Shown here: one piece after another, positions 1 to 64,000 of the stretch
Layout: the number at the start of each line of letters is the position of its first letter
Numbering within the stretch: position 1 is the stretch's first letter
From: Haladaptatus sp. DJG-WS-42
Lineage (GTDB): Archaea; Halobacteriota; Halobacteria; Halobacteriales; Halococcaceae
Assembly: GCF_037198285.1 (NCBI RefSeq)
Contig: NZ_CP147243.1
Span: 2,162,422-2,226,421 of the forward strand
Direction: 5' to 3'
Length of the DNA stretch: 64,000 bases
The notes under the pieces: model-generated
Database searches by the model: none
The model's input: only the letters and a program-made list of their open reading frames with translations
What the model was told of the DNA's origin: nothing
Translations under genes and position numbers: made by a program

Positions 1-1060
1 GCGCGTGGCCGCCCGCACTCGACATCGGGATGTTGTCGACGACTTCCTGGAGGGTTTTTCCCATGTGGACGCGGTCGTCACGCGAGCGGCCCGAGAGGTG
101 AATCGTTCCGTTTCGAGAGCCGAGGACGACAACCGCAGTCACGCCTTCGAGGCGGACGAGTTCGTCTGCGGCTTGGGGAATGGCATCGACGATTTCAACG
201 TCGCCCACGTCGCTCACGGCGAACGGCGGGTTCACGTCGCACTTCGTAATCGCGCGGGCTTTGATTTTGAGCACCTCACCTTCGACTTGTGGGTTTGCGA
301 TGCGGTCGAGTGCGTCTTCATCAACGCCCGCAAAGAGATAGCTACACGCCTGAAACTCTGCCGCAGAACAGCCCTTCGTCAGGTGCTTCGTGTCTGCTTG
401 AATGCCGTAGAGCAAGCCCGTCGCAAGCTCATGGGGAAGCGGTTTTTCGACCGTTTCGTCCTCTTTGTGTGGTTCGTAGCCCTGTTGGTCGAGATACTCT
501 GCAAGAATTGTCGAACACGCGCCGTAGTCGGTTCGACAGTCGGTGAATTGTGTGCCTGTGCCGGTGCCGGGGTGGTGGTCGATGACCGCGAACGGCGTGA
601 TTCCAGACGCTCCATTGAACCCGCGAGACACGTTGTGGTCTACAAGTACGACGTTCTTTGAGGTGAGTTCGCTCGCGTTGTCGATGTTCTGGAGTTCGAG
701 GTCGAGCACCGTCTCGAACGCCCGATTTTCTTGGTGGCGAATCTTCCCCGGATACTGCAGCGTCGCTTTCGTATCAACACTGTCTGCGAGAAAGGCAACG
801 GCGGCCGCACAGGCCATCGCGTCCGGGTCGGGGTTCGGATGCATCAACACCGACACCTCGTCGTACTTCTGCAGTTGTTTCACAAAGCGCGCCCCTTTGG
901 GCCGTCGAAGTCGAGGCGTGCCGTTTCTGAACGCGACCACGAGAATAAGAAGGACGACCAGTGCGACTACGACGAGTACGAGCGGATTTTGCTCGATAAA
1001 GGCCGAAGCAGTATCGGTCAACTGACCGAAATCTCCTCCTACGACGGCCTGTTTCGACAT
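1..1060 (-). CDS. Membrane-anchored DHH/DHHA1 phosphoesterase, 3' end outside window
   Basis: Read on the minus strand from ATG at 1060, the frame stays open to the window edge (353 codons). Residues about 23-43 form one hydrophobic helix. The DHH domain follows, with HPNPDPDAM near residue 70, VDHN, and the DHH-type motif IDHHPGTG. A C-terminal DHHA1 part reaches a GGHA motif right at the edge, so only a short tail is missing. The family hydrolyses phosphodiester or pyrophosphate bonds using Mn(II), for example nanoRNA or cyclic di-AMP. The membrane anchor recalls cyclic di-AMP phosphodiesterases, but that substrate is inference. No other gene lies between it and the SDR-like gene at 1134, which is on the same strand. 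Confidence 0.88.
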   Translation of the reverse strand, partial: MSKQAVVGGDFGQLTDTASAFIEQNPLVLVVVALVVLLILVVAFRNGTPRLRRPKGARFVKQLQKYDEVSVLMHPNPDPDAMACAAAVAFLADSVDTKATLQYPGKIRHQENRAFETVLDLELQNIDNASELTSKNVVLVDHNVSRGFNGASGITPFAVIDHHPGTGTGTQFTDCRTDYGACSTILAEYLDQQGYEPHKEDETVEKPLPHELATGLLYGIQADTKHLTKGCSAAEFQACSYLFAGVDEDALDRIANPQVEGEVLKIKARAITKCDVNPPFAVSDVGDVEIVDAIPQAADELVRLEGVTAVVVLGSRNGTIHLSGRSRDDRVHMGKTLQEVVDNIPMSSAGGHA

Positions 1061-1133
1061 ATCAATCCGCTCTACGCCGACTGGTAAGTATGTTACCCTC
1101 AATCACGAAACTCAACTGAATTTAGTTGACATA

Positions 1134-2027
1134 TTACGCTCCTGCTTTGCGGTGAGCATCGATAGCCGCGCGGTAGCCCTCGCGGTAGGTTGGATACGTT
1201 AGCTCGTAGCCAAGCGAGCGCAGGTGCTCGTTCGAACACCGCTTGCTCGTCAGAAGCCGGCGTTTGGCGGCCGCAGAGAGTGTCTCATCTGCGAGGCGCT
1301 CGGCTTTCGTCTGCTTTGGCGGCTCAGCCACATCACACGCGGTGGCGAGCCAGTCGGCAAACTCCCACTTCGAGGCGGGTTCATCGTCTGCGACCAGTAC
1401 AACCTCACCGCGTGCACAGTCCGTTTCGAGGAAATAGCGGAGCGCCCCGGCCGCATCGTCTCGGTGCACCATGTTGAGATACCCCTCCGTCACCGGCCCC
1501 GTAAGGTAGCGGTCAAGCCGGTATCTGTCCGGCCCATATAGCCCAGCAAAGCGTGCGACGGTGCCGTCGATGCCGACTGTGTCAGCCGCAGAAAGCGCCA
1601 CGTCCTCGGCCGCTGCGAGGACGCGTGTCTTCTCGGTGGTTGGGTCAATCGCTGTCTGCTCGTCCACCCACGCGCCGTCGTGGTCGCCGTACACGCCCGT
1701 ACTGGAGGTGTAGATGAGGCGGTCGGGAGCGGTTTCCCGGTCGGCAAAGTGGTTGAGCGCGCCTTCGAGTCCGTCCACGAAAATCCGGCGTGCTGCCTCT
1801 GGACCACGTCCCCCGGAACTCGCCGCGAACACGAGTGCATCGACGTCCGGAACTGCCGCGAGTGAGTCCGGGTCGGTTAGGTCTGCTTGCACCGCCTCGA
1901 ATCCGGCGGCTTCGATGGCAGACAGTCCCGACTCAGACCGGCGGACACCGACGACTTCGTGGTCAGTCGAAAGCTGGCGGCCGAGTTCCAGCCCGACGTA
2001 GCCACAGCCAAGGATTGCGACGCGCAT
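1134..2027 (-). CDS. NAD(P)-dependent epimerase/dehydratase family protein (extended SDR)
   Basis: A 297-residue protein whose N-terminus, VAILGCGYVGLELGRQL, is a Rossmann nucleotide-binding loop of the GxGxxG kind. A YTSSTGVYGD segment corresponds to the Ser/Tyr region of extended short-chain dehydrogenases, and ARFAGLYGPDR is a conserved strand of the same fold. It resembles the YeeZ-like branch, whose substrate is usually unknown. The start ATG at 2027 overlaps the stop codon of the DUF5791 gene by one base, so the two are probably co-translated. The fold is secure; the reaction is not. Confidence 0.85.
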   Translation of the reverse strand: MRVAILGCGYVGLELGRQLSTDHEVVGVRRSESGLSAIEAAGFEAVQADLTDPDSLAAVPDVDALVFAASSGGRGPEAARRIFVDGLEGALNHFADRETAPDRLIYTSSTGVYGDHDGAWVDEQTAIDPTTEKTRVLAAAEDVALSAADTVGIDGTVARFAGLYGPDRYRLDRYLTGPVTEGYLNMVHRDDAAGALRYFLETDCARGEVVLVADDEPASKWEFADWLATACDVAEPPKQTKAERLADETLSAAAKRRLLTSKRCSNEHLRSLGYELTYPTYREGYRAAIDAHRKAGA

Positions 2028-2455
2028 CAGCGTTTGCGACTTTCGATGAACTGGTGGAGCGAGGCGAACTCGGTGAGCGTCATTGGTGCGCGCCCTTCGA
2101 TTTTCTGCTGGATGTCGCGCGCGTCGAGATGGTTGTTCAGCCCCGATTCGATGGCTTCCACGTCGAGAATCGCCATTGTCATCCCCATCAACAGGTGGTC
2201 GCGCACTTCGACCAGAATGGTTCGCTTGTCCGGAAGGTCGTCGTTACAGGCGAGAATCGACGCGGCGTCTTCGAGTGTCAGCGCCGGGGAGTCGCCGCCT
2301 GCGAGTTCTTCGATGATTTCTACGTCCACATCGCTCTTGGTTGCGACCGTTTCGATGCCTACCGCGGAAATCGTGTCGCGCAACTCCGTTTCGTAGAGGG
2401 CGCGAAGCTCGGTGGGCGACAGGTCGCCCGCTTCGTCGCTCACGTCGTACAACAT
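2027..2455 (-). CDS. DUF5791 family protein
   Basis: A 142-residue acidic protein without membrane segments or obvious catalytic motifs. The sequence (MLYDVSDEAGDLSPTELRALYE...) matches my memory of the haloarchaeal DUF5791 family. The middle part, where two short helices frame a VDVEIIEELAGGDSPALTLEDAASIL stretch, looks like a small helical module similar to an HTH, but this is speculative. It lies one base upstream of the epimerase-like gene and 34 bases downstream of the secretion operon's last gene, so it may be read through from it. Confidence 0.75.
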   Translation of the reverse strand: MLYDVSDEAGDLSPTELRALYETELRDTISAVGIETVATKSDVDVEIIEELAGGDSPALTLEDAASILACNDDLPDKRTILVEVRDHLLMGMTMAILDVEAIESGLNNHLDARDIQQKIEGRAPMTLTEFASLHQFIESRKR

Positions 2456-2489
2456 GCTCCTCGCTTAGCCCTCCGGGTACAAGTGGTTG

Positions 2490-5400
2490 TCACTTGTTGT
2501 GCGCCCGACTCTCATCGCCCCAGCCTGCAGAGCGCTCGTCTGCGTTCCCGTCGATGTCGCCAACACCCGTCCCACCGGGCGGCACGACGACGACAACTGC
2601 AGTTTCGACCGAAAACGACACGCGCGGTGCTCGTCCGAACCGTTCTTTCGCACCGTCGCCGTCCACGTCGAGTGTCGCGGTTTGCCCGGCGCGCGTGTAG
2701 GCGATGGCCTCCGAACCGGTCGGTGCACCGACGGTGAATCGCGCATATTCACCCTCCACGTTCGCCGTCCAGAGGTTCGTTGTCGCGTACCAGTAGCCGG
2801 GAACGGGCGCGACGGGAAGGCCAGACGGCAGTCGCGCGAACGACCGGTCTAATCGCTTTTCAAGTACGGCCTTGCTCGTCTGCTTGGTTGCATTGGCGAC
2901 CACCTCACGAGCCGCTGTGTTGACCACGTGTCGAGTTATTTGGAGGGTTTCGTTCACCGAGCGTTCCGTTGGCTGGGCTCGCTTTTCGCGGAGTGAGGTC
3001 GTGATTGCGACGTTCAATTGCACGGCGAGCCGCTCTTGGTTCACATCGGAAGATACCTGCGCCGCCCGCCGCGCAACCGCTTCGCTCGCACTCTCGTTGG
3101 TGTACGCGAGCGCGGTTTCAGCGGGAGTGTTCCCCCGAGCAAGTGCTGTAGAGACGAGCTGCCTGCGCGCCTCGTCGCTTCCTCCTACATCGTTCGCTGC
3201 AAGGGTCTCTACCGCGCTCGTCTCGACGTGGCTTGTACTTTCGATAACCGCGACTCGAAGCTCATCACGAGCCGACACGAGCGAGTCGTTCGCGGCCGAA
3301 TCGGGCACCTTCGACGCCGCTTGGAGCACTTCTGCGGCGGCCGAAAGCTGAACACGACCGTTGTTCGCTCCGAAGCCCGCAGTGACCGTGTCTGCTGCGT
3401 CTCCGTAGGGAACGGTGAACAGATTTTGATTTCTCGCACGCATCGGGTGAGTCGGTGCACTGAGCGCCGGGACAGTTTTGCGGTTCACCTCAGACAGCGT
3501 GAGATACGCCGGGGCACCATCGACCGAAAGCGAAATCTGGCCCGAAAATTCGCCACCAACCGAGCGAGTGTTCCCCTGCGTGACCGCGCGCTGGGCGTCG
3601 AGAATCGCCACGACATTGTCTATCGACTTCGCAACGGTGTCAGAGAGGGCATCGTCCACCCCTGATTTCGCCGTCTCCGTCTCTTCTGCGCGCGAGTTGA
3701 GATTTGCGATTACCGCATCAAGATAGGCAGCTCGCGCGGCAACGCGAGCTTTCGCAGCCACGCTTGGATACGAGTTTGGCGCGTCAATCAATCGAGGGCG
3801 TTCTGCTTCGAGCCGGGCTGCGAGCTGGCCCGCTGGATTCGTCTGGAAGGTGCCGACGCGCTGGCGCGAGACGTTCACCGAGAGCTGTTTGACCTCTTGA
3901 TGGAGCGAGAAGAGGTCTGTGCGCACGTACTCGCGGACGCTGATTGGTTTCGCCCCGTTAATGCGAACTGCATCCGTATCGATCCTTCTCGAGACCGACG
4001 CGCGAGCAACTGAATCTTCACCACCTGCGTCGTCGATGAGCCGAGCGCGTGCCTTTCCAACGACACCTGCCAAATTTGGGTCTTGGAGGTGGCCTGTCCC
4101 AGCTTGGTGAACGGTTCGAATCGGACGGTCGGGTGCGTTCTGACTCGGTGCGTGCATGCCAACAAGCGCTATCGTGACGACGTTCGTTTCGTACCCGTTC
4201 TCGACGGTTTGGATGGTTCGATTCCCGTTCACCCACATTCGGGTGACACTGGTCGTTTCAGTCACTTTCCGGTGGAATTGGTCGAGGACGTGCCAGCCAT
4301 TGAGCCCCGAAACTGCGGGTCGGGACACCGATTCGACCGTCGTGTCGGTTCGCACTCGTTCATCGACCAACGTCCAGTTCACACCGGGTGGTGTCGGGTC
4401 TTGAATCCGCTCTTCATCGACCTGTGAGACGTGCGCCTGAAGCTTCGTCTCGGCACTGTACACCGACTCGATTGCGTCGTCCATCGCACCGCCCTCTCCG
4501 GTGACCGAGAGGAACGCCCGGTCTGCGGCGAGCCCCGGTGAAACTGTCGTGGTCGCGTTCTGTCGACCAGTAACTCCACCAGCTTCGGAATTTGCCTGCG
4601 CTTTCGGTGCGTTTGGCTTCAGCACGTAGCCCACCCAACTTTCTCCGCCAGTGCCGGTCGCCGCGAGGAGGTCTTTGAGGCCAAGCCCGAGCGTTGCTCG
4701 ACTGTGGGCGCGAACACCATCTGTATCGCGTTTGCCGAAGACGAGGCGTTGTTCTTCGAGCAACGCCCCGTTCGTCAGCACCTCTGTGTGGCGGTTGGCG
4801 AGGACGTTCTGGATTGGTGCGCCGCCGTATTGGGCGTACCCGCGCGCCCAAACTGCGCCGTACAGCCGGGCGGTCACACGCCGAGACAAGCCGGGGTCGA
4901 GGGGGCCGCGGTTCAGCCGTCGCTCGTATTGTTCGACTCGGTCGTGGAGCGCGAGCACTGGCGTTGCAACGACGACCTCGATGGTTTTGTCGCGCTGTTC
5001 GACCACGCGCGACCCGCGCACGGCACGAATCGAGACATTCTCGACGCGAACGCGGAGCGCGGTTGCATTTTCGCCACCCGCTTCGATGTGAACGCGCTGT
5101 TTCGCCCGCCGCAAGTCGGCTGGCGATTCGACTCGCGGCAATGTGGCGGTCGTTTCGACGTCCCCCACATGCGACTTGACAGTGCGGAGGTCACGGTGGA
5201 GTTGGAGATAAATCCTGATTCGTACCCAGTCTCGGAAGGGCGCCTCTTCACTGAGTACGTCGCCCCATTTCGTGTCTGCGGGGTTGACCACTGGCGTTGC
5301 TGCCGCCTCCCGACTCGCGGATTTGACGCTCTGTCGGGTGACGGTCTGCAGGCTCGCGGTCACGTCGTCCATGGTTCGCTCGATGGCCGGTGTCGTGGTC

Positions 5401-5501
5401 GTAGTCGTCTGTGAATAGAGCCCCGATGAGAGTGCAGCACTGCTAACGAGCAACAGCACGCCAACGAGTGCGAACGGCACGCGGGCACGGTCGTCCATCA
5501 T
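2490..5501 (-). CDS. Large anchored extracytoplasmic protein of the secretion/pilus-like operon (DUF7286-like)
   Basis: A 1003-residue protein. The start at 5501 gives a 4-base ATGA overlap with the preceding gene. The N-terminus is short and charged, then a single hydrophobic helix (VPFALVGVLLLVSSAALSSG, about residues 7-26), resembling the N-terminal helix of TadE/pseudopilin-like subunits. The remainder is a long hydrophilic, Ala/Thr/Val-rich region with many N-x-S/T sites and a hydrophobic patch (VEGEYARFTVGAPTG...ATLDVDGDGAKERFG...VVVVPPGGTG) near the C-terminus. It has no enzyme motif. It is probably exposed outside the cell as a structural part or cargo of the machine built by the ATPase and membrane platform upstream. 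Family name from memory. Confidence 0.8.
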   Translation of the reverse strand: MMDDRARVPFALVGVLLLVSSAALSSGLYSQTTTTTTPAIERTMDDVTASLQTVTRQSVKSASREAAATPVVNPADTKWGDVLSEEAPFRDWVRIRIYLQLHRDLRTVKSHVGDVETTATLPRVESPADLRRAKQRVHIEAGGENATALRVRVENVSIRAVRGSRVVEQRDKTIEVVVATPVLALHDRVEQYERRLNRGPLDPGLSRRVTARLYGAVWARGYAQYGGAPIQNVLANRHTEVLTNGALLEEQRLVFGKRDTDGVRAHSRATLGLGLKDLLAATGTGGESWVGYVLKPNAPKAQANSEAGGVTGRQNATTTVSPGLAADRAFLSVTGEGGAMDDAIESVYSAETKLQAHVSQVDEERIQDPTPPGVNWTLVDERVRTDTTVESVSRPAVSGLNGWHVLDQFHRKVTETTSVTRMWVNGNRTIQTVENGYETNVVTIALVGMHAPSQNAPDRPIRTVHQAGTGHLQDPNLAGVVGKARARLIDDAGGEDSVARASVSRRIDTDAVRINGAKPISVREYVRTDLFSLHQEVKQLSVNVSRQRVGTFQTNPAGQLAARLEAERPRLIDAPNSYPSVAAKARVAARAAYLDAVIANLNSRAEETETAKSGVDDALSDTVAKSIDNVVAILDAQRAVTQGNTRSVGGEFSGQISLSVDGAPAYLTLSEVNRKTVPALSAPTHPMRARNQNLFTVPYGDAADTVTAGFGANNGRVQLSAAAEVLQAASKVPDSAANDSLVSARDELRVAVIESTSHVETSAVETLAANDVGGSDEARRQLVSTALARGNTPAETALAYTNESASEAVARRAAQVSSDVNQERLAVQLNVAITTSLREKRAQPTERSVNETLQITRHVVNTAAREVVANATKQTSKAVLEKRLDRSFARLPSGLPVAPVPGYWYATTNLWTANVEGEYARFTVGAPTGSEAIAYTRAGQTATLDVDGDGAKERFGRAPRVSFSVETAVVVVVPPGGTGVGDIDGNADERSAGWGDESRAHNK

Positions 5502-6313
5502 GCAGCCCACACCGTGACCGTAAGTCGGACAGTGCTCACGGAGATTGCGCGTGCGGCTTCCTGTGGAGTCGCGAACGAAGCTCTGAGGTCAGCTTCGAGA
5601 TGTGATTTAAGTGCTTCTCGCAGAACACGTCGCACAGTGTCGCGATCACCAACTGCGAGTGCGTCTTCGATGTTCACCCCGAGCACTGCGGCAAGCCGCT
5701 GTGCGCGTCGTCGGGCCGCCAGTGCGGCTGGGTCGTTGCGCCGAGGTTCGAGCTGTGAGTTGGGTGCGACGTACCCCTCTACGATCGCAGCTGCAACAAC
5801 CGTCGCCACGCCCGCATAGCCCTCACGCCCAGCAGCGTCAGTGGCTATTGTTCTCGCCTCGGGCATCCCGCTTGGAACCGTGAGCGTCGCTGTGTGTGCT
5901 GGCGTCCTCTCTGGAGGAGTTCGCCCAACCGCGAAACAGCCGTCCAGTGGTGCACCAGGGTACGGGACCCATTTCGCGGTCACTGCGACGTGTGCATCCG
6001 ACCTGCGTGTCGCATTCGCCACGGCAGTTTCGATGGCCTGTGTGGCCACCGATTCATCGCGCCCTTCTGGCCCGGTGAGATTGGCGACTGCGGCATCCGC
6101 CACTAGGGCGGCGTAGGTGCCGCGGTGGTGTGTCTCCTCACCTGGCGAATGCGGTACTGTCACCGCTGTCGTGCTCGTTGCGAGCGCCTGAGCTTCGGCC
6201 TCCGCATCGGGTGGCTGGTCATCAACTGTGGGCGGCAGTGTGAACGCGACGAGGGCTCCAGAGAGAAGCAAGAGAAACAGCGACACGTCCACCACGGTGC
6301 TCATCGCTCTCAT
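5498..6313 (-). CDS. Single-pass extracytoplasmic protein (DUF7284-like)
   Basis: About 271 residues from ATG at 6313, which forms an ATGA overlap with the DUF7285-like gene; MSTVVD at 6304 is an alternative start. One N-terminal membrane helix (VVDVSLFLLLLSGALVAFTLP) is followed by an Ala-rich extracellular-type domain carrying VANLTGPEGRDE and repeated VAAAIVEGYVAPNSQLEP elements. No catalytic residues are recognisable. A longer open frame reaches 6427 but its start would lie deep inside the neighbouring gene. It is translationally coupled on both sides, so it is an integral member of the operon. Confidence 0.78.
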   Translation of the reverse strand: MRAMSTVVDVSLFLLLLSGALVAFTLPPTVDDQPPDAEAEAQALATSTTAVTVPHSPGEETHHRGTYAALVADAAVANLTGPEGRDESVATQAIETAVANATRRSDAHVAVTAKWVPYPGAPLDGCFAVGRTPPERTPAHTATLTVPSGMPEARTIATDAAGREGYAGVATVVAAAIVEGYVAPNSQLEPRRNDPAALAARRRAQRLAAVLGVNIEDALAVGDRDTVRRVLREALKSHLEADLRASFATPQEAARAISVSTVRLTVTVWAA

Positions 6314-6696
6314 TGCCACATCCTCACGGTGAGCCAGCCCGGATTGATGCAGCCGGGGGCGACACGAATGCTGACACGCGCTCTTGCAGTGACTGCGTTC
6401 GTTGGTGGTGTTGGTCCGCGTGTCCACCGCTCGGCTGCGGTTTCGAGCGTGACGTTCGTCTCGTAGCCTGCTGGTCCAACCGAGTCGAGGTCAGTCAGCG
6501 TTTCAGGTTCAACGACGCCATTCGTCTGCAGCTGTGCCGACATCTGGTGGAGCGTCGGCGTTGGGTTCACCTGTTGGCTTGGCAGGAAGTCGGTCACAAC
6601 GCCAGCGTAGAGGCTCATTCCGAGGCCGACGACGACCACCGCGATGAGCGCCGGAACGGGGTCGAGTTGCCCCCTACGCGCTGACGAGCGTTGCAT
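6310..6696 (-). CDS. Small pseudopilin-like anchored protein (DUF7285-like)
   Basis: About 128 residues starting MQRSSARRGQLDPVPALIAVVVVGLGMSLYAG at 6696. The pattern of a short basic leader, a Gly-Gln, a Pro and then a hydrophobic helix is reminiscent of TadE-type or class III pilin-like N-termini, although no clear prepilin peptidase site can be assigned. The rest is a small soluble domain with NATVTLETAAERW-like strands and an exposed cysteine near the C-terminus. The start lies 23 bases inside the preceding gene and the stop overlaps the next start by 4 bases. The open frame extends upstream to 6963 but out of register with the operon logic. Confidence 0.75.
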   Translation of the reverse strand: MQRSSARRGQLDPVPALIAVVVVGLGMSLYAGVVTDFLPSQQVNPTPTLHQMSAQLQTNGVVEPETLTDLDSVGPAGYETNVTLETAAERWTRGPTPPTNAVTARARVSIRVAPGCINPGWLTVRMWQ

Positions 6697-7144
6697 TGAC
6701 ACCCTCCCATGTGAGTTTCCGCATGGTGAGTCTCGTCGGTGCTGGCCGCCACGTCGCAGGCGCTTCACGCGCTTCGAGACACGCCTGTTTGAACGACGTT
6801 GCATTGTCGAACACCTTCCTCGGTGGCGCGCCCTGAAGCACTCGCCAGAGCGCAGTTCCCCGCGAAACGGGCGTAATCGGACCGTAAGCAAACGTGCCGT
6901 GGGTGACGGTGTCGCCGGTTTTGACGGCGACTCGTTGCGAGCCGAGTTTGATGCGCTCTGCACTCAACGGATGCTCGCCAGTGGCGTTGTAGGGACTTGC
7001 GGCCACACGGTCGATTGAGGTGGTGAGCGGCCCCGTCGCGGCTGGCGCAGCTGTGGGCAGACTAAGCGTTACGCCGAGCACCGCGACGCTCACCACGCTC
7101 ACGCCAAGCCAGATGTAGACGGACTCTGCAGGCAGGTCAAACAT
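6674..7144 (-). CDS. Single-pass anchored protein (DUF7283-like)
   Basis: 156 residues when started at the ATG at 7144 (MFDLPAESVYIWLGVSVVSVAVLGVTLSLP); an in-frame ATG at 7162 would add six residues. One N-terminal helix is followed by an extracytoplasmic region with TSIDRVAASPYNATGEHPLSAERIKLG, a phrase I associate with haloarchaeal DUF7283. The C-terminal half contains a single cysteine and basic residues. It sits directly after the GspF-like gene, 32 bases away, and overlaps the DUF7285-like gene. Its likely role is a minor structural subunit or a link between platform and filament; this is inference from position and topology. Confidence 0.75.
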   Translation of the reverse strand: MFDLPAESVYIWLGVSVVSVAVLGVTLSLPTAAPAATGPLTTSIDRVAASPYNATGEHPLSAERIKLGSQRVAVKTGDTVTHGTFAYGPITPVSRGTALWRVLQGAPPRKVFDNATSFKQACLEAREAPATWRPAPTRLTMRKLTWEGVNATLVSA

Positions 7145-7176
7145 GGCTCGGAGTGGCCCCATTTTCTGGTATAAAC

Positions 7177-8880
7177 TTACGTGAGGTGGGCGGTCACTTC
7201 GACCGTCGCGAGAAACACGGTGGGTGCAACGACCAGCGCGATACCGACGTGGTAGCCAACCTGCGCCCGATTCAGTCCGGCTTCGAGACCGACACTGAGC
7301 GTGGTAAGAAGCACAGCGAGAATGAGGACATAGACGCCGATAGCTGCGCCGAGTGTATCGAAGGCAAGGGCTTGACTCGCCAGTTTCGAGTTGGTCCCAG
7401 TAAGGCTCGTTGCGAGCGCGACGGTCGTTCCACCAACGAGCGGGGCGAAGATGAGACCGGTTTGTCGAAGCGTGTCTGTCACCTGCCGAAGGCTCCGGCG
7501 GGCGTGCGCTTCGACCTGCTGTAGGTCGTCGAGATGGTCTGCCATCGAGACGATTGCGTGCCCTGCGGGCCGTCCCTCAGTTGCTGCAAGCGCGAGGAGT
7601 GTCGCGGCGCTCTCGACGCGCGGACTCGGCAGGGTCGAAAGCGCTCCGTGTGGTCCACAGAAGGCGCTCTTGAGGTCGGTTTTCAACACCCGCTGGGTGC
7701 GCGCGGCAGCCGTGAATACGTCGCTTGTTTCCCCACCGAGCTCCTCGCCCACATCCACGAGTGCGGCGTCTACGGCCGTCCCGGTCTGGACTCGCTGGCC
7801 AACGAGATATAGTGCGTCTGCGAGGCCGTCTTCGACCGCACGAATCCGCGTCTGAATCTGTGTCACCGGGTGAAACCACACGATGAGTGTACTGCCAACC
7901 CCCGCGCCAATCGCCACAAGCGACGCACCCCACGATTGTCCGAACAGCGTCGTTAACGCGTAAGCGAGTACGCCCACCCCACTGCCCACTACCGGTGCCC
8001 ACCGCCGCCATGGTGGAAGAGAGGGGTGGTCGGATGACACGTGTCCCGGCGGAAACACCATTGGTCGCCGGACGAGCAACCGCGCGCTCACGGCGAGAAG
8101 CGCAGTTGGCAAAAGCAGGTCATAGAGAACGATGAACACGGGAGTCGTGACCGGCAGGCCAGCCGCTGTCGCCGCGGGTAACACCGCCACGAGCGCGAGC
8201 GGGAGCAACACGCCAAACGCATACAATGCCGTCGTCGGACCGCGAATCTGTTCGACAAACGACTCGGTTCGCTCGCGCGTCCCCGAGAGGACAGCGTCGA
8301 GGGCTCTGTCGAGCGTTCGGGCGCGTTCTCCAGCAGGCGCCTGTGCTGCCGCGCCGACGAGCGACAGCGCTCGTCTGAGCGAGGGATACCACTCGTCCCA
8401 TTCGGTGGCGAACGTCTCAAAGCCGCTTCGACCGGTTCCACGAGCCGTTCGGACGTGAGCCGCCAAACTCGCACCGAGCGGCCCGTCGCTCGTCTCTGCG
8501 GCGAACACCGCTGCTGACTCTGCGGTCGGGTCGAGTCGCATTCGCAAGACTGCTCGACTCACGAGCGCAGGCGTTTCGCCGAGTGCGGCCGTCCGTCTGG
8601 CGGTTGCGAGCAGGTGGGGGAGTCGGTGGATGCCATCTGCGACGAGGAGGGCGACGACGGAGACACCGAGGAGTCCAGCTATTTGGTGGCGACCGCTGGG
8701 AATGAGGAACGACACGATGGGAGCCAGTCCGGCGAACACGGAGACAGCTGCAATGTAGCCACATTTCACAACCGCCTCTGCGTCGGCTTCCCACGAGAGG
8801 AAGGCCACCGATTGATGCAACTCGTCGCTGGCCTCCACCGATACCGCCCACAGTTCGGCCAAACGAGAACGCAACCTCAC
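7177..8880 (-). CDS. GspF/TadC-type membrane platform protein of a type II/IV secretion-like machine
   Basis: A 567-residue polytopic membrane protein built as two related halves. Each half has a cytoplasmic helical domain and two or more membrane helices, as in archaellum FlaJ or fused TadB-TadC. Membrane stretches include AAVSVFAGLAPIVSFLI near residue 45, FGVLLPLALVAVLPAATAAGLP near 215, and ALVVAPTVFLATVEV near the C-terminus. Such proteins form the inner-membrane base on which the GspE/PilB ATPase turns. Its start overlaps the stop of the ATPase gene by ATGA, so the two are translationally coupled, as expected for proteins that assemble together. Confidence 0.9.
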   Translation of the reverse strand: MRLRSRLAELWAVSVEASDELHQSVAFLSWEADAEAVVKCGYIAAVSVFAGLAPIVSFLIPSGRHQIAGLLGVSVVALLVADGIHRLPHLLATARRTAALGETPALVSRAVLRMRLDPTAESAAVFAAETSDGPLGASLAAHVRTARGTGRSGFETFATEWDEWYPSLRRALSLVGAAAQAPAGERARTLDRALDAVLSGTRERTESFVEQIRGPTTALYAFGVLLPLALVAVLPAATAAGLPVTTPVFIVLYDLLLPTALLAVSARLLVRRPMVFPPGHVSSDHPSLPPWRRWAPVVGSGVGVLAYALTTLFGQSWGASLVAIGAGVGSTLIVWFHPVTQIQTRIRAVEDGLADALYLVGQRVQTGTAVDAALVDVGEELGGETSDVFTAAARTQRVLKTDLKSAFCGPHGALSTLPSPRVESAATLLALAATEGRPAGHAIVSMADHLDDLQQVEAHARRSLRQVTDTLRQTGLIFAPLVGGTTVALATSLTGTNSKLASQALAFDTLGAAIGVYVLILAVLLTTLSVGLEAGLNRAQVGYHVGIALVVAPTVFLATVEVTAHLT

Positions 8881-10772
8881 GACTCCACCCGGCGGCGTGC
8901 GTGTGCGGCGACCACCTGTTCGGGCGTTGTCTGTCCGTTCGCCACGAGCTCCTCGAACCAGCTCTTGCGTGTCTCGACGCAGGCACGCACATCACTGTAC
9001 GATTCTGTGGCGGTGGCAAGCGACGCCACGAGCTGACTCGACCCGCGGTCGATGCGTCCGGTCGCTTCGAGCGTTCGACCGCCTCGTTCAAACAGCGGGT
9101 AGAACGTCGTGGTTCCGTCTCGTGCAACCACTTCTTCGATGCGGACAACTCGTCGGGTTCGTCCCGCCTGACCGTCGATGGGGCGGAGCGTGACGACGAG
9201 GTCGGTTGCTCCAAACGAGCTTTCGGGGACGTTCAGGTCGGTGACGACGCGCTCTTTGACTGCGGCAGCGCCGTCGCCGTGGATAGTTCCGAGCACGGTG
9301 TTTGCCCCCGCACCGACGCGCATCGCTTCGTAGAGTGCGGCGGCTTCTTCACCGCGAACCTCGCCGATGACGAGCGCGCCGTCACCGAGTCGAAGTGCGG
9401 TTCTGAGCGCGTCTGTTGGTCCGAGTGCCGTGGTTTCGTCGTCAGTGGAGACGTGGAGTGCCTGAACGTCTCGACCGGCCGCTTGCAGTGCTGACACCGG
9501 CAACTCGGGCGTGTCCTCGATGAGGACGGTTCGCGTCGCGGCTGGTAACTCCCAGAGCAGTGCGCCGAGCAGGGCCGTTTTCCCCGCGCCCCGACCGCCA
9601 GCGATGAGACCAGTTGCACCACGTTCTACGGCGACCGACAGGAGCGCAGCCGCGTTCGCACTGAGCGTGCCGTTTCCGACAAGCGCGGCGAGCGTCCACG
9701 GCTCTCTGCCGTGTGCTCTGAAGACGAATCCAGTGCCGTCGCTCACTGGCTCTGTGACGCCTGCAACCCGAATCTCTGTTCTGTTCGTTTTGGCAACCGC
9801 GTCGAGCGTCGGACTCGCTCGCGAGAAAGTGCGTCCACTCTCCCGACGCAAGCGCGATGCAAGGGCCGCTGCACCGTTCGAGGACAGGAATACGTTCGTT
9901 TTGCAGATGTCGCCGCCCACCCGGACGCGGAGTGCATTCTCTGAGACGGGCGCGGTGGCAAACACGTCCGAAACAGCGGTGTCTGCGAACAGGTCTTCAA
10001 GCACGCCGTAGCCGCGGGTGTGTTTTCGCAGTATCGGCGCAAGCGTATCGCTGACTGCCGGGTCAGAAACAACGGCTTGCACCGCCCGACGCGGTGCGCG
10101 CGGACCGTCTCCCACCGACCCACTTGCGAGCGTGTCGATGGCCGCATCGAGGTGTGTGAGTAGCGCCGGTTCGAGGCTGTATTCTGCGGGTTCGACGTGG
10201 TAGGTATCGAGTTCGGCGGTCGGTTGTTCGTAGCGACGGATTGTCGTACCCGTGTCGAGCGATTTCGTCGCACAGAGGCGCGCCTCTGGTGGCGGGCGCG
10301 CCGTCACGCGCGAGTGGGCGAGCGAGAGGCCAACGACCGGCCGGAGGAGGTCGTCGTACGATTCGGCGTGCTGGCACAGTTCGAGCAAACCAGTTTCTGC
10401 GGCGATTCGTGCGACCGGGTCTGCCCGACCTGCCGCATCGTGGGCGGCGCGAAGCGGGTCTGTTCGGGTGCGTTCTGCGAGCCGCTCGTCGTGGACACGA
10501 ATCTGCGCTGCGAACCGACCAGCGGCCACGAGCGCCGCCGCGGACTTCTCGCGGTAGGTTCGCGTCTGGCCAGCACACTGCGTTTTGATTTGCGCAACAT
10601 CGCGCGCTTCGAGTGCTTCGATAACGGTTGCTCGACAGTCAGGAGCCTCTGCGAGTGCACCACGTCCCGGGCACGCTGCTGATTCAACGGTCAACTGCGC
10701 GCCGGAAAACGAGCACTCACACCGACAAGTCGCGTCTTCCGCGTCCATAAATCGACGAAACCACATGTGCAT
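8877..10772 (-). CDS. GspE/PilB/TadA-family secretion ATPase with Cys-rich N-terminus
   Basis: A 631-residue hexameric-type ATPase. The Walker A motif is GGRGAGKT in the GLIAGGRGAGKTALL segment; an Asp box (LIEDTPELPV) and a Walker B region (GALVIGEVRGEEAAALYEAM) followed by a His box (GTIHGDGAA) are all present, so the enzyme should be active. The first 70 residues are unusual, with Cys at 16, 18, 20, 34, 46 and 66, including a CxCxC. The start at 10772 lies about 28 bases after a TTTATC element inside the end of the upstream gene, so an internal promoter is possible. It powers assembly or secretion through the GspF-like partner. Confidence 0.92.
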   Translation of the reverse strand: MHMWFRRFMDAEDATCRCECSFSGAQLTVESAACPGRGALAEAPDCRATVIEALEARDVAQIKTQCAGQTRTYREKSAAALVAAGRFAAQIRVHDERLAERTRTDPLRAAHDAAGRADPVARIAAETGLLELCQHAESYDDLLRPVVGLSLAHSRVTARPPPEARLCATKSLDTGTTIRRYEQPTAELDTYHVEPAEYSLEPALLTHLDAAIDTLASGSVGDGPRAPRRAVQAVVSDPAVSDTLAPILRKHTRGYGVLEDLFADTAVSDVFATAPVSENALRVRVGGDICKTNVFLSSNGAAALASRLRRESGRTFSRASPTLDAVAKTNRTEIRVAGVTEPVSDGTGFVFRAHGREPWTLAALVGNGTLSANAAALLSVAVERGATGLIAGGRGAGKTALLGALLWELPAATRTVLIEDTPELPVSALQAAGRDVQALHVSTDDETTALGPTDALRTALRLGDGALVIGEVRGEEAAALYEAMRVGAGANTVLGTIHGDGAAAVKERVVTDLNVPESSFGATDLVVTLRPIDGQAGRTRRVVRIEEVVARDGTTTFYPLFERGGRTLEATGRIDRGSSQLVASLATATESYSDVRACVETRKSWFEELVANGQTTPEQVVAAHARRRVES

Positions 10773-10805
10773 GGCCCGGAGTCGTCTCCCGTTTACTGAT
10801 AAACC

Positions 10806-11264
10806 TCAGGGCAGCCGACGAACCGTGACAACGGTGGTTTCTGTGCGGGTTTCGAGCGTGAGCCCGAGGCGGTGTGTGCCGGGTTCGACAATTTCGATTC
10901 CCTCGGGGTGTCCGGGTGTTTCGACGCACACCCCTTCGATGAACAGCGCGTGTGGTTGGCCATCCGAAACCTGCCATCGAAGGACGCCTCCTGTTGCGGT
11001 TGGTTCGATGATGACGTGTGAAATCCGCGCACTTGTCCACGTTCGTTCGGGAAGCCTGAGCGTGATTGTGTGATGTGTGAGTGACTGCTCCGGCGAAACC
11101 GGGTCTGTCTGTGCTGGGAGCATTTCGATGGCCGTCTGGAAGTGGCTCATCGTCGCGCGCATCTGCGTCTCGGTCGATTCGATGCTCGCACGCTCTGCTG
11201 CGGGAAGGCTCACGGCGACCAGCGCGGTTGCTAAAAGCGCCGCGAGCACAACGCGGAGAATCAC
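10806..11264 (-). CDS. Single-pass protein of the secretion operon (DUF7311-like)
   Basis: 152 residues: an N-terminal hydrophobic segment (MILRVVLAALLATALVAVSLPAAERA) that could be a signal peptide or anchor, then a beta-rich soluble domain with LTHHTITLRLPERTW and a closing GTHRLGLTLETRTETTVVTVRRLP. This would be exported and stay at the membrane surface. Its start overlaps the stop of the coiled-coil gene upstream by four bases (ATGA), and it ends 33 bases before the ATPase start. No known enzymatic motif is present. Family number from memory. Confidence 0.78.
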   Translation of the reverse strand: MILRVVLAALLATALVAVSLPAAERASIESTETQMRATMSHFQTAIEMLPAQTDPVSPEQSLTHHTITLRLPERTWTSARISHVIIEPTATGGVLRWQVSDGQPHALFIEGVCVETPGHPEGIEIVEPGTHRLGLTLETRTETTVVTVRRLP

Positions 11265-11653
11265 CGCGCTCTAAACCTGTCGAGCAGTCCGGTGGGCTCT
11301 GTGTCAGTATCTTCCGCTGGTTCAACCGAGTCGAGCGACTGGCGCGGTTCGGGTTCAGAGAGTGTCGAATCGAGGGTTCGTTCGAGTCTGTCAACTGCAG
11401 CGAGCGCGGCGTTTGCGCGCTGTTCAACGTCGTCGTTCACTGCCTTTTGTTGACCAACGTAGCCGCGAACGGCCTGCACCGCCGCGTCGAGTTCGCCGAG
11501 GCGGGTGTCGATGGTGTCAAGCCTGTCTGTGACCGCGTCCAATCGTTTGGTGAACGCTGCGACATCTTCGAGTTCAGAGACGGACTGATCTGTCTCCGTA
11601 AGCGCGCGTTCGACGGCGCTGAGTCGCTCCGTTAGCGCGTCTGTATCGGTCAT
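11261..11653 (-). CDS. Coiled-coil protein heading the secretion operon (DUF7310-like)
   Basis: 130 residues, nearly all heptad-rich helix (LTERLSAVERALTETDQSVSELEDVAAFTKRLDAVTDRLDTIDTRLGELDAAVQAVRGYV), then an acidic linker and a basic tail LLDRFRAR. It has no membrane helix, so it is probably cytoplasmic and may bridge the ATPase to another component. It is the first gene of the minus-strand operon and lies back-to-back with cetZ across 74 bases, so the two transcription units share one regulatory region. A functional link between the coiled coil, the ATPase and the CetZ cytoskeleton is inference. Confidence 0.78.
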   Translation of the reverse strand: MTDTDALTERLSAVERALTETDQSVSELEDVAAFTKRLDAVTDRLDTIDTRLGELDAAVQAVRGYVGQQKAVNDDVEQRANAALAAVDRLERTLDSTLSEPEPRQSLDSVEPAEDTDTEPTGLLDRFRAR

Positions 11654-11700
11654 AGCTCACACTGGCCTCGGCATCTGGTTTGAATGCTCGGGACAACGTT

Positions 11701-11709
11701 GAATAGTTT
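11701..11709 (+). promoter_or_regulatory. Possible TATA element of cetZ
   Basis: GAATAGTTT lies about 23 bases before the cetZ ATG within the 74-base divergent region. A leaderless or very short-leader transcript is suggested. The match to a haloarchaeal TATA box is only moderate. Confidence 0.4.
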
Positions 11710-11727
11710 CGACGCTGACCAATAGGT

Positions 11728-12807
11728 ATGAAAGCTGTTCTCATTGGGGTTGGTCAGGCTGGGGGGAAACTTACACAGCGCATGGCCGAGTTCGATGCCA
11801 AGATGGGATTCGACGCCATCCAAGGCGCGCTTGCGGTCAATTCCGCGAGCGCAGATCTCCAGTCGCTCACACTCGATACGGTGCTCATCGGCCAAGAACG
11901 GGTGAAAGGACACGGGGTCGGTGGCGACAACGAGATGGGCGCGAAAATCATGGACGAGGACGCGACTGAGGTCATGGACGCACTCGACGGTCGCATCACG
12001 TCTGAGGCGGAGGCGCTGTTCATCGTCGCCGGGCTCGGCGGCGGGACGGGCAGTGGCGGCGCACCGGTGTTGGCTCGCCATCTAAAACGCATCTACGATA
12101 TTCCTGTGTACGTCCTCGGCGTGCTCCCCGGTCGCGGCGAGGGGTCGCTCTATCAGGCGAACGCGGGTCGCTCGCTCAAGACGGTTGCCCGGGAGGCAGA
12201 CGCCGTGTTGCTCATCGACAACGACGCGTGGCACGCCTCTGGCGAGAGCGTCGAGGAAGGGTTCTCGAAAATCAACGAAAACATTGCCCAGCGCGTTGGC
12301 CTCCTGCTCGCGGCAGGGGAGGTCACCGAAGGCGTCGGTGAGAGCGTCGTGGATTCGAGCGAGGTCATCAACACGCTACGCGGTGGCGGCATCGCAGCAC
12401 TCGGCTACGCGAGCGCGGAGGCGAGTCCGGATGCAAGTGAGAATCTGACCGTCATCACGAGCGTTGCGCGCAATGCACTGCTCACAGGGTCAAGCCTCCC
12501 AAACGCCGTCGAAGCAGAGGCGGCGTTGCTCGTGATTGCCGGAAAGCCAGACCGCCTCTCGCGTAAAGGTGTTGAGAAAGCGCGCCGCTGGCTCGAAGAC
12601 GAAACGGGCAGCATGCAGGTACGCGGCGGCGACTTCCCGCTTGAGAGCGACCGCATCGCCGCGCTCGTGCTCGTAAGCGGCGTCGAACGCTCGCCGCGGC
12701 TAAACGAGTTCATGGAGCGAGCGAAAACGGCCCACGAGTCGCGCCCGCAGAAGCGGGCTGACCCGGCGGCCGCGTTCAAAAACGACGAGTTAGACGACCT
12801 CTTTTAG
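11728..12807 (+). CDS. cetZ: CetZ, archaeal tubulin/FtsZ-family cytoskeletal GTPase
   Basis: A 359-residue GTPase. The N-terminal loop VLIGVGQAGGKLTQ replaces the GCGGAG of FtsZ, and the tubulin signature GGGTGSG lies in GLGGGTGSGGAP at about residues 102-110. GRGEGSLYQANA and DAVLLIDNDAWH are typical of CetZ rather than FtsZ. The protein ends with a flexible acidic tail (KNDELDDLF). CetZ proteins form filaments that affect cell shape and motility in haloarchaea; which paralogue (CetZ1, CetZ2 or other) this is cannot be told. The gene diverges from the secretion operon and its stop TTAG is shared with the convergent phosphodiesterase-like gene. Confidence 0.92.
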   Translation: MKAVLIGVGQAGGKLTQRMAEFDAKMGFDAIQGALAVNSASADLQSLTLDTVLIGQERVKGHGVGGDNEMGAKIMDEDATEVMDALDGRITSEAEALFIVAGLGGGTGSGGAPVLARHLKRIYDIPVYVLGVLPGRGEGSLYQANAGRSLKTVAREADAVLLIDNDAWHASGESVEEGFSKINENIAQRVGLLLAAGEVTEGVGESVVDSSEVINTLRGGGIAALGYASAEASPDASENLTVITSVARNALLTGSSLPNAVEAEAALLVIAGKPDRLSRKGVEKARRWLEDETGSMQVRGGDFPLESDRIAALVLVSGVERSPRLNEFMERAKTAHESRPQKRADPAAAFKNDELDDLF

Positions 12808-14147
12808 AGCAGACTCGCGCCGTCGTAGGCGTCGCGGGCGAACTCGATGTCCATCAGGTCGAGGATGGTCGGCGTGATGTCGAATAAGTCTGCATCGCGG
12901 ACGGTCGCAGTTTCGTCGTCGATGTAGAGCGAAGCGTTGTCGAAGCTGTGCATCCCGTTTCGTGGTCCCACGTCGAACACGTCGCCGTGTGGCTTGAAGC
13001 CGGATTTGAGGTCGTAGCCGTGGTTTGGAATCACGACGAGGTCGGGCGCGATGTCCTCGTGGTTGCCACGGAAGGCCTCTTCCTTTTTGACGACGCGCTC
13101 TGCGACCTTCTTGCCGTCGGGGCCTTCGAGTTCTTCGAGCTTCGTCTTCAGTTCCTCGCGGACGGCTTCGTACTGGTCTTCCGGGACGCTTCCACGCGGC
13201 TCGCGGCCTTCTAAGTTGATGTAGAAGCGGCCGGGGATGAGCGAGTAGGCTTTGCTGTCTCCCGAGATGTCGTCGAGCCCCGAGTGGTCCTCGTTTTCGT
13301 AGTCGAGCCACCCCTGCTCGTGAAGCCACGCGTTACAGTGGACCTCGTAGTTGAGCGTCGTGAATCCGTGGTCGCTTGCGACGACCATCGTCACGTCGTC
13401 TGCGAGGGCGTCACGCAGTTCGCCGAGGTAGCGGTCTACCTTGCGGTAGAACTCGATGAACTCTTCTTTGTACTCGCCGTCGTGCTCGTAGTCTTTGAAC
13501 AGGAAGTGGTTGACCCGGTCGGTCGTCATGAAGACGCCGAAAAAGAGGTCCCAGTCGTCCTTTTCGACGAAGTGCTTGAACGCGTTAAAGCGCCCATCGA
13601 GCGTCTTGTGGGCGTCTTCGATGAAGGCGGTTTTGTCGTCGTCGTGGCCGAGTTTGGCGTTCACGTCGATGCGATAGCCCATCTCAGAGAGCGGTCCTTC
13701 GAGGTCTTCTGGATAGGTTGCCTTATCGAGGCCGGGCGAGAGGAACCCAGAAACCATGCGCTGGACGTTGCGCTGGGGTGGGAACGTGACGGGCACGTTC
13801 ATCACCGTCGCGTCTCGACCCTCCGAGGTCACGCGGTCCCAGAGGCGCTCTGCTTGCACGTCGCGCCCCATCGGGACGTACGTGTCGTAGGAACCGACTT
13901 CGCGGTCTTGGAACCCGTACACACCGGTCTCGCCGGGGTTCTTCCCCGTCGTGAGCGATGGCCAACACGCGCTCGATTCGGGTGGGACGATGCTGTCTAT
14001 CGCACCGGCTGCACCGTCGGCCGCGAGCGCGGCGAGATTCGGAAATTCATCCTCGTGTTCTGAGAGTAGGCTGTACGGCACCCCGTCGATACCGAAGAAA
14101 GCGACGCGAGGGGCATCGTCGCCACGTAGCCGGTCGAACAGACCCAT
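12804..14147 (-). CDS. Alkaline phosphatase-superfamily protein (nucleotide pyrophosphatase/phosphodiesterase type)
   Basis: 447 residues when started at MGLFDRLRGDDAPRVAFFGIDGVP (ATG 14147); the frame extends to 14228 but that part does not look coding. Metal-ligand motifs of the superfamily are visible: FFGIDGVPYSLL at the N-terminus, the nucleophile region PPESSACWPSLTTGKNP, VVASDHGFT, and IPNHGYDLKSGFKPHG. These resemble the archaeal type I phosphodiesterase/nucleotide pyrophosphatase group. No signal peptide is present, so it acts in the cytoplasm; the substrate is unknown. The stop overlaps that of cetZ. Confidence 0.85.
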   Translation of the reverse strand: MGLFDRLRGDDAPRVAFFGIDGVPYSLLSEHEDEFPNLAALAADGAAGAIDSIVPPESSACWPSLTTGKNPGETGVYGFQDREVGSYDTYVPMGRDVQAERLWDRVTSEGRDATVMNVPVTFPPQRNVQRMVSGFLSPGLDKATYPEDLEGPLSEMGYRIDVNAKLGHDDDKTAFIEDAHKTLDGRFNAFKHFVEKDDWDLFFGVFMTTDRVNHFLFKDYEHDGEYKEEFIEFYRKVDRYLGELRDALADDVTMVVASDHGFTTLNYEVHCNAWLHEQGWLDYENEDHSGLDDISGDSKAYSLIPGRFYINLEGREPRGSVPEDQYEAVREELKTKLEELEGPDGKKVAERVVKKEEAFRGNHEDIAPDLVVIPNHGYDLKSGFKPHGDVFDVGPRNGMHSFDNASLYIDDETATVRDADLFDITPTILDLMDIEFARDAYDGASLL

Positions 14148-14328
14148 ACACACCCTTTCCGTCGTGGGGCACAAGAAGTTTCGTTTCGACCGCGAAAATC
14201 GGGTGGGCTCAGTGATGGCGGCAAACAAGGGGTAGAATATCTGTGAAGACTGTGCGTCTGTTCTGCTGAGCGACTGGTGAGACCACAGCCCACTGGCTCA
14301 CGGCGTGTTGGCGAGGTGTGAAGTGGTG

Positions 14329-14350
14329 GGCGGTGAAAACCGCCGAAAAA
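14329..14350 (-). terminator. Hairpin with T-run just after the pyrophosphatase gene
   Basis: Read on the minus strand, the stop codon TAA is followed by CCCG, a run of five T, then a perfect 6-bp hairpin GGCGGT-TTTC-ACCGCC (14329-14344). T-runs terminate archaeal RNA polymerase, with or without a hairpin, so this probably ends the ppa transcript. Confidence 0.5.
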
Positions 14351-14354
14351 CGGG

Positions 14355-14888
14355 TTACCCGAAGTGCTGTTCGTAGAGGTCGCGGGCGTGCTGGATGGCG
14401 TCGTATGCCGCCTGCTTGTCCTCCCAGCCTTGGGTCGTGACTTCCTTGCCCTTTTCTAAGTTCTTGTAGGTCGAGAAGAACTCGTCAATCTCATTGCGCA
14501 GCTGGTTCGGAATGTCTTCTAAGTCTTCGATGTGGTCGAAGCGCGGGTCTTCGTTTGGCACCGCGATGACCTTGTCGTCCTGCTCGCCGTCGTCGTCCAT
14601 CTTCATGAGGGCGACGGGACGGGCTTCGATGATGCACCCGGGGAACGTCGCGTCCTCTACGAGGACGAGCGCGTCGAACGGGTCTTCATCGTCGTAGTAC
14701 GAGCGGGGGATGAACCCGTAGTCGCTCGGATAGTGGACGTTCGAGTGAAGCACGCGGTCGAGGACGACGCCGGGGATGTCCTTGTCGTACTCGTACTTGT
14801 TGCGTTCACCTTTCAGGCATTCGACGACGACGTTGATCACTTCGGGCGAGTTCGGCCCTGTCTGCAGATCTTCCCAGAGATTCGCCAT
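14355..14888 (-). CDS. ppa: Inorganic pyrophosphatase (family I)
   Basis: 177 residues from MANLWEDLQTGP at 14888; longer in-frame starts are unlikely because that stretch is Cys/Arg-rich and unlike halophilic protein. Family I features are clear: a KYEYDKD segment, the metal site DYGFIPRSYYDDEDPFDALVL with its clustered Asp residues, and VIAVPNEDPRFDH. It hydrolyses pyrophosphate to phosphate, pulling biosynthetic reactions forward in the cytoplasm. The gene is divergent from the padR-like regulator and is transcribed alone. Confidence 0.95.
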   Translation of the reverse strand: MANLWEDLQTGPNSPEVINVVVECLKGERNKYEYDKDIPGVVLDRVLHSNVHYPSDYGFIPRSYYDDEDPFDALVLVEDATFPGCIIEARPVALMKMDDDGEQDDKVIAVPNEDPRFDHIEDLEDIPNQLRNEIDEFFSTYKNLEKGKEVTTQGWEDKQAAYDAIQHARDLYEQHFG

Positions 14889-15047
14889 GCACCTGCGTCT
14901 CTGACAGGCGTCCCAAAAGTCCTTTCGGCCTGCTCGTCGTTTGAATAGTCTCGATCCCTGCACTGTACATTCGCAGACTGACACGGGCCGCCCGTCGGCA
15001 AGAAAATCCGCAATTGCACGCGAAAACCGCTGGTTGGTTGAGAAGTG

Positions 15048-15053
15048 TTAAAT
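15048..15053 (+). promoter_or_regulatory. TATA element of the PadR-family gene
   Basis: TTAAAT is centred about 26 bases before the ATG at 15077, which fixes that ATG as the start and implies a leaderless mRNA. Confidence 0.55.
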
Positions 15054-15076
15054 GGATTGATGACATATCCTCAAGC

Positions 15077-15436
15077 ATGTCAGAGGCACAAGCAGTATCG
15101 GACGAACTGGGCATGGTTCGGAACCTGACGGCGTTCCAACAAAACATTCTCGTCATTTTGAGCGAGCAGCCGATGTACGGGCTCGCAATCAAGCGAGAAC
15201 TCGAGTCGTACTACGGCTCGGAAGTGAATCACGGACGGCTGTATCCAAACCTCGACGACCTCGTCGAAATGGGGCTCGTCGAAAAGAGTGAACTCGACAA
15301 GCGCACCAATCAGTACGCGCTTACAGGCGATGGCGAAGGTGCCGTCGTGGACAAGCTCGAATGGATTCTCGCAAAGTTCGTGAACGAAGACGACCGCGCT
15401 GACACGGTCCGCGACATCATCAACGCGCAGTTATAG
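15077..15436 (+). CDS. PadR-family winged-helix transcriptional regulator
   Basis: 119 residues. NLTAFQQNILVILSEQPMYGLAIKRELESYYGSEVNHGRLYPNLDDLVEMGLVEKSELDKRTNQYALT is a textbook PadR winged-helix domain, including the GRLYPNLDDLVEMGLV recognition region and the wing. The C-terminal helix probably mediates dimerisation. Haloarchaeal proteins of this type are DNA-binding; target and ligand are unknown here. The start choice is supported by a TATA element 26 bases upstream. It is divergent from ppa and its stop overlaps the convergent gene by 6 bases (TTATAG). Confidence 0.9.
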   Translation: MSEAQAVSDELGMVRNLTAFQQNILVILSEQPMYGLAIKRELESYYGSEVNHGRLYPNLDDLVEMGLVEKSELDKRTNQYALTGDGEGAVVDKLEWILAKFVNEDDRADTVRDIINAQL

Positions 15437-15982
15437 CGGCGACGGTTTGCCCGCGAGTTCGAACACTCGCGACAAACTCGCCTGCACAATTGTTTTTTGC
15501 GTCTCGGTTGGCCAGGCGTTGCGCTGGTAGTACTCTGAGAGGAATTCTTCGACTTCGTCTCGCGTCGCAGAGTCCATGGGCCGAACGTAGTGGTTGCCCA
15601 TGAAATCCGCGAAGATGCGAGCGTTCGTGGCGTGGTCGTCACCAAATTCGGCTTCGACCTGCGCTACGAGCGCCTGATTGTGGGCTTCGACGTTCTCCCA
15701 CTCGTTTTCGACGCCGGGGCCGTCGATGACGCGCTCGATTGCGCGGGCCGTATCGCGGATGGAGTCGAACTGCACCACTCCGTCTTCGACCCATTCGGTC
15801 GGATAGAGAACGAGCGTGTGGCGGACACCCTCTTCGCGCACCCGGGCGACGAAGTCGTACTCCGCGACGAGTGTGTCACGCCGGTCACGGTAGGCCTCAG
15901 CTTCGCTCTCATCGACCGCGTTCAACGCGAGTCTGGTCAATCGCTCTGCTTCTGCGCTTACGTCGTCGGGGACTTCAGGCAT
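15431..15982 (-). CDS. rnhA-operon protein (DUF7108-like)
   Basis: 183 residues from MPEVPDDVSAEAERLTRLALNAVDESEAEAYRDRRDTLVAEY at 15982. This is the conserved protein often labelled 'rnhA operon protein' in haloarchaea, encoded directly after RNase HI; here the start overlaps the rnhA stop by 8 bases. It is acidic and largely helical, with YPTEWVEDGVVQFDSIRDTARAIERVIDGPG as a recognisable core. No catalytic motif is seen. Its persistent coupling to RNase HI suggests a shared role, perhaps in R-loop or primer handling, which is inference. Confidence 0.82.
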   Translation of the reverse strand: MPEVPDDVSAEAERLTRLALNAVDESEAEAYRDRRDTLVAEYDFVARVREEGVRHTLVLYPTEWVEDGVVQFDSIRDTARAIERVIDGPGVENEWENVEAHNQALVAQVEAEFGDDHATNARIFADFMGNHYVRPMDSATRDEVEEFLSEYYQRNAWPTETQKTIVQASLSRVFELAGKPSPL

Positions 15983-16568
15983 TGTCGAGAGCCTCGTTTG
16001 CAAGGTTATCAGCGCGCTCGTTTATCTCTCGCGGAACGTGCGAGAGCGACCAATCGTCGAATGCAGCCAGCAGTTCGTGTACCTTCACCCGCCGTTCGCG
16101 CATCCCGGGGTCGTTCGCGTTCCACTCACCGCACACCTGTTTGACGACGAGTTGGGAGTCACCGCGAATCTGCACCTCGTCGAAGCCGTAGTCTCTCGCC
16201 ACTTCGAGGACTTTGATGAGCGCCTCGTACTCCGCGCGGTTGTTCGTCGTATCGCCGATGCGCTCTGCACCTTCTGCGACGATTCCATCGTCCGTCACGA
16301 TGACCCAACCAACCGAGGCAGGCCCGGGATTGCCGCGACATGCGCCGTCGAAATAGAGGTGCGCGCGCCCGGCGTTGTCTGTGAGCAAGCCAGTCAGCCG
16401 CGCGGTGTTTTTGCCTTGTACCACGACCTTCTCTGCGTAGGCAACCGCGGTGGCTCCTTCGTAGGAAGCGCGCCACTGCTCGTGGTTTGTGTTGCCTGAC
16501 TGCACGGAAACTCCCGCTGCTTCCAGGCGTTTTCGCGCCTCTGCTACGTCGCACTCAATGACTGGCAT
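15975..16568 (-). CDS. rnhA: Ribonuclease HI with an N-terminal extension
   Basis: 197 residues. The RNase H domain begins near residue 70: FDGACRGNPG (Asp74), NNRAEYEAL (Glu113), IRGDSQLVVKQV (Asp137) and ERADNLANEAL (Asp187) supply the four metal-binding acids, so the enzyme should cleave RNA in RNA-DNA hybrids. The first 65 residues form an extra module (QWRASYEGATAVAYAEKVVVQGKNTARLTGLL) typical of archaeal forms, possibly a hybrid-binding part. The downstream DUF7108-like gene overlaps it. Confidence 0.93.
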   Translation of the reverse strand: MPVIECDVAEARKRLEAAGVSVQSGNTNHEQWRASYEGATAVAYAEKVVVQGKNTARLTGLLTDNAGRAHLYFDGACRGNPGPASVGWVIVTDDGIVAEGAERIGDTTNNRAEYEALIKVLEVARDYGFDEVQIRGDSQLVVKQVCGEWNANDPGMRERRVKVHELLAAFDDWSLSHVPREINERADNLANEALDNA

Positions 16569-16713
16569 CTGAACGTGAAGTCACTGATACTCTAATATAC
16601 GATTTCCGGTTTGTCGTCTCGTACTGACAGTCAAAATCGACCGCAGTCGTCCGATTCAACTCTGTCAACTTTCGAACTTGTCCTTTGGTGGACCACAAAA
16701 CTCATACCGAGGA

Positions 16714-16721
16714 TTTAAGTA
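16714..16721 (+). promoter_or_regulatory. TATA element of the tfb gene
   Basis: TTTAAGTA in the AT-rich 180-base region before tfb is centred about 31 bases before the start codon, giving a leader of only a few bases. Confidence 0.55.
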
Positions 16722-16748
16722 GCTCGGTGTTACTACTATAAAAATGCG

Positions 16749-17714
16749 ATGACACGGTCCACCCGAACACGGGAGCGCACGCTCGAGGAGGAATCAACCG
16801 GGGAGGAGCGAGAGGGGGTTCGCACTTGTCCAGAATGTGAGTCTGATAATCTTGTCAAAAGTACAGATAGGGGGGAGATTGTTTGTGACGACTGTGGTTT
16901 AGTCGTCGAAGAGGAGAACATCGACCCAGGTCCGGAGTGGCGAGCATTTAATCATCAGGAACGTCAGCAAAAGTCGCGTGTGGGTGCGCCGACGACGCAG
17001 ACGATGCACGACAAAGGTCTCACCACCACGATTGACTGGAAGGACAAAGACGCCTACGGTCGCTCTATTTCCTCAAAGAAACGCAGTCAGATGCACCGAC
17101 TTCGAAAATGGCAGGAGCGCATTCGTACGAAGGACGCAGGCGAGCGCAACCTGCAGTTCGCTCTTTCTGAAATCGACCGCATGGCCTCCGCACTCGGTGT
17201 ACCACGGTCGGTCCGCGAAGTTGCGAGTGTTATCTACCGACGCGCACTCAAAGAAGACCTCATCCGGGGACGCTCCATCGAGGGCGTCGCCACGTCTGCA
17301 CTCTACGCCGCCTGCCGCAAGGAAGGCATCCCGCGTAGCTTAGAGGAGATCTCTGAAGTCTCGCGTGTCGAACGCAAAGAGATTGGACGTACCTATCGCT
17401 ACATCTCACAGGAACTCGGTCTCGAAATGCGACCGGTAGACCCGAAAAAGTACGTCCCGCGGTTCTGTTCTGAACTCAATCTGTCCGAAGAAGTCCAGTC
17501 GAAAGCCAACGAGATTATCGAGACGACGGCCGAAAAAGGCCTGCTCTCTGGGAAATCGCCAACCGGCTACGCGGCTGCTGCTATCTACGCGGCCTCACTG
17601 CTCTGCAACGAGAAGAAGACCCAGCGCGAAGTCGCAGACGTCGCACAGGTCACCGAGGTCACCATCCGGAACCGCTATCAAGAACAGATCGAAGCGATGG
17701 GCATTCACAACTAA
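16749..17714 (+). CDS. tfb: Transcription initiation factor IIB (TFB)
   Basis: 321 residues. The N-terminal zinc ribbon uses Cys27, Cys30, Cys46 and Cys49 (CPEC...CDDC); a B-reader/linker region ([21 protein letters not shown]) follows. Two cyclin-like repeats come next, with [26 protein letters not shown] and [44 protein letters not shown] binds the BRE and TBP-TATA complex and recruits RNA polymerase. Haloarchaea carry several paralogues, so this is one member of a set. An ATG at 16744 runs straight into a stop, so 16749 is the start. Confidence 0.96.
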
Positions 17715-17776
17715 GCCCACTCCCGCACTTTTATCACCGAAGCCGCGACGAGCCAGTGGCATCTCCGTCGTGTGCG

Positions 17777-17817
17777 CCACGAGACGGGCTGCGGTTGTGC
17801 GACACGTCGTCTCGTGG
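17777..17817. promoter_or_regulatory. 10-bp perfect inverted repeat in the tfb-nreA gap
   Basis: CCACGAGACG at 17777-17786 is matched by CGTCTCGTGG at 17808-17817, with a 21-base loop. A TATA-like CTTTTATCA lies near 17728-17737. If it drives nreA, the transcript has a leader of roughly 125 bases containing this hairpin. It could instead be a tfb 3'-end structure. Confidence 0.45.
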
Positions 17818-17884
17818 GCGGTCGCGTGTCGCCTGCTCGCCACGAACGAACATTCAAGGCCGTTCCACCCCTCGCTATCGGTGA

Positions 17885-19147
17885 ATGCGGCTCGACGAGT
17901 TTATCGACGGACTCGAACGCGACCCGGACGCAGAGCGACGGCGACTCGCGGCCGAGAAGTCCTACGAAATTCTCGACTACATGGACACCGCCCAGCAATC
18001 GTTCCAGAACGTCCTGCAAGGTGACTCGCTGTTCGGGAGCAGCGCACCCTCCATTTTCGTCGGCCGGTCTAACTACCCACGCGTCTCGACCGGACTGCTC
18101 TCGCCGATGGATCCGGACTCGAACGCCGCAGACTTCGCGACGAGCGGCGACTGGTACAAACAGGGTCTCAGTATCGACGACGTGTTCCAGCGTCGCACCG
18201 GCCTGTTGAACTCGACGCGTTCTGCAGCCGTGGACGTAAACGACGTGTGGGACGGCTTCGTCGGCGTCCAGCGCGAGGTTGCCATCGCTGGGCGTCCGGT
18301 AGACGTAGAAATCGGCCTCGACAACGCTTCTGCGCTCGACTTCCAGCCGAGTATCGACGAGATTTCGACGCCGACCGGTCCCCGTGCTCGCGCGCGCTCG
18401 GCCGACCTCGCGGAAAACCCGTACATCCCGCGGCCGGTGCAGAAGACGCTCGAAGACGACGACTGGCAGGCACAGGGCGCGATGACCTATCTCTACCGCC
18501 GAGGATTCGACGTGTACGACATCAACAAAATCCTCTCTGCGGGCGCACTTGGCCAGACAGCGAGCCGAAAGCTCGTCCCGACGCGCTGGTCGATTACGGC
18601 GGTTGACGACACACTTGGCCAGTATCTCAGGGGACGAATCCGCAACGCACCAAGTATCGACACGGTACAAGTCTGGACGAACGAGTATATGGGAAACCAG
18701 TTTTGGGTCATTCTCGCGCCGGGTAACTGGGAGTACGAACTGGTCGAGATGAAAGCGCCGGGAAGCATCTGGAACCCCGACCCAGGCGGCGCCCTCTGGA
18801 TGGGCGCTGATTCAGAGGGCTACGAAGGTCGCACCGCCTACGTCGATGAAACTTCTGGGGCGTACTACGCCTCCCGTCTCGGCGCCCTCGAATACTTAGA
18901 GTCAATCGGTCGGCAAGCAAAGTGCATCGTCCTCCGGCACGTCTCGGATGACTACTGGGGGCCAGTCGGGGTCTGGCAGGTCAGAGAGAGCGTGCGGAAT
19001 GCCTTCGACGGCGACCATGGCGAGGCAGAAACGTTCCATGACGCCGTCCGGCAGGTCGCCCCACTCTTGCCAGTCTCGCTCAACGACTTGCGCAGAAAAT
19101 CGTCGATGGTGTCGGGGATTCAAGCGAATCTCACCGATTTCTCCTGA
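17885..19147 (+). CDS. nreA: DNA repair protein NreA with C-terminal PCNA-binding motif
   Basis: 420 residues starting MRLDEFIDGLERDPDAERR. Conserved Nre phrases are present: SSAPSIFVGRSNYPRVSTGLLSP, RPVDVEIGLD, and RRGFDVYDINKILSAGALGQTASRKLVPTRWSITAVDD. The protein ends QANLTDFS, a good PIP box of the QxxLxxF type, as described for archaeal NreA proteins that bind PCNA and act in resistance to DNA damage. The zinc-finger N-terminus of NreB-type proteins is absent. It lies after tfb with a 170-base gap; its stop directly abuts that of the convergent DUF302 gene. Confidence 0.92.
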   Translation: MRLDEFIDGLERDPDAERRRLAAEKSYEILDYMDTAQQSFQNVLQGDSLFGSSAPSIFVGRSNYPRVSTGLLSPMDPDSNAADFATSGDWYKQGLSIDDVFQRRTGLLNSTRSAAVDVNDVWDGFVGVQREVAIAGRPVDVEIGLDNASALDFQPSIDEISTPTGPRARARSADLAENPYIPRPVQKTLEDDDWQAQGAMTYLYRRGFDVYDINKILSAGALGQTASRKLVPTRWSITAVDDTLGQYLRGRIRNAPSIDTVQVWTNEYMGNQFWVILAPGNWEYELVEMKAPGSIWNPDPGGALWMGADSEGYEGRTAYVDETSGAYYASRLGALEYLESIGRQAKCIVLRHVSDDYWGPVGVWQVRESVRNAFDGDHGEAETFHDAVRQVAPLLPVSLNDLRRKSSMVSGIQANLTDFS

Positions 19148-19597
19148 CTATTCGCTGTCGAGGTTTGCGAATGCTTTCTCGACGAGCTTCCCGGTTTCGC
19201 CGACGAGTTCGTCCCATTCGTCGTTGTCTGGCGCCATGCCGAGTAGGCGCGCCGCACGCATGATGCTGATGTGGTAGACCTGCTGGACACCCGGTTTTTC
19301 CTCCCAGATGACGACGTTACACGGGAACAGCGCGCCAATCTTGTTCTCGCTCGCGGAGAGTGCCCAGTCGGCCATCTTCGGGTTGCACGCACCGAGCACG
19401 TAGTACGGGTCGCGGCCTGCATCGACTTTCTCGTTCAACAACTCCGAGGGCGAGAACTCGGTGGCGACGCCGAAGCCAGCGTCCGTGAACGCCTCGCGAA
19501 CGTGCTCGATGGCGGCTTCGTGTTCCATGTGGAGGATGGCAGTTTCTTCCCCGATATCTTCGGCATCGAGATCTGCGGGGTCAAAGGTCAGGCTCAT
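19148..19597 (-). CDS. DUF302 domain protein
   Basis: 149 residues from MSLTFDPADLDAEDIGEETAILHMEHEAAIEHVREAF at 19597. The DUF302 core is visible: an N-terminal strand and helix, then YYVLGACNPKMADWALSASENKIGALFPCNVVIWEE, with the typical CNP and PCNVVIWE phrases. Two of the few cysteines sit in these conserved spots. The domain is of unknown function and sometimes linked to sulfur or redox metabolism; nothing nearby specifies its role here. The upstream in-frame extension (Ala/Pro-rich, to 19714) overlaps the CPBP gene and is unlikely to be translated. Confidence 0.85.
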   Translation of the reverse strand: MSLTFDPADLDAEDIGEETAILHMEHEAAIEHVREAFTDAGFGVATEFSPSELLNEKVDAGRDPYYVLGACNPKMADWALSASENKIGALFPCNVVIWEEKPGVQQVYHISIMRAARLLGMAPDNDEWDELVGETGKLVEKAFANLDSE

Positions 19598-19635
19598 AGC
19601 GGGGTGAACGGGTGGGTCGGCAAAAAGACTTCTCG

Positions 19636-20343
19636 CTAGAGCGGAACCGGGAGCCAGCGCAACCACGAGAGCACCTGTGTTGTCGGGATGAGCGGGTCGT
19701 GAAGCACGAGCCAATCGAGCAACGCAAGCCCTGCTCCGTGGGCGATAATCGACGGGAGAATCGAGTTGCTCTTGTAGTCAACCGCGCCGAAGAGCACGTC
19801 AGTCGGTCCAGAGAGGATGATTTCGATTGGCGGCTTTCCGAGGTGGTGAATCGTGTAGACGATGGGGCTGATGAAGACGCTCTTGAACCCGATTTCGCGG
19901 ACGCCAACACAAAGCAGGCCGCGATAGTAGGTCTCTGCGGCAATGACGACCACGAACTGTTTGACCGTATGTGGGAGGAACTCGCCGAGCGCCGCACCCG
20001 TTTCCCACATTGGATAGTAGGTTCTCACCGAGGGAAGTGAAGAGCCAACGATGTAGAACGGAAGGACGAACAGCGCGAGGAGGACGGTGTTTTTGAGTGC
20101 GAGGCGATCAACACGCCAGCCGAGATGGCGGCCGTAGAACAGAGCGAGGACGCTCGGGCCAAGAATGTAGACCACGGTCTCACGGACGACCCGCTGGTTC
20201 AACCCCACGGTTTCCCACTCCATCCAGATGATGGTGAGAATCGCCCCCCAGAGAAGGGCAATCTGCACCCAAGACAGCGAGGGAAGTCGCTGTCGCAACG
20301 CCTCTGTGGACACCTTATTCGGTTGGAACCGGGCCGGTGCCAA
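19636..20343 (-). CDS. CPBP/Abi-family membrane protein with altered active site
   Basis: About 235 residues with several membrane helices (WVQIALLWGAILTIIWM, VYILGPSVLALFYG, TVLLALFVLPFYIVG, VKQFVVVIAA, IIAHGAGLALLDWLVL). The layout fits CPBP intramembrane metalloproteases (Rce1-like). Motif 1, normally EExxxR, reads AETYYR, so the first Glu is Ala; motif 2 is YTIHH. Activity is therefore uncertain. ATG 20343 overlaps the upstream DUF5789 gene by 29 bases; a GTG at 20313, one base after that gene's stop, is an equally good start and would remove 10 residues. Confidence 0.75.
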   Translation of the reverse strand: MAPARFQPNKVSTEALRQRLPSLSWVQIALLWGAILTIIWMEWETVGLNQRVVRETVVYILGPSVLALFYGRHLGWRVDRLALKNTVLLALFVLPFYIVGSSLPSVRTYYPMWETGAALGEFLPHTVKQFVVVIAAETYYRGLLCVGVREIGFKSVFISPIVYTIHHLGKPPIEIILSGPTDVLFGAVDYKSNSILPSIIAHGAGLALLDWLVLHDPLIPTTQVLSWLRWLPVPL

Positions 20344-20599
20344 TGGCGGTTCGTACGTCGTCTACGAACTCTTGGCGCGTCGAGAAGTACGGGGTATCAA
20401 CCGTATCGAGGACGTCGCCGAGTGCTTGTGGACCGTCCGGTGTCCGGATGACGGTGTCGCCCTCGCGGCGTTTGAGTTCACTGTGCTCTATGCCCCACGT
20501 CAGTCGGGAGGCGACTCGTGCGAGTGGAATGCCCTCGACGGATTCGCCCTCGCCAAGCTCGACTGCGGGCGCGGCTTCTTCTTCCGCTTCGTCTGCCAT
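20315..20599 (-). CDS. DUF5789 family protein
   Basis: 94 residues from MADEAEEEAAPAVELGEGESVEGIPLARVASRLTWGIEHSELKRREGDTVIRTPDGPQALGDVLDTVDTPYFSTRQEFVDDVR at 20599. It matches my memory of the haloarchaeal DUF5789 family. The segment from the middle onward looks like a small helical domain that binds or caps something, but no motif gives a function. It is the first gene of a two-gene unit with the CPBP-like membrane protein, and divergent from the DUF7139-like gene across 151 bases. Confidence 0.8.
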   Translation of the reverse strand: MADEAEEEAAPAVELGEGESVEGIPLARVASRLTWGIEHSELKRREGDTVIRTPDGPQALGDVLDTVDTPYFSTRQEFVDDVRTAIGTGPVPTE

Positions 20600-20693
20600 G
20601 TGACGACGTTTGCCCGCCCCGTGATTAGACCTTTCGACTCGGCGCGTTTTCCAGTTATGAGAGGTTTCACCCGCGCATAGCGCACATTGTGAC

Positions 20694-20701
20694 AGAATAT
20701 A
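20694..20701 (+). promoter_or_regulatory. Possible TATA element of the DUF7139-like gene
   Basis: AATATAGA near 20694-20701 lies about 53 bases before the ATG at 20751, predicting a leader of about 27 bases. Another T-rich spot (TTTTGTGG, near 20721) is closer but a weaker match. Confidence 0.35.
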
Positions 20702-20750
20702 GAGTGGTGTCTGACGTACTGTTTTGTGGAAGGCCAGTGTACATTCCCGC

Positions 20751-21608
20751 ATGACCAGCCTGACGGAGGTGTACGATGGGAGTATCGGCACAGAAGCGAG
20801 CCTCCAACGGCTGTACCTCGGCTTTAGTCTGTTCGCGGTCGGCGCAGTTCTCGTCGTCCTCGGCATCGTCATTGCGACGACGAACATCGTCGGGGACGCC
20901 CTCTGGCAGTCACGAGAAATCGCTGGCGTGCTCGCTGGCGTTGGCCTCCCTGCCGTATTCGTCGGCATCTTCAGCGTGCTTCCAGCAGGCCGCAGAACCC
21001 GTCTGCTTGCGGCGGGCGGGGCAAGCCTCGCTCTCTCCGGTGTCGCGCTGTTCTGGTATGCCTTCCCGAAAATGTGGTTCCGTGACCCGACAGACCTCAC
21101 CCTTCCGGTTGTCGCCATCTACTTCTTTGGAACGATGACCACGTTCTGGTGTCTGTTCGCCGGGGTTGCGAACTTCAAAGTCCGCAACAAACCCGGCGGG
21201 TCGGTCAAACTCGAAGTCACGAAAGAAGGGAAAACGCGCATCGTGGCCATCGACGGCCCGGCGCTCTCTGGCGGCCTTGGCGGCATTGGCCTGCTCGGCG
21301 CGCAACCGGACGGCGAAGTCGAAACCCAAACCGCGGTGCAAACCGCTCGCCAAACCTCTCGCCACGCGCGCCACATCAGCGATGGCGGGGCAGACACGCA
21401 GACGGTTCGAGACGTACCGACCGACGACGGCGCAGAACTCTTAGACCAGCCAACGCCGCCACGACCGGCAGACCGCTACTGTGGCAACTGCTCGCACTTC
21501 GAGTACGTCCAGACGCCACAGGGTCGCAAACCCTACTGTGGCGCACACGATGTGGTCATGGACGACATGGAGCCGTGTGCGCAGTGGCACTACAATTTAG
21601 ACCGCTAA
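20751..21608 (+). CDS. Membrane protein with C-terminal zinc-ribbon-like domain (DUF7139-like)
   Basis: 285 residues. Four membrane helices fill the first half (LYLGFSLFAVGAVLVVLGIVIATT, IAGVLAGVGLPAVFVGIFSVL, LLAAGGASLALSGVALFWYAF, LPVVAIYFFGTMTTFWCLFAGVANF). A beta-rich segment, a Gln/Thr-rich linker, and a C-terminal module RYCGNCSHFEYVQTPQGRKPYCGAHDVVMDDMEPC follow; its Cys/His pattern (CxxC, CxxH, C) could bind zinc or iron. The start at 20751 places the first helix correctly. Function unknown. Its stop CTAA is shared with the convergent Mut7-C gene. Confidence 0.8.
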   Translation: MTSLTEVYDGSIGTEASLQRLYLGFSLFAVGAVLVVLGIVIATTNIVGDALWQSREIAGVLAGVGLPAVFVGIFSVLPAGRRTRLLAAGGASLALSGVALFWYAFPKMWFRDPTDLTLPVVAIYFFGTMTTFWCLFAGVANFKVRNKPGGSVKLEVTKEGKTRIVAIDGPALSGGLGGIGLLGAQPDGEVETQTAVQTARQTSRHARHISDGGADTQTVRDVPTDDGAELLDQPTPPRPADRYCGNCSHFEYVQTPQGRKPYCGAHDVVMDDMEPCAQWHYNLDR

Positions 21609-22045
21609 AGCGACTGAAGTGTCTGTTTTACCCGTTGCCAGTGGCTTCCTTTCCAGAAGCACTGTCCACACTCTTCACACTGCCAGAGTGCAGCCACTTC
21701 GTCGGGGACGTACTCGGGTGGATTGTCGAGCGGGCGCGGTTCGAGGGAGCCGTTACACCGCCCACAAAATGTGGGTTCTGTGAGTTCGAGGGTGAGGCCC
21801 GCAGTTCGGAGTTCGCGGAGTTGGTCTTTCACCTCACGCTCGCGCAGGAGAATGCTTTTCGCTGTTTGCTGAGAGAGTGACACGTCTCGCGTAACGAGTG
21901 TTCGTTCCTCTTGCTCGGCAATCGTACGAAGCGTGTCGTCTGCTTCGACGCCCCGGTCGAGCGCGTAGACGGTGTCGTAGCCGCACATCCGCAGGTAGCC
22001 CGCGAGCCGACCGAGCATCACGTCGAGCAAGAGACGGTGGGCCAT
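21605..22045 (-). CDS. Mut7-C family RNase-like protein (PIN-like plus zinc ribbon)
   Basis: 146 residues from MAHRLLLDVMLGRLAGYLRMCGYDT at 22045. DVMLGRLAGYLRMCGYD and EERTLVTRDVSLSQQ are hallmarks of the Mut7-C domain, whose acidic residues form a PIN-like nuclease site. A C-terminal zinc ribbon (CGRCNGSLEPR ... WQCEECGQCFWKGSHWQRV) completes the family architecture, so all expected parts are present. It may process RNA in the cytoplasm. The ATG overlaps the polX stop by one base (TGATG), so the two are translationally coupled. Confidence 0.9.
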   Translation of the reverse strand: MAHRLLLDVMLGRLAGYLRMCGYDTVYALDRGVEADDTLRTIAEQEERTLVTRDVSLSQQTAKSILLREREVKDQLRELRTAGLTLELTEPTFCGRCNGSLEPRPLDNPPEYVPDEVAALWQCEECGQCFWKGSHWQRVKQTLQSL

Positions 22046-23784
22046 CAGCCGAGGAAGTCGCGCACGTCGTCGGCCGACCATGTGTTGAGCACGTCGTCGG
22101 CTTCCGCCCAGCCCCGGCGAGCGGTGTGAACGCCGTAGCGGATGAGTTCGTAGTTTTCGGGGCGGTGGGCGTCGGTGTTGATGGAGATGGTGGCGCCGTG
22201 TTTCAGCGCCTGTTGGACCATGCTCCCGGAGAGGTCGAGGCGATGGGGATTGGCGTTGATTTCGAGCGCCGTGTCGTGTTCTGCGGCGGCTTTTGCGACT
22301 TCTTCGATGTCGAATTCGAGACCGAGTCGCTGGTTGAGCAGGCGGCCGGTTGGGTGGCCGAGAATGGCCACGTGTGGGTTCGAGACGGCAGTGACAAGCC
22401 GTTCTGTCGCATCGCCATCTAAGTTGCTGTGGGGCGACGCGACGACGAGGTCAAGTGCGTCTGCCACCTCGTCGCCAATCGAGATGCCGCCCTCGTCGTC
22501 GATGTTGGCTTCGACACCCGCGAACACCTCAATGGCGGCGTCTTCTGCCACGGCGCGAACCGCAGAGAGTTGGGAGAGCAGTTCGTCGTCTTCCAAGCCA
22601 ACGCCACCAACCATCCCCGGGCCGGTAGCGTGGTCTGAGATACAGAGATAGTCGTGACCGAACGCGGCCGCGCCGTCGACCATCTCTTCGATGGTGTTGT
22701 TCCCGTCAGACCACTCGGTGTGCAGGTGAAGGTCGCCGCGGATGTCGACTTCCTCGATGAGCGTTGGGAGGGTTCCGTCGAGCGCTGTCTCGATTTCCCC
22801 GCGGTCTTCGCGCAGTTCGGGCGGCATCCACGGCACCGAGAGGGCGTCGTACATGCTCTCCTCTGTCTCACCCGCCACGCGCTCGCCAACCCGCTGGCCA
22901 GCGTCCGGGTCGGCAACGTCTGAGATGTCGAACACGCCGTACTCGTTCATCTTCAGGTTCTGGTCGATGGCGATGTTCCGGAGGTGGACGTTGTGAGCTT
23001 TGCTGCCGGTGAAGTACTGGAGCGCCGCGCCGAAATCCCCTACCTCGACGACCCGGAGGTCGATTCTGAGGCCTCCAGAGCGGACGGCTGCCTTTTGCGT
23101 ACCTGCCTCGATGACGTCGTCTACGTCTGCCCAGTCGGTGAACGCCTCGATGACGGCTTCAGGGTCGTCGCTCGCGGCGAGAATGTCGATGTCGCCAATG
23201 GTTGCTTTCCATCGGCGCAAGGACCCTGCAACTTCCCACTTTTCGGCTTCCGACACGTCCTCGAAGTAGGCGAGAATCGACTCCGCGAGCGGACGCGCCT
23301 CCCCGAGGAGTTCGCGGTTCTGTGACTCGCGGGCAAACGGGATGTTTTCGAGGATGTTCTCCTCGGTTTTCGCACCGAACCCAGAAATCTCCTGAATTCT
23401 TCCGGCTTTCGCGGCTTCCTCCAACTCGTCTAAGGTCGTGATTCCGAGCGCGTCATAGAGCTTACCCACGCTTTTCGGGCCGACACCTTCGACGGCGGTG
23501 AGTTCTGCCATGTTGACCGGCAACTCCGCTCTGAGCTCGACTAACTCCGAAATCTCCCCGGTTTCGAAGTACTCGACTACTTTCGAGGAGATGGCGTCGC
23601 CGACGCCCGAAATTTCTTCGACTGCGTTCTGTCCGTCTGCGGCGAGGACTTCGATGTCGCGGTGATGTTCGCGGATGTTCTCTGCTGCCCGGCGGTACGA
23701 CCGCGGCTTGTACTCGACGCCCTTCGCATCGAGTAAATCCGCGAATTCTTCGAACAGCGAGGCAACTTCGTGGTTGCGGCTCAT
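22045..23784 (-). CDS. polX: DNA polymerase X family protein with PHP domain
   Basis: 579 residues from MSRNHEVASLFEEFADLLDAKGVEYKPRSYRRAAENI at 23784. Order: helical 8-kDa-like domain with HhH motifs (ISGVGDAISSKVVEYF, VEGVGPKSVGKLYDALGI), polymerase palm with the nucleotidyltransferase acids in GSLRRWKATIGDIDILAAS, then a C-terminal PHP domain with DLHLHTEWSDGNNTIEEM, LCISDHATG, GVEANID, ASPHSNLDG and NTDAH. Bacterial counterparts combine gap filling with 3'-5' exonuclease in base excision repair. ATGA overlap with the DUF5788-like gene upstream shows an operon with a Mut7-C partner. Confidence 0.93.
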   Translation of the reverse strand: MSRNHEVASLFEEFADLLDAKGVEYKPRSYRRAAENIREHHRDIEVLAADGQNAVEEISGVGDAISSKVVEYFETGEISELVELRAELPVNMAELTAVEGVGPKSVGKLYDALGITTLDELEEAAKAGRIQEISGFGAKTEENILENIPFARESQNRELLGEARPLAESILAYFEDVSEAEKWEVAGSLRRWKATIGDIDILAASDDPEAVIEAFTDWADVDDVIEAGTQKAAVRSGGLRIDLRVVEVGDFGAALQYFTGSKAHNVHLRNIAIDQNLKMNEYGVFDISDVADPDAGQRVGERVAGETEESMYDALSVPWMPPELREDRGEIETALDGTLPTLIEEVDIRGDLHLHTEWSDGNNTIEEMVDGAAAFGHDYLCISDHATGPGMVGGVGLEDDELLSQLSAVRAVAEDAAIEVFAGVEANIDDEGGISIGDEVADALDLVVASPHSNLDGDATERLVTAVSNPHVAILGHPTGRLLNQRLGLEFDIEEVAKAAAEHDTALEINANPHRLDLSGSMVQQALKHGATISINTDAHRPENYELIRYGVHTARRGWAEADDVLNTWSADDVRDFLG

Positions 23785-24215
23785 CGACTTCGTCCCTGAC
23801 TTTTCTGCTTGCCAAGCGCCTGTTTCAGGAAGTTCATCCAACGTTTCTGGTCTGCAGCTTGTTGGGCCGATATCTGCTGCTCTAAATTCGCCGGGCCGAG
23901 TTGCTGAAGTGCGTTCAGCGCCCGGTCGATGCCGATAATCGCGGACACGAGGTCGTCTGCTTCCTCGACCGAGATGTCACCCTCTTCGAGGCGTTCTTTG
24001 CGCTCGTTTCGCTCGCGTCTGAGGTTCTTTTTTGCCTCGTCAACCTCGGCCTGTTTTCCCTGTGGAACCGTGTCGAGGCGTTTGATCTCGAAGACGAACG
24101 ACCGCAGGTCGAGCGGCTCTCCCTGTACCACGATGCGGTCTGGAATGTCCGCACCCACCGTCGCACCCTCGCGTTCGACGCGTTCAAGGCGCTGTTTTCG
24201 CTCGAACTCTTTCAC
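23781..24215 (-). CDS. DUF5788 family protein, first gene of the polX operon
   Basis: 144 residues, highly charged (MKEFERKQRLERVEREGATVGADIPDRIVVQGEPLDLRSFVFEIKRLDTVPQGKQAEVDEAKKNLRRERNERKERLEEGDISVEEADDLVSAIIGIDRALNALQQLG...). The middle and C-terminal parts are long amphipathic helices. It matches what I know as haloarchaeal DUF5788. No enzymatic motif is visible. Translational coupling (ATGA) to polX suggests a partner or regulator in repair; that is inference. Confidence 0.82.
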   Translation of the reverse strand: MKEFERKQRLERVEREGATVGADIPDRIVVQGEPLDLRSFVFEIKRLDTVPQGKQAEVDEAKKNLRRERNERKERLEEGDISVEEADDLVSAIIGIDRALNALQQLGPANLEQQISAQQAADQKRWMNFLKQALGKQKSQGRSR

Positions 24216-24290
24216 ACCCAGACTACAGGGTGGATGGGCAAAAATCTACAGCCCCGCGCCCGTGTGGACGGTGCAACGTACCCCAACCCC

Positions 24291-24297
24291 TTTTTAT
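24291..24297 (+). promoter_or_regulatory. TATA element of the rhomboid gene
   Basis: TTTTTAT is centred 26 bases before the ATG at 24320, indicating a leaderless mRNA and supporting that start over the longer open frame beginning at 24230. Confidence 0.6.
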
Positions 24298-24319
24298 GCT
24301 CGGGTTCTTATCGGAACCA

Positions 24320-25243
24320 ATGGCGACGTGTGACCAGTGTGGCAGACACGAGAATCTACCCTACAACTGCCGACACTGCGGTGGAACCTATTGTTCTGAC
24401 CACCGATTACCCGAGAATCACCATTGCCCCGGGCTCGAAAATTGGGACGACCCGAAGGGCATCTTTGCGAGCGACTTCGATGACAGCGTCCGGAACGAGG
24501 GTGGCCGCTCTCAGGCCGTGTTCGACCGCGTGAACGTGAACACCGGAACCGGCGGGTTCCTTGGCTACTTCCGCAACAACATGACCTTCGTCTTCCTCGG
24601 GCTGATGTGGGTCTGGTTCATCATCGAAATCGCCATCTTCCCGCTGCTGGTCGCCCCCCAGAACTCACCGCTGTGGCGGGCGGTGTTCGTCTTAACTCCG
24701 CAACACCCAGAATACGTCTGGACGTGGGTCACGTCCATCTTCTCTCATGGCGGCTTTACGCACATCGCAATCAACAGCATCGTGCTGTACTTCTTCGGTC
24801 CGATTGTCGAGCGTCGCGTGGGCTCGATGAAGTTTACCGCGCTCTTTCTCGGAGCCGGGATGGTCGCCGGACTCTCCCAAATCGGCGCGACGATTCTGAC
24901 CACTTCTGCCGCGACGGGCGGCGTCGTCGGCGCGAGCGGCGCAATCGCCGCACTCATGGGTGTCTTGACGGTGCTCAACCCCAACCTGCGCATCTACCTT
25001 TACTTCATCATCCCGATGCCGCTGTGGGCCGCGACGGCGCTGTTCGCGGGCTACTCCGTGCTCGTCTCCGCCTCCTTTGGCATCGGCGCGGGCGGCGTTG
25101 CCCAACTCGCCCACCTCTCCGGACTCGGCATCGGCCTCCTCTACGGCTACCTGCTGAAACAACGCGGTGAGCGCGCCCCCGAACAACTCCAATTCGGCGG
25201 TGGCGGTCGCGGCGGTCCCGGCCGGAGACGCGGCCCATTCTGA
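24320..25243 (+). CDS. Rhomboid family serine protease with N-terminal AN1-type zinc finger
   Basis: 307 residues. Residues 1-35 form an AN1-like finger (CDQC...CRHCGGTYCSDHRLPENHHC). The rhomboid core has six or more helices; the catalytic Ser is in VVGASGAIAALMGV and the catalytic His in AQLAHLSGLGIGLLYGY. An HGGFTHIAINSIVLYFFG segment carries the conserved loop and oxyanion-side His/Asn. It should cleave membrane-spanning substrates; the cytosolic finger may recruit them. A Gly/Arg-rich tail (GGGGRGGPGRRRGPF) ends it. Endonuclease V starts two bases after its stop. Confidence 0.92.
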   Translation: MATCDQCGRHENLPYNCRHCGGTYCSDHRLPENHHCPGLENWDDPKGIFASDFDDSVRNEGGRSQAVFDRVNVNTGTGGFLGYFRNNMTFVFLGLMWVWFIIEIAIFPLLVAPQNSPLWRAVFVLTPQHPEYVWTWVTSIFSHGGFTHIAINSIVLYFFGPIVERRVGSMKFTALFLGAGMVAGLSQIGATILTTSAATGGVVGASGAIAALMGVLTVLNPNLRIYLYFIIPMPLWAATALFAGYSVLVSASFGIGAGGVAQLAHLSGLGIGLLYGYLLKQRGERAPEQLQFGGGGRGGPGRRRGPF

Positions 25244-25245
25244 CC

Positions 25246-25971
25246 GTGAAACACCCCGAGTTCGCGCCTGACCCATCGCTCTCACGCGACGAAATGGAGC
25301 GTCTCCAGCGCGAACTCGCGGCGGTTGCTGTTTTCGAAGACGATGAGACTATCGACCCCGACACCGCGCTCATCGCCGGGGTTGACCAGGCGTTCCTCGA
25401 CGACGAAACGGCCGTGAGCGCCATCGTCGTCATGCAAGGGGGCGCGGTCGTAGAGCGCACGTCAGCCATTTCGCCGATTTCAATTCCGTACATTCCAGGC
25501 CTGCTCGCCTTCCGCGAGGGCGGGCCGGTTCTCGACGCGTTTGAGGCCCTTGAGACCATGCCCGACCTCGTCATGTTCGACGGCAGCGGGCGCATCCACT
25601 TCCGGCAGGCGGGCATCGCCACCCACATCGGCGTCATGCTCGACATTCCGTCGATAGGCGTCGCAAAGAGCCTGCTCTGTGGGAAACCAACGGGTTCGGT
25701 TTCCGGCCGTGAGGCTGGCACGCGCGTGCCAATCGAAGCCGACGAGTCCGTGGACGCGCCTCCCGGCGAGGTCATCGGCTACGCCGTCCAGACGCGCCAG
25801 TACCCGAATTCAAAGCAAATCAATCCGCTCTACGTGAGTCCGGGCCACCGAGTGAGTGCAGCAACCGCAGCAGACCTCGTGGAAGCAACTTCGACACAAT
25901 ACAAACTGCCAGAACCCACGCGGCTTGCCGACTCCTACGCCGCCGAAGTGAAGCGAACCACTGACAGTTAA
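25246..25971 (+). CDS. nfi: Endonuclease V
   Basis: 241 residues with a GTG start at 25246, two bases after the rhomboid stop. Endonuclease V motifs: ALIAGVDQAFLDDETAVSAIVVM with the first catalytic Asp, ISIPYIPGLLAFREGGPVLDAFEAL, and LVMFDGSGRIHFRQAGIATHIGVMLDIPSIGVAKSLLCG, where the second Asp and the conserved His-x-x-Gly are seen. The usual DGHG reads DGSG here, a small deviation also known to me from haloarchaeal members. The enzyme nicks near deaminated bases (inosine) in DNA or RNA. Confidence 0.92.
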   Translation: MKHPEFAPDPSLSRDEMERLQRELAAVAVFEDDETIDPDTALIAGVDQAFLDDETAVSAIVVMQGGAVVERTSAISPISIPYIPGLLAFREGGPVLDAFEALETMPDLVMFDGSGRIHFRQAGIATHIGVMLDIPSIGVAKSLLCGKPTGSVSGREAGTRVPIEADESVDAPPGEVIGYAVQTRQYPNSKQINPLYVSPGHRVSAATAADLVEATSTQYKLPEPTRLADSYAAEVKRTTDS

Positions 25972-25996
25972 CTATCCACAGAAAGAGGGTCAGGTA

Positions 25997-26818
25997 ATGA
26001 CGAAGACCGCCCTCATCACTGGTTGCTCGTCCGGCATCGGCCGTGCAACCGCTCAGGAGTTTCTCGATACGGAGTGGGAAGTGTACGCGACCGCCCGCGA
26101 CACCGCCGACATCGAAGCCCTCGCCGAAGCCGGTGCGCACACCGCCGAGTTGGACGTGACGAAAGGCGCAGACGTAGGGCGCGTTGTCGAACGAATCATC
26201 GAGGAACACGGTCGCATCGATTGCCTCGTGAACAACGCGGGCTACGGAAAACTCGGCCCCGTCGAGGACATCACGCCCGCGGAAGCCCAACAGCAGTTCG
26301 ACGTGAACGTGTTCGGCCCACATCGCCTGATTCGCGCCGTCCTTCCGCATATGCGCGAGGAAGGCGAGGGGAAAATCATCAATGTCTCTTCTGTGCTCGG
26401 GCGCATCTCCATGCCCGGAACCGGCATCTACAGCGGTTCTAAGTTCGCCCTCGAAGCCATGTCCGACGCCCTCCGCGTCGAAGTCGAGGAGTTCGGTATC
26501 GACGTAGTGCTCATAGAACCCGGCCCGGTCGAAACGAACTTCTCAGACCGTGTGGGCGAGGAACTCGACGAACTCGACCGGTCTGAGGCCTACGCCTCGT
26601 TCTACAAACTGTTCGACGACACCTCGCTGCTCGGCGGCGGAAGCATTGGTGCGGTCACTCCAGAACGCGTCGCAGAAGACATCATCGAAGCCGCGTTCTC
26701 GCCGAATCCCCATTCTCGCTACCAAGTCGGGAAGCCAGCCGAATACGGCGAGTACGCCCGATTTATCCCCTCGAGTTGGATTGGCTTCGCCTACCGACAG
26801 GCGCGCCGCTTCCTCTAA
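25997..26818 (+). CDS. Short-chain dehydrogenase/reductase
   Basis: 273 residues. Classical SDR motifs are complete: TGCSSGIGRATA for NAD(P) binding, NNAGYG, catalytic Ser in INVSSVLGRI and YSGSK (YxxxK), then PGPVETNF after the active site. It is a cytoplasmic oxidoreductase acting on an alcohol or ketone; the substrate cannot be inferred. It follows endonuclease V after 25 bases on the same strand and shares a CTAA stop tetranucleotide with the convergent ArsA-type gene. Confidence 0.92.
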   Translation: MTKTALITGCSSGIGRATAQEFLDTEWEVYATARDTADIEALAEAGAHTAELDVTKGADVGRVVERIIEEHGRIDCLVNNAGYGKLGPVEDITPAEAQQQFDVNVFGPHRLIRAVLPHMREEGEGKIINVSSVLGRISMPGTGIYSGSKFALEAMSDALRVEVEEFGIDVVLIEPGPVETNFSDRVGEELDELDRSEAYASFYKLFDDTSLLGGGSIGAVTPERVAEDIIEAAFSPNPHSRYQVGKPAEYGEYARFIPSSWIGFAYRQARRFL

Positions 26819-27858
26819 TCGAGGCAGGCGGCGACGACCCGCAACATTTGTTCTCCGCGCACTTCGTCTGCGAACAGCGGCACGCGCTTTACCGTGTGCC
26901 CCATGAAGAGGTCTTGGGCCTTCGTGAGCGCGTTCTGTTGGACCTTCCAGCGACGCTGACAGAACTCACAGGTGTCGAGGCTCGGCGAGACGAACCAGTC
27001 GGTTTCGATGCCCGTCACGTCCGTCAGATTCTCCATCACCTGATTCACGACGACGGTGCTGACGGGAATCTTGAACTCGGTAAGTCGCGAGAGCAGGCGC
27101 TGGGATTCGACGACGCTCATCTCTTCTGGCACCATGACGATGCGGAAGTCAGTTTGTGCAGGGTCGCGCAGCGTCGCCCGGAGGCGTTCGATGCGAGCAG
27201 CGAATTCCTCTAAATCGGCAATCCCGTCTTCCGGGTTCTGTCCGTCGCCAAACATCCCTTTGAGCCCCTCCATCATCCCGCTGAAGCGCTGGCGGAGTTT
27301 GATGAAGCGCCCGACCATCGAGTCGAGCACCTCGGGGAGTTCGAGCAGGCGAAGTGTGTGGCCCGTCGGTGCGGTGTCGATGACGACGCGCTCGAAACGT
27401 TCGTCGTCCATGTACTGGAGCAAGAGGCGCATCGCGGCCGCCTCGTCTGCGCCGGGCACCGTCCCGCCCATGAGCGGATTTCCTTCCTCGTCGTCGCCGG
27501 GGAGGAGTTCGCCGAGGCCGCCCATGCCGTCCATGCTGCCGCCCGCACCGAACATGCCGTCTTCCATCGCCGCGTCGGGGTCGATTTCTGCGCCGTACAG
27601 CGGCACGTCGTCTCGAATCCGGGCTGGATGGGAGGCAATCTGCGTCTCGAAGGTGTCCGAGAGCGAATGGGCCGGGTCGGTCGACACGACAAGCGTCGCG
27701 GTTCCGTCGCGCGCGCTCGCAAGCGCCGTTGCCGCGGCCATCGTCGTCTTCCCGACGCCGCCTTTGCCGCCGTACAACACGTATTTCGGGGCGTCAACAC
27801 CGACCGGAACGTCTGCGTCGTCGATTGATTCGACCGGCTCGACGGTCAGCTCACTCAT
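26815..27858 (-). CDS. ArsA/Get3-family ATPase
   Basis: 347 residues. Deviant Walker A (P-loop) GGKGGVGKTT at 30-39, switch I STDPAHSLSD, and switch II VIDTAPTGHTLRLLELPEVLDSM are intact; a nucleotide-base motif VVVNQVMENL and a zinc-type CxxC (CEFCQRR) near the C-terminus complete the Get3/TRC40 pattern. A Gly/Met-rich insertion (EDGMFGAGGSMDGMGGLGELL) falls in the region used for client binding. There is one ATPase half rather than two, so targeting of tail-anchored proteins is more likely than arsenite extrusion, and no arsenic genes are near. Confidence 0.9.
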   Translation of the reverse strand: MSELTVEPVESIDDADVPVGVDAPKYVLYGGKGGVGKTTMAAATALASARDGTATLVVSTDPAHSLSDTFETQIASHPARIRDDVPLYGAEIDPDAAMEDGMFGAGGSMDGMGGLGELLPGDDEEGNPLMGGTVPGADEAAAMRLLLQYMDDERFERVVIDTAPTGHTLRLLELPEVLDSMVGRFIKLRQRFSGMMEGLKGMFGDGQNPEDGIADLEEFAARIERLRATLRDPAQTDFRIVMVPEEMSVVESQRLLSRLTEFKIPVSTVVVNQVMENLTDVTGIETDWFVSPSLDTCEFCQRRWKVQQNALTKAQDLFMGHTVKRVPLFADEVRGEQMLRVVAACLD

Positions 27859-28021
27859 GGTCGGTCGTTACTCACGGGGGTTTGTGTACTTCTCGGTCGC
27901 TCCGAGGGTTTAGATACGAAGCCGAGACCAGCGCGGTGTGGACGCTTCCCCGCCGCCAGACCGGTGGGGAGTGGTCGCGCACACCCGTGACCAGCAGTCT
28001 GAGTACCCCGAGAGGGCTTCG

Positions 28022-29119
28022 CTAGAAGTAGTCGGCCAGTCGGGTGGCCGCTTCTGTCGCACGTGGGGTCACAAGCGCGAAGCGGAGCCAGTCGCCTCTG
28101 CTCTCACCGAAGGCTTCGCCGGGCATCCCCGCGACGCCAGCCTCGTCGATGAGGCGGAACACGTTTTCGAGCGTCCCCGGGAAGCCGTCGAACCGCGCCA
28201 TGACGTAAAAGCCGCCGGCAGGTCGCGTGTAGGCAGCCCCAGCCTCGTCCAGCGCGTCGGTGAACGTTTCGATGCGGGTTTCGAGCAGGTCGCGGGTCTC
28301 TGCGTGGTACGACGCAGGCGTCTCTCTGAGCGCCTGCAAGACGGCGTACTGCGAGGGCCGTGGCCCGGTGACATTCACGAGCATGTGGCGGGTTTTCGCC
28401 CCAGCAACCAACTCCTCGGGGAAGATGGCGTAGCCCACGCGAAAGCCCGTGATGGCGAACGACTTCGAGTAGGCGTTGGTGACGACGTAGTGGTCTGAGT
28501 CGAACGAGAGCGCGCTCGTGAACTGTCCGGAATAGTCGAACTCGTCGTACACCTCGTCGCTCACGAGAATGGCGTCGTACTCCTCCGCGATTGCGACGAA
28601 CTCTGCCATCGCCTCGCGGTCGTACACCGCCCCCGTCGGATTGTTCGGCGTGTTCACGACGATGAGTGCCGTCTGCTCGCTCGCCGCTGCTCGAACCGCG
28701 ACCGGGTCGAGCGTGCCGTCTTCGTCCACGGGGACGTATTTCGGTTTTCCGCCGAGCATCTTCGTCTTCCCCGGATAGTAGGGATAGACAGGGTCGGTGA
28801 GGATGACTTCGTCTCCGGCATCGCGTTCAAGTGCACCCGCCATGGCGAGATAGTTCGCCTCGCCCGCACCGTTCGTGACGACGATGCGGTCTATAGCCAC
28901 ATCTCTGTGCGCTGCAATCTCTTGGCGGAGTTCAAACAGCCCTTCGCTTGGCGGGTACTGGAACTCATCACCGCCGAGGTCTGCGTAGTCGTGTAAGCCT
29001 TGGCTGAGTGCAGGCGGCGAGCCCCAGTCGGGATTCCCACTTACCATGTCGATGACGTCTCGGTTTGCGTTCGCCGCGTACTGCATCACGCGAAAGAACA
29101 GCGGCGTCTCGTAGTCCAT
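28022..29119 (-). CDS. PLP-dependent aminotransferase, class I/II
   Basis: 365 residues. Fold type I aminotransferase motifs: VTNGAGEANYLAMAGAL, the NNPTG-type motif NTPNNPTGAVYDREAM, VSDEVYDEFDY with the pyridoxal-nitrogen Asp, and the PLP-lysine region NAYSKSFAITGFRVGYAI (SKS-GxRxG). The residue near the N-terminus MDYETPLFFRVMQYA is typical of aspartate-type aminotransferases in haloarchaea. The amino-acid substrate is not determined by sequence alone. It is transcribed alone, divergent from the CinA-type gene. Confidence 0.92.
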   Translation of the reverse strand: MDYETPLFFRVMQYAANANRDVIDMVSGNPDWGSPPALSQGLHDYADLGGDEFQYPPSEGLFELRQEIAAHRDVAIDRIVVTNGAGEANYLAMAGALERDAGDEVILTDPVYPYYPGKTKMLGGKPKYVPVDEDGTLDPVAVRAAASEQTALIVVNTPNNPTGAVYDREAMAEFVAIAEEYDAILVSDEVYDEFDYSGQFTSALSFDSDHYVVTNAYSKSFAITGFRVGYAIFPEELVAGAKTRHMLVNVTGPRPSQYAVLQALRETPASYHAETRDLLETRIETFTDALDEAGAAYTRPAGGFYVMARFDGFPGTLENVFRLIDEAGVAGMPGEAFGESRGDWLRFALVTPRATEAATRLADYF

Positions 29120-29197
29120 ATACCATCCATGGAGTCGGGCATGGTTGTTCTTTCGTTGGGTGTGGGTTTCTTGCGTGCGGCGACCGATTGGTTTGCT

Positions 29198-29710
29198 ATG
29201 ACCGATGACACAATCGAGATGCGCGTTGGCGATGTGTTGCGCGGGCAGGGAGCAACCGTTGCCGTGGCCGAGTCCTGTACCGGCGGGCTCGTGGGGTCGC
29301 TACTCACCGACGTGCCCGGGTCGAGTGACTACTTCGACCGGAGCGTCGTCACTTACTCTTACGACGCGAAACGCGCACTCCTCGCGGTCAACCGCGAATC
29401 GCTCGACGAACACGGCGCAGTGAGCGAGCAGGTCGCCCGCGAAATGGCACAAGGCGTCCGCGACACCGCCGACACGACGTGGGGTGTGGCGACGACCGGT
29501 ATCGCAGGGCCAGACGGCGGCACGCCCGAGAAACCAGTTGGCACGGTGTTCATCGGCGTCTCGGTTGCGGGTGAGTGGGGAACGGGAACCTCGGAGACCA
29601 CCGTGGAACGCCACCAGTTCGAGGGAACACGCACAGAAATCAAACGACAAATCGCCACGCAAGCACTCACAGACCTGCTCTCTGCGATAGAAAAACGGAA
29701 AACCTTGTAG
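29198..29710 (+). CDS. CinA C-terminal domain protein (nicotinamide-nucleotide amidase type)
   Basis: 170 residues from MTDDTIEMRVGDVLRGQGATVAVAESCTGG at 29198. AESCTGGLVGSLLTDVPGSSDYFDRSVVTYS and GIAGPDGGTPEKPVGTVFIGV are the signature blocks of CinA C-terminal (PncC) amidases, which deamidate nicotinamide mononucleotide for NAD salvage. The N-terminal molybdopterin-binding-like CinA domain is absent, so this is the stand-alone form. An in-frame extension back to 29000 overlaps the aminotransferase and is not coding-like. The next gene starts 27 bases after its stop. Confidence 0.9.
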   Translation: MTDDTIEMRVGDVLRGQGATVAVAESCTGGLVGSLLTDVPGSSDYFDRSVVTYSYDAKRALLAVNRESLDEHGAVSEQVAREMAQGVRDTADTTWGVATTGIAGPDGGTPEKPVGTVFIGVSVAGEWGTGTSETTVERHQFEGTRTEIKRQIATQALTDLLSAIEKRKTL

Positions 29711-29737
29711 GGTGGGGTCGCGTTCGCTTCGCTGTCG

Positions 29738-30217
29738 ATGAACAAACGAGGCCATGTGCTAAACGCCCTGTTGTTGAGCATCGGACTGGGCTATATTCTC
29801 CACCCGAGCGGCGACATCGAGACGCTCCGAACGATTGCTGAAGTGAGCGTCCCCGTCGTCCTCGGCGCGCTCTTCCCCGACGTTGACACCGCCTTTGGCC
29901 GCCACCGAAAAACGCTCCACAACCTGCTCGTGCTCGGCGTGTTCGCCGCGTGGCCAACCTACTTCGGGAATCTCCACTACGTCTGGATTGGCATTCTGAC
30001 TCACTACGTGCTCGACATCCTCGGGTCGAAACGCGGGATTGCGCTGTTCTACCCGTTCGAAAAGGAGTACAACTTGCCGGTTGGCGTACCCGTGAGCAGC
30101 CGCTACGCGGATGCCGTGATGCTCGCGGTGACAGCAGTCGAACTCATCGGTGCGGCCATCATCATCTACCGCGAGCCGCTCGCCCAGATTGGTTTGCAGT
30201 CACTCGGCTTGCTCTAG
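29738..30217 (+). CDS. Membrane-bound metal-dependent hydrolase-like protein (YdjM/DUF457-like)
   Basis: 159 residues. MNKRGHVLNALLLSIGLGY begins with the family's His in a membrane-associated segment, then PVVLGALFPDVDTAFGRHRKTLHNLLVLGVF contains the PDxD and HRxxxH motifs, and ILTHYVLDILGSKRGIALFYPF a third His/Asp pair. Four helices are predicted by hydrophobicity. Proteins of this family are related to phospholipase C-type metal hydrolases and sit in the membrane; substrates are mostly unknown. Its stop CTAG is shared with the convergent PHP gene. Confidence 0.85.
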   Translation: MNKRGHVLNALLLSIGLGYILHPSGDIETLRTIAEVSVPVVLGALFPDVDTAFGRHRKTLHNLLVLGVFAAWPTYFGNLHYVWIGILTHYVLDILGSKRGIALFYPFEKEYNLPVGVPVSSRYADAVMLAVTAVELIGAAIIIYREPLAQIGLQSLGLL

Positions 30218-30975
30218 TAGACGCTGATGTCGTCGAACCGCCCACCGTAGGCGATGTGGTCTGGATGGGTTGGCTCCGTGCCGGAAAGAAAGAGGCGGTC
30301 GATTTTCCCGTAGCTGTTCTCGTAGCCGAGATGCGCGAATTCGGCGAGACAGCGCAGTCGGTGACCAATGCCAGTTCGGTGCATCACTTTTCGTGGAACG
30401 TCGTCGCGGAGCGCGGCAACGAGGTTATCTACCGTTTCGAAGCGCTCGTCGAACGTCGTCCAGGCCTCGCCGATGGTGCCGCGCATGTGGGCATACGACG
30501 AGGTGAACCCCGAAATTCCGGTTTCGTGGATGATCTCTTCTGCCCGTCGATTCTGGTGGGGCCAGTGTTTTGGATTATAGGCTTCGATGCCGTGGATTCG
30601 GTCTGCGAAGCGTTCGATGTCTGGTTGTTCCATGCTGACCGTGAGAAATTCAGGGTGTGGGACGAGAACCGCCGCGTTCTGGCGGGCGAGTTCGGTCATC
30701 GCACCGTCGAGTGTGATGAAATCAGGGATGGGGTCAGACAGGCCAAGTGCGAGGATGTGCTTTCGTGTCTTCCAGTCGCCGGTGAAGAGTTCGCGGCCGG
30801 GGATGACGAGCAGGTCGTCGTCAGAAAAGGCAGCAGCCCGCGCGTTGATAGTCGAGAGGCGGGTGAAGTGGGGCGCGTAGACGAGGGCGTCGATTCCACG
30901 GGCTTTGGCTCTGGCTACGACCTTCTCATCGAGAATTTTGACGTGCATGTCGACACGAAACTCGTCACGACTCAC
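30214..30975 (-). CDS. PHP domain / PHP-associated protein
   Basis: 253 residues. The N-terminus DEFRVDMHVKILDEKVVARAKARGIDALVYAPHFTRL corresponds to PHP motif I, with the first motif reading DMHVK instead of DxHxH. VIPGRELFTGDWKTRKHILALGL and VLVPHPEFLT give further metal-type His/Glu residues, and GIEAYNPKHWPHQNRRAEEII plus GFTSSYAHMRGTIGEAWT match the PHP-associated C-terminal region. It is probably a metal-dependent phosphoesterase with an incomplete first motif, so activity is uncertain. It is transcribed alone. Confidence 0.82.
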   Translation of the reverse strand: MSRDEFRVDMHVKILDEKVVARAKARGIDALVYAPHFTRLSTINARAAAFSDDDLLVIPGRELFTGDWKTRKHILALGLSDPIPDFITLDGAMTELARQNAAVLVPHPEFLTVSMEQPDIERFADRIHGIEAYNPKHWPHQNRRAEEIIHETGISGFTSSYAHMRGTIGEAWTTFDERFETVDNLVAALRDDVPRKVMHRTGIGHRLRCLAEFAHLGYENSYGKIDRLFLSGTEPTHPDHIAYGGRFDDISVY

Positions 30976-31035
30976 GTCCGCTGGTTTCGTCGCAAGGGAT
31001 TAAGTGATTCTGATTTGCGCAACACGGAGGAAATT

Positions 31036-31043
31036 GTTTATAT
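31036..31043 (+). promoter_or_regulatory. TATA element of the small zinc-finger gene at 31069
   Basis: GTTTATAT is centred 29 bases before the ATG, consistent with an almost leaderless transcript. Confidence 0.55.
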
Positions 31044-31068
31044 CACCCACTGCAACAATTCAGTACGG

Positions 31069-31374
31069 ATGTCACCTTGGGAGTGCGCCATCGAGGGCTG
31101 TGGTAACCAGTTCGAGAGCGTAGAAAGTGCGGCCGTCCATCAAGCAACCGACCACAAACACCACGAATGTCAGGTATGTGGCACGGTAATGCCGGACGGC
31201 TATTTCGCCATCAAACACGCGTTTGAGGAACACACACGCGCAGAGTACGTCCGCGCCTACGGCGCGAACGCCGCAGACGTACGCCGCCGCGAGAAGATTC
31301 TCGACGATATCGAATCGGACGTTGATTTGAACGAAGTGCTCGCGCGCATCGAACAGGCTGGCCACGCCGTCTGA
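31069..31374 (+). CDS. Small zinc-finger protein (DUF7565-like)
   Basis: 101 residues. MSPWECAIEGCGNQFESVESAAVHQATDHKHHECQVCGTVMPDGYFAIKHAFEEHTRAEYVRAYGANAADVRRREKILDDIE... shows a C2H2-like finger (C-x4-C ... H-x4-H) followed by CxxC ... H-x4-H, then an acidic helical tail. Two fingers of this kind could bind DNA, RNA or protein. The ATG at 31069 is supported by the TATA element upstream; a longer open frame in the same register (from 29950) belongs to unrelated shadow sequence. It stands alone, with a 76-base gap to the convergent spt5. Confidence 0.85.
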   Translation: MSPWECAIEGCGNQFESVESAAVHQATDHKHHECQVCGTVMPDGYFAIKHAFEEHTRAEYVRAYGANAADVRRREKILDDIESDVDLNEVLARIEQAGHAV

Positions 31375-31450
31375 AGCCGACGCCGCTTTTGCCTACTGTA
31401 GTGGGGAGAGCCGTCGCTCTATACCGTTGAGAAAATGCGAGAGAACTGTG

Positions 31451-31888
31451 TTATCGCTCTTCTGAGTCGAGCACGCGAATCTGGTCGCCGCGCACGGTGA
31501 CCGGAATCGGAACGGTTGCTTCGTACAGTTCGACCGTCACCTGGTCTTTGCCTTCGTCGATGCGCTGGACCTGCGCCTTCTCGCCTTTGAATGGGCCAGC
31601 GATGAGTTCGACGATGTCGCCCTCTGCAATCCCTTCGACGTCTGGCTTTGGCGAGAGGAAGTGTTCGACTTCACCGATGGAACTCTCACCCGGGACGATG
31701 GTGCGCGCGTGGGGAATTTCCTCTAAGACGCGCTTGATGACGGCGTCGTTGTCGGCTTCGACCATCACGTAGCTCGTGAGTGAGTCGGGGGCGAGCGCGG
31801 CGTGAATCTCGTCCTCCTCGCGGTTGATAATCATGTCTGCGACGGTGCGCTCTTGGCTTGCAGTCGTCTTGACGGCGTAAATCGGCAT
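31451..31888 (-). CDS. spt5: Transcription elongation factor Spt5 (NusG-type)
   Basis: 145 residues from [32 protein letters not shown] at 31888. An NGN domain (residues 1-85) is followed by a KOW domain with [56 protein letters not shown]. With Spt4 it clamps RNA polymerase for processive elongation. It starts one base after the secE stop; the ftsZ1-secE-spt5 order, here interrupted by one regulator gene, is a familiar haloarchaeal arrangement. Confidence 0.95.
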
Positions 31889-31889
31889 T

Positions 31890-32063
31890 TTACGCACCGC
31901 CCGGGACGAAGCTCATGATTACGAAGATGATGAATCCGAGCAGCCCAACTAACACGATGCCTGCCCCGGCAATCTTCGCAATCTGAGAGAACTCCTCTCG
32001 CGATGGCGTACTCGCAAGCTTGAGCACTCGCGTGTATGACGAGAGCTTAAACGGAACTTCCAT
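31890..32063 (-). CDS. secE: Protein translocase SecE/Sec61-gamma subunit
   Basis: A 57-residue protein read from ATG at 32063 to TAA ending at 31890: [20 protein letters not shown], then [37 protein letters not shown] short amphipathic helix with the conserved basic patch ([14 protein letters not shown]) precedes one transmembrane helix, which is exactly the SecE/Sec61-gamma plan. It clamps the SecY channel in the cytoplasmic membrane. The gene is one base from spt5 and the two are almost always co-transcribed in archaea. Confidence 0.93.
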
Positions 32064-32109
32064 GCCGAGGTGTTACCTCTCCGCCTTTTTCTATTTATTG
32101 CTTACAGCC

Positions 32110-32910
32110 TCACCCACTAACCGAGAACAGTTCGGGGGTGACAAGGGTCGCTGCCCGGCGATATTCGGCAATCGTGTCGCTCGCCCACGCCCGAACCCGG
32201 GTGTCTTCGCTGATGATGAGTGCCCGCGGCATTCCTTGGTCGTCATCGACGCCGAGCAGCGTCTTGTCGTCTGTGAGCATTACGATGAAGGGGATTTCGC
32301 CGCCGTACTCTTGAACGGTCGCGTTGCCCGTTTCGACCATCTCTGCCATCTGGGTAGCGAGAACCGCATCCTGACGAATCGTTTCGACCACGCCTGAGGT
32401 GAGAACGCCGCTAAATCGCTGTGTCCCGTTTGCGACGGCCTGCCAGTTGGCTTCGAGATTTTCAGCCGCGACTGAGTGAGTCAACACTTCGACCTCGTCT
32501 GCCTGTCGCAGATAGGTCGCCGCCCAGCGAACCGGCGCGAGCGGGTCGCTCTGAGACGGGCGGATGATGGTCGCCTCATGCAAACGGGTGAGCGGAAAGT
32601 CGAACTCGTCTGCGGGGAGCCACTGGATGATGTCGTGGAGTTTGTCTGCGGTCTCCATTGTCTCGATGAGCTGATTGAATTGGGTTGCAACCAAGCGGCC
32701 AACCGAGGACGCACAATACTCGTTTCCGTCTTTGCGAATCCAGCCACGCGTCTGAAAATCAGCGAGGATTCGGCCGAGCGTCACTCGCGAAGCACCGGTC
32801 GCGTCTTTGAGTTCATCGCGGGTGCATGGGCGTGCTGCTAGCGCATCGAGAATGACGACCCGGTTGGTGGAGCGGGCGAGGAACTCGATGTCCGCCAGCG
32901 GGTGATCCAT
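32110..32910 (-). CDS. Winged-helix regulator with FilR1-type sensor domain
   Basis: 266 residues. The N-terminus (LADIEFLARSTNRVVILDALAARPCTRDELKDATGASRVTLGRILADFQTRGWIRKDGNEY) is a winged helix. The C-terminal domain, from DEFDFPLTRLHEATIIRPSQSDPLAPVRWAATYLRQADEVEVLT to the end, resembles the FilR1 (DUF1724) ligand-binding part common in haloarchaeal regulators. It presumably represses or activates in response to an unidentified signal. It lies between secE and ftsZ1 on the same strand, 65 bases after ftsZ1 starts in the opposite reading order, but with its own start region. Confidence 0.85.
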   Translation of the reverse strand: MDHPLADIEFLARSTNRVVILDALAARPCTRDELKDATGASRVTLGRILADFQTRGWIRKDGNEYCASSVGRLVATQFNQLIETMETADKLHDIIQWLPADEFDFPLTRLHEATIIRPSQSDPLAPVRWAATYLRQADEVEVLTHSVAAENLEANWQAVANGTQRFSGVLTSGVVETIRQDAVLATQMAEMVETGNATVQEYGGEIPFIVMLTDDKTLLGVDDDQGMPRALIISEDTRVRAWASDTIAEYRRAATLVTPELFSVSG

Positions 32911-32975
32911 ACAGCTAGTGTGCCTGCGCGCTATATGAGGTTCGCTGAACTGTACAAAAAATTGACTAGTCCGGA

Positions 32976-34130
32976 TTATTCGACGAAGTCGATGTCGTCG
33001 CCGACCTGCTGGGCTGCCTTCTCGCGTTCTGCCTCGCTCTTCCCGTAGATCTGTGGTGATTCGACGCCGGTGACGACAATCATCGTCTCCATCTTGCCCT
33101 CGTAGTCATCGTTGACCGTTGCGCCCCAGATGATGCGCGCGTCTGGGTCGATGCGGTCGTAGATTTCTTCGACGACACCCTCTGCTTCTTCGATGCTCAT
33201 GTCCGGGCCACCAACGACGTTGACGAGCGCAGAGTTCGCGCCCTTGAACTCGACGTCGAGCAGCGGCGAGCGGAGTGCAGAGCGGACGGAATCCTTTGCT
33301 TTGCTCTCGGTGTCGCTCTCTCCGAGGCCAATCATGGCGACGCCACCGTTCTCCATGATGGTGCGAACGTCGGCAAAGTCCACGTTGACCAGCCCGGGAC
33401 GGGTGATGAGTTCGGTCATGCCTTTGACCGAGCGCATGAGCACACGGTCACAGATTTTAAACGCGTCCTGCAGCGGCATGTTCGGCGCGTAGTCGAGCAA
33501 GCGGTCGTTCGGGATGACGATGACCGTGTCCGCGACCGAGCGCAGGCGTTCTAAGCCAGCATCGGCGTTCGCGCGACGGCGCTCACCTTCTGCGGTGAAC
33601 GGAATCGTGACGATTGCAATGGTGAGCGCACCGGCGTCCTGTGCGGCCTGTGCGACGACGGGCGCAGAGCCAGTCCCCGTCCCACCGCCGAGCCCGGCCG
33701 TGATGAACACCATGTCAGAGCCGGTGACGGATTCGTTGATGTCTTCGATGTCTTCCTGTGCGGCTTCCTCACCGATTTTCGGGACGGACCCGGCCCCGCG
33801 GCCGCCGGTGCGCTTTCGGCCAATGAGAATCTTCGTGTCTGCTTTCGTGTTGTTGACGAGGTGTTGGGCGTCGGTGTTCGCGGCGACGAGCGTCGCACCG
33901 AGGATACCCTCTTCTGCCATGCGCGTCACGGTGTTGCTCCCTGCACCACCACAGCCAACGACCGTAATCTCGGTCTTGAGGTCGTCTACGACCGAGAGCA
34001 GCTCCTCGTCGGTCATCGTCCCGGATGTTTTCATGCCCTGCCCGTTAGAACCGTTTTCCGCCCCCGGAGGAGCCTCGCCGCCTCGGTCTTGCTCGGCTTC
34101 CTCGATAGCATCCTCAATAATTGAGTCCAT
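32976..34130 (-). CDS. ftsZ1: Cell division protein FtsZ1
   Basis: 384 residues. After an acidic N-terminal extension ([15 protein letters not shown]...), the GTPase domain carries [15 protein letters not shown] and the tubulin signature GGGTGTG in [19 protein letters not shown], with NTDAQHL and [27 protein letters not shown]. The C-terminal polymerisation domain ends in an acidic tail (DDIDFVE). FtsZ1 builds the first ring at mid-cell in haloarchaea. The gene lies after dtdA on the same strand; an AT-rich TATA (34158-34168) and a palindrome precede it. Confidence 0.96.
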
Positions 34131-34157
34131 GTAATACGGATGGGTTCAAGACGAGAG

Positions 34158-34168
34158 GTAATTATTTT
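34158..34168 (-). promoter_or_regulatory. TATA element of ftsZ1
   Basis: Read on the minus strand AAAAATAATTA lies about 33 bases before the ftsZ1 ATG (34130), giving a leader of a few bases. The perfect palindromic half-sites at 34176-34197 lie just upstream. Confidence 0.5.
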
Positions 34169-34175
34169 TCCCCTC

Positions 34176-34213
34176 TTGTCTGCCGTGCGTCAGACAAATA
34201 TTTCACAGAAATA
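34176..34213. promoter_or_regulatory. Two adjacent inverted repeats between dtdA and the ftsZ1 promoter
   Basis: First: TTGTCTG (34176-34182) and CAGACAA (34191-34197), 8-base spacer. Second: TATTTC-ACA-GAAATA (34199-34213). They are either a terminator for dtdA or operator sites just upstream of the ftsZ1 TATA box. Confidence 0.45.
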
Positions 34214-34227
34214 AATGATGGGGAAAG

Positions 34228-35550
34228 CTAGAGTGTGAACGTCTGCTCCCGGTGCGTCCTGACTTCTTCCGGGGGTATCTCACGACCACGAATCGTGACA
34301 GGTTGTCCACTTGCCAGCTTCCCAAATTTCGGTCCCTCGGGGATGCCGAGCGTCGCGGCTTTTTCTGGGTCGAACGTCGAAACGCGCGCCACGACAGCAT
34401 CGGTTTCGCGAACGACTTCGTCGTACTTTTCGCGGAGAATCGGGACGAGCGCGTCGATGAAGGCATCTCGGGCGGTTTCGGGCGAAACCGCCGCCCGTCC
34501 TCCAACTCGGGTTCCGGCTTCGTCGGTCGTGAACGCGAGGAGGTGTGTCTCAGCGACCGTCCGCACCGCATCGCGGTCTACGCCCTCCGCCTCTTGGATG
34601 AGCGCGACCGGGAGCGAGACGGTGTCGAACGCGACGGGCCACGTCGCTATCTGGCCGAAGCGAAGACCCGCATCGACCGAGCAGAGCGCTGTTTCGAGTT
34701 CTTTTACGGCGGCAAGTGGCACGTCGCTCGTCTCCTGAACCCACGTCTCGCTCACGACGCGGTAGCCGAGTGCGTCGATGGTGTCTCTGAGGGCGGGTTT
34801 CTCGCCATCGACGACGGCGTACTCCGCGGCGCTCTGTTCGAAGGCGTGGGCGAGCACGTCACGATTCTCGTTGGGGTCGCCCATATCACTCAGACACCAG
34901 TCGGCGGCGATGTGGCCAACCGCCCACGCCGTCTCCTTGACGATGCGCGTGGGGCGCGGGACGTAGTGGCCGCCGCCGAAGCCGACGAGGTGGCGTTCGC
35001 TGTCGGCGGGAACATCTGCAAGGGCGAGGATGGCTTCCGCCACCGCGCGTGCGCCGTCGGGGTCTTCCCACTGTTCTTCGCCGCTCCCGAGTTCCACGAA
35101 CATAGAGGGGACGCCCACGTCTGAGGGGCCGTGGTGGGTACACTCCATCCCCACGTCATAACCCTCGGGCGCGACTTCTTCGAGCGCGTTGATGACGGCT
35201 TTGTGCGCGTTCGGACAGGCGCGGGCGAGGCCGCCGTCGACGCCGCCGTACTCGGCCGGGCCGAAGTTCCCGGTGAAGTGCGCGGTCAGGAGGGGGCCGG
35301 TATCCCCCGCGTGGCGCGAGGCGAACACAATGTACTCAGGGTCAGAGAAGGCGTCTGCGACGGTTTCGAGTTCGAGGTGCAGGTCGTCAAACTCGCGCAG
35401 ACAGAAGTCGTCGGTACGGAGGACGGTGCCACCGCCAACCGCATCCGGTCTGCTGTCGTCTTCGGATTCAGTCCAGTCGGCGAGCGAACGCAGGTGCTCG
35501 CCGATATGGACGGAGGCGGAGTCAGCACGGCTCACGACGAGTGCAATCAC
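34228..35550 (-). CDS. dtdA: D-aminoacyl-tRNA deacylase (archaeal type)
   Basis: 440 residues starting at GTG 35550 (VIALVVSRADSASVHIGEHL). The start is supported by a TATA-like TTTATT 26 bases upstream and by homology to the family's beginning; a 25-residue extension to an ATG at 35625 is Cys/Ser-rich and unlikely. Family phrases: GMECTHHGPSDVGVPSMFVELGSGEEQWEDPDGARAVAEAI, GFGGGHYVPRPTRI and SDMGDPNENRD. It removes D-amino acids from misacylated tRNA, protecting translation. Divergent from the cation antiporter gene. Confidence 0.92.
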   Translation of the reverse strand: MIALVVSRADSASVHIGEHLRSLADWTESEDDSRPDAVGGGTVLRTDDFCLREFDDLHLELETVADAFSDPEYIVFASRHAGDTGPLLTAHFTGNFGPAEYGGVDGGLARACPNAHKAVINALEEVAPEGYDVGMECTHHGPSDVGVPSMFVELGSGEEQWEDPDGARAVAEAILALADVPADSERHLVGFGGGHYVPRPTRIVKETAWAVGHIAADWCLSDMGDPNENRDVLAHAFEQSAAEYAVVDGEKPALRDTIDALGYRVVSETWVQETSDVPLAAVKELETALCSVDAGLRFGQIATWPVAFDTVSLPVALIQEAEGVDRDAVRTVAETHLLAFTTDEAGTRVGGRAAVSPETARDAFIDALVPILREKYDEVVRETDAVVARVSTFDPEKAATLGIPEGPKFGKLASGQPVTIRGREIPPEEVRTHREQTFTL

Positions 35551-35573
35551 GGTGGTGGCTAACAGAGACGAGC

Positions 35574-35579
35574 AATAAA
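35574..35579 (-). promoter_or_regulatory. TATA element of dtdA
   Basis: TTTATT on the minus strand, centred 26 bases before the GTG start at 35550; supports a leaderless GTG-initiated mRNA. Confidence 0.55.
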
Positions 35580-35633
35580 GCCCGTCGGAGTGGGGATAGA
35601 ATCGCTTAATTGAGTTTGTGGACAAGCAAGTCT

Positions 35634-36806
35634 ATGGCACCGCACCTCGGGTTGGTTTCCGTGCCGTTTTTGCCTCGCACGGTCGGAAACGGACTCTTAT
35701 TGCTCGGGTCGTTCGCGTTGCTCCTCCTCGGTGCAGAGGTGTTCACGAACGGTGTCGAGTGGCTCGGACATCGATTTGGCGTCTCAGAAAGCGCGACCGG
35801 AAGCATCCTCGCGGCGGTGGGGACGGCGCTCCCAGAAACCATGATTCCCGTCATCGCCATCCTGCAAGGGGTTGCGACGGGTGACACCTCAGGCGCGGAC
35901 GAAGTCGGCGTCGGCGCGATTCTCGGCGCGCCGTTCATGCTCGCGACGATTGCGATGTTCCTCATCGGCGTGAGCATCCTTTATTTTGCCCGTCGGCGGG
36001 CGTACGGCCCTGAATTTCACTTCAACGAAGTCTCGACCCGTCGTGACCTGAGTTTCTTCCTTGGTGGCTACACGCTCGCGTTCATCGCCGCCCTCATCCA
36101 ACAGCGGACCCTCGAAATCATCATCGCCGTCACGCTCGTTGGCCTCTACGTGTTCTACGTCTATCGCTCGCTCAAAAGCGGCGAACTCATCGAAGGCGAG
36201 GCGCTAGACGACCTGCACCTCGGGTTGTTCATCGAACGCGGTTGGGGGCCGATTCCCGGCGTCGGCGACGCGGCGAATGAGTACAGTAACAACCCCTCTC
36301 GAGGACTGGTCATCGTCCAGACGCTCATCGCACTCGGCCTCATCATCGGCGGCGCACACCTGTTTGTCACGGAAATCGAGTTCTTCTCGGCAGAAGTGCT
36401 CACCATTCCCGCGGCCGTCGTCGCCCTCCTGCTCGCACCACTCGCCACGGAACTGCCGGAAAAGTTCAACAGCATCATTTGGATTTCCCAAGACAAAGAC
36501 ACGCTCGCGATTGGCAACATTACGGGCGCGATGGCGTTTCAGGGGACGCTTCCGGTCACACTTGGCATCCTGTTCACCTCGTGGAATCTCACGCTTGAGT
36601 GGGGCACTGCGGGCTTCCTGAACGCCTTTTCTGCGATTCTTGCCATCGTGTCTGCCGCGTTGCTCTACACACGCGCTCGGTCGGTGAACGAGGGGAACAT
36701 GAAGCCGCTGCCGTTCCTCATCGGCGGCGCATTCTACGTCGTGTTCATCATCGTCCTCGTCTACCACGTCGTGGTTCTCGACCTGTCCGTCGTTGGCGGA
36801 CACTAA
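35634..36806 (+). CDS. Sodium/calcium exchanger-family cation antiporter
   Basis: 390 residues from MAPHLGLVSVPFLPRTVGNGLLLLGSFALLLLGAEVFTNGVEWLG at 35634. About ten membrane helices are arranged as two inverted halves, each with a CaCA alpha-repeat: SESATGSILAAVGTALPETMIPVIAILQG in the first, and PAAVVALLLAPLATELPEKFNSIIWI in the second, where the acidic residues (PET, PEK) bind the cation. It exchanges Na+ or H+ against Ca2+ or another divalent ion across the cytoplasmic membrane. A TTAATTGA element 25 bases upstream of the ATG suggests a leaderless mRNA. Confidence 0.9.
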   Translation: MAPHLGLVSVPFLPRTVGNGLLLLGSFALLLLGAEVFTNGVEWLGHRFGVSESATGSILAAVGTALPETMIPVIAILQGVATGDTSGADEVGVGAILGAPFMLATIAMFLIGVSILYFARRRAYGPEFHFNEVSTRRDLSFFLGGYTLAFIAALIQQRTLEIIIAVTLVGLYVFYVYRSLKSGELIEGEALDDLHLGLFIERGWGPIPGVGDAANEYSNNPSRGLVIVQTLIALGLIIGGAHLFVTEIEFFSAEVLTIPAAVVALLLAPLATELPEKFNSIIWISQDKDTLAIGNITGAMAFQGTLPVTLGILFTSWNLTLEWGTAGFLNAFSAILAIVSAALLYTRARSVNEGNMKPLPFLIGGAFYVVFIIVLVYHVVVLDLSVVGGH

Positions 36807-36863
36807 CCCCAATTTCTGCCCGGAGGCGACTGTTTTATTCGGCGCTATCGCGTGGCCACAGCC

Positions 36864-37661
36864 ATGCAGGTGTTCGGCCTTCTTGGCAACCCAGTCACCC
36901 ACTCACTCTCGCCACCGATGCACGAGGCGGCGTACACAGACCTCGGAATCGACGCGCGCTACGTCACCTTCGAACCCGCGCCAGAAGACCTCGAAGCCGC
37001 CATTCTCGGCGCACAGGCACTCGGCATCTCGGGTCTCAACGTGACGATTCCGTTCAAACAGGACGTCCTCAACTTCGTTGAACCCGACGACCTCGCCGCG
37101 CGTATCGGCGCGGTCAACACTATCGACTTCTCGGGTGAGACGCCAACGGGCCACAATACGGACGCAATCGGTGCGGTGCGCGCCCTGCGCGACCACGACG
37201 TAACACTCGACGGAACAGCTGTTGTCGTCGGTGCAGGAGGGGCCGGGCGTGCAATCGCCTTCGGCCTCGCAGACGAGGGGATGAGCGTGCGAATCGCCAA
37301 CCGCACCGAGCAGAAAGCCCACGACCTCGCCGCCGCCGTCCCGAACGCGACCGGTCATGGCCTCTTCGACCTCGACACGCTGCTCGAAGCTGCCACCGTC
37401 CTCGTGAACGCGACGAGTGTCGGCATGGAAACCGACGAGACGCCGGTTCCGAGCACCGCACTCCACGACGGGCTGGCCGTGCTCGATGCAGTATATCGCC
37501 CGCTCGAGACCCGCCTCCTGCGCGACGCTCGCGCCGTTGGTGCGACGACGGTCGATGGCGCGTGGATGTTGCTCTACCAGGGCGTCGAAGCCTTCGAGCG
37601 GTGGACAGGCCGCGACGCGCCCGTTTCGGTCATGAATATCGCGTTACGTGAACGTCTTTAA
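36864..37661 (+). CDS. aroE: Shikimate dehydrogenase
   Basis: 265 residues starting [34 protein letters not shown] at 36864 (a GTG at 36852 is a less likely start). The shikimate-binding [10 protein letters not shown] and [12 protein letters not shown] (catalytic Lys) motifs, [11 protein letters not shown], and the NADP-binding [19 protein letters not shown] are all present. It reduces 3-dehydroshikimate in the chorismate pathway. The gene is 58 bases after the antiporter and upstream of the chorismate-using pabB-like gene, so it may feed the downstream three-gene set. Confidence 0.95.
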
Positions 37662-37686
37662 GTGCGACGCCTTTCTATCGGTTGTC

Positions 37687-38277
37687 ATGGGTCTGTTTGA
37701 CTGGCTGAAATCGGTACTCGGAATGAACGGGTCGCGCCCTGACCAGCGCGACAGCGAGCGTGTCGGCGGTTCAAGCGCTAACCGTGCAGACACTTCTTCT
37801 CACTCCTCCCCCGCGGCGTCGACTGAGACGACGGCTGCGGCCTCCACAGAGACGCTGACGGACGAGGCCGACGAGGAAGTCGGCGCGGCCGAACCCGCAG
37901 AGGCGGTCGCCCCTGCGGACACGAGCACGGAGGTCTCGGAGGCGGAACCAATCCGGGAGGCGGCAGAAACAAGCGACGATGCGGCCGCCGAAGAAACGGA
38001 CGCGGCAGCCTCCACGGAGACGCTGACGGACGAAGCCGACGAGGAAGTCGGCGCGGCCGAACCCGCAGAGGCTGCCGGTCCAACCGGCGGCGACGCTGGC
38101 GAGCCACTCACCGTCATCAAGGGCATCGGCCCGGCCTACGCAGACCGCCTCGAAGCGGCTGGTATCGGTTCGATTGCCGACCTCGCCGCGGCCGACCCGG
38201 GCGAAATCGGCGCGGAAATCGACGTCTCACCAAAGCGCGTCGGGCGCTGGATTGAGCGCGCGAAACACCGCGTCTAA
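37687..38277 (+). CDS. Helix-hairpin-helix protein with duplicated acidic linker
   Basis: 196 residues from [28 protein letters not shown] at 37687. The central region is an acidic, Ala/Thr-rich low-complexity linker in which a 23-codon unit ([23 protein letters not shown]) occurs twice, at residues 51-73 and 107-129. The C-terminal domain ([56 protein letters not shown]) is a helix-hairpin-helix of the DUF4332/Rad51-N type. It probably binds nucleic acid or a protein partner. It lies in the run between aroE and the pabB-like gene. Confidence 0.85.
37837..38073 (+). repeat. Two near-identical 69-bp units inside the HhH gene
   Basis: Units at 37837-37905 and 38005-38073 encode the same 23 residues and differ only at a few third codon positions, implying recent duplication or gene conversion inside the gene. 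Confidence 0.85.
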
Positions 38278-38326
38278 AACGCGACGAACCGCAAGAGGGT
38301 TAGTCGCACACTGTCTTCGATTCTGC

Positions 38327-39805
38327 ATGACTGGGCCAACCGTCGTGACCGACAGGGCCTCGTTCCGGGCAACGGCGCGCGACGCTCCTTCTGGGGCGCG
38401 CGTGCCGGTCGAGGTACAGGTCACGGTTGCCGACCCGTTTCTCGCCTATCGCCGCGCGCGTGCAGACACAGACGGTGTGTTTCTGGAAACGACTGGCGGG
38501 CAAACTGGTTTTGGCATGTTCGCCACCGACCCCATAGACCGCCTCGAAACGACGTTTACTGGCTATTCTCCCGACGGCTCGGCTTCGCTCACTGCGCTCA
38601 CCGACCGCCTCGACTCTGAGACGCTCGTCCGCGGCGACTGCGACGTACCCTACCCCTGTGGCGCGCTCGGCTGGCTGTCGTACGACCTTGCCCGCGAACT
38701 CGAACGCCTTCCCGATACAACCGCAGACGACCGCGGACTTCCCCAACTCCAAGTCGGCGTCTACGACCGCATTGCCTCGTGGGAGGAGCCCCACGAGGGC
38801 GACGTGACGCTCCGCATCACCGCGTGTCCGACGATTGGCGACGACATAGACGCCGCCTACGACGCGGGAACAGAACGGGCGATGGAACTCGCAGACGCAT
38901 CACTCTCGGGCGACCCGAGCGTTTCGCCCCCGGCTCCGACGACCGAGCCGGTCACGTTCGAATCCGACTGCGACCGCGACGAGTTCGCGGCGCAGGTTCG
39001 CCGCGTGAAACGCTACATCCGCGACGGTGACACCTTCCAAGCGAACATCTCCCAACGCCTGTCTGCGCCAGCCACGATTCATCCCGTCGAGGCGTACGCC
39101 GCCCTTCGTCGGGTGAACCCCGCACCGTACTCTGGGCTCATGGAGTTCCCCGGCGTCGACCTCGTGAGCGCGAGTCCGGAACTCTTACTCGATGTAGAGG
39201 GTCGTCACGCGACGACCGAACCGATTGCGGGGACTCGCCCACGGGGCCACACCAAGGAAGAAGACACCCAACTCGAAGCCGACCTGCTCGGTGATGAAAA
39301 AGAGCGCGCGGAACACGCCATGCTCGTCGATTTGGAGCGAAACGACCTCGGCAAAGTGTGCGAGTACGGCACGGTCGAGGTGAGCGAATACCGCCGTGTC
39401 GACCGCTATTCAGAGGTTATGCACCTCGTTTCGCTCGTAGAGGGAACGCTGCGCGAGGACGTGACGCTCGCGGACGCCGTCGCCGCTGTGTTCCCCGGCG
39501 GAACCATCACGGGCGCGCCGAAACCCCGGACGATGGAGATAATTGAGGAGGTCGAAACCACCCGACGTGGCCCCTACACCGGGAGCATGGGCGTGTTCGG
39601 CTTCGATGGGAAGGCTACCTTGAACATCATCATCCGCACGCTCGTCCGTCACGCAGACCGCTACTACCTGCGCGTCGGCGCAGGCATCGTCCACGACTCG
39701 GTCCCAGACCGCGAATACGACGAGACGCTCGATAAGGGCCGGGCGCTCGTGAACGCCATGGACGAGGCCCTCGGCGAACAGGCTGCGATGGAGGTCGAAG
39801 AGTGA
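38327..39805 (+). CDS. pabB: Chorismate-binding enzyme: aminodeoxychorismate synthase component I (PabB) or anthranilate synthase (TrpE)-like
   Basis: 492 residues starting [38 protein letters not shown] at 38327. The chorismate-binding core has [38 protein letters not shown] at residues 299-307, [41 protein letters not shown] and GRALVNAM. Classic PabB carries Lys where the Ala of PIAGT stands (TrpE type), so sequence alone leans towards TrpE. The neighbours decide otherwise: the gene is followed by an amidotransferase subunit (ATGA overlap) and a class IV aminotransferase, the pabB-pabA-pabC set for p-aminobenzoate. The N-terminal Trp-sensing LLES motif is degenerate. Confidence 0.82.
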
Positions 39806-40425
39806 TTCTCGTCATCGACAACTACGACTCGTTCGTCTACAACCTCGTGCAGTACGTTGGAGAGGCGGTCACCTCTCCATGCCCTGCGGAGAGATCGCAG
39901 GATGTCGGCGAATTTCATTCGGACGTCCTCGTAAAGCGCAACGACGCGCTCACCGTTTCTGACATTCGCGACCTCGACCCCGACGGCATCGTCGTCTCGC
40001 CCGGCCCGGGAACGCCTGAAGACGCGGGCATCTCGATGGCAATCTTTGCGGAACTCGACTACCCGACGCTCGGCGTCTGTCTCGGCCATCAGGCGCTCTG
40101 TGCGGCGAACGGCGCGTCCGTGGGCCACGCGCCCGAGGTCATCCACGGCAAGTTCTCGCAGATGGTACACGACGGCGAAGGCATCTATCGAGGACTTCCG
40201 AACCCACTCAAAGTCGGGCGATATCACTCGCTCGCAGTTCGGCGCGAAGACCTCCCCGACAGCCTCACGGAGACGGCCTACACCGAGGACGAACACGGCG
40301 TCGTGATGGGCGTTCGCCACACCGAAAAGCCCCACGAGGGCGTCCAGTTTCATCCGGAAAGCATCCTGACCGACGCGGGCAAGCAGTTGATTGCGAACTT
40401 CATCGACCAATGTACTTCCACGTAA
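39802..40425 (+). CDS. pabA: Glutamine amidotransferase subunit (PabA) with a 16-residue insertion
   Basis: 207 residues. Class I amidotransferase motifs are intact: [29 protein letters not shown], the nucleophile Cys in [14 protein letters not shown], and the His-Glu pair in GVQFHPESI. It supplies ammonia to the PabB-like subunit. Its start overlaps that gene by ATGA. Between QYVGE and [11 protein letters not shown] there is an extra 16-residue segment ([16 protein letters not shown]) that breaks the usual helix-turn-strand join and ends with a second VGE. It is encoded by two tandem hairpins. The reading frame is preserved and all catalytic residues remain. Confidence 0.88.
39858..39901. 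repeat. Tandem hairpins forming an in-frame insertion in pabA
   Basis: Hairpin 1: TGGAGAGG (39858-39865), loop CGGTCA, CCTCTCCA (39872-39879). Hairpin 2: CCTGCG (39883-39888), loop GAGAGAT, CGCAGG (39896-39901). They lie within the 48-bp extra segment of the gene (39865-39912). The ends carry near-identical GTTGGAGAG and GTCGGCGAA codons. Confidence 0.85.
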
Positions 40426-41291
40426 ACGGCGAGCTCGTTCCCGAAGATCAGGCCACCGTCTCGGTGCGTGACCGCGGATTCATGTACGGCGACGCCGCCT
40501 TCGAGACGCTTCGCGCCTACGGCGGCGAGGTGTTCGAGTGGGACGCCCACGCCGACCGCCTTTCCCGGACGTGCGAGACGCTGGCGCTCGACCACGGACT
40601 GTCTGACGACGACTTACTCGACCGGATTCACGAAACGTTGGAGGCGAACAACCTGACTGAAGCCTACGTCAAACTCTCCATCTCGCGGGGCGTCCAACCC
40701 GGCAAGCTCACTCCCAACCCCGAAATCGACCCAACCGTGGTCGTCATCGTCAAAGAACTGCCACGCGGCGGCACGACGGGCACGCCAGTCTGGGCCGACC
40801 CCGCCGTCGTCCAGACGGTGAAAACCCGACGGATTCCGAACGAGGCGATTCCCGCCTCAGCGAAGACGCACAACTACCTCAACGGGATTCTCGCGCGTCT
40901 CGAACTCCAAAGAGCATCCTCAGACACCTACCAACCAGACGAAGCCCTCATCCGCGACGCCGATGGGAACATCGCGGAGGGCGCGACGAGCAACGTGTTT
41001 TTCGTCATCGACAACGCGCTCCGGACGCCCGCGACGACCGGTCCCGTTCTCCCCGGCGTCACCCGCGATGTGGTGCTCAAACTTGCCCGCGAGCAGGGGA
41101 TTCCGGTCGAAGAAGGAACCTACACGCCCGACCAACTCCGCCGCGCGGACGAAGCCTTCCTCACGAACACGACGTGGGAACTCCGTCCGATTTCCACGGT
41201 AGACGGCATCGAAGTCGGCGGCGGCCCCGTCACCGACCTGCTCTCGCTCGTTTTCAACGAATACGTCGAAGCACGACACTACGGCGAGTGA
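40410..41291 (+). CDS. pabC: Class IV aminotransferase fold enzyme (aminodeoxychorismate lyase-like)
   Basis: 293 residues, PLP fold type IV. Motifs: SVRDRGFMYGDAAFETLRAY, VKLSISRGV, the PLP-Lys region AIPASAKTHNYLNGILARLEL (Lys in SAKTHNYL), and EGATSNVFFV, VLPGVTRDVVLKLAREQGIPVEE, FLTNTTWELRPIS. Sequence alone does not separate 4-amino-4-deoxychorismate lyase (PabC) from branched-chain aminotransferase (IlvE), but the third position in the pab-type operon and the start 16 bases inside pabA favour PabC. It would release p-aminobenzoate and pyruvate for folate synthesis. Confidence 0.82.
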   Translation: MYFHVNGELVPEDQATVSVRDRGFMYGDAAFETLRAYGGEVFEWDAHADRLSRTCETLALDHGLSDDDLLDRIHETLEANNLTEAYVKLSISRGVQPGKLTPNPEIDPTVVVIVKELPRGGTTGTPVWADPAVVQTVKTRRIPNEAIPASAKTHNYLNGILARLELQRASSDTYQPDEALIRDADGNIAEGATSNVFFVIDNALRTPATTGPVLPGVTRDVVLKLAREQGIPVEEGTYTPDQLRRADEAFLTNTTWELRPISTVDGIEVGGGPVTDLLSLVFNEYVEARHYGE

Positions 41292-41336
41292 AGGGCTCGA
41301 TTCGGAATGTGCGGTGCGGAGGCGGGAGCAGTGCTG

Positions 41337-41372
41337 TTGCGGCAGGCGGGGCTGTGCGGTTGCGGCAGGCGG
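41337..41372 (+). repeat. 13-bp direct repeat in a G-rich intergenic region
   Basis: TTGCGGCAGGCGG occurs at 41337-41349 and 41360-41372, a period of 23 bases, within a stretch of GTGCGG/GCGG-like sequence in the 218 bases between pabC and the Rieske gene. No coding potential: small open frames here give Cys/Arg-rich peptides. Confidence 0.7.
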
Positions 41373-41509
41373 TGTGGTTCAGGGACGTCGGCTACTCGGA
41401 GTCACTTTCTCGGACTTCTTTGCGTTCGTTGCAGTGCTGTCGTTGCTTCCTCTGCACTTTTCAAATCGAGAACCACAAACGTTGAAACCACCCTGTCCTA
41501 ACGCGCAGT

Positions 41510-41926
41510 ATGGACGAGGCTAGTCGTATCGCGCCGCTCTCAGACATCCCCGCGGACAGCACGCTCTTGTTCACCGTCCGCGAGGGGTTCGACAAGGTCG
41601 AAGTCATCTGTATCGAACTCGAAGACAGCGTCGCCGCGTGGCGAAACTACTGCCAGCACTGGACGGACGTGCGCCTCGACAAGGGAAGCGGTGCCTACGT
41701 CAGAGACGGCGAAATCGTCTGTGAGAAACACGGCGCGTACTTCGAGGGCAATTCCGGACTGTGTACGCTCGGGCCATGTGAGGGCGCGGTACTCAACGAC
41801 GTGGACGTGGCCGTCGAAGACGGCGACGTGTATCTGACTGACGAACGCTACGAGTTCGCACACATCGGGCCCTCGGGCGAGTACGATTTGTCCTCGGGCG
41901 GGCGAATCGATTTCGCCGGAAATTAG
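41510..41926 (+). CDS. Rieske [2Fe-2S] domain protein
   Basis: 138 residues. The Rieske ligands are AWRNYCQHWTDVRLD (C-x-H) and IVCEKHGAYFEGNSGLCTLGPCEGAVL (C-x2-H), with a longer than usual spacing of about 20 residues between them. It would bind a [2Fe-2S] cluster. There is no membrane helix or oxygenase partner, so a soluble electron carrier or a ferredoxin-like domain is most likely. The gene follows the pab-type operon after 218 bases and shares a TTAG stop tetranucleotide with the convergent HTH gene. Confidence 0.9.
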   Translation: MDEASRIAPLSDIPADSTLLFTVREGFDKVEVICIELEDSVAAWRNYCQHWTDVRLDKGSGAYVRDGEIVCEKHGAYFEGNSGLCTLGPCEGAVLNDVDVAVEDGDVYLTDERYEFAHIGPSGEYDLSSGGRIDFAGN

Positions 41927-42219
41927 GTCGCCTCGACGCGGAAGGCCGGTTCGGTCAGACTCTCGTGTTTGCACTCGGGACAGCGCGAGGGAAGGTTCGC
42001 GGGTTCGTCGAAACGGTCGAATCCACAGTTCTTGCACGCGGGCGGCGCGACGAGGAGTTGCTCACCGGTTCCGTCGAGTGTTTTTGCGACGTGCTGGATG
42101 TGAGAGAGAATCGCGTGTGGCGTCAGTTCGAGCGCCACGGCGAGTTCGCTGGCGGTTGCGGTTTCGCCACGAAGGTGGTCTGCGATGCGCTGTCGAGTGG
42201 TTTGCTCTGCTTCGCGCAT
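41923..42219 (-). CDS. HTH/zinc-ribbon transcriptional regulator (COG3357 type)
   Basis: 98 residues: an N-terminal helix-turn-helix (TTRQRIADHLRGETATASELAVALELTPHAILSHIQHVAKTL) and a C-terminal zinc ribbon (APPACKNCGFDRFDEPANLPSRCPECKHESLTEPAF) with four cysteines in two CxxC pairs. The combination is the archaeal COG3357-type predicted regulator. It is divergent from the sugar nucleotidyltransferase gene; several GAGTA/TACTC elements between them could be its own operators. It overlaps the Rieske stop by four bases. Confidence 0.88.
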   Translation of the reverse strand: MREAEQTTRQRIADHLRGETATASELAVALELTPHAILSHIQHVAKTLDGTGEQLLVAPPACKNCGFDRFDEPANLPSRCPECKHESLTEPAFRVEAT

Positions 42220-42245
42220 ATACGAGGGTGCGTCCGCCGTGAGTA

Positions 42246-42254
42246 ACTACTTAT
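42246..42254 (-). promoter_or_regulatory. Possible TATA element of the HTH/Zn-ribbon gene
   Basis: Minus-strand AATAAGTAG is about 30 bases from the ATG at 42219, leaving a short leader. It lies next to GAGTA at 42241. Confidence 0.35.
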
Positions 42255-42281
42255 TGGCGAGGCGACTCACTGAACCAACGA

Positions 42282-42299
42282 CGAGTACTTTTATACTCG
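42282..42299. promoter_or_regulatory. Inverted repeat CGAGTA-N6-TACTCG around a TATA-like core
   Basis: CGAGTA at 42282-42287 and TACTCG at 42294-42299 flank CTTTTA, so the palindrome covers a TTTTATA-like promoter core. If used for the nucleotidyltransferase it implies a leader of about 100 bases. Confidence 0.45.
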
Positions 42300-42394
42300 G
42301 TGCTTTGGGCTACGTTACCGATTCGCTCATTGGCCCTCGATTTTTCGCCAGTTCAATTACGCTGACTGTCCGGTATGAGGCAAAAAGGTCTTAG

Positions 42395-42411
42395 CTACTC
42401 GCTTTGAGTAG
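42395..42411. promoter_or_regulatory. Inverted repeat CTACTC-N5-GAGTAG just before the nucleotidyltransferase start
   Basis: The hairpin CTACTC-GCTTT-GAGTAG ends 8 bases before the ATG at 42419 and repeats the TACTC/GAGTA core of the palindrome 100 bases upstream. Confidence 0.45.
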
Positions 42412-42418
42412 TCGAACT

Positions 42419-43390
42419 ATGCAAGCAGTCGTTTTGGCTGGTGGGTACGCGACGCGTCTGTGGCCGATTACGAAGCATCGACCGAAGATGTTTCTCCCGG
42501 TTGGCGAGGAGACGGTCATCGACCGCATTTTCGAGCAACTCGAAGCGGACGACCGCATCGACGAGGTGTTCGTGAGCACGAACGAACGGTTCGCAGAGGA
42601 CTTCGAACAGCACCTCGAAGCGAGTCCGTTCGACAAGCCGCGCCTCTCGGTCGAAGACACGACGGCAGAAGACGAGAAGTTCGGCGTCATCGGCGCGCTC
42701 GCCCAACTGGTCGAACGCGAGGGCATCGAAGACGACTTGCTCGTCATCGCTGGCGACAATCTCATCTCCTTTGCCGTGAGCGACTTTCTCGACTTCTTCG
42801 ACGAAAAGCAGAATCCAGTGCTCGCGGCCTACGACGTGGGGTCGCTCGACCGCGCGAAGTCCTACGGCCTCGTTGGTTTAGACGGCGACGTTATCGTTGA
42901 CTTCCAAGAGAAACCCGACAACCCAAAGAGCACGCTCGTCTCCATCGCCTGCTACGCCTTCCCCGAGGATTCGATTCTGTTCGACGACTACCTCGACGCC
43001 GACAACAACCCGGACGAACCCGGCTGGTTCATCCAGTGGCTGTTCAGCCGCCAAGAGGTCAACGCCTTCACGTTCGAGGGCGCGTGGTACGACATCGGTA
43101 CCCCAGAGAGCTACCTCGACGCGGTCGCGTGGTCACTTGGCGGTGAGAATCTCGTCGCTGAATCCGCGACGCTCGACAACGTCACGCTTGGCGAAAACGT
43201 GCTCATCATGCCGGGTGCGACCCTCGAAAACGCCGCCGTAGACCAGTCGGTCATCTTCGCGAACGCGACCATCGAAAACTGTGACCTCCGTGAGTGCATT
43301 ATCGACGAAGAGACGCACGTCGCAAACGTGAACCTCGCAGGCGCGCTCATCGGCGCGCACACGCACCTCACCAACGGCAACAGCGAGTAA
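42419..43390 (+). CDS. Sugar-phosphate nucleotidyltransferase
   Basis: 323 residues from MQAVVLAGGYATRLWPITKHRPKMFLPVGEETVIDRIFEQL at 42419. The GGxxTRLxPIT...PKxFLPV nucleotide and metal site is typical of NDP-sugar pyrophosphorylases (glucose-1-phosphate type). VIAGDNLISF supplies the active-site Asp, DFQEKPDNPKST and GAWYDIGTPESYLDAV the sugar-binding part. From about residue 255 a left-handed beta-helix of hexapeptide repeats (LDNVTLGENVLIMPGATLENAAVDQSVIFANATIENCDLRECIID) follows. It activates a sugar for glycoconjugate synthesis. It directly abuts the convergent dipeptidase stop. Confidence 0.9.
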   Translation: MQAVVLAGGYATRLWPITKHRPKMFLPVGEETVIDRIFEQLEADDRIDEVFVSTNERFAEDFEQHLEASPFDKPRLSVEDTTAEDEKFGVIGALAQLVEREGIEDDLLVIAGDNLISFAVSDFLDFFDEKQNPVLAAYDVGSLDRAKSYGLVGLDGDVIVDFQEKPDNPKSTLVSIACYAFPEDSILFDDYLDADNNPDEPGWFIQWLFSRQEVNAFTFEGAWYDIGTPESYLDAVAWSLGGENLVAESATLDNVTLGENVLIMPGATLENAAVDQSVIFANATIENCDLRECIIDEETHVANVNLAGALIGAHTHLTNGNSE

Positions 43391-44440
43391 CTACGCCCAC
43401 GTTTCGTCGAGCACGCGCACCCAGTTTTCAGACGCGATTTTTCGAATTGCTTCCTCGTTGAATCCTCGCTCGCGGAGCGCCGCAAACACTGCTGGCATTC
43501 CGGTCACGTCGCCCACGGCGTCGGGGATGACTGCCCCGTCGAAATCCGTGCCGATCGCCACATGCTCGACGCCGATGCGCTCAGCGACGTACTCGATGTG
43601 ATCGATGAAGGTGGCAATCGGCGTATCGGCGTTGTTGTCGGCGTCGGCCCGGATGTTCGTCACACAGAGCGTAATGCCGACCACCCCGCCCGACTGCGCG
43701 ACGGCATCTAACTGCTCGTCGGTCAGGCTTCGCGTCGTTTCATTGAGTGCGAACGCGCCGGTGTGACTCACCACGAGCGGGTCGTCGCTCAGCTCTGCCA
43801 CGTCGAAAAAGCCCGCTTCGTTCAGGTGTGCGAGGTCGAGGACGATGCCGCGGTCGTTGCACGCCCGGACGAGGTCGCGTCCGGCGTCGGTCAGTCCGGG
43901 GCCGGTGTCCGGCGAGTGAGGGTATTGGTAAGGAACGCCGTGGGCGAACGCATTCGGGCGACTCCACGTCAGGCCAATCGAGCGGACGCCCGCAGCGTAG
44001 AGAAAGTCGAGATTCGACAGGTCTGGGTCGACGGCTTCTGCCCCTTCTAAGTGGACGACAACGGCGAGCGCGTCGTCTGCGAGGCAGGCGGTGAGGGTTG
44101 CCATGTCGCGCACGACGCGAACCGCGCCATTGGCCTCAGTTTCGAGTCGGTAGAGGCGTTCGAGCACGTCATAGGTGAACTGCGTTGCCCGCTCGGTGTC
44201 GATGGCGTCTGCGAGCGGGACTTCGTAGCCGTCTGCGGTTTCGATGACCTCTACGTCACCCTCACCGGGGACGAAAATGGCGAAAAAACCGCCCGCGTAG
44301 TTCGCGGTGCGGGCGCGTGGGAGGTCGATGTGACCGAGTTCAGACGACGCGAAAAACGAGCGACCCTGTCCGCGGTCGGGGAGGTGGAGGTGCAACAGCG
44401 TGTCGTTGTGTCCGTCGAAAAAGTGCGGTGGGAGCGCCAT
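43391..44440 (-). CDS. Renal dipeptidase-family (M19) peptidase
   Basis: 349 residues from MALPPHFFDGHNDTLLHLHLP at 44440. The metal ligands of the M19 family are seen: DGHND, the bridging acidic residue in VVHLEGAEAV, the HLNE and VSHTG segments, and IGTDFDGA. These enzymes use two zinc ions to split dipeptides. No signal peptide or Tat motif precedes the domain, so it acts in the cytoplasm. It starts 22 bases from the end of dph6 upstream, and lies in a series of minus-strand genes. Confidence 0.9.
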   Translation of the reverse strand: MALPPHFFDGHNDTLLHLHLPDRGQGRSFFASSELGHIDLPRARTANYAGGFFAIFVPGEGDVEVIETADGYEVPLADAIDTERATQFTYDVLERLYRLETEANGAVRVVRDMATLTACLADDALAVVVHLEGAEAVDPDLSNLDFLYAAGVRSIGLTWSRPNAFAHGVPYQYPHSPDTGPGLTDAGRDLVRACNDRGIVLDLAHLNEAGFFDVAELSDDPLVVSHTGAFALNETTRSLTDEQLDAVAQSGGVVGITLCVTNIRADADNNADTPIATFIDHIEYVAERIGVEHVAIGTDFDGAVIPDAVGDVTGMPAVFAALRERGFNEEAIRKIASENWVRVLDETWA

Positions 44441-44462
44441 GTTGCTAGTTGGATTGAGAGCG

Positions 44463-45197
44463 TCAGGTATCGCTCGGTTCGAGCCGTGCATCCGTCACGT
44501 GAATCCGTCCGCGCGTGCCGTCCCACTCGGTCTCGTACTCGAGCGCGATTCGCCTGCTCATGTGCGGGCCGTCTACGACGAACGTTTCGAACTCGCCACC
44601 CTCGCCGAGAATGTGGACGCCGTACTCGTCGTTGAGGGTGCGGAGTTCTGCGAGCGAGTCGGCGTCGAGCGTGCGCCCGAGCCACGATTCGTCGAGCCCG
44701 TAGGCGGCGACTTGGATGATGGCGATTTCGAAGCCCGCGTCGAACATCTCGGCGGCGAGTTCTTCTGGGTCGCGCTGCCAGAGCGGGGCGAACAGCTCGA
44801 TGCCGAGACGGTCGCACATCGCCTGAATCCGACTGGTTTGGAACTCAGATTGGATGGCACCCGCGGTCACGCCTGCGATGTTCTCTTCTTCCAGTAGCTC
44901 GCGGAGCGCGGCTTCGAGCGGTTCGAGTTCGGCGTCACCCTGCTCGCCTGATGCGTCGGCCGATTCCGCGCCGAGGTCGCCCGGGTGGACGTCGATGAGT
45001 GGGATGCCGATGCTCTCTGCGGCGAGCGTGGCGAGGTTCGTCGCCGGGACGTGGTACATGTAGGAGTCGCCTTCGGGGTGGACGGTGAGGAGATGCGAGA
45101 CGGGCAGCCCTTCTTCGAGTGCCCGGTAGAGCGCCCACGAAGAGTCCTTGCCGCCCGAAAAGAGGCTGACCCACGTGCCGTCTGCGTCGTCTGCCAT
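44463..45197 (-). CDS. dph6: Diphthine-ammonia ligase (Dph6 type)
   Basis: 244 residues. The PP-loop SLFSGGKDSSWALYRALEEGL is at the N-terminus; the Dph6 features ESIGIPLIDV, GVTAGAIQSEFQTSRIQAMCDRLGIELFAPLWQRDPEEL and the signature GEGGEFETFVVDGP follow. It completes diphthamide on elongation factor 2 by adenylating diphthine and using ammonia. Length agrees with archaeal family members. It sits upstream of the dipeptidase and downstream of DUF373. Confidence 0.93.
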   Translation of the reverse strand: MADDADGTWVSLFSGGKDSSWALYRALEEGLPVSHLLTVHPEGDSYMYHVPATNLATLAAESIGIPLIDVHPGDLGAESADASGEQGDAELEPLEAALRELLEEENIAGVTAGAIQSEFQTSRIQAMCDRLGIELFAPLWQRDPEELAAEMFDAGFEIAIIQVAAYGLDESWLGRTLDADSLAELRTLNDEYGVHILGEGGEFETFVVDGPHMSRRIALEYETEWDGTRGRIHVTDARLEPSDT

Positions 45198-45236
45198 ACC
45201 CTGCGTTCGGGCCGGGGGGATTTACACGCCGCGGAC

Positions 45237-46373
45237 TTATTCAGGGAGTTCGTCCCGGATGCTCCCGCCGGTGACGTAAGAGGTGAGTCGGACGCCGACG
45301 AGGCTGATAAGCACGCCACCGATGACGAACACCGCGAGGCGCGTTCCCGTCGAAAGGGTGAATCCGGACACCGAGACTGCGCCAAATTCGAGTGCAGGCA
45401 CGGTGAACTGGCCGATGATGCCCGCACGCTCTAAGAAGTAGGCCGAAAAGCCGCGGACGACGAGGCCAACGGCGACCACGCCGAAGGGGAGGTTCATGTA
45501 CGAAGACCGGATGGCGTCTTCGCGGATCGATTCGTCGATGAGTCGTCCCGTACTCGCGGTGAGCGCGGCCATCGCAAGCCACGGGACGCTGTCGAAGATG
45601 AACAGCATCGCAAGGACGAACACGGCGTCGGTCGCCTCCAAACTGGAGACACCAATCGCACCCGCGAACACGCCAACGAGGGCGAGTCCGGCGGCGACGA
45701 CGTAGGTCACAATCGACACCTGCCCGGAGTAGAGCGCCTCGCGAACGCCTGACGCGAACGTCGAGATGGCGTCGTCTACGCCGAGACCTTTGTACAGCAA
45801 GAACACCCCGATGACGGCGGTGATGGCCGCGATGGCGACCGCCGGACTGTCTGCGAGCAACAACAAGACGGGGAACACGAGCAGGCCCGCGCCGATGGGG
45901 ACGAGAATCGTCTGTCTGAGTTCTTCGTCCGCGAGGAACTGCTTGAGCAGGTAGTACGTCGATTCTAAGTCGCGCGCCTGCCGGACGACGACGCGGTCGA
46001 CCGCATCGACGCGCACGCGACTTTCGATGATGGGAACGAGCCGTTCGTCTTCGGTGCTGTCGATGACGACGACGGCGGAGTCGGGGTCGTAGCGTTCGAT
46101 GAGCTGGTCGAGTTGGCGGGCGACAGCCCGGTCTGCACTGACGGCGTCACCCGCTCCCGAAACGACGGCAACGACGGCGTCTTCCTCGGTGTCGCGCAAG
46201 TCGCGGGTGACGCGCAGGGCTTCGAGCAGACAGTTGACATGGCTGTCTTCGGGGTCTGCGAGTCCCACCTCGGTGACGAGCGAAGCGACCGATTCCCACC
46301 CAGCGACCGGCGTGTCGATACCGGTCTGTGGAATCACGTCGCCTCGGTCAACACAGACGACCAGCGTTGTCAC
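45237..46373 (-). CDS. DUF373 membrane protein
   Basis: 378 residues. MTTLVVCVDRGDVIPQTGIDTPVAGWESVASLVTEVGLADPEDSHVNCLLEALR is the characteristic soluble DUF373 start. AVVSGAGDAVSADRAVARQLDQLIERYDPDSAVVVIDS completes the soluble domain. Six to seven membrane helices (LVPIGAGLLVFPVLLLLADSPAVAIAAITAVIGVFLLY ... LAVFVIGGVLISLVGVRLTSYV) follow. The family is archaea-wide and uncharacterised. Neighbouring genes SppA and Dph6 give no specific hint. It could be a membrane sensor or transporter; that is a guess. Confidence 0.88.
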   Translation of the reverse strand: MTTLVVCVDRGDVIPQTGIDTPVAGWESVASLVTEVGLADPEDSHVNCLLEALRVTRDLRDTEEDAVVAVVSGAGDAVSADRAVARQLDQLIERYDPDSAVVVIDSTEDERLVPIIESRVRVDAVDRVVVRQARDLESTYYLLKQFLADEELRQTILVPIGAGLLVFPVLLLLADSPAVAIAAITAVIGVFLLYKGLGVDDAISTFASGVREALYSGQVSIVTYVVAAGLALVGVFAGAIGVSSLEATDAVFVLAMLFIFDSVPWLAMAALTASTGRLIDESIREDAIRSSYMNLPFGVVAVGLVVRGFSAYFLERAGIIGQFTVPALEFGAVSVSGFTLSTGTRLAVFVIGGVLISLVGVRLTSYVTGGSIRDELPE

Positions 46374-46409
46374 GGTAAAAGCGAGACGCCGGCCGAATAA
46401 AAAACCTCC

Positions 46410-47432
46410 CTACAGTCGGATGTTCAACTCACCCGTCTCGCCCTCGCGGGTGAACACGCGCCCGACGCCCGACCCCGCTGCGAAGGCGACGCGTTCGACG
46501 CCGAGGCTGAAGCGTTCGGTGAGGCTTCGTTGCGGGGCGAACTCCACGACCGAGACTGCAGAGACACCGAGCAGTTCTGCGACACGGTCTTCGACGGCTT
46601 CGCGCGTCCCGAGTGCGTCAACCAGCCCAAGTTCCAGCGATTCCTCGCCGAGATAGACTTTGGCCTCCGTTCCGCGAACCTCGGATTCAGAGAGGTCACG
46701 CGCTTCGGTCACCCGCGTGACGAAGTGGTCGTAGAGGTCGTCGATGATGCCTTGGAGATAGTCACGTTCTGCTCCAGACATTTCTTTGAGTGGTGTCCCC
46801 GCGTCCTTGAACTTGCCCGCGGCGAGCCGTTCGTAGGAGAGTCCGAGCTTGTCGGCCAGTTCGGTCGCGTTCACCCGCGAGCCGATGACGCCAATCGAGC
46901 CGATGATACTCGCCTCACGTGCCCAGAGTTCGTCACACCCCGAAGCAATCCAGTAGCCGCCGCTCGCACACACGTCGGTCGCGTAGGCGATAGTTGGGCC
47001 CTCGAAGCGTTCGACGGCGAGGCGGATGTCGTCGCTCGGGACGACTTCCCCGCCAGGGGTGTTCAGCCGGACGATGAGTGCCGAGACGTTTCCGTCGTCG
47101 TTTGCCGCCTCGATTTGTTCGACTATTTGGTCTGCGTGTGCGCCGCCCGGCGTGGAGGGAAAGCGCCCGCCACCGTCGCGGCTGATGGGGCCTTCGACGG
47201 CCACTTCCGCGACGTTGTAGCCGGGAAAACGCGACTGGGCGATGCGTCCCGCAAAGCGGAGGCCGAGAATCACGGTGGCGATCGTCAGGAGCACGCCGAG
47301 CAGTACGGCGAGCGAGCCATCCGGGATGGTGACGAACGCCCACCATCCGGCGAACACGGCGACAATCGTGCCGACCGCAAGAATGAGAATCCGACCGACA
47401 GTCTGTCGTCGGTCTGTTTGGTCATCTGCCAT
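46410..47432 (-). CDS. sppA: SppA-type signal peptide peptidase (S49)
   Basis: 340 residues. Two membrane helices are followed by the S49 protease domain. The catalytic Ser is in ATDVCASGGYWIASGCDELWARE, and the Lys in LGLSYERLAAGKFKDAGTPLKEMSGAERDYLQ; both catalytic residues are thus present. The NTPGGEVVPSDDI phrase is a further mark. SppA cuts leftover signal peptides in the membrane, with the active site outside. A 12-bp perfect palindrome lies about 48 bases before its start. Confidence 0.92.
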   Translation of the reverse strand: MADDQTDRRQTVGRILILAVGTIVAVFAGWWAFVTIPDGSLAVLLGVLLTIATVILGLRFAGRIAQSRFPGYNVAEVAVEGPISRDGGGRFPSTPGGAHADQIVEQIEAANDDGNVSALIVRLNTPGGEVVPSDDIRLAVERFEGPTIAYATDVCASGGYWIASGCDELWAREASIIGSIGVIGSRVNATELADKLGLSYERLAAGKFKDAGTPLKEMSGAERDYLQGIIDDLYDHFVTRVTEARDLSESEVRGTEAKVYLGEESLELGLVDALGTREAVEDRVAELLGVSAVSVVEFAPQRSLTERFSLGVERVAFAAGSGVGRVFTREGETGELNIRL

Positions 47433-47479
47433 GTCTGTGGGTGGGCGACACGCGGGGAAAAGCCTTTAGCCGGTTTCGA

Positions 47480-47491
47480 GACAGCGCTGTC
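47480..47491. promoter_or_regulatory. 12-bp perfect palindrome upstream of sppA
   Basis: GACAGCGCTGTC, in the 101 bases between the coiled-coil gene's stop and the sppA start; positioned near where the promoter or an operator would be. Confidence 0.35.
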
Positions 47492-47533
47492 GCTCACAGC
47501 GTCTGAGAAAACTGAAAACGCGACGTACCGAAC

Positions 47534-48424
47534 TTAGAGCATCCCGGTCTTCTGGAGCTTCATGAGGTCCTCGGTGTCGAGGGTTTCCCCATCCTTGAAG
47601 CGCTGGTAGATTTCCTCGGCTTCTGCCTTGGCTTCCTCGCGCTTCTCCTCGCGGGCGGAGCGGCGTTCTTTCTCCTCTGCCTTGTCCATCTCGCGGAGGC
47701 GCTTTTGGACGCGCACGAAGTCGTTGTGGTGCTGGTCTGCGGCTTCCTGTGCCTCAACGAACTTCTCGTGCATGTCGTCTGCCTTGTCACGGATGTCGTC
47801 GGCCTCGCGGTAGGCCTCGATCATCTCGTTGTGGTGCTGTTGGGCCTTGTCAGCGAGCTCCGTCACTTCCTGGTGGTGCTGGCTGGCTTCGGCGCGCACT
47901 TCCTCTGCTTCGGCGACGAGTTCTTCGAGGTTGTCGTTGTCGTCGAGTTTCTCTTTGCGGCTCAGATACTCCTCGCGCTTTCCCTCGATTTTCTCGATGA
48001 GTTCGCGCTCGTCTTCGGTCGAAAGGACTTCGGTCTGCTGTTTGAATTCGAGTTGCTCAATTTCCTTTTTGAGCTCCTCAAGGCCCTTTCCCTGGTCGAG
48101 TTCGAGGTCGGACTTCATCGATTCGACCTTCTCGAACAGCTCGTTTGCCTGCGCGTTGAGGTCGTTGCGGAGCTTCTTGTGCTCTTGTACCTGCTCGTTC
48201 AGCGAGTCGCGCTGTTCGCGGTGTTCCTGGGCCTTGTCTACGGCTTCACGCGTCTGTGCGTTGAGTTCGTCGCGCTTGCCTGCGCGCTCTGAAGCCATCT
48301 GGTTCAGCTCGTTCCGTCGGTCGCGGAGCTGGCCAGCGAGTTTGATTAATTGGCCTTTAGAATCAGTGTCGAGGTCGTCTTCTGTCAGTTCGATGTTTTT
48401 GGACTGGTCTAGCGTTTGTACCAT
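47534..48424 (-). CDS. Coiled-coil protein (COG1340-like)
   Basis: 296 residues that are almost one continuous charged helix. LAGQLRDRRNELNQMASERAGKRDELNAQTREAVDKAQEHREQRDSLNEQVQEHKKLRNDLNAQANELFEKVESM and the later VEAQEAADQHHNDFVRVQKRLREMD repeat heptads over about 230 residues. The C-terminus is a short distinct part (DGETLDTEDLMKLQKTGML). It is the haloarchaeal coiled-coil family I know from COG1340 (annotated elsewhere as DUF7121). Role unknown; structural or phosphoprotein binding have been suggested for relatives. A minus-strand TATA (TTTATATGG) lies near 48577-48585, giving a leader of roughly 125 bases. Confidence 0.85.
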   Translation of the reverse strand: MVQTLDQSKNIELTEDDLDTDSKGQLIKLAGQLRDRRNELNQMASERAGKRDELNAQTREAVDKAQEHREQRDSLNEQVQEHKKLRNDLNAQANELFEKVESMKSDLELDQGKGLEELKKEIEQLEFKQQTEVLSTEDERELIEKIEGKREEYLSRKEKLDDNDNLEELVAEAEEVRAEASQHHQEVTELADKAQQHHNEMIEAYREADDIRDKADDMHEKFVEAQEAADQHHNDFVRVQKRLREMDKAEEKERRSAREEKREEAKAEAEEIYQRFKDGETLDTEDLMKLQKTGML

Positions 48425-48712
48425 AGTTAACTCACGATTCCATTACCGCACCGGCGCGGGGCAGTTGCCACTCAGTGGGGATGATAAGCAGCCGATAACA
48501 CGTTGTCCCTGTCATTCTGCGTGCGATACTGCCAAACGCCGGTGGCGTTCTGGTAATCGGTAGTACCCCCTCCGACCATATAAAGATTGTGCATCCCAAG
48601 CGGTATGTAATCACGTAACAATCGCAAGACGAGGGCACGATAAGGTGTGTCATGCCATGAAAATAGTATTTAAATGAATCGCGGCAAGCTACGCCGCGTT
48701 AAGCCATACAAA

Positions 48713-48870
48713 AACCAGAATGTCTGGTTCAACCCCCCAGTGAGCCCTTGCGGAGGCATTCGATTTGTGGCATCCGATACATGCTGCCAGCGTATCGAAC
48801 CCTCCCTACCCGGGCGTCGAACGTTCTCCGCTCATTGGGTGCCGTCTCCCCTCAACAACAGAGAGACGGC
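48713..48870 (+). ncRNA. Candidate structured small RNA
   Basis: Three hairpins with 7-, 6- and 8-bp stems follow a TATA-like element at 48667-48675. None matches tRNA, 5S, SRP or RNase P RNA as far as I can read. A tRNA was tested by looking for a T-arm and acceptor stem and rejected. This is a weak call based on structure only. Confidence 0.3.
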
Positions 48871-48973
48871 CCACACATATACACGTGATACCTAAACAGA
48901 TAGAGTCAGGCCAAACTCGACAGCGACCCGGACGCTCTCTCATACTTTCACTTTCACTCCGCACACGGGTCGA

Positions 48974-48979
48974 TTTAAC
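48974..48979 (+). promoter_or_regulatory. TATA element of the small zinc-finger gene at 49005
   Basis: TTTAAC is centred about 28 bases before the ATG at 49005, fitting a leaderless transcript. Confidence 0.5.
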
Positions 48980-49004
48980 AGTGGTTGGGGGTGACCTCTC
49001 AGAT

Positions 49005-49157
49005 ATGCTCGAAAAACTCACCTGCACCTGCGAGAACCCCGAGTGTGGTCGGACGCTCCACGAAGACCGCCTCATGCTCTCGATGTGCACCGACGTGGGC
49101 GAGCGCCGCGCCTACGAATGTGCCTGCGGTGCAGTGACCGTCACCGTCGTGCGGTAA
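49005..49157 (+). CDS. 50-residue zinc-finger-like small protein
   Basis: MLEKLTCTCENPECGRTLHEDRLMLSMCTDVGERRAYECACGAVTVTVVR. Cysteines come as CTC, C, C, and CAC, so up to six ligands could form one or two metal sites. A TATA-like TTTAAC about 28 bases upstream of 49005 fits a leaderless transcript. A longer frame upstream (from 48765) is Ser/Arg/Pro-rich and not haloarchaeal in composition. Small zinc-finger proteins like this are common in haloarchaea and often matter for stress or biofilm behaviour; which is unknown here. Confidence 0.75.
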   Translation: MLEKLTCTCENPECGRTLHEDRLMLSMCTDVGERRAYECACGAVTVTVVR

Positions 49158-49256
49158 GCTCGCGCAAACGAACGGACGGGTTACGACGCGACAGCCATTG
49201 GCCACCAGTTCGTGTGACTGGCCCACGAGTTCACTAGCACCGTCGATGGTGACTCG

Positions 49257-49261
49257 TATAT
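49257..49261 (+). promoter_or_regulatory. TATA element of the DUF371 gene
   Basis: TATAT is centred 26 bases before ATG 49284, choosing it over the upstream ATG at 49260. Confidence 0.55.
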
Positions 49262-49283
49262 GCCTCCCCGCAATAGCGACGCC

Positions 49284-49697
49284 ATGGACGAAGTTGTACG
49301 CGCACGCGGGCACGAAAACGTGTTAGGCCACCATTCTTCGACGTTCGAACTCACGAGCGACGACTTCCTCACCCCAGCGGGCGATTGTATCCTCGGTATC
49401 GAAGCCGACCGCGTCCCCGCAGACTTCGCAGATGCATTCGTCGAAGCGTGTCAGTCCGCAGCCGCCACGCTCACCGCAACGCTCGAAGTTGGCGACCAGA
49501 CCGAGACCGTCACCGGCCGCGGCCACCCCGACATGACCTTCGAGAACGAGCGTAGTCTCGTCTTCCGCACGAGCGAGTACGTGGACGACCGCACCGTCAT
49601 GGTCGGCGCGGACAAAGCCGCAGAAGATATTGACCGCGACCTCGTCGCCGCGCTCGCAGACGGCGCAGACTGCACGCTCACGCTTTCTGTCGAATAA
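49284..49697 (+). CDS. DUF371 family protein
   Basis: 137 residues from MDEVVRARGHENVLGHHSSTFELTSDDFLTPAGDCILGIEADRVPADF at 49284. RARGHENVLGHHSSTFELT and TVTGRGHPDMTFENERSLVFRTSEYVDDRTVMVGADKAAEDIDRDLVAAL are core conserved phrases of DUF371. This archaeal family of a beta-sandwich-like fold has an unknown molecular function. An in-frame ATG at 49260 would add eight residues, but the TATA position argues for 49284. It is followed after 58 bases by another small zinc-finger gene and then endonuclease III. Confidence 0.9.
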   Translation: MDEVVRARGHENVLGHHSSTFELTSDDFLTPAGDCILGIEADRVPADFADAFVEACQSAAATLTATLEVGDQTETVTGRGHPDMTFENERSLVFRTSEYVDDRTVMVGADKAAEDIDRDLVAALADGADCTLTLSVE

Positions 49698-49755
49698 GGG
49701 CCCCAATCCGCGGGGCGGAGAAACACCTTCATTCTCGACGCACCTACACTAAGCC

Positions 49756-49947
49756 ATGACCAGTGCGTGTACCTACTGCAGTCAGAACGTCGCAGAACAC
49801 GACCCGGTGTTCGTGGAGGAACTTGAAGCTGGGAATCGAGTCGAAGCCGGGCAGTTCTGCAATTACGCCTGTCTCACCAGCTACATCGAGGAGAATCACC
49901 TGACGACCGGTGCGGCGTGCGCGTGGACACCCAGTTCTGCCAACTGA
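49756..49947 (+). CDS. 63-residue zinc-finger-like small protein
   Basis: MTSACTYCSQNVAEHDPVFVEELEAGNRVEAGQFCNYACLTSYIEENHLTTGAACAWTPSSAN. The CxxC then CxxxC spacing resembles treble-clef fingers such as MYND or TRASH-type domains; a fifth cysteine lies in the C-terminal part. It may bind one zinc. Function unknown. It lies 30 bases before endonuclease III on the same strand, and its strand partner is the DUF371 gene. Confidence 0.8.
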   Translation: MTSACTYCSQNVAEHDPVFVEELEAGNRVEAGQFCNYACLTSYIEENHLTTGAACAWTPSSAN

Positions 49948-49977
49948 CCGTTGACCCTCAATGAGTAACTGAGTACC

Positions 49978-50775
49978 ATGCCGGAGGAACCCGCACAGAA
50001 CATCAGCGGTGGGATTGAGGGCGACGGGAGAGCCGTCGAGTTCCCGCGCGGTGAGCCAGCCACGCGCGCCGAAGCCGTCATCGACCGGCTCGGTGGGTTG
50101 TACTGGCAAAAACAGTACGGCGGCCAAGATGCCTTCACCTGCCTCGTCCGGACCATTTTGAGCCAGAACACGAGCGACGTAGCCAGTCAGCCGGCGCACA
50201 ACTCGCTTGTCGCCCGCTACGGCAAAGAGGACCTCGCCGCGGTTCTCGCTGACGCCGCCCACGACGACCTCGCAGCGACAATCAAGTCAGCGGGCCTCTA
50301 CAACCAGAAGGCGACGGTCATCATCGACGCCGCTTCGCGCATCCTCGACGAGTACGGAAGTGCCGCCGCCTTTGACGAGTTCGTCAGAGACGAGAACCCT
50401 GCCACGGTTCGCCCCGCGCTGCTCGACATCCGCGGTGTCGGCCCGAAAACCGCAGACTGTGTCCTCCTCTTTGCGGGCGGCAGAGATGGCGTGTTTCCCG
50501 TCGATACGCACATCCACCGGATTTATCGACGGATGGGGATTGCGCCACCCGACGCAGACCACGAGGAAGTCAGAGAAGTGCTCGAACGCGACGTGCCCGC
50601 AGCAAAGTGCGGCTTCGGCCACACCGCGAGCATCCAGTTCGGACGTGAGTACTGTACCGCTCGCAAACCGGCGTGTCTGGACGACCCGGACGCGTGCCCG
50701 TTGGCAGACCTGTGTGACCAAATTGGTGTGTATCCGGTAGCTGGCGAGTTCGTAGACCCCGCAGACGCCGCCTAA
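49978..50775 (+). CDS. nth: Endonuclease III (DNA glycosylase/AP lyase)
   Basis: 265 residues. The HhH-GPD fold is evident: CLVRTILSQNTSDVASQPAHNSL, LLDIRGVGPKTADCVLLFAGGRDGVFPVDTHIHRIYRRMGI with the catalytic Lys in GPKTAD and Asp in VDTH. The C-terminal FeS cluster has four cysteines (REYCTARKPACLDDPDACPLADLC). It removes oxidised pyrimidines and cuts the abasic site. There is an N-terminal extension of about 30 residues of low complexity. It shares CTAA stops with the convergent EamA gene. Confidence 0.94.
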   Translation: MPEEPAQNISGGIEGDGRAVEFPRGEPATRAEAVIDRLGGLYWQKQYGGQDAFTCLVRTILSQNTSDVASQPAHNSLVARYGKEDLAAVLADAAHDDLAATIKSAGLYNQKATVIIDAASRILDEYGSAAAFDEFVRDENPATVRPALLDIRGVGPKTADCVLLFAGGRDGVFPVDTHIHRIYRRMGIAPPDADHEEVREVLERDVPAAKCGFGHTASIQFGREYCTARKPACLDDPDACPLADLCDQIGVYPVAGEFVDPADAA

Positions 50776-51188
50776 CGCGCCAGCATCACGACAGCGAGGA
50801 CGCCGAAGCCGACGCCAGCGATGTCAGTCAGATCCATCGAATCTCCGAGAACCAGCACGCCGAGCAACGCGGCGACGACGAAGTAGAGCGCGCTCACGGT
50901 GGTTACGATTCCTGTCCGGCCGTAGCTCAGGCCCGCGTAGAAGGCAACGGCGGCGATGCCGGAGAACACGCCAGCGAGGATGGCGAACGTGAGTCCAGAC
51001 CCGCCGACAGAGAGGTCCTTGCCGAGGGCGAGGACGTACCCGAGCGCGATTGCAATGCCGACAAGGTAGGAGACAATCATCGCCACCTCGGGTTCGAGCG
51101 ACTGGGTGGCCATATCTGCAAAAATAGCCCAGATACCCCACGAGACCATGGCGACGAGGGCGAAAATGACGGCAAGGTTGTTGCTCAT
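50772..51188 (-). CDS. Half-size EamA-domain membrane protein
   Basis: 138 residues with four to five membrane helices (LAVIFALVAMVSWGIWAIFADMATQ, VAMIVSYLVGIAIALGYVLAL, LTFAILAGVFSGIAAVAFYAGLSYGRTGIVTTVSALYFVVAALLGVLVLGDSMDLTDIAGVGFGVLAVVML). This is one EamA repeat, so the active transporter would be a homo- or heterodimer like small multidrug resistance proteins. Substrate unknown. The gene is on the same strand as the dsbB and dsbA-like genes, 39 bases after dsbB. Confidence 0.9.
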   Translation of the reverse strand: MSNNLAVIFALVAMVSWGIWAIFADMATQSLEPEVAMIVSYLVGIAIALGYVLALGKDLSVGGSGLTFAILAGVFSGIAAVAFYAGLSYGRTGIVTTVSALYFVVAALLGVLVLGDSMDLTDIAGVGFGVLAVVMLAR

Positions 51189-51227
51189 GACGGCGAAAAC
51201 GAGCGAGGGGGCCGTAGGCGCTTCGAC

Positions 51228-51650
51228 TCAGCGGCGGACCGCGGCCACCGCGACGAGGCCCGTGATGAGGATGAACGCGATGAGCGAGAGGTTCGGGACG
51301 GTGAAGACGGCGACTTTGAACTGGACGCTGGTACAGCCAGTCGCGCCGGGGCCGAAACTGCACCCAGCGGTGAAATCCGGCACCAACTGGATGTAGGAGT
51401 GGTACGCCGCGACGCCGAGTCCAAGCACCGAAAGCGGGAGTACCATCTTGAACGCCTCTACGCGCGATTCGAGCGTCGAAACGCCGAGAATCACGACGAG
51501 CGGGTACATCAGGATGCGCTGATACCAGCACAGTTCACACGGGATGAGCCCGAGGCCGAGGCTCAGATACAGGCTGCCGAGCGTGGCTATCGTGGCGACG
51601 GCTGTCGCCGCGGCGAGCAGGTGTTTCGGCGCGAACTCAGTTGCCGCCAT
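51228..51650 (-). CDS. dsbB: DsbB-type disulfide bond formation protein
   Basis: 140 residues with four helices. LGLIPCELCWYQRILMYPL holds the CxxC of the quinone-reacting first periplasmic-side loop, with the WYQR signature. A second Cys pair in TAGCSFGPGATGCTSVQFK lies in the next loop. Both active pairs are thus present. It re-oxidises its thioredoxin-like partner, passing electrons to membrane quinone. The start is within the dsbA-like gene (14-base overlap), so the pair is translationally coupled. Confidence 0.92.
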   Translation of the reverse strand: MAATEFAPKHLLAAATAVATIATLGSLYLSLGLGLIPCELCWYQRILMYPLVVILGVSTLESRVEAFKMVLPLSVLGLGVAAYHSYIQLVPDFTAGCSFGPGATGCTSVQFKVAVFTVPNLSLIAFILITGLVAVAAVRR

Positions 51651-52377
51651 TGACGAGCGCGTCGAGCGCGTTTCGCGTCTTTTCGGCTTCGAACGGCGAG
51701 TAAACCTGCCCGTCGATGACGAGCGACGGCGTGCCGCTCACACCCGCTTGGCCAGCGGCGTCCGTGGTCGCTTTCACCTCGTCTTCGTACTCGCCGTTTT
51801 CGAGGGCGGATTTGAGTTCGTCAATAGGGCCAACGCCCGCTTCCTCTGCGAGGATGGCGAGGTTTTCAACGGTCGCCCACTGCTCTTTCTCTTCTGGTTG
51901 GTTCGAGAACACGTACTCGTGGTACGGCCAGTAGTGTTCGGGGTCGAGATGCCAAATCGCAAGTCCGGCGCGGCCGGCGCGTGGGGCGTCTTCTCCGAGG
52001 AACGGACTGCCGTCGCTGCCGTAGGACAGCGCTCGGAATTCGAGCGAGAGGTCGCCCGGTTCGACGTAGTCAGTCACAATTTGTGAGAGGCCGAGCGCGC
52101 GCGGGTCGTCGGTCGAAAAAAACTTACAGGCCGGACATTTCCAATTCCCGAAGTAGGTGATTTTCGGGGCGGACGCAGACCCCATCAGCGCGTAGGTGTG
52201 GTCACCCGGGTTTTCGGGGAGCGGGGCATTTGCAGCGGGTTTGTCGAGGGCAGCGTCGCTGCGGCCGTCTTCGAGCTGGTAGCTGTCACCACCGCCGCCG
52301 CCGCCGAGACACCCGGCGAGGGCTGCGGTTCCGAATGCGCCACCAGCTACGAGGAGTTGTCGTCGCGTGAGGGACAT
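51637..52377 (-). CDS. DsbA-like thioredoxin-fold lipoprotein with Tat signal
   Basis: 246 residues. The N-terminus, MSLTRRQLLVAGGAFGTAALAGCLGGGGGG, has a twin-arginine motif followed by a lipobox (LAGC), so it is exported folded by Tat and anchored by a lipid. The thioredoxin domain carries TYFGNWKCPACKFF (CxxC), a long helical insertion, and the cis-Pro in SGTPSLVIDG. It acts as a disulfide oxidase outside the cell, with the dsbB-type gene next to it as its re-oxidant. Only two cysteines besides the lipobox exist. Confidence 0.92.
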   Translation of the reverse strand: MSLTRRQLLVAGGAFGTAALAGCLGGGGGGDSYQLEDGRSDAALDKPAANAPLPENPGDHTYALMGSASAPKITYFGNWKCPACKFFSTDDPRALGLSQIVTDYVEPGDLSLEFRALSYGSDGSPFLGEDAPRAGRAGLAIWHLDPEHYWPYHEYVFSNQPEEKEQWATVENLAILAEEAGVGPIDELKSALENGEYEDEVKATTDAAGQAGVSGTPSLVIDGQVYSPFEAEKTRNALDALVNGGN

Positions 52378-52462
52378 TTGTTCGTGCTCGCCTCTACGTA
52401 CCCGAGCACGTAACGGCTTCGGCTAACCAGAGACCTTTGATAACACGCGACAAGCAAGGAGT

Positions 52463-52906
52463 ATGACGCTGCGCTATTTCGAAGACTTGGCCGTCGGTGA
52501 AGTCACAGCGGTTGGCCCCGTCTCGCTCACGGAGGCGGATATTATCGCGTTTGCAGAGCAGTACGACCCACAGTCGTTTCACACAGACCCAGACGCCGCC
52601 GCAGACGGTCCGTTCTCCGGCCTCGTTGCAAGCGGCTGGCACACCTGCGCGGTGACATTCCGACCCATCGTGGATGAGCTGTTTTCGCAGTTGGCGTTTG
52701 CCGGTGGCTGGGGGATAGACGAACTGCGGTGGCGAAAACCCGTACGACCCGGCGACGAGTTACGGGTTTCGGTGGAATTGGTCGCAAAACAGCCGCGAGA
52801 CGAGGGGCGTGGTGACGTAGACTACGACGTGGTCGTGAGAAATCAGCGCGAAGAAGTAGTGGTCACGTACCGCGACCACGTGATTGTCGAACGGCGTGTT
52901 GATTAG
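52463..52906 (+). CDS. MaoC-like hot-dog fold dehydratase
   Basis: 147 residues. The hydratase motif DIIAFAEQYDPQSFHTDPDAA provides the Asp and His (D-x4-H) of the R-specific enoyl hydratase group, and GLVASGWHTCAVTFRPIVDELF and WRKPVRPGDELRVSVELVAKQ are further family marks. It hydrates or dehydrates a CoA-bound acyl chain; the physiological substrate is not clear. The gene is 85 bases from the dsbA-like start, divergent, and shares TTAG stops with the convergent aCPSF1 gene. Confidence 0.9.
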   Translation: MTLRYFEDLAVGEVTAVGPVSLTEADIIAFAEQYDPQSFHTDPDAAADGPFSGLVASGWHTCAVTFRPIVDELFSQLAFAGGWGIDELRWRKPVRPGDELRVSVELVAKQPRDEGRGDVDYDVVVRNQREEVVVTYRDHVIVERRVD

Positions 52907-54816
52907 AGGAAGCGGAACGTTTCGAGGTTTTTCGGCGCGAAGGTGCGCATGTTGAACTCGTGGTAGAGCGCAGACGAGAGGTCTTGGGTCGAAGATTCGT
53001 CACCGTGGACACAGAGCACTTTCTCTGGGCGCGGGTTCATCGTGCGCACGAAGTCCATCAGCCCCTTGCGGTCTGCGTGGCCGGAGAACCCGTCCACGGT
53101 TTCGACGCTCATGTTGAGTTTGAGCGTGTTCGAGCGGCCGTTGCCGTCGTTGATTGGGATTTCGTCCCAGCCGTTCTGGATGCGGCGGCCCATCGTCCCC
53201 TGTGCCTGATAGCCGACGAAGACGAGCGTCGTGCGGTCGTCGCCGCCGAGATGTTCGAGCCAGGACATGATCGGACCGCCCGTGACCATCCCGGAGGTCG
53301 AGAGGATGATGGCGGGACCGCCGTCGGTGACGTCCTGGCGTTCTTCTTCGCCGCCGTCGATGTGGTTGAACTCGGGGGCGAGGAACGGGTTTTCGTCCTC
53401 GTGGAAGATGCGGTCACGCAGGTCGTCGCGGAGATACTCTGGGTAGGTCGTGTGAATCGCGGTTGCCTCCCAAATCATCCCGTCTAAGTGGACGGGCATC
53501 TTCGGAATCTTGCCCTTGCGCATGGCTTCTTCCAGCACGAGCATGATTTCCTGTGAGCGACCGACCGCGAACGCCGGAATCAGGATTTTGCCGCCCTTCT
53601 CGTGGGTCTCGTTGATGATTTCGATGAGACGCGCTTCTGAGTCCGCTTGGTCGGTCTGGTAGTCGTTGCGACCACCGTAGGTGGACTCCATGACGAGCGT
53701 TTCGACGCGCGGGAACTCGTTTACTGCGCCGTTGAACAGGCGCGTGTCCTTGTAGTGAATGTCACCGGAGAACGCCACGTTGTAGAGGCCGTCGCCGATG
53801 TGGAAGTGGGCGATGGCGCTTCCGAGAATGTGCCCGGAGTTGTGGAGCGTGAGTTTGATGTCCGGCGCGATGTCCGTCACGTCGCCGAATTCGAGCGGGA
53901 TGGTGTGCTTGATCGTCTCGCGAACCATCTCGGACTCGTACGGCGGCGTGCGACCTTCTTTCGCGGCCACGTCCAAGTAGTCGAGCTGGAGCAGGCCCAT
54001 CAGGTCACGGGTTGGCTCCGTCGTGTAGACGGGACCGTCGTAGCCGTATTTGAACAGGAGGGGCAGCAGCGCGGAGTGGTCGAGGTGGGCGTGGGTCAGG
54101 ACGACCGCGTCAATCGAGTTGAGCGGCGTGACTTCGGGGACGTGGAGGTACGGCACTTCGTCTTCTGCGCCCGGTTTGTCACCACAGTCCACGAGAATGC
54201 GCGTTTCTGGGGTCGAGAGCAGGAAGCTTGCGCGGCCGACTTCGCGACAGCACCCAAGCGTCGTGATGCGAACCCAGTCTTCTTTGGACATCTCGCGACG
54301 GTGAATCTGGCGGCCGATTCGCTCTAAGATGTCGCGGCGCTCTTCGCGTTCCTGTTTCAGGAAATTGCGCACGTTCGAGACCGTCGAGGACTCGATTGGT
54401 GGGGTGCGAACGACTTCCGGCGTCCAGCCCACTTTCTGCGTAATCTCACGCAGCGTCGAGCCGTGACGGCCGATGACCATGCCCGGTTTCGCCGCTTCGA
54501 TGACGACTTCGCCCGTGTCGATGTGGAAGTCTAGGTCGGTGACGCCCGCCTCTTCGGGGATGACGTTCATGACCTGTTCGCGCGCCTTCTCTGGCGGGGT
54601 CAGTACGTCGGGGTCGGGGCGCACCGTGATGCGTTTTCTGAGCTTGCTTGCGAGGGTGCGAATGAGGTCGCCGTTCTGGGCGAACTCCTTCGGGTCGCGA
54701 GTGTAAATGACGAGTTCCGGCCCTTCGTATTTGACGTCGGAGACGGTGATGTTACTCGGCAGTTCGCTCGTAATCGTTTCTTTCAAATCCTCAAGTTGCC
54801 GTTCTACAGTACTCAT
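52903..54816 (-). CDS. aCPSF1/FttA, archaeal beta-CASP ribonuclease and termination factor
   Basis: 637 residues. Two KH-type regions at the N-terminus (residues about 1-150, with GMVIGRHGSTLREITQKVGW) are followed by a metallo-beta-lactamase domain, motif VLTHAHLDHSALLPLLFKYG, later SGHILGSAIAHFHIGD and AFSGDIHY, and the beta-CASP part ending in GFSGHADRKGLMDFV and VLCVHGDESS. All metal ligands are present. In archaea this factor cleaves nascent RNA and terminates transcription at U-rich sites. The 326-base region before the start separates it from the divergent gene. Confidence 0.95.
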   Translation of the reverse strand: MSTVERQLEDLKETITSELPSNITVSDVKYEGPELVIYTRDPKEFAQNGDLIRTLASKLRKRITVRPDPDVLTPPEKAREQVMNVIPEEAGVTDLDFHIDTGEVVIEAAKPGMVIGRHGSTLREITQKVGWTPEVVRTPPIESSTVSNVRNFLKQEREERRDILERIGRQIHRREMSKEDWVRITTLGCCREVGRASFLLSTPETRILVDCGDKPGAEDEVPYLHVPEVTPLNSIDAVVLTHAHLDHSALLPLLFKYGYDGPVYTTEPTRDLMGLLQLDYLDVAAKEGRTPPYESEMVRETIKHTIPLEFGDVTDIAPDIKLTLHNSGHILGSAIAHFHIGDGLYNVAFSGDIHYKDTRLFNGAVNEFPRVETLVMESTYGGRNDYQTDQADSEARLIEIINETHEKGGKILIPAFAVGRSQEIMLVLEEAMRKGKIPKMPVHLDGMIWEATAIHTTYPEYLRDDLRDRIFHEDENPFLAPEFNHIDGGEEERQDVTDGGPAIILSTSGMVTGGPIMSWLEHLGGDDRTTLVFVGYQAQGTMGRRIQNGWDEIPINDGNGRSNTLKLNMSVETVDGFSGHADRKGLMDFVRTMNPRPEKVLCVHGDESSTQDLSSALYHEFNMRTFAPKNLETFRFL

Positions 54817-55142
54817 AGGTTAAAATTGGCTGCAATTTGTGTGGGGGGTTTTCCATCTACCCACTGCACGGGGACACGCCGACGGCGAGTGCCATGGATA
54901 CCGGTCGCTCACTGTGTCACCTCGCCGCTGACGTGACCCAGAGTGGCATTCTCAGTACGTAAACTGTGTAGCATAACAGGTACTGTGTAGGTCGTATCCG
55001 CTACCGAACCGAGCAGTGCTCTCCGAACCTGATATCGGAGATTGCGGGAAGAGTCCGGAAAACCCGCACGTAATTCTCGGTAACACTTCTTAGTTATAAA
55101 AGCCTTCGCAAAATTGTAGCTATCTCCCGTCTATCTTCTGCT
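54817..55142. other. 326-base divergent regulatory region
   Basis: Between the aCPSF1 start (minus strand) and the gene at 55143 (plus strand). It contains a 9-bp direct repeat ACTGTGTAG (54963-54971 and 54982-54990), an inverted repeat CTCCGA-N8-TCGGAG (55021-55040), and an AT-rich TATA-like TTATAAAA near 55095 that could drive the plus-strand gene with a leader of about 20 bases. No protein-coding stretch or tRNA is visible. Confidence 0.6.
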
Positions 55143-55622
55143 ATGCGACTCACTCCTGGGGCAGTGCGCGACGAACGCGACTGGGTACAACAACGCGCAG
55201 CTACCATCGTCCCGCTCATAAACCGCGTCAGAGCAGACTTAGGCGAACAGTTTGCCGTCCACGTCGAACCAATCACCGAACCCGAATACCACGAGGCAGT
55301 CACAGCGGTGTTCGCAGACGGCGACCTCGCGGTGAACGTCGCGGCCATCATCGCCATCCTCCGCGACCTTGACTGTGAGGGCGACTACCCGGGTTTCGTC
55401 GTGGACGAACTGCTCGGGCGCGAGCTCGCAGGGATGCTTGCGGGCAACCAACCGCTGCACCTCCTCGGGCAGGCCACGTTCCACTACGCGGACGTGCACA
55501 CGCACACGGCAGGCGTCGCGGGCGCGGACGACTTAGACGCCGCACTCGCCGCGGGCTTCCAGACGCGCCTGCCGGGGTGGCCGTGGACCGACGGCGAAAG
55601 CCCGTTTTCCGTGACCGACTGA
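55143..55622 (+). CDS. Conserved-looking protein of unknown function
   Basis: 159 residues, MRLTPGAVRDERDWVQQRAATIVPLINRVRADLGEQFAVHVEPITEPEYHEAVTAVFADGDLAVNVAAIIAILRDLDCEGDYPGFVVDELLGRELAGMLAGNQPLHLLGQATFHYADVHTHTAG. It is acidic and soluble with no Cys pairs beyond one residue; a HYADVHTHT His cluster in the C-terminal half is notable and could bind metal, but I cannot place the protein in a family. It is well behaved in composition (typical haloarchaeal), preceded by a TATA-like element, and precedes proS on the same strand. Confidence 0.75.
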   Translation: MRLTPGAVRDERDWVQQRAATIVPLINRVRADLGEQFAVHVEPITEPEYHEAVTAVFADGDLAVNVAAIIAILRDLDCEGDYPGFVVDELLGRELAGMLAGNQPLHLLGQATFHYADVHTHTAGVAGADDLDAALAAGFQTRLPGWPWTDGESPFSVTD

Positions 55623-55689
55623 CAGGGCCGTCGTCGGCCATATCGCAACAACACCGGGTTTAATAGCGGCCTCCGTCACTGCTCTATCA

Positions 55690-57147
55690 ATGAGCGGAGA
55701 GCAGGAACTCGGTGTCACAGAAAGCAAGGAGCACAACCCCGGCGACTGGTACGCCGAGGTCGTTCAGAAGGCGAACCTCGCGGACTACGCGCCGATGGGC
55801 GGATTCATCGTCACGAAGCCCCGCGGCTACGCCCTCTGGGAAGGTATTCAGGACAACTTAGACGCCTGGTTCAAAGAGACCGGCGCACAGAATGCATATT
55901 TCCCGCTCTTTATCCCCGAGAGCTACCTCGAACGCGAGAAGGACATCGTCGAAGGCTTCGACCCGGAAGTCGCGTGGGTCACCCACGGCGGCCACAACGA
56001 ACTCGAAGAACGCCTCGCCGTGCGGCCAACCAGTGAGTCCATCATCGCGCCGTACATGGCAAAGTGGGTCCGCAGCCACCGTGACCTCCCGCTTCGCCTG
56101 AACCAGTGGTGTTCGGTCGTCCGCTGGGAAGCGACGGACACGAAGCCGTTCTTCCGCACCAAGGAGTTCCTCTGGCAGGAAGGCCACACCGCCCACGAGA
56201 GCGAAGACGAAGCGTGGGACGAGACGATGACGCGCCTCGACCAGTACGAGCGTCTTTACACCGACGTGCTTGCCATTCCCGTCCTCAAGGGCCGGAAACC
56301 GGACCACGACAAGTTCCCAGGTGCGCACACCACCACGACGACCGAGGCGCTCATGCCCGACGGCAAGTCGGTGCAGGGTGCGACGAGCCACTACCTCGGC
56401 CAGAGCTTCGCCGAAGCATTCGACCTCACCTACACCGACGAAGACGAAGTCGAGCAGGTCGCCCACACCACGTCGTGGGGGCTGTCGTGGCGCGCACTCG
56501 GCGCGCTCATCATGACGCACTCAGACGACCAGGGGCTCATCGTCCCGCCGACCATCGCCCAAGAGCAGGTCGTCATCGTCCCCATCTGGAACGAGGACAA
56601 CCGCGAGGAAGTGCTCGACTATGCACAGGCCATCGCCGACGAACTCGACGCGGGCGACATTCGTGTCGAACTCGACGACCGCGACGAGCGCAATCCCGGC
56701 TTCAAGTACAACGAGTGGGAACTGAAGGGCGTGCCACTGCGCATCGAAGTCGGCGGCTACGAGGTCGCAGACGAGGAAGTCACGCTGGTCCACCGTCCCG
56801 ACGGCGAGAACGTCACCGAGGACAACGACGACGACCTCGTCGAAACCATCGAAGAACACCTCGACATCATCTACGACAAGCTCTACGCCACTGCAGAAGC
56901 GAACCTGCACGAAAACATCCGCGAGGCGGAAAACCGCAACGAAATCCTCGGCACGATTGGTCAGCACGGCGGCTACGTGAAGACCGCGTGGTGTGGCAAC
57001 GAGTCGTGTGAGACGGAAATTAAGGATACCATCTCTGCGGAAATCGTCATGGTTCCTCTCGACCGGGACGAAGAACCAATCGGTGACACCTGCGCTATCT
57101 GTGGTGAAGCCGCCCACGAGACGGCATATTTCGCCAAATCGTACTGA
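55690..57147 (+). CDS. proS: Prolyl-tRNA synthetase
   Basis: 485 residues, a class II synthetase. Motifs: AVRPTSESIIAPYMAKWVRSHRDLPLRLNQWCSVVRWE, TKPFFRTKEFLWQEGHTAH, and TTSWGLSWRALGALIMTHSDDQGL for the class II core. An anticodon-binding part (VVIVPIWNEDNREEVLDYAQAIADEL) and the C-terminal zinc-binding-like domain with a terminal Tyr (AYFAKSY) are as in archaeal/eukaryotic-type ProRS. It charges tRNA-Pro. The T-run TTTTTT 30 bases after the stop (57177-57182) probably terminates the transcript. Confidence 0.96.
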   Translation: MSGEQELGVTESKEHNPGDWYAEVVQKANLADYAPMGGFIVTKPRGYALWEGIQDNLDAWFKETGAQNAYFPLFIPESYLEREKDIVEGFDPEVAWVTHGGHNELEERLAVRPTSESIIAPYMAKWVRSHRDLPLRLNQWCSVVRWEATDTKPFFRTKEFLWQEGHTAHESEDEAWDETMTRLDQYERLYTDVLAIPVLKGRKPDHDKFPGAHTTTTTEALMPDGKSVQGATSHYLGQSFAEAFDLTYTDEDEVEQVAHTTSWGLSWRALGALIMTHSDDQGLIVPPTIAQEQVVIVPIWNEDNREEVLDYAQAIADELDAGDIRVELDDRDERNPGFKYNEWELKGVPLRIEVGGYEVADEEVTLVHRPDGENVTEDNDDDLVETIEEHLDIIYDKLYATAEANLHENIREAENRNEILGTIGQHGGYVKTAWCGNESCETEIKDTISAEIVMVPLDRDEEPIGDTCAICGEAAHETAYFAKSY

Positions 57148-57176
57148 TTTGCGGCGATTTTCGGGACGTTTTCAGC

Positions 57177-57182
57177 TTTTTT
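57177..57182 (+). terminator. T-run after proS
   Basis: Six consecutive T, 30 bases after the proS stop codon, fit an archaeal U-tract terminator; there is no stable hairpin before it. Confidence 0.45.
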
Positions 57183-57285
57183 CGCCTCGCACGCGACGCC
57201 TGCCCATGAGGAATTAGAACAATATAGTGGCATATATATCCAATTAAGTGAGTTAAACAGTCCCTTAGTCCTTGAGGGGTAACCT

Positions 57286-57292
57286 CTTATTG
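57286..57292 (+). promoter_or_regulatory. TATA element of the glutamate synthase gene
   Basis: CTTATTG is centred 26 bases before the ATG at 57314, which marks that codon as the start of a leaderless mRNA. The sequence further upstream (57200-57260) is very AT-rich, with TATATAT elements, and may hold regulatory sites. Confidence 0.55.
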
Positions 57293-57313
57293 TCGAATGC
57301 ACACGGATGGCAC

Positions 57314-60300
57314 ATGGCTAACCTCTCACCTGACAGCCGTGAGTCCCCACTGGTACGGGGCCTTGCGGACCCGACCGACGCCCGGGCAAACTGTGGCGTC
57401 GGCGTCGTTATGGACTTAGACGGCGGCGTAGACCATTCCGTCGTCGCAGATGGGGTCGAACTGCTCGTAAACTTAGAACATCGCGGCACCACCGGCGCAG
57501 AGGAGAACACGGGCGATGGCGCTGGCATCATGCTGCAGATTCCACACGACTTTTTTTCCGACGAGGTTGACGCACCTCTCGGCAACCCACGCACCTACGC
57601 CGTCGGCTCGCTCTTTTTGCCACAGGATGCTGACGCCCGCGACGCCGTCAAAGCCGTCGTCGAAGAGACCCTCGCAGACCAACGGTTGGACGTGCTCGCG
57701 TGGCGCGACGTACCCACCGATAACGCAGCTCTCGGCGCAACCGCGCTCGAAGCCGAGCCACACGTCGCTCACGTGTTCGTCAAACCATCTGCAGACATCT
57801 CAGACGACGCCTTCGACCGCCGCCTCTATGTCTCTCACCGCGCGGTCGAAAAAGCCGTTGCTGCCGCCGACATCGAGGGGAGCGACCGCTTCTATCTCTG
57901 CTCGCTCGACCGCAAAACGCTCGTCTACAAAGGGTTGTTAAAAGCAGACCAGCTCGCTGGCTACTTCCCCGACTTGGCAGACGACCGCGTCGCCTCTAAC
58001 TTCGCGCTCGTCCACGCCCGCTTCTCGACGAACACGCTCGGTGCGTGGCACCTCGCCCACCCGTACCGCCGGATGATTCACAACGGCGAAATCAACACCA
58101 TCCGCGGGAACATCAACTGGATGCGCGCCCGGGAGACCGACCTAGAAAGCGACGTACTCGACGCCGACCTCGACACGATTCGCCCCATCATCGCAGACGA
58201 GAATCAGAGCGACACGGCGTCCGTTGACAACGTTCTCGACCTCCTGCTCGCAGAGGGCCGCGAACTCCCCCACGCTCTTCGGATGCTCATCCCCGAGGCG
58301 TGGCGCAAGGTGGACATCGACGACGACCGCCGCGACTGGTACGACTTCCACGCTTCGCTCGTCGAACCGTGGGACGGTCCCGCGCTCGTCGCCGCGACCG
58401 ACGGCGACCGCGTCGGCGCCGTCCTCGACCGCAACGGCCTGCGTCCGTGTCGCTACGACATCACGGGCGACAACCGCCTCATCATGGCTTCCGAGGTCGG
58501 CGCGCTCGAAACCGACCCATCGAACATCAAAGAGCGCGGCCGTCTCCAGCCCGGCCAGTTGTTCCTCGCAGACCCCGAGGAGGGCCGCGTCGTCCCGGAC
58601 GACGAGGTGTTCGCAGACCTCATCGACCCAAAATACGGCCAGTGGGTCGCAGACCAGCAGGTTCGACTCGCAGACCTCAAACTCGGCGCTCCGGACGCAG
58701 CCACCACGGACGGACTCCGGAACAAGCAGGCGATGTTCGGCTACACGTACGACGAACTCGACAACCTGCTCGAACCGATGGCGAGCAAGGGGAAAGACCC
58801 CGTCGGCTCGATGGGCGACGACACGCCGCTGTCGGTGCTTTCTGACTACAATCGCCCGCTGTTTAGCTACTTCAAGCAACTGTTCGCCCAAGTGACGAAC
58901 CCGCCGCTCGACTACATCCGCGAAGAACTGGTCACGTCGCTCGAATCGCGCATTGGCCACCAGCGCAACCTGCTCGCTGAGTCGCCAGAACACGCAAAGC
59001 AACTCGTCTGTGACTCGCCCATCCTCAAAGACGAGCACCTCGCGGCCATCCGCGACCTCAACACGCTGTCGGTGAAGACGATCGACGCCACTTACGACCC
59101 GGACACCGGCCTCGAAGCGGGGCTCGAAGCCGTCCGCGAGGCGGCCACCGACGCGGCCGCAGCACACGACATCGTCGTCCTCTCTGACAAAGCCGCAGAC
59201 GAAACGCGCGTCCCGATTCCAAGCCTCTTGCTCACCTCGGGCGTCCACCACCACCTCGTGCGCAACGGGCTTCGCAACCACTGTGGCCTCGTCATCGAAT
59301 CCGGTGACCCCCGCGAGGTACACCACATGGCGACGCTCGTCGGCTACGGCGCCGACGCCATCAACCCGTACCTCGCCTTCGAAACCATCGCAGACGTCGT
59401 CGCCGGCCCTGACGGCGCAGACCCTGTCGCAGCCATCGACGCCTACATCGGCGCGCTCGAAGACGGCCTGCTCAAAATCATGGCGAAGATGGGCATCTCG
59501 ACGGTCGAAAGCTACCAAGGCGCCCAAATCTTCGAAGCCGTTGGCCTCGATTCCGGCTTCGTCGCCGAGTACTTCGAGGGCACCGAAAACCGCACCGAGG
59601 GCATCGGCATCGAGGAAATCGAAGCCGACCTGCTCGACCGTCATTCGACGGCGTTCACCGAGGAAGCCGACATGAAGCGCGTCGGCGAGTACGAACACCG
59701 CTCGACCGGGATTCACCACGGCTGGAACCCACAGTCCGTCGGCACGCTCCAGCAATCCGTACGCAGCGGCGACTATTCGCGCTACAAGGAGTTCGCGGCG
59801 ATGATGAACGACCAGAACGAGCAACTCCAGACGCTTCGGGGCCTGCTCGAATTCGACGACAGCCGCGAGTCGATTCCACTCGAGGAGGTCGAATCCATCG
59901 AGTCCATCGTCAAACGCTTCTCGACGGCCGCAATGAGTCTCGGGTCGCTCTCGCCGGAAGCCCACGAGAACAACTCGATTGCGATGAACCGCCTCGGCGC
60001 GAAGTCGAACACCGGCGAGGGTGGCGAACCGCCAGAGCGCTTCGACACGGAAAAGGAGTGTAACGTCAAACAGGTCGCATCCGGCCGTTTCGGCGTCACG
60101 AGCCACTACCTCTCCTCTGCCGACGAACTGCAGATTAAGATGGCACAGGGCTCGAAGCCCGGCGAGGGTGGCCACCTGCCCGGTCAGAAGGTAAACGAGA
60201 TGATTGCCCATGTCCGGTATGCGACGCCGGGCGTCGGTCTCATCTCCCCACCTCCACTCCACGACATCTACAGCATCGAGGATTTGAAACAGCTCATCCA

Positions 60301-61843
60301 CGACCTGAAGGTCGCAAACGACACGGCCGACATCAACGTCAAACTCGTCTCCGAGGCGGGTATCGGCACGATTGCGGCGGGCGTCGCAAAGGCCAACGCA
60401 GACGTCGTACACATCAGTGGGCACTCGGGCGGGACGGGTGCGAGTCCGCGCACGTCCATCAAGAACGCTGGGCTGCCGTGGGAACTCGGGCTTGCAGAAG
60501 CCAACCAGATGCTCTGTCAGACCGGCCTCCGCTCGCGCATCCGCGTCACCGCAGACGGCGGGCTGAAGACGGGTCGCGACGTAGCCGTCGCCGCCTTACT
60601 CGGCGCAGAGGAGTACGTCTTCGGGACGGCGAGCCTCGTCACCTCCGGCTGTGTGATGGCCCGGCAGTGTCACAAAAACACCTGTCCGGTCGGCGTTGCC
60701 ACCCAAGACGAGAACCTGCGCCGCCGGTTCCCCGGCGAGCCACAACACGTCATCAACTACATGACGTTCATCGCTGAGGAGCTTCGTGAGATCATGGCCG
60801 AGCTCGGCTTCCGGACGATAGAAGAGATGGTCGGTCGCGTCGAGGTGCTCAAACAGCGCACCGACGTGAAACAGCCAAAGGCGAAGAAGGTAGACCTCTC
60901 GTCGGTGCTCGCGCCGCTCGCAGGGGAGGTGCGGACGAAGACCGAAGCCCAGAACCACGACATCGACTCGCAACTCGACCACGCACTCATCAAGCAGGCG
61001 AAGCCCGCGCTCCAACGGCGCGAACCCGTCGTGCTCGAAAGCGAGATTACGAACGTCGACCGCGCGGTCGGCGCGATGCTCTCGAACCGCATCTCCAACA
61101 AGTTTGGGGGCGACGGCCTCGCAGACGATACCATCGCCATCGACTTCGAGGGGACGGCAGGCCAGTCCTTCGGCGCGTTCCTCGCCTCCGGCGTCACGAT
61201 GCACCTGACCGGCATCGCAAACGACTACGTCGGCAAGGGGCTGTCGGGCGGGAAAATCGCCGTCCAGACGCCACCGACGGCGTCGTACAAGGCAGACGAG
61301 AACGTTCTCATCGGCAACGTCGCGTTCTACGGTGCGACCGAGGGCGAGGCGTATATCAACGGGATTGCAGGCGAGCGCTTCTGTGTGCGCAACTCCGGCG
61401 TGAAAGCCGTCGTTGAAGGCGTGGGCGACCACGGCTGTGAGTACATGACCGGCGGCGTCGCCGTCGTCCTCGGCGAGACGGGGAAGAACTTCGCCGCGGG
61501 CATGTCTGGCGGTGTGGCCTACGTCCTAGATGAGACCGACACGCTGGCAAAGAAGGCGAACACCGGGATGGTCACGCTCGACAACGACCTTGCAGAGCGC
61601 GACCGCCGCATGCTTCGTCGCCTCGTCGAGAATCACGCGGCCTACACCGACAGCGAGCGCGCCAAAGCGCTGCTCGCGAACTGGGAGGAGACGCTATCTT
61701 CGTTCGTGAAAGTGATGCCCGACGCCTACGCCGAGGTCATCGCAGAACACGATTCAGAGGACGTGCGCACGAAACTGCCGCGCGCCGCCTCGGAGTACGC
61801 GGAGGGGAATGCGGGAAACGGTATCGCGCTCTCTGACGACTGA
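57314..61843 (+). CDS. gltB: Glutamate synthase large subunit
   Basis: 1509 residues from MANLSPDSRESPLVRGLADPTDARANCGVGVVMDLDGG at 57314. The amidotransferase nucleophile Cys is in NCGVGVV. A central domain follows, and the FMN and [3Fe-4S] part has GHSGGTGASPRTSIKNAGLPWELGLAEANQ and a cluster CVMARQCHKNTCPVGVATQ with three cysteines. The C-terminal beta-helix domain ends it, so it is full length. It makes glutamate from glutamine and 2-oxoglutarate. No gltD small subunit is nearby; the electron donor may be ferredoxin or a distant subunit. Confidence 0.96.
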   Translation: MANLSPDSRESPLVRGLADPTDARANCGVGVVMDLDGGVDHSVVADGVELLVNLEHRGTTGAEENTGDGAGIMLQIPHDFFSDEVDAPLGNPRTYAVGSLFLPQDADARDAVKAVVEETLADQRLDVLAWRDVPTDNAALGATALEAEPHVAHVFVKPSADISDDAFDRRLYVSHRAVEKAVAAADIEGSDRFYLCSLDRKTLVYKGLLKADQLAGYFPDLADDRVASNFALVHARFSTNTLGAWHLAHPYRRMIHNGEINTIRGNINWMRARETDLESDVLDADLDTIRPIIADENQSDTASVDNVLDLLLAEGRELPHALRMLIPEAWRKVDIDDDRRDWYDFHASLVEPWDGPALVAATDGDRVGAVLDRNGLRPCRYDITGDNRLIMASEVGALETDPSNIKERGRLQPGQLFLADPEEGRVVPDDEVFADLIDPKYGQWVADQQVRLADLKLGAPDAATTDGLRNKQAMFGYTYDELDNLLEPMASKGKDPVGSMGDDTPLSVLSDYNRPLFSYFKQLFAQVTNPPLDYIREELVTSLESRIGHQRNLLAESPEHAKQLVCDSPILKDEHLAAIRDLNTLSVKTIDATYDPDTGLEAGLEAVREAATDAAAAHDIVVLSDKAADETRVPIPSLLLTSGVHHHLVRNGLRNHCGLVIESGDPREVHHMATLVGYGADAINPYLAFETIADVVAGPDGADPVAAIDAYIGALEDGLLKIMAKMGISTVESYQGAQIFEAVGLDSGFVAEYFEGTENRTEGIGIEEIEADLLDRHSTAFTEEADMKRVGEYEHRSTGIHHGWNPQSVGTLQQSVRSGDYSRYKEFAAMMNDQNEQLQTLRGLLEFDDSRESIPLEEVESIESIVKRFSTAAMSLGSLSPEAHENNSIAMNRLGAKSNTGEGGEPPERFDTEKECNVKQVASGRFGVTSHYLSSADELQIKMAQGSKPGEGGHLPGQKVNEMIAHVRYATPGVGLISPPPLHDIYSIEDLKQLIHDLKVANDTADINVKLVSEAGIGTIAAGVAKANADVVHISGHSGGTGASPRTSIKNAGLPWELGLAEANQMLCQTGLRSRIRVTADGGLKTGRDVAVAALLGAEEYVFGTASLVTSGCVMARQCHKNTCPVGVATQDENLRRRFPGEPQHVINYMTFIAEELREIMAELGFRTIEEMVGRVEVLKQRTDVKQPKAKKVDLSSVLAPLAGEVRTKTEAQNHDIDSQLDHALIKQAKPALQRREPVVLESEITNVDRAVGAMLSNRISNKFGGDGLADDTIAIDFEGTAGQSFGAFLASGVTMHLTGIANDYVGKGLSGGKIAVQTPPTASYKADENVLIGNVAFYGATEGEAYINGIAGERFCVRNSGVKAVVEGVGDHGCEYMTGGVAVVLGETGKNFAAGMSGGVAYVLDETDTLAKKANTGMVTLDNDLAERDRRMLRRLVENHAAYTDSERAKALLANWEETLSSFVKVMPDAYAEVIAEHDSEDVRTKLPRAASEYAEGNAGNGIALSDD

Positions 61844-61915
61844 ACAGAGAGCGCCCCAGTTTTTCGACTGACCGCGTCCGCCAAAACTTTGCGCACCCGT
61901 CACTCAGCAACAGCC

Positions 61916-62899
61916 ATGGACACAGCCCTCGTCATCGGCGGGACGCGGTTTATCGGCAAGTGGACGGTTCGAGAACTCCTTTCTCACGACTACGACGTGA
62001 CCATCTTCAACCGCGGGAATCATGAGAACCCGTTTGGCGAGGAAGTCGCACACATTCAGGGCGACCGCACGAACGACGCCGAACTCGCCGCAGCGGCGAC
62101 CGAGGCCGACCCGGACGTCGTCATCGATTGCGTGGCGTACAAGCCCCGCGAGGTGCGCACCGCAACCCGCATTTTCGAGGACGTAGACGCCTACGTCTAC
62201 ATTTCGAGCGGGAGCGCCTACGGTGACGAAGAAATCCCGAAACGCGAGGGCGTCACCCGGCTCTGTGACTGCACGAACGAGCAGGCCGATGAGGACTCAG
62301 CCGAATCCTATGGCCCGCGGAAAGCAGAGGGCGACCGCGCCATCTTCGCGGCTGCAGAACGCGGTGTAAACGCCATGAGCGTGCGTCCGTGCATCGTCTA
62401 CGGCCCGGATGACTACGGCGAGCGCTTTGACTACTGGATTCACCGCGTCAGCACCTACGACCGCGTCATCATCCCGGGTGATGGGACGAACCTCTGGCAT
62501 CGTGCGTACGTCGAAGACGTGGCGAGCGCGCTGCGCATCGTCGCAGAGGAGGGCGACTCCGGCGAGGCGTACAACGTTGGCGACCAGCGGCTCGTGACCT
62601 TAGAAGAGATGCTTCATCTCATGGCAGACGCACTCGATACCGACATCGACGTGGTGCACGCGGGCGCACGTGAACTGTCGATTGCAGGTCTCACGCCCGA
62701 AAATTTCATCCTCTGGCGCGACTACCCGCACGTCCTCGCGACGGAGAAACTGGCGTCGCTTGGCTGGGAATCGACGCCCCTGCGCGAGGCGATGGAACGC
62801 ACGGTCGATGACCACCTCGAAAGCGACCGCGACGGGAGCGAACACGACCCCGGGCGTGAAAATGAAGCGCGCCTCCTCTCGGTTCTCGACACCATCTGA
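61916..62899 (+). CDS. NAD-dependent epimerase/dehydratase
   Basis: 327 residues from MDTALVIGGTRFIGKWTVRELLSHDYDVTIFNRGNHENPF at 61916. GGTRFIGKWTV is the NAD-binding Rossmann loop; VYISSGSAYGD gives the Ser of the active region, and PRKAEGDRAIF holds the Lys where many have YxxxK; the Tyr is in ESYGPRKAEGD. RPCIVYGPDDYGERFDYWIHRV and LWHRAYVEDVASALRIVAE are the nucleotide-sugar or flavin-like-substrate-binding segments. The family includes chloroplast RNA-binding-type epimerases. It could act on nucleotide sugars, but the substrate is unproven. Expressed after gltB with a 72-base gap. Confidence 0.9.
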   Translation: MDTALVIGGTRFIGKWTVRELLSHDYDVTIFNRGNHENPFGEEVAHIQGDRTNDAELAAAATEADPDVVIDCVAYKPREVRTATRIFEDVDAYVYISSGSAYGDEEIPKREGVTRLCDCTNEQADEDSAESYGPRKAEGDRAIFAAAERGVNAMSVRPCIVYGPDDYGERFDYWIHRVSTYDRVIIPGDGTNLWHRAYVEDVASALRIVAEEGDSGEAYNVGDQRLVTLEEMLHLMADALDTDIDVVHAGARELSIAGLTPENFILWRDYPHVLATEKLASLGWESTPLREAMERTVDDHLESDRDGSEHDPGRENEARLLSVLDTI

Positions 62900-62956
62900 A
62901 CACACGTCAGCCGACAGAGAGTAAACGGTATCACGGCGGGCGGTTCATGTCATAGT

Positions 62957-64000
62957 ATGTTTACCAAGTCGTCGTGGATTCGCCTGCCACGAAACGTTCT
63001 GGTGGGCCACGGGGTCTTAGACCAGACGGTGGAGGCGGTCTCAGAACTCCACCTGCGTGGGACGCCGGTGCTCGTCACGAGTCCGACGCCGCGGAAGATC
63101 GCGGCCGACCGAATCATCGACCAGTTCGAGGACGCAGGCTTCTCGCCGGAAATCGTCGTCGTTGAAACCGCGAGCTTCGCGGAGGTACAGCGCGTCATCG
63201 ACGCCGCCAAAGCAGTGGACGCAGGCTTCCTCGTCGGCGTCGGCGGCGGGAAGGCAATCGACATCGCGAAGATGGCTGCAGACCGCATCGACCGCGGCTT
63301 CATCTCTGTGCCAACGGCGGCGAGCCACGACGGCATCGTGAGCGGCCGCGGTTCGGTTCCGGAAGGCGACACCCGCCACAGCGTGGCCGCGGACCCGCCG
63401 CTCGCCGTCGTCGCGGACACCGAACTGCTCGCGAACGCCCCGTGGGAACTCACCACCGCGGGATGTGCGGACATCATCTCTAACTATACTGCGGTCAAAG
63501 ACTGGCAACTCGCCCACCGCCTGAAGAACGTCGAATACTCTGAGTACGCGGGCGCGCTCTCACAGATGACTGCGGAGTTGCTCGTAGAACGCATCGACGC
63601 TATCAAACCCGGCCTCGAAGAGTCCTCGTGGGTGGTCGTAAAGGCGCTTGTCTCCTCTGGCGTGGCGATGAGCATTGCCGGGTCCTCGCGGCCCGCGAGC
63701 GGCGCAGAACACCTTTTCTCTCATCAGTTAGACCGTCTCACACCCGGGGCGGCGCTCCACGGCCATCAGGTCGGTGTCGGGTCGATTCTCATCGAGTATC
63801 TCCACTCGGGCGAACACGGCCAGTGGCAGAACATCCGCGACGCGCTCGACAAACTCGGTGCGCCGACGACGGCAGACGGACTCGGTATCGACCCCGAAAC
63901 CGTCATCGAAGCGCTGACGACGGCCCACGAAATCCGCGACCGCTACACGATACTCGGCGATGGGGTGAGCGAGGATGCCGCGATAGAAGTCGCAACCGTT
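62957..64000 (+). CDS. egsA: sn-Glycerol-1-phosphate dehydrogenase, 3' end outside window
   Basis: 348 codons are visible from ATG 62957 and the frame is open at the edge; full-length family members are about 350, so only a few residues are missing. MFTKSSWIRLPRNVLVGHGVLDQTVEAV begins it, FLVGVGGGKAIDIAKMAADR is the NAD(P) site, PTAASHDGIVSG and SGAEHLFSHQLD and HGHQVGVGSILIEYL give the zinc-ligand His and Asp region. The enzyme makes the sn-glycerol-1-phosphate backbone of archaeal ether lipids, a marker that this is an archaeon. Confidence 0.95.
   Translation, partial: MFTKSSWIRLPRNVLVGHGVLDQTVEAVSELHLRGTPVLVTSPTPRKIAADRIIDQFEDAGFSPEIVVVETASFAEVQRVIDAAKAVDAGFLVGVGGGKAIDIAKMAADRIDRGFISVPTAASHDGIVSGRGSVPEGDTRHSVAADPPLAVVADTELLANAPWELTTAGCADIISNYTAVKDWQLAHRLKNVEYSEYAGALSQMTAELLVERIDAIKPGLEESSWVVVKALVSSGVAMSIAGSSRPASGAEHLFSHQLDRLTPGAALHGHQVGVGSILIEYLHSGEHGQWQNIRDALDKLGAPTTADGLGIDPETVIEALTTAHEIRDRYTILGDGVSEDAAIEVATV

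Follow-up and report, generated by a model that had tools for sequence, protein, structure and literature searches.

A double-hairpin insert in a haloarchaeal pabA gene is probably a degenerate member of a dispersed family of minimal insertion elements

The Rickettsia palindromic elements (RPE) are elements of ~150 bp, divided over ten families, that are found in phase in unrelated housekeeping genes, where they encode a conserved peptide that is apparently tolerated by the host protein (PMC10969869). Another group of short hairpin repeats is formed by the GTAG- and CGTC-tagged REPs, some of which lie in genes, including those for DNA ligase and tRNA synthetases. The CGTC families seem to be without a dedicated transposase, and the REPs that were surveyed are mostly intergenic and bacterial, with an unpaired GTAG or CGTC as their tag (PMC3733652). 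From Haloquadratum walsbyi three kinds of transposase-free small mobile repeats are known (PATEs, SMRs and MITEs), of which the PATEs are reported to have near-terminal palindromes and to cause no target duplication (PMC3119063).

The 48 bases described here, located within a haloarchaeal pabA gene, are in our estimate with a probability of about 0.8 a degenerate, fixed copy of a dispersed haloarchaeal family of minimal insertion elements comparable to the RPE. A palindromic element of the Rickettsia type, inserted in phase, had been suggested for this gene in an earlier note, and the finding of related in-frame elements in many unrelated genes supports that suggestion. In its way of working the family appears to resemble the RPE, in that it inserts in phase into unrelated genes and encodes a conserved peptide. 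Unlike the RPE, however, its members are only 45-51 nt long, consist of two tandem hairpins, are archaeal and encode an acidic peptide. With the REPs the family shares the form of a short hairpin repeat with intragenic copies, but its copies end in (G/A)AC and coding copies dominate our sample. Moreover, the G that a CGTC tag requires as the next base (on the other strand) was present in only 51% of 80 copies, which does not agree with such a tag. The elements are also shorter than SMR-A (about 110 bp), and the in-frame insertion into coding sequence is a trait of the present family for which the accessible part of the Haloquadratum description has no counterpart (PMC3119063).

The features of the pabA locus are collected in Table 1. 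The genes pabB, pabA and a class IV aminotransferase-like gene form a single run of overlapping genes in the window (the whole 64-kb stretch of DNA that was analysed), and by its position the last of these is probably pabC. The in-frame insert of 48 bp that the earlier note had reported in pabA, with two hairpins of 8 and 6 bp and a second VGE behind it, was confirmed. The hairpins together cover 44 nt, and the 3' end of the insert reads GAT, at a position where the family mostly has (G/A)AC. The same note had placed the insert in a tolerated turn between a helix and a strand. In a structure model of PabA (mean pLDDT 79.7) the sole segment with a pLDDT below 50 comprises residues 24-38, which are predicted to have helix 9-24 on one side and strand 42-46 on the other, as would suit a surface loop that tolerates an insert. 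Taken alone, the hairpin pair is only mildly unusual: in the 64-kb window 8 hairpins with stems of at least 8 bp were observed versus 9.3 in shuffled sequence, and 1 tandem 8+6 pair versus 0.25 expected. The significance of the insert therefore comes from comparative evidence. Elsewhere in the window, an 85-nt direct repeat (88% identical; 37825-37909 and 37993-38077) within ORF 37648-38277 doubles a 22-residue acidic peptide.

Table 1. Features of the pabA locus and of its insert (positions in the window)
Feature	Position	Strand	Remarks
pabB	38327..39805	+	directly 5' of pabA, overlapping; TIGR01824 PabB-clade2 437 bits (cut-off 409)
pabA	39802..40425	+	207 aa; GTG start overlaps pabB stop; product aminodeoxychorismate/anthranilate synthase component II, glutamine amidotransferase (TIGR00566 trpG_papA 216 bits, cut-off 121; PDB relatives 8rp1, 1qdl)
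TAC (Tyr18)	39853..39855	+	5' flank of the insert
48-nt putative insertion element GTTGGAGAGGCGGTCACCTCTCCATGCCCTGCGGAGAGATCGCAGGAT	39856..39903	+	16 extra residues, in frame after codon 18
Left VGE copy (GTTGGAGAG) of imperfect direct repeat	39856..39864	+	overlaps left arm of hairpin 1
Hairpin 1 TGGAGAGG-CGGTCA-CCTCTCCA	39858..39879	+	arms 39858-39865/39872-39879; 8 bp, 6-nt loop
Hairpin 2 CCTGCG-GAGAGAT-CGCAGG	39883..39901	+	arms 39883-39888/39896-39901; 6 bp, 7-nt loop
Right VGE copy (GTCGGCGAA)	39904..39912	+	native codons 3' of the insert; native in the empty allele
Class IV aminotransferase-like gene	40410..41291	+	ORF overlaps pabA 3' end

A model trained on pabA copies only (R1) found its strongest matches all in pabA, as a consequence of that training; its weaker matches lay in other genes with the same peptide tail and pointed to the family. 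Among 392 Halobacteria genomes, 281 had a match of E 0.003 or lower to a covariance model (R2) built from 11 copies, all outside this pabA site; in a negative control of 1.26 Mb from low-copy genomes (the window and stretches of G000, G001 and G002) the best E of the model was 0.09. The hosts include ValS, TrpG (at another site), TrpA, DNA ligase, DapD and acyl-CoA dehydrogenases, and furthermore an RsmB/F-type methyltransferase, a Dna2-like protein, histidine kinases with tandem copies, and others. The names of DNA ligase, DapD, Dna2 and RsmB/F are backed by Pfam and several of the others were read from the sequence. In a deeper scan of eight genomes, the copies with E up to 0.01 among 150 candidates scored per genome numbered 28 (G346), 18 (G302), 16 (G072), 15 (G316), 14 (G235), 13 (G278), 11 (G226) and 4 (G250), the weakest of which may include chance matches. 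R2 also recovers most of the pabA-site copies: the inserts at L222, L226, L229, L232, L234 and L273 were found at E 7e-9 to 6e-8, and those at L144, L275 and L139 at about E 1e-5.

Copies of the family differ in sequence because the stems are kept by compensatory change and not by sequence identity. In the non-pabA set 12 double-changed cells were counted versus 3.7 after shuffling, and in 38 copies with less than 85% identity 116 versus a shuffled maximum of 59 (500 shuffles), with 91% of the cells paired versus 70%. Many copies have a hairpin 2 of 8 bp with a 3-nt loop, and hairpin 1 pairs in a different register in the pabA copies than in the copies in other genes. In histidine kinase genes L359, L367, L444, L446 and L447 the tandem copies stand directly after the N-box (NLFRNSVEHGSTSSRTESGDSVEHG...), where the first residues of the element peptide are identical to a native-looking SVEHG. 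Double-hairpin copies that are apparently intergenic were seen at L448, L449, L454, L457, L458 and L460; their hairpin 2 stems are longer, some are near-identical within one genome, and they perhaps represent a related intergenic subfamily. An Rfam scan of six loci gave no match at the element, and a BLAST of plasmids and phages with one 61-nt copy returned nothing haloarchaeal. Carriage by viruses was considered and dropped: one pattern had 0 matches and another had three that look like chance. No earlier description of the family was found in the open-access literature (subscription journals were outside the scope of the search), and as far as could be found it has apparently not been reported before.

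The earlier note had proposed close relatives as the place to look for an allele without the insert, and such an allele is indeed present in the congener G002 (same GTDB genus), where pabA lacks exactly 48 nt and reads YNLVQFVGE-FHPD. In sister G001 the pabA insert is present in a diverged form. It is 77% identical to the insert of the window versus 92% for the remaining gene, and the two PabA proteins differ in 7 of the 16 residues of the insert versus 7 of 191 outside it. All of the 11 base changes between the two inserts fall outside the stems (hypergeometric p 6e-4), and the stems of G001 are the longer ones (hairpin 1 of 9 bp with a 4-nt loop, hairpin 2 of 7 bp). The R2 score of the window copy (7.3 bits, E 3.3) is non-significant, yet the match is exactly in register at 48 nt; hairpin 2 of G001 alone reached E 0.006, the top among ~800,000 positions of 400 kb. 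The window copy thus appears to be degenerate and is the weakest link of the comparison, its probable membership of the family following from its orthology to the G001 copy and its ties to the other pabA copies. The expectation of copies elsewhere held for the genes of other genomes, which contain related elements, but not for the window's own genome, in which no second copy, and no identical further copy of the insert, was found. A single weak model match in that genome appears to be native coding DNA, as do the weak R2 matches in G000 and G002, and matches to a hairpin-2 pattern in G000, G001 and G002 showed no excess over the reversed control.

A direct view of an insertion is offered by a TnpB transposon, which contains the element in G302 (three copies) and in Natronococcus sp. 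AD-5, and which is found without exactly 45 nt in Halorubrum salinarum, Haloprofundus sp. MHR1 and Halorussus caseinilyticus (three plasmids). The comparison of filled and empty forms at this one site reveals a clean 45-nt insertion with no target duplication, at most an ambiguous AC; in this the family is unlike the MITEs. The ends of the TnpB transposon were rejected as the source of the element, since the same transposon occurs elsewhere without the 45 nt. At L389, L390, L391 and L392 the element is flanked on one side by the tnpB stop and on the other by a stretch whose similarity to Rfam sot0042 and HgcC is weak (below the gathering scores). Among 80 copies the 5' flank is mostly NAC (A at -2 in 84%, C at -1 in 94%) and the 3' end of the element is mostly (G/A)AC. 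The ends of IS200/IS605 elements have hairpins, make no target duplication and are preceded by 5' sequence similar to the 3' end of the element itself. The present family is similar in its subterminal hairpins, in the lack of target duplication and in the likeness of flank and 3' end (AC and (G/A)AC), but it differs in having no linked tnpA and in that some element-rich genomes are without a detected Y1 transposase. Y1-type transposase genes were found in 11 of 16 genomes and not in G346 (28 copies, the richest; 89% complete), G316, G250 and G229. None of the ten Y1 loci checked had an element copy beside it, unlike what is seen for RAYT-associated REPs. The different sites, the different genes, the presence of copies in both orientations in yjbQ and the clean TnpB insertion show that the family has moved.

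In 17 genomes from four haloarchaeal families (f1, f4, f6 and f7) pabA has the same double hairpin at the same position, 3 of the 17 copies being slightly shortened or altered. Conservation in most haloarchaeal PabA proteins, which according to the earlier note would speak against an inserted element, was not found, as the insert is absent from most of them. A short form of the pabA loop (26-27 residues as measured in this comparison) is present in 38 of 104 haloarchaeal loop sequences and the long loops are of several kinds, the window type having ~16 extra residues and two hairpins. In f7 the loop has 12 residues in each of the 20 empty genomes sampled, and five filled alleles exceed this length by exactly 16 aa; in G256 the insert lies within a loop that its genus-mates have insert-free. 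In an alignment of the pabA copies (A1) nine pairs have changed on both sides, with 25 double-changed cells versus 9.4 after shuffling (0/500), and the signal collapses in slid controls. The covariation extends to third-codon positions. On a tree of 79 PabA proteins, made with the loop removed, most filled genes are nested among empty genes of their own genera. Presence and absence of the insert require 13 changes on this gene tree, at least 10 of which are forced by starred branches, with gain and loss being indistinguishable there. Horizontal transfer of whole pabA genes as the source of this scatter was mostly rejected, in view of the grouping of filled genes with empty genes of their own genus; an exception is formed by three g76 copies, which represent a second, divergent pabA. 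In G374, G221 and G210 (L136, L138 and L139) a second, divergent pabA with insert stands alongside an ordinary pabA-like gene.

The pattern at the pabA site requires either recurrent insertion at one place or recurrent precise loss, and the imperfect 9-nt VGE direct repeats around the insert provide a possible route to the latter by slippage. The history could then be one of ancient insertion into pabA, in a single event or a few, followed by vertical inheritance and many precise losses, the element now being immobile. Such a history would agree with the common peptide of the filled f7 copies (YVAEAI.S.GPA..SQDVGE), with repeats that would permit precise deletion and with the window genome holding no other copy, and for the pabA site alone all data are compatible with it. 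As an account of the element it is nevertheless unlikely, given the varied sites and genes, the two orientations in yjbQ and the TnpB insertion.

Of the clearly coding loci 29/33 are sense and in phase 0, in a sample of lower-ranked matches from three genomes; the nominal p of ~5e-19 against 1/6 is too small, since the copies share ancestry. Stops do not account for this preference, because each of the six readings is open in no fewer than 52 of 80 copies. The peptide of phase 0 is an acidic linker (~xEERSSxGSAAEPQN) with a mean net acid of +3.2 and few hydrophobic residues, whereas among the other five readings the net acid lies between +0.7, for a reading with 29% hydrophobic residues, and -4.4. 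Only phase 0 is clearly acidic, and the simplest inference is that selection by the halophilic proteome lies behind the phase. The exceptions are the intergenic copies and those in yjbQ. In G278 (L345) yjbQ has an antisense copy at another place in the gene, where the reading, judged by eye, stays open. In G229 and G250, from two families (L334 and L343, minus strand), a sense copy in yjbQ has an in-frame TAG or TAA in the loop of hairpin 2, the gene being intact apart from the stop of the element.

These two stop-bearing copies and the conserved stems would suit an element that is removed from the mRNA or bypassed by the ribosome, in the way of archaeal introns or bypassing elements, with hairpins that serve the removal. 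We consider this quite improbable: removal would need neither a single phase and strand nor an acidic peptide, no flank-to-flank pairing suggestive of a splicing motif was noticed in an unsystematic look, and in the two yjbQ cases the gene may have been disrupted recently. Least probable of all is an ordinary length-variable loop grown by small duplications, with GC-rich codons giving chance hairpins. In haloarchaeal PabA proteins the length of this loop does vary between 11 and 45 residues, many of the long loops are hairpin-free, and the pair alone is expected at the rate given above. The idea is opposed by the length steps of exactly 48 nt at a single place, seen in four families, by the stem covariation down to third-codon positions and by the recovery of pabA inserts with R2, whose training set came from other genes; the R2 matches together with the exact 48-nt filled/empty pairs already contradict it.

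Our preferred reading, that of a dispersed family of insertion elements, starts from what was observed: the family itself, one clean filled/empty insertion, recurrent gain or loss of the insert in pabA, stem covariation and a bias in strand and phase. An element of 45-51 nt with two tandem hairpins and a (G/A)AC end would insert just after AC, with no target duplication. Genic copies that survive would nearly all be sense and share one phase, since only this reading yields a peptide that is acidic and hydrophilic and that may be tolerable in a surface loop of a halophilic protein. By analogy with the RPE, a selfish or neutral hairpin sequence would thus be tolerated as a protein insert. It seems plausible that the elements are translated, that selection accounts for their phase, and that they move as hairpin DNA by means of a putative trans-acting enzyme, the nearest known logic being a peel-and-paste mechanism like that of IS200/IS605. 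A wider reading, for which we put the odds slightly short of even, is that of a class-wide and still mobile family of exceptionally small protein-inserting elements, in which a putative enzyme acts on the paired hairpins and acidic linkers are continually added to essential proteins.

The conversion of palindromes into protein segments, a phenomenon known mainly from Rickettsia, would hereby be extended to the archaea, and across a whole class. Hundreds of genomes can be compared, and close relatives with a filled and with an empty allele offer a direct approach to the movement of the element and the survival of its frame. The family also raises the question of how DNA ligase, tRNA synthetases and kinases are affected by an acidic insert of 15 residues, and it accounts for some of the variation in loop length among haloarchaeal proteins.
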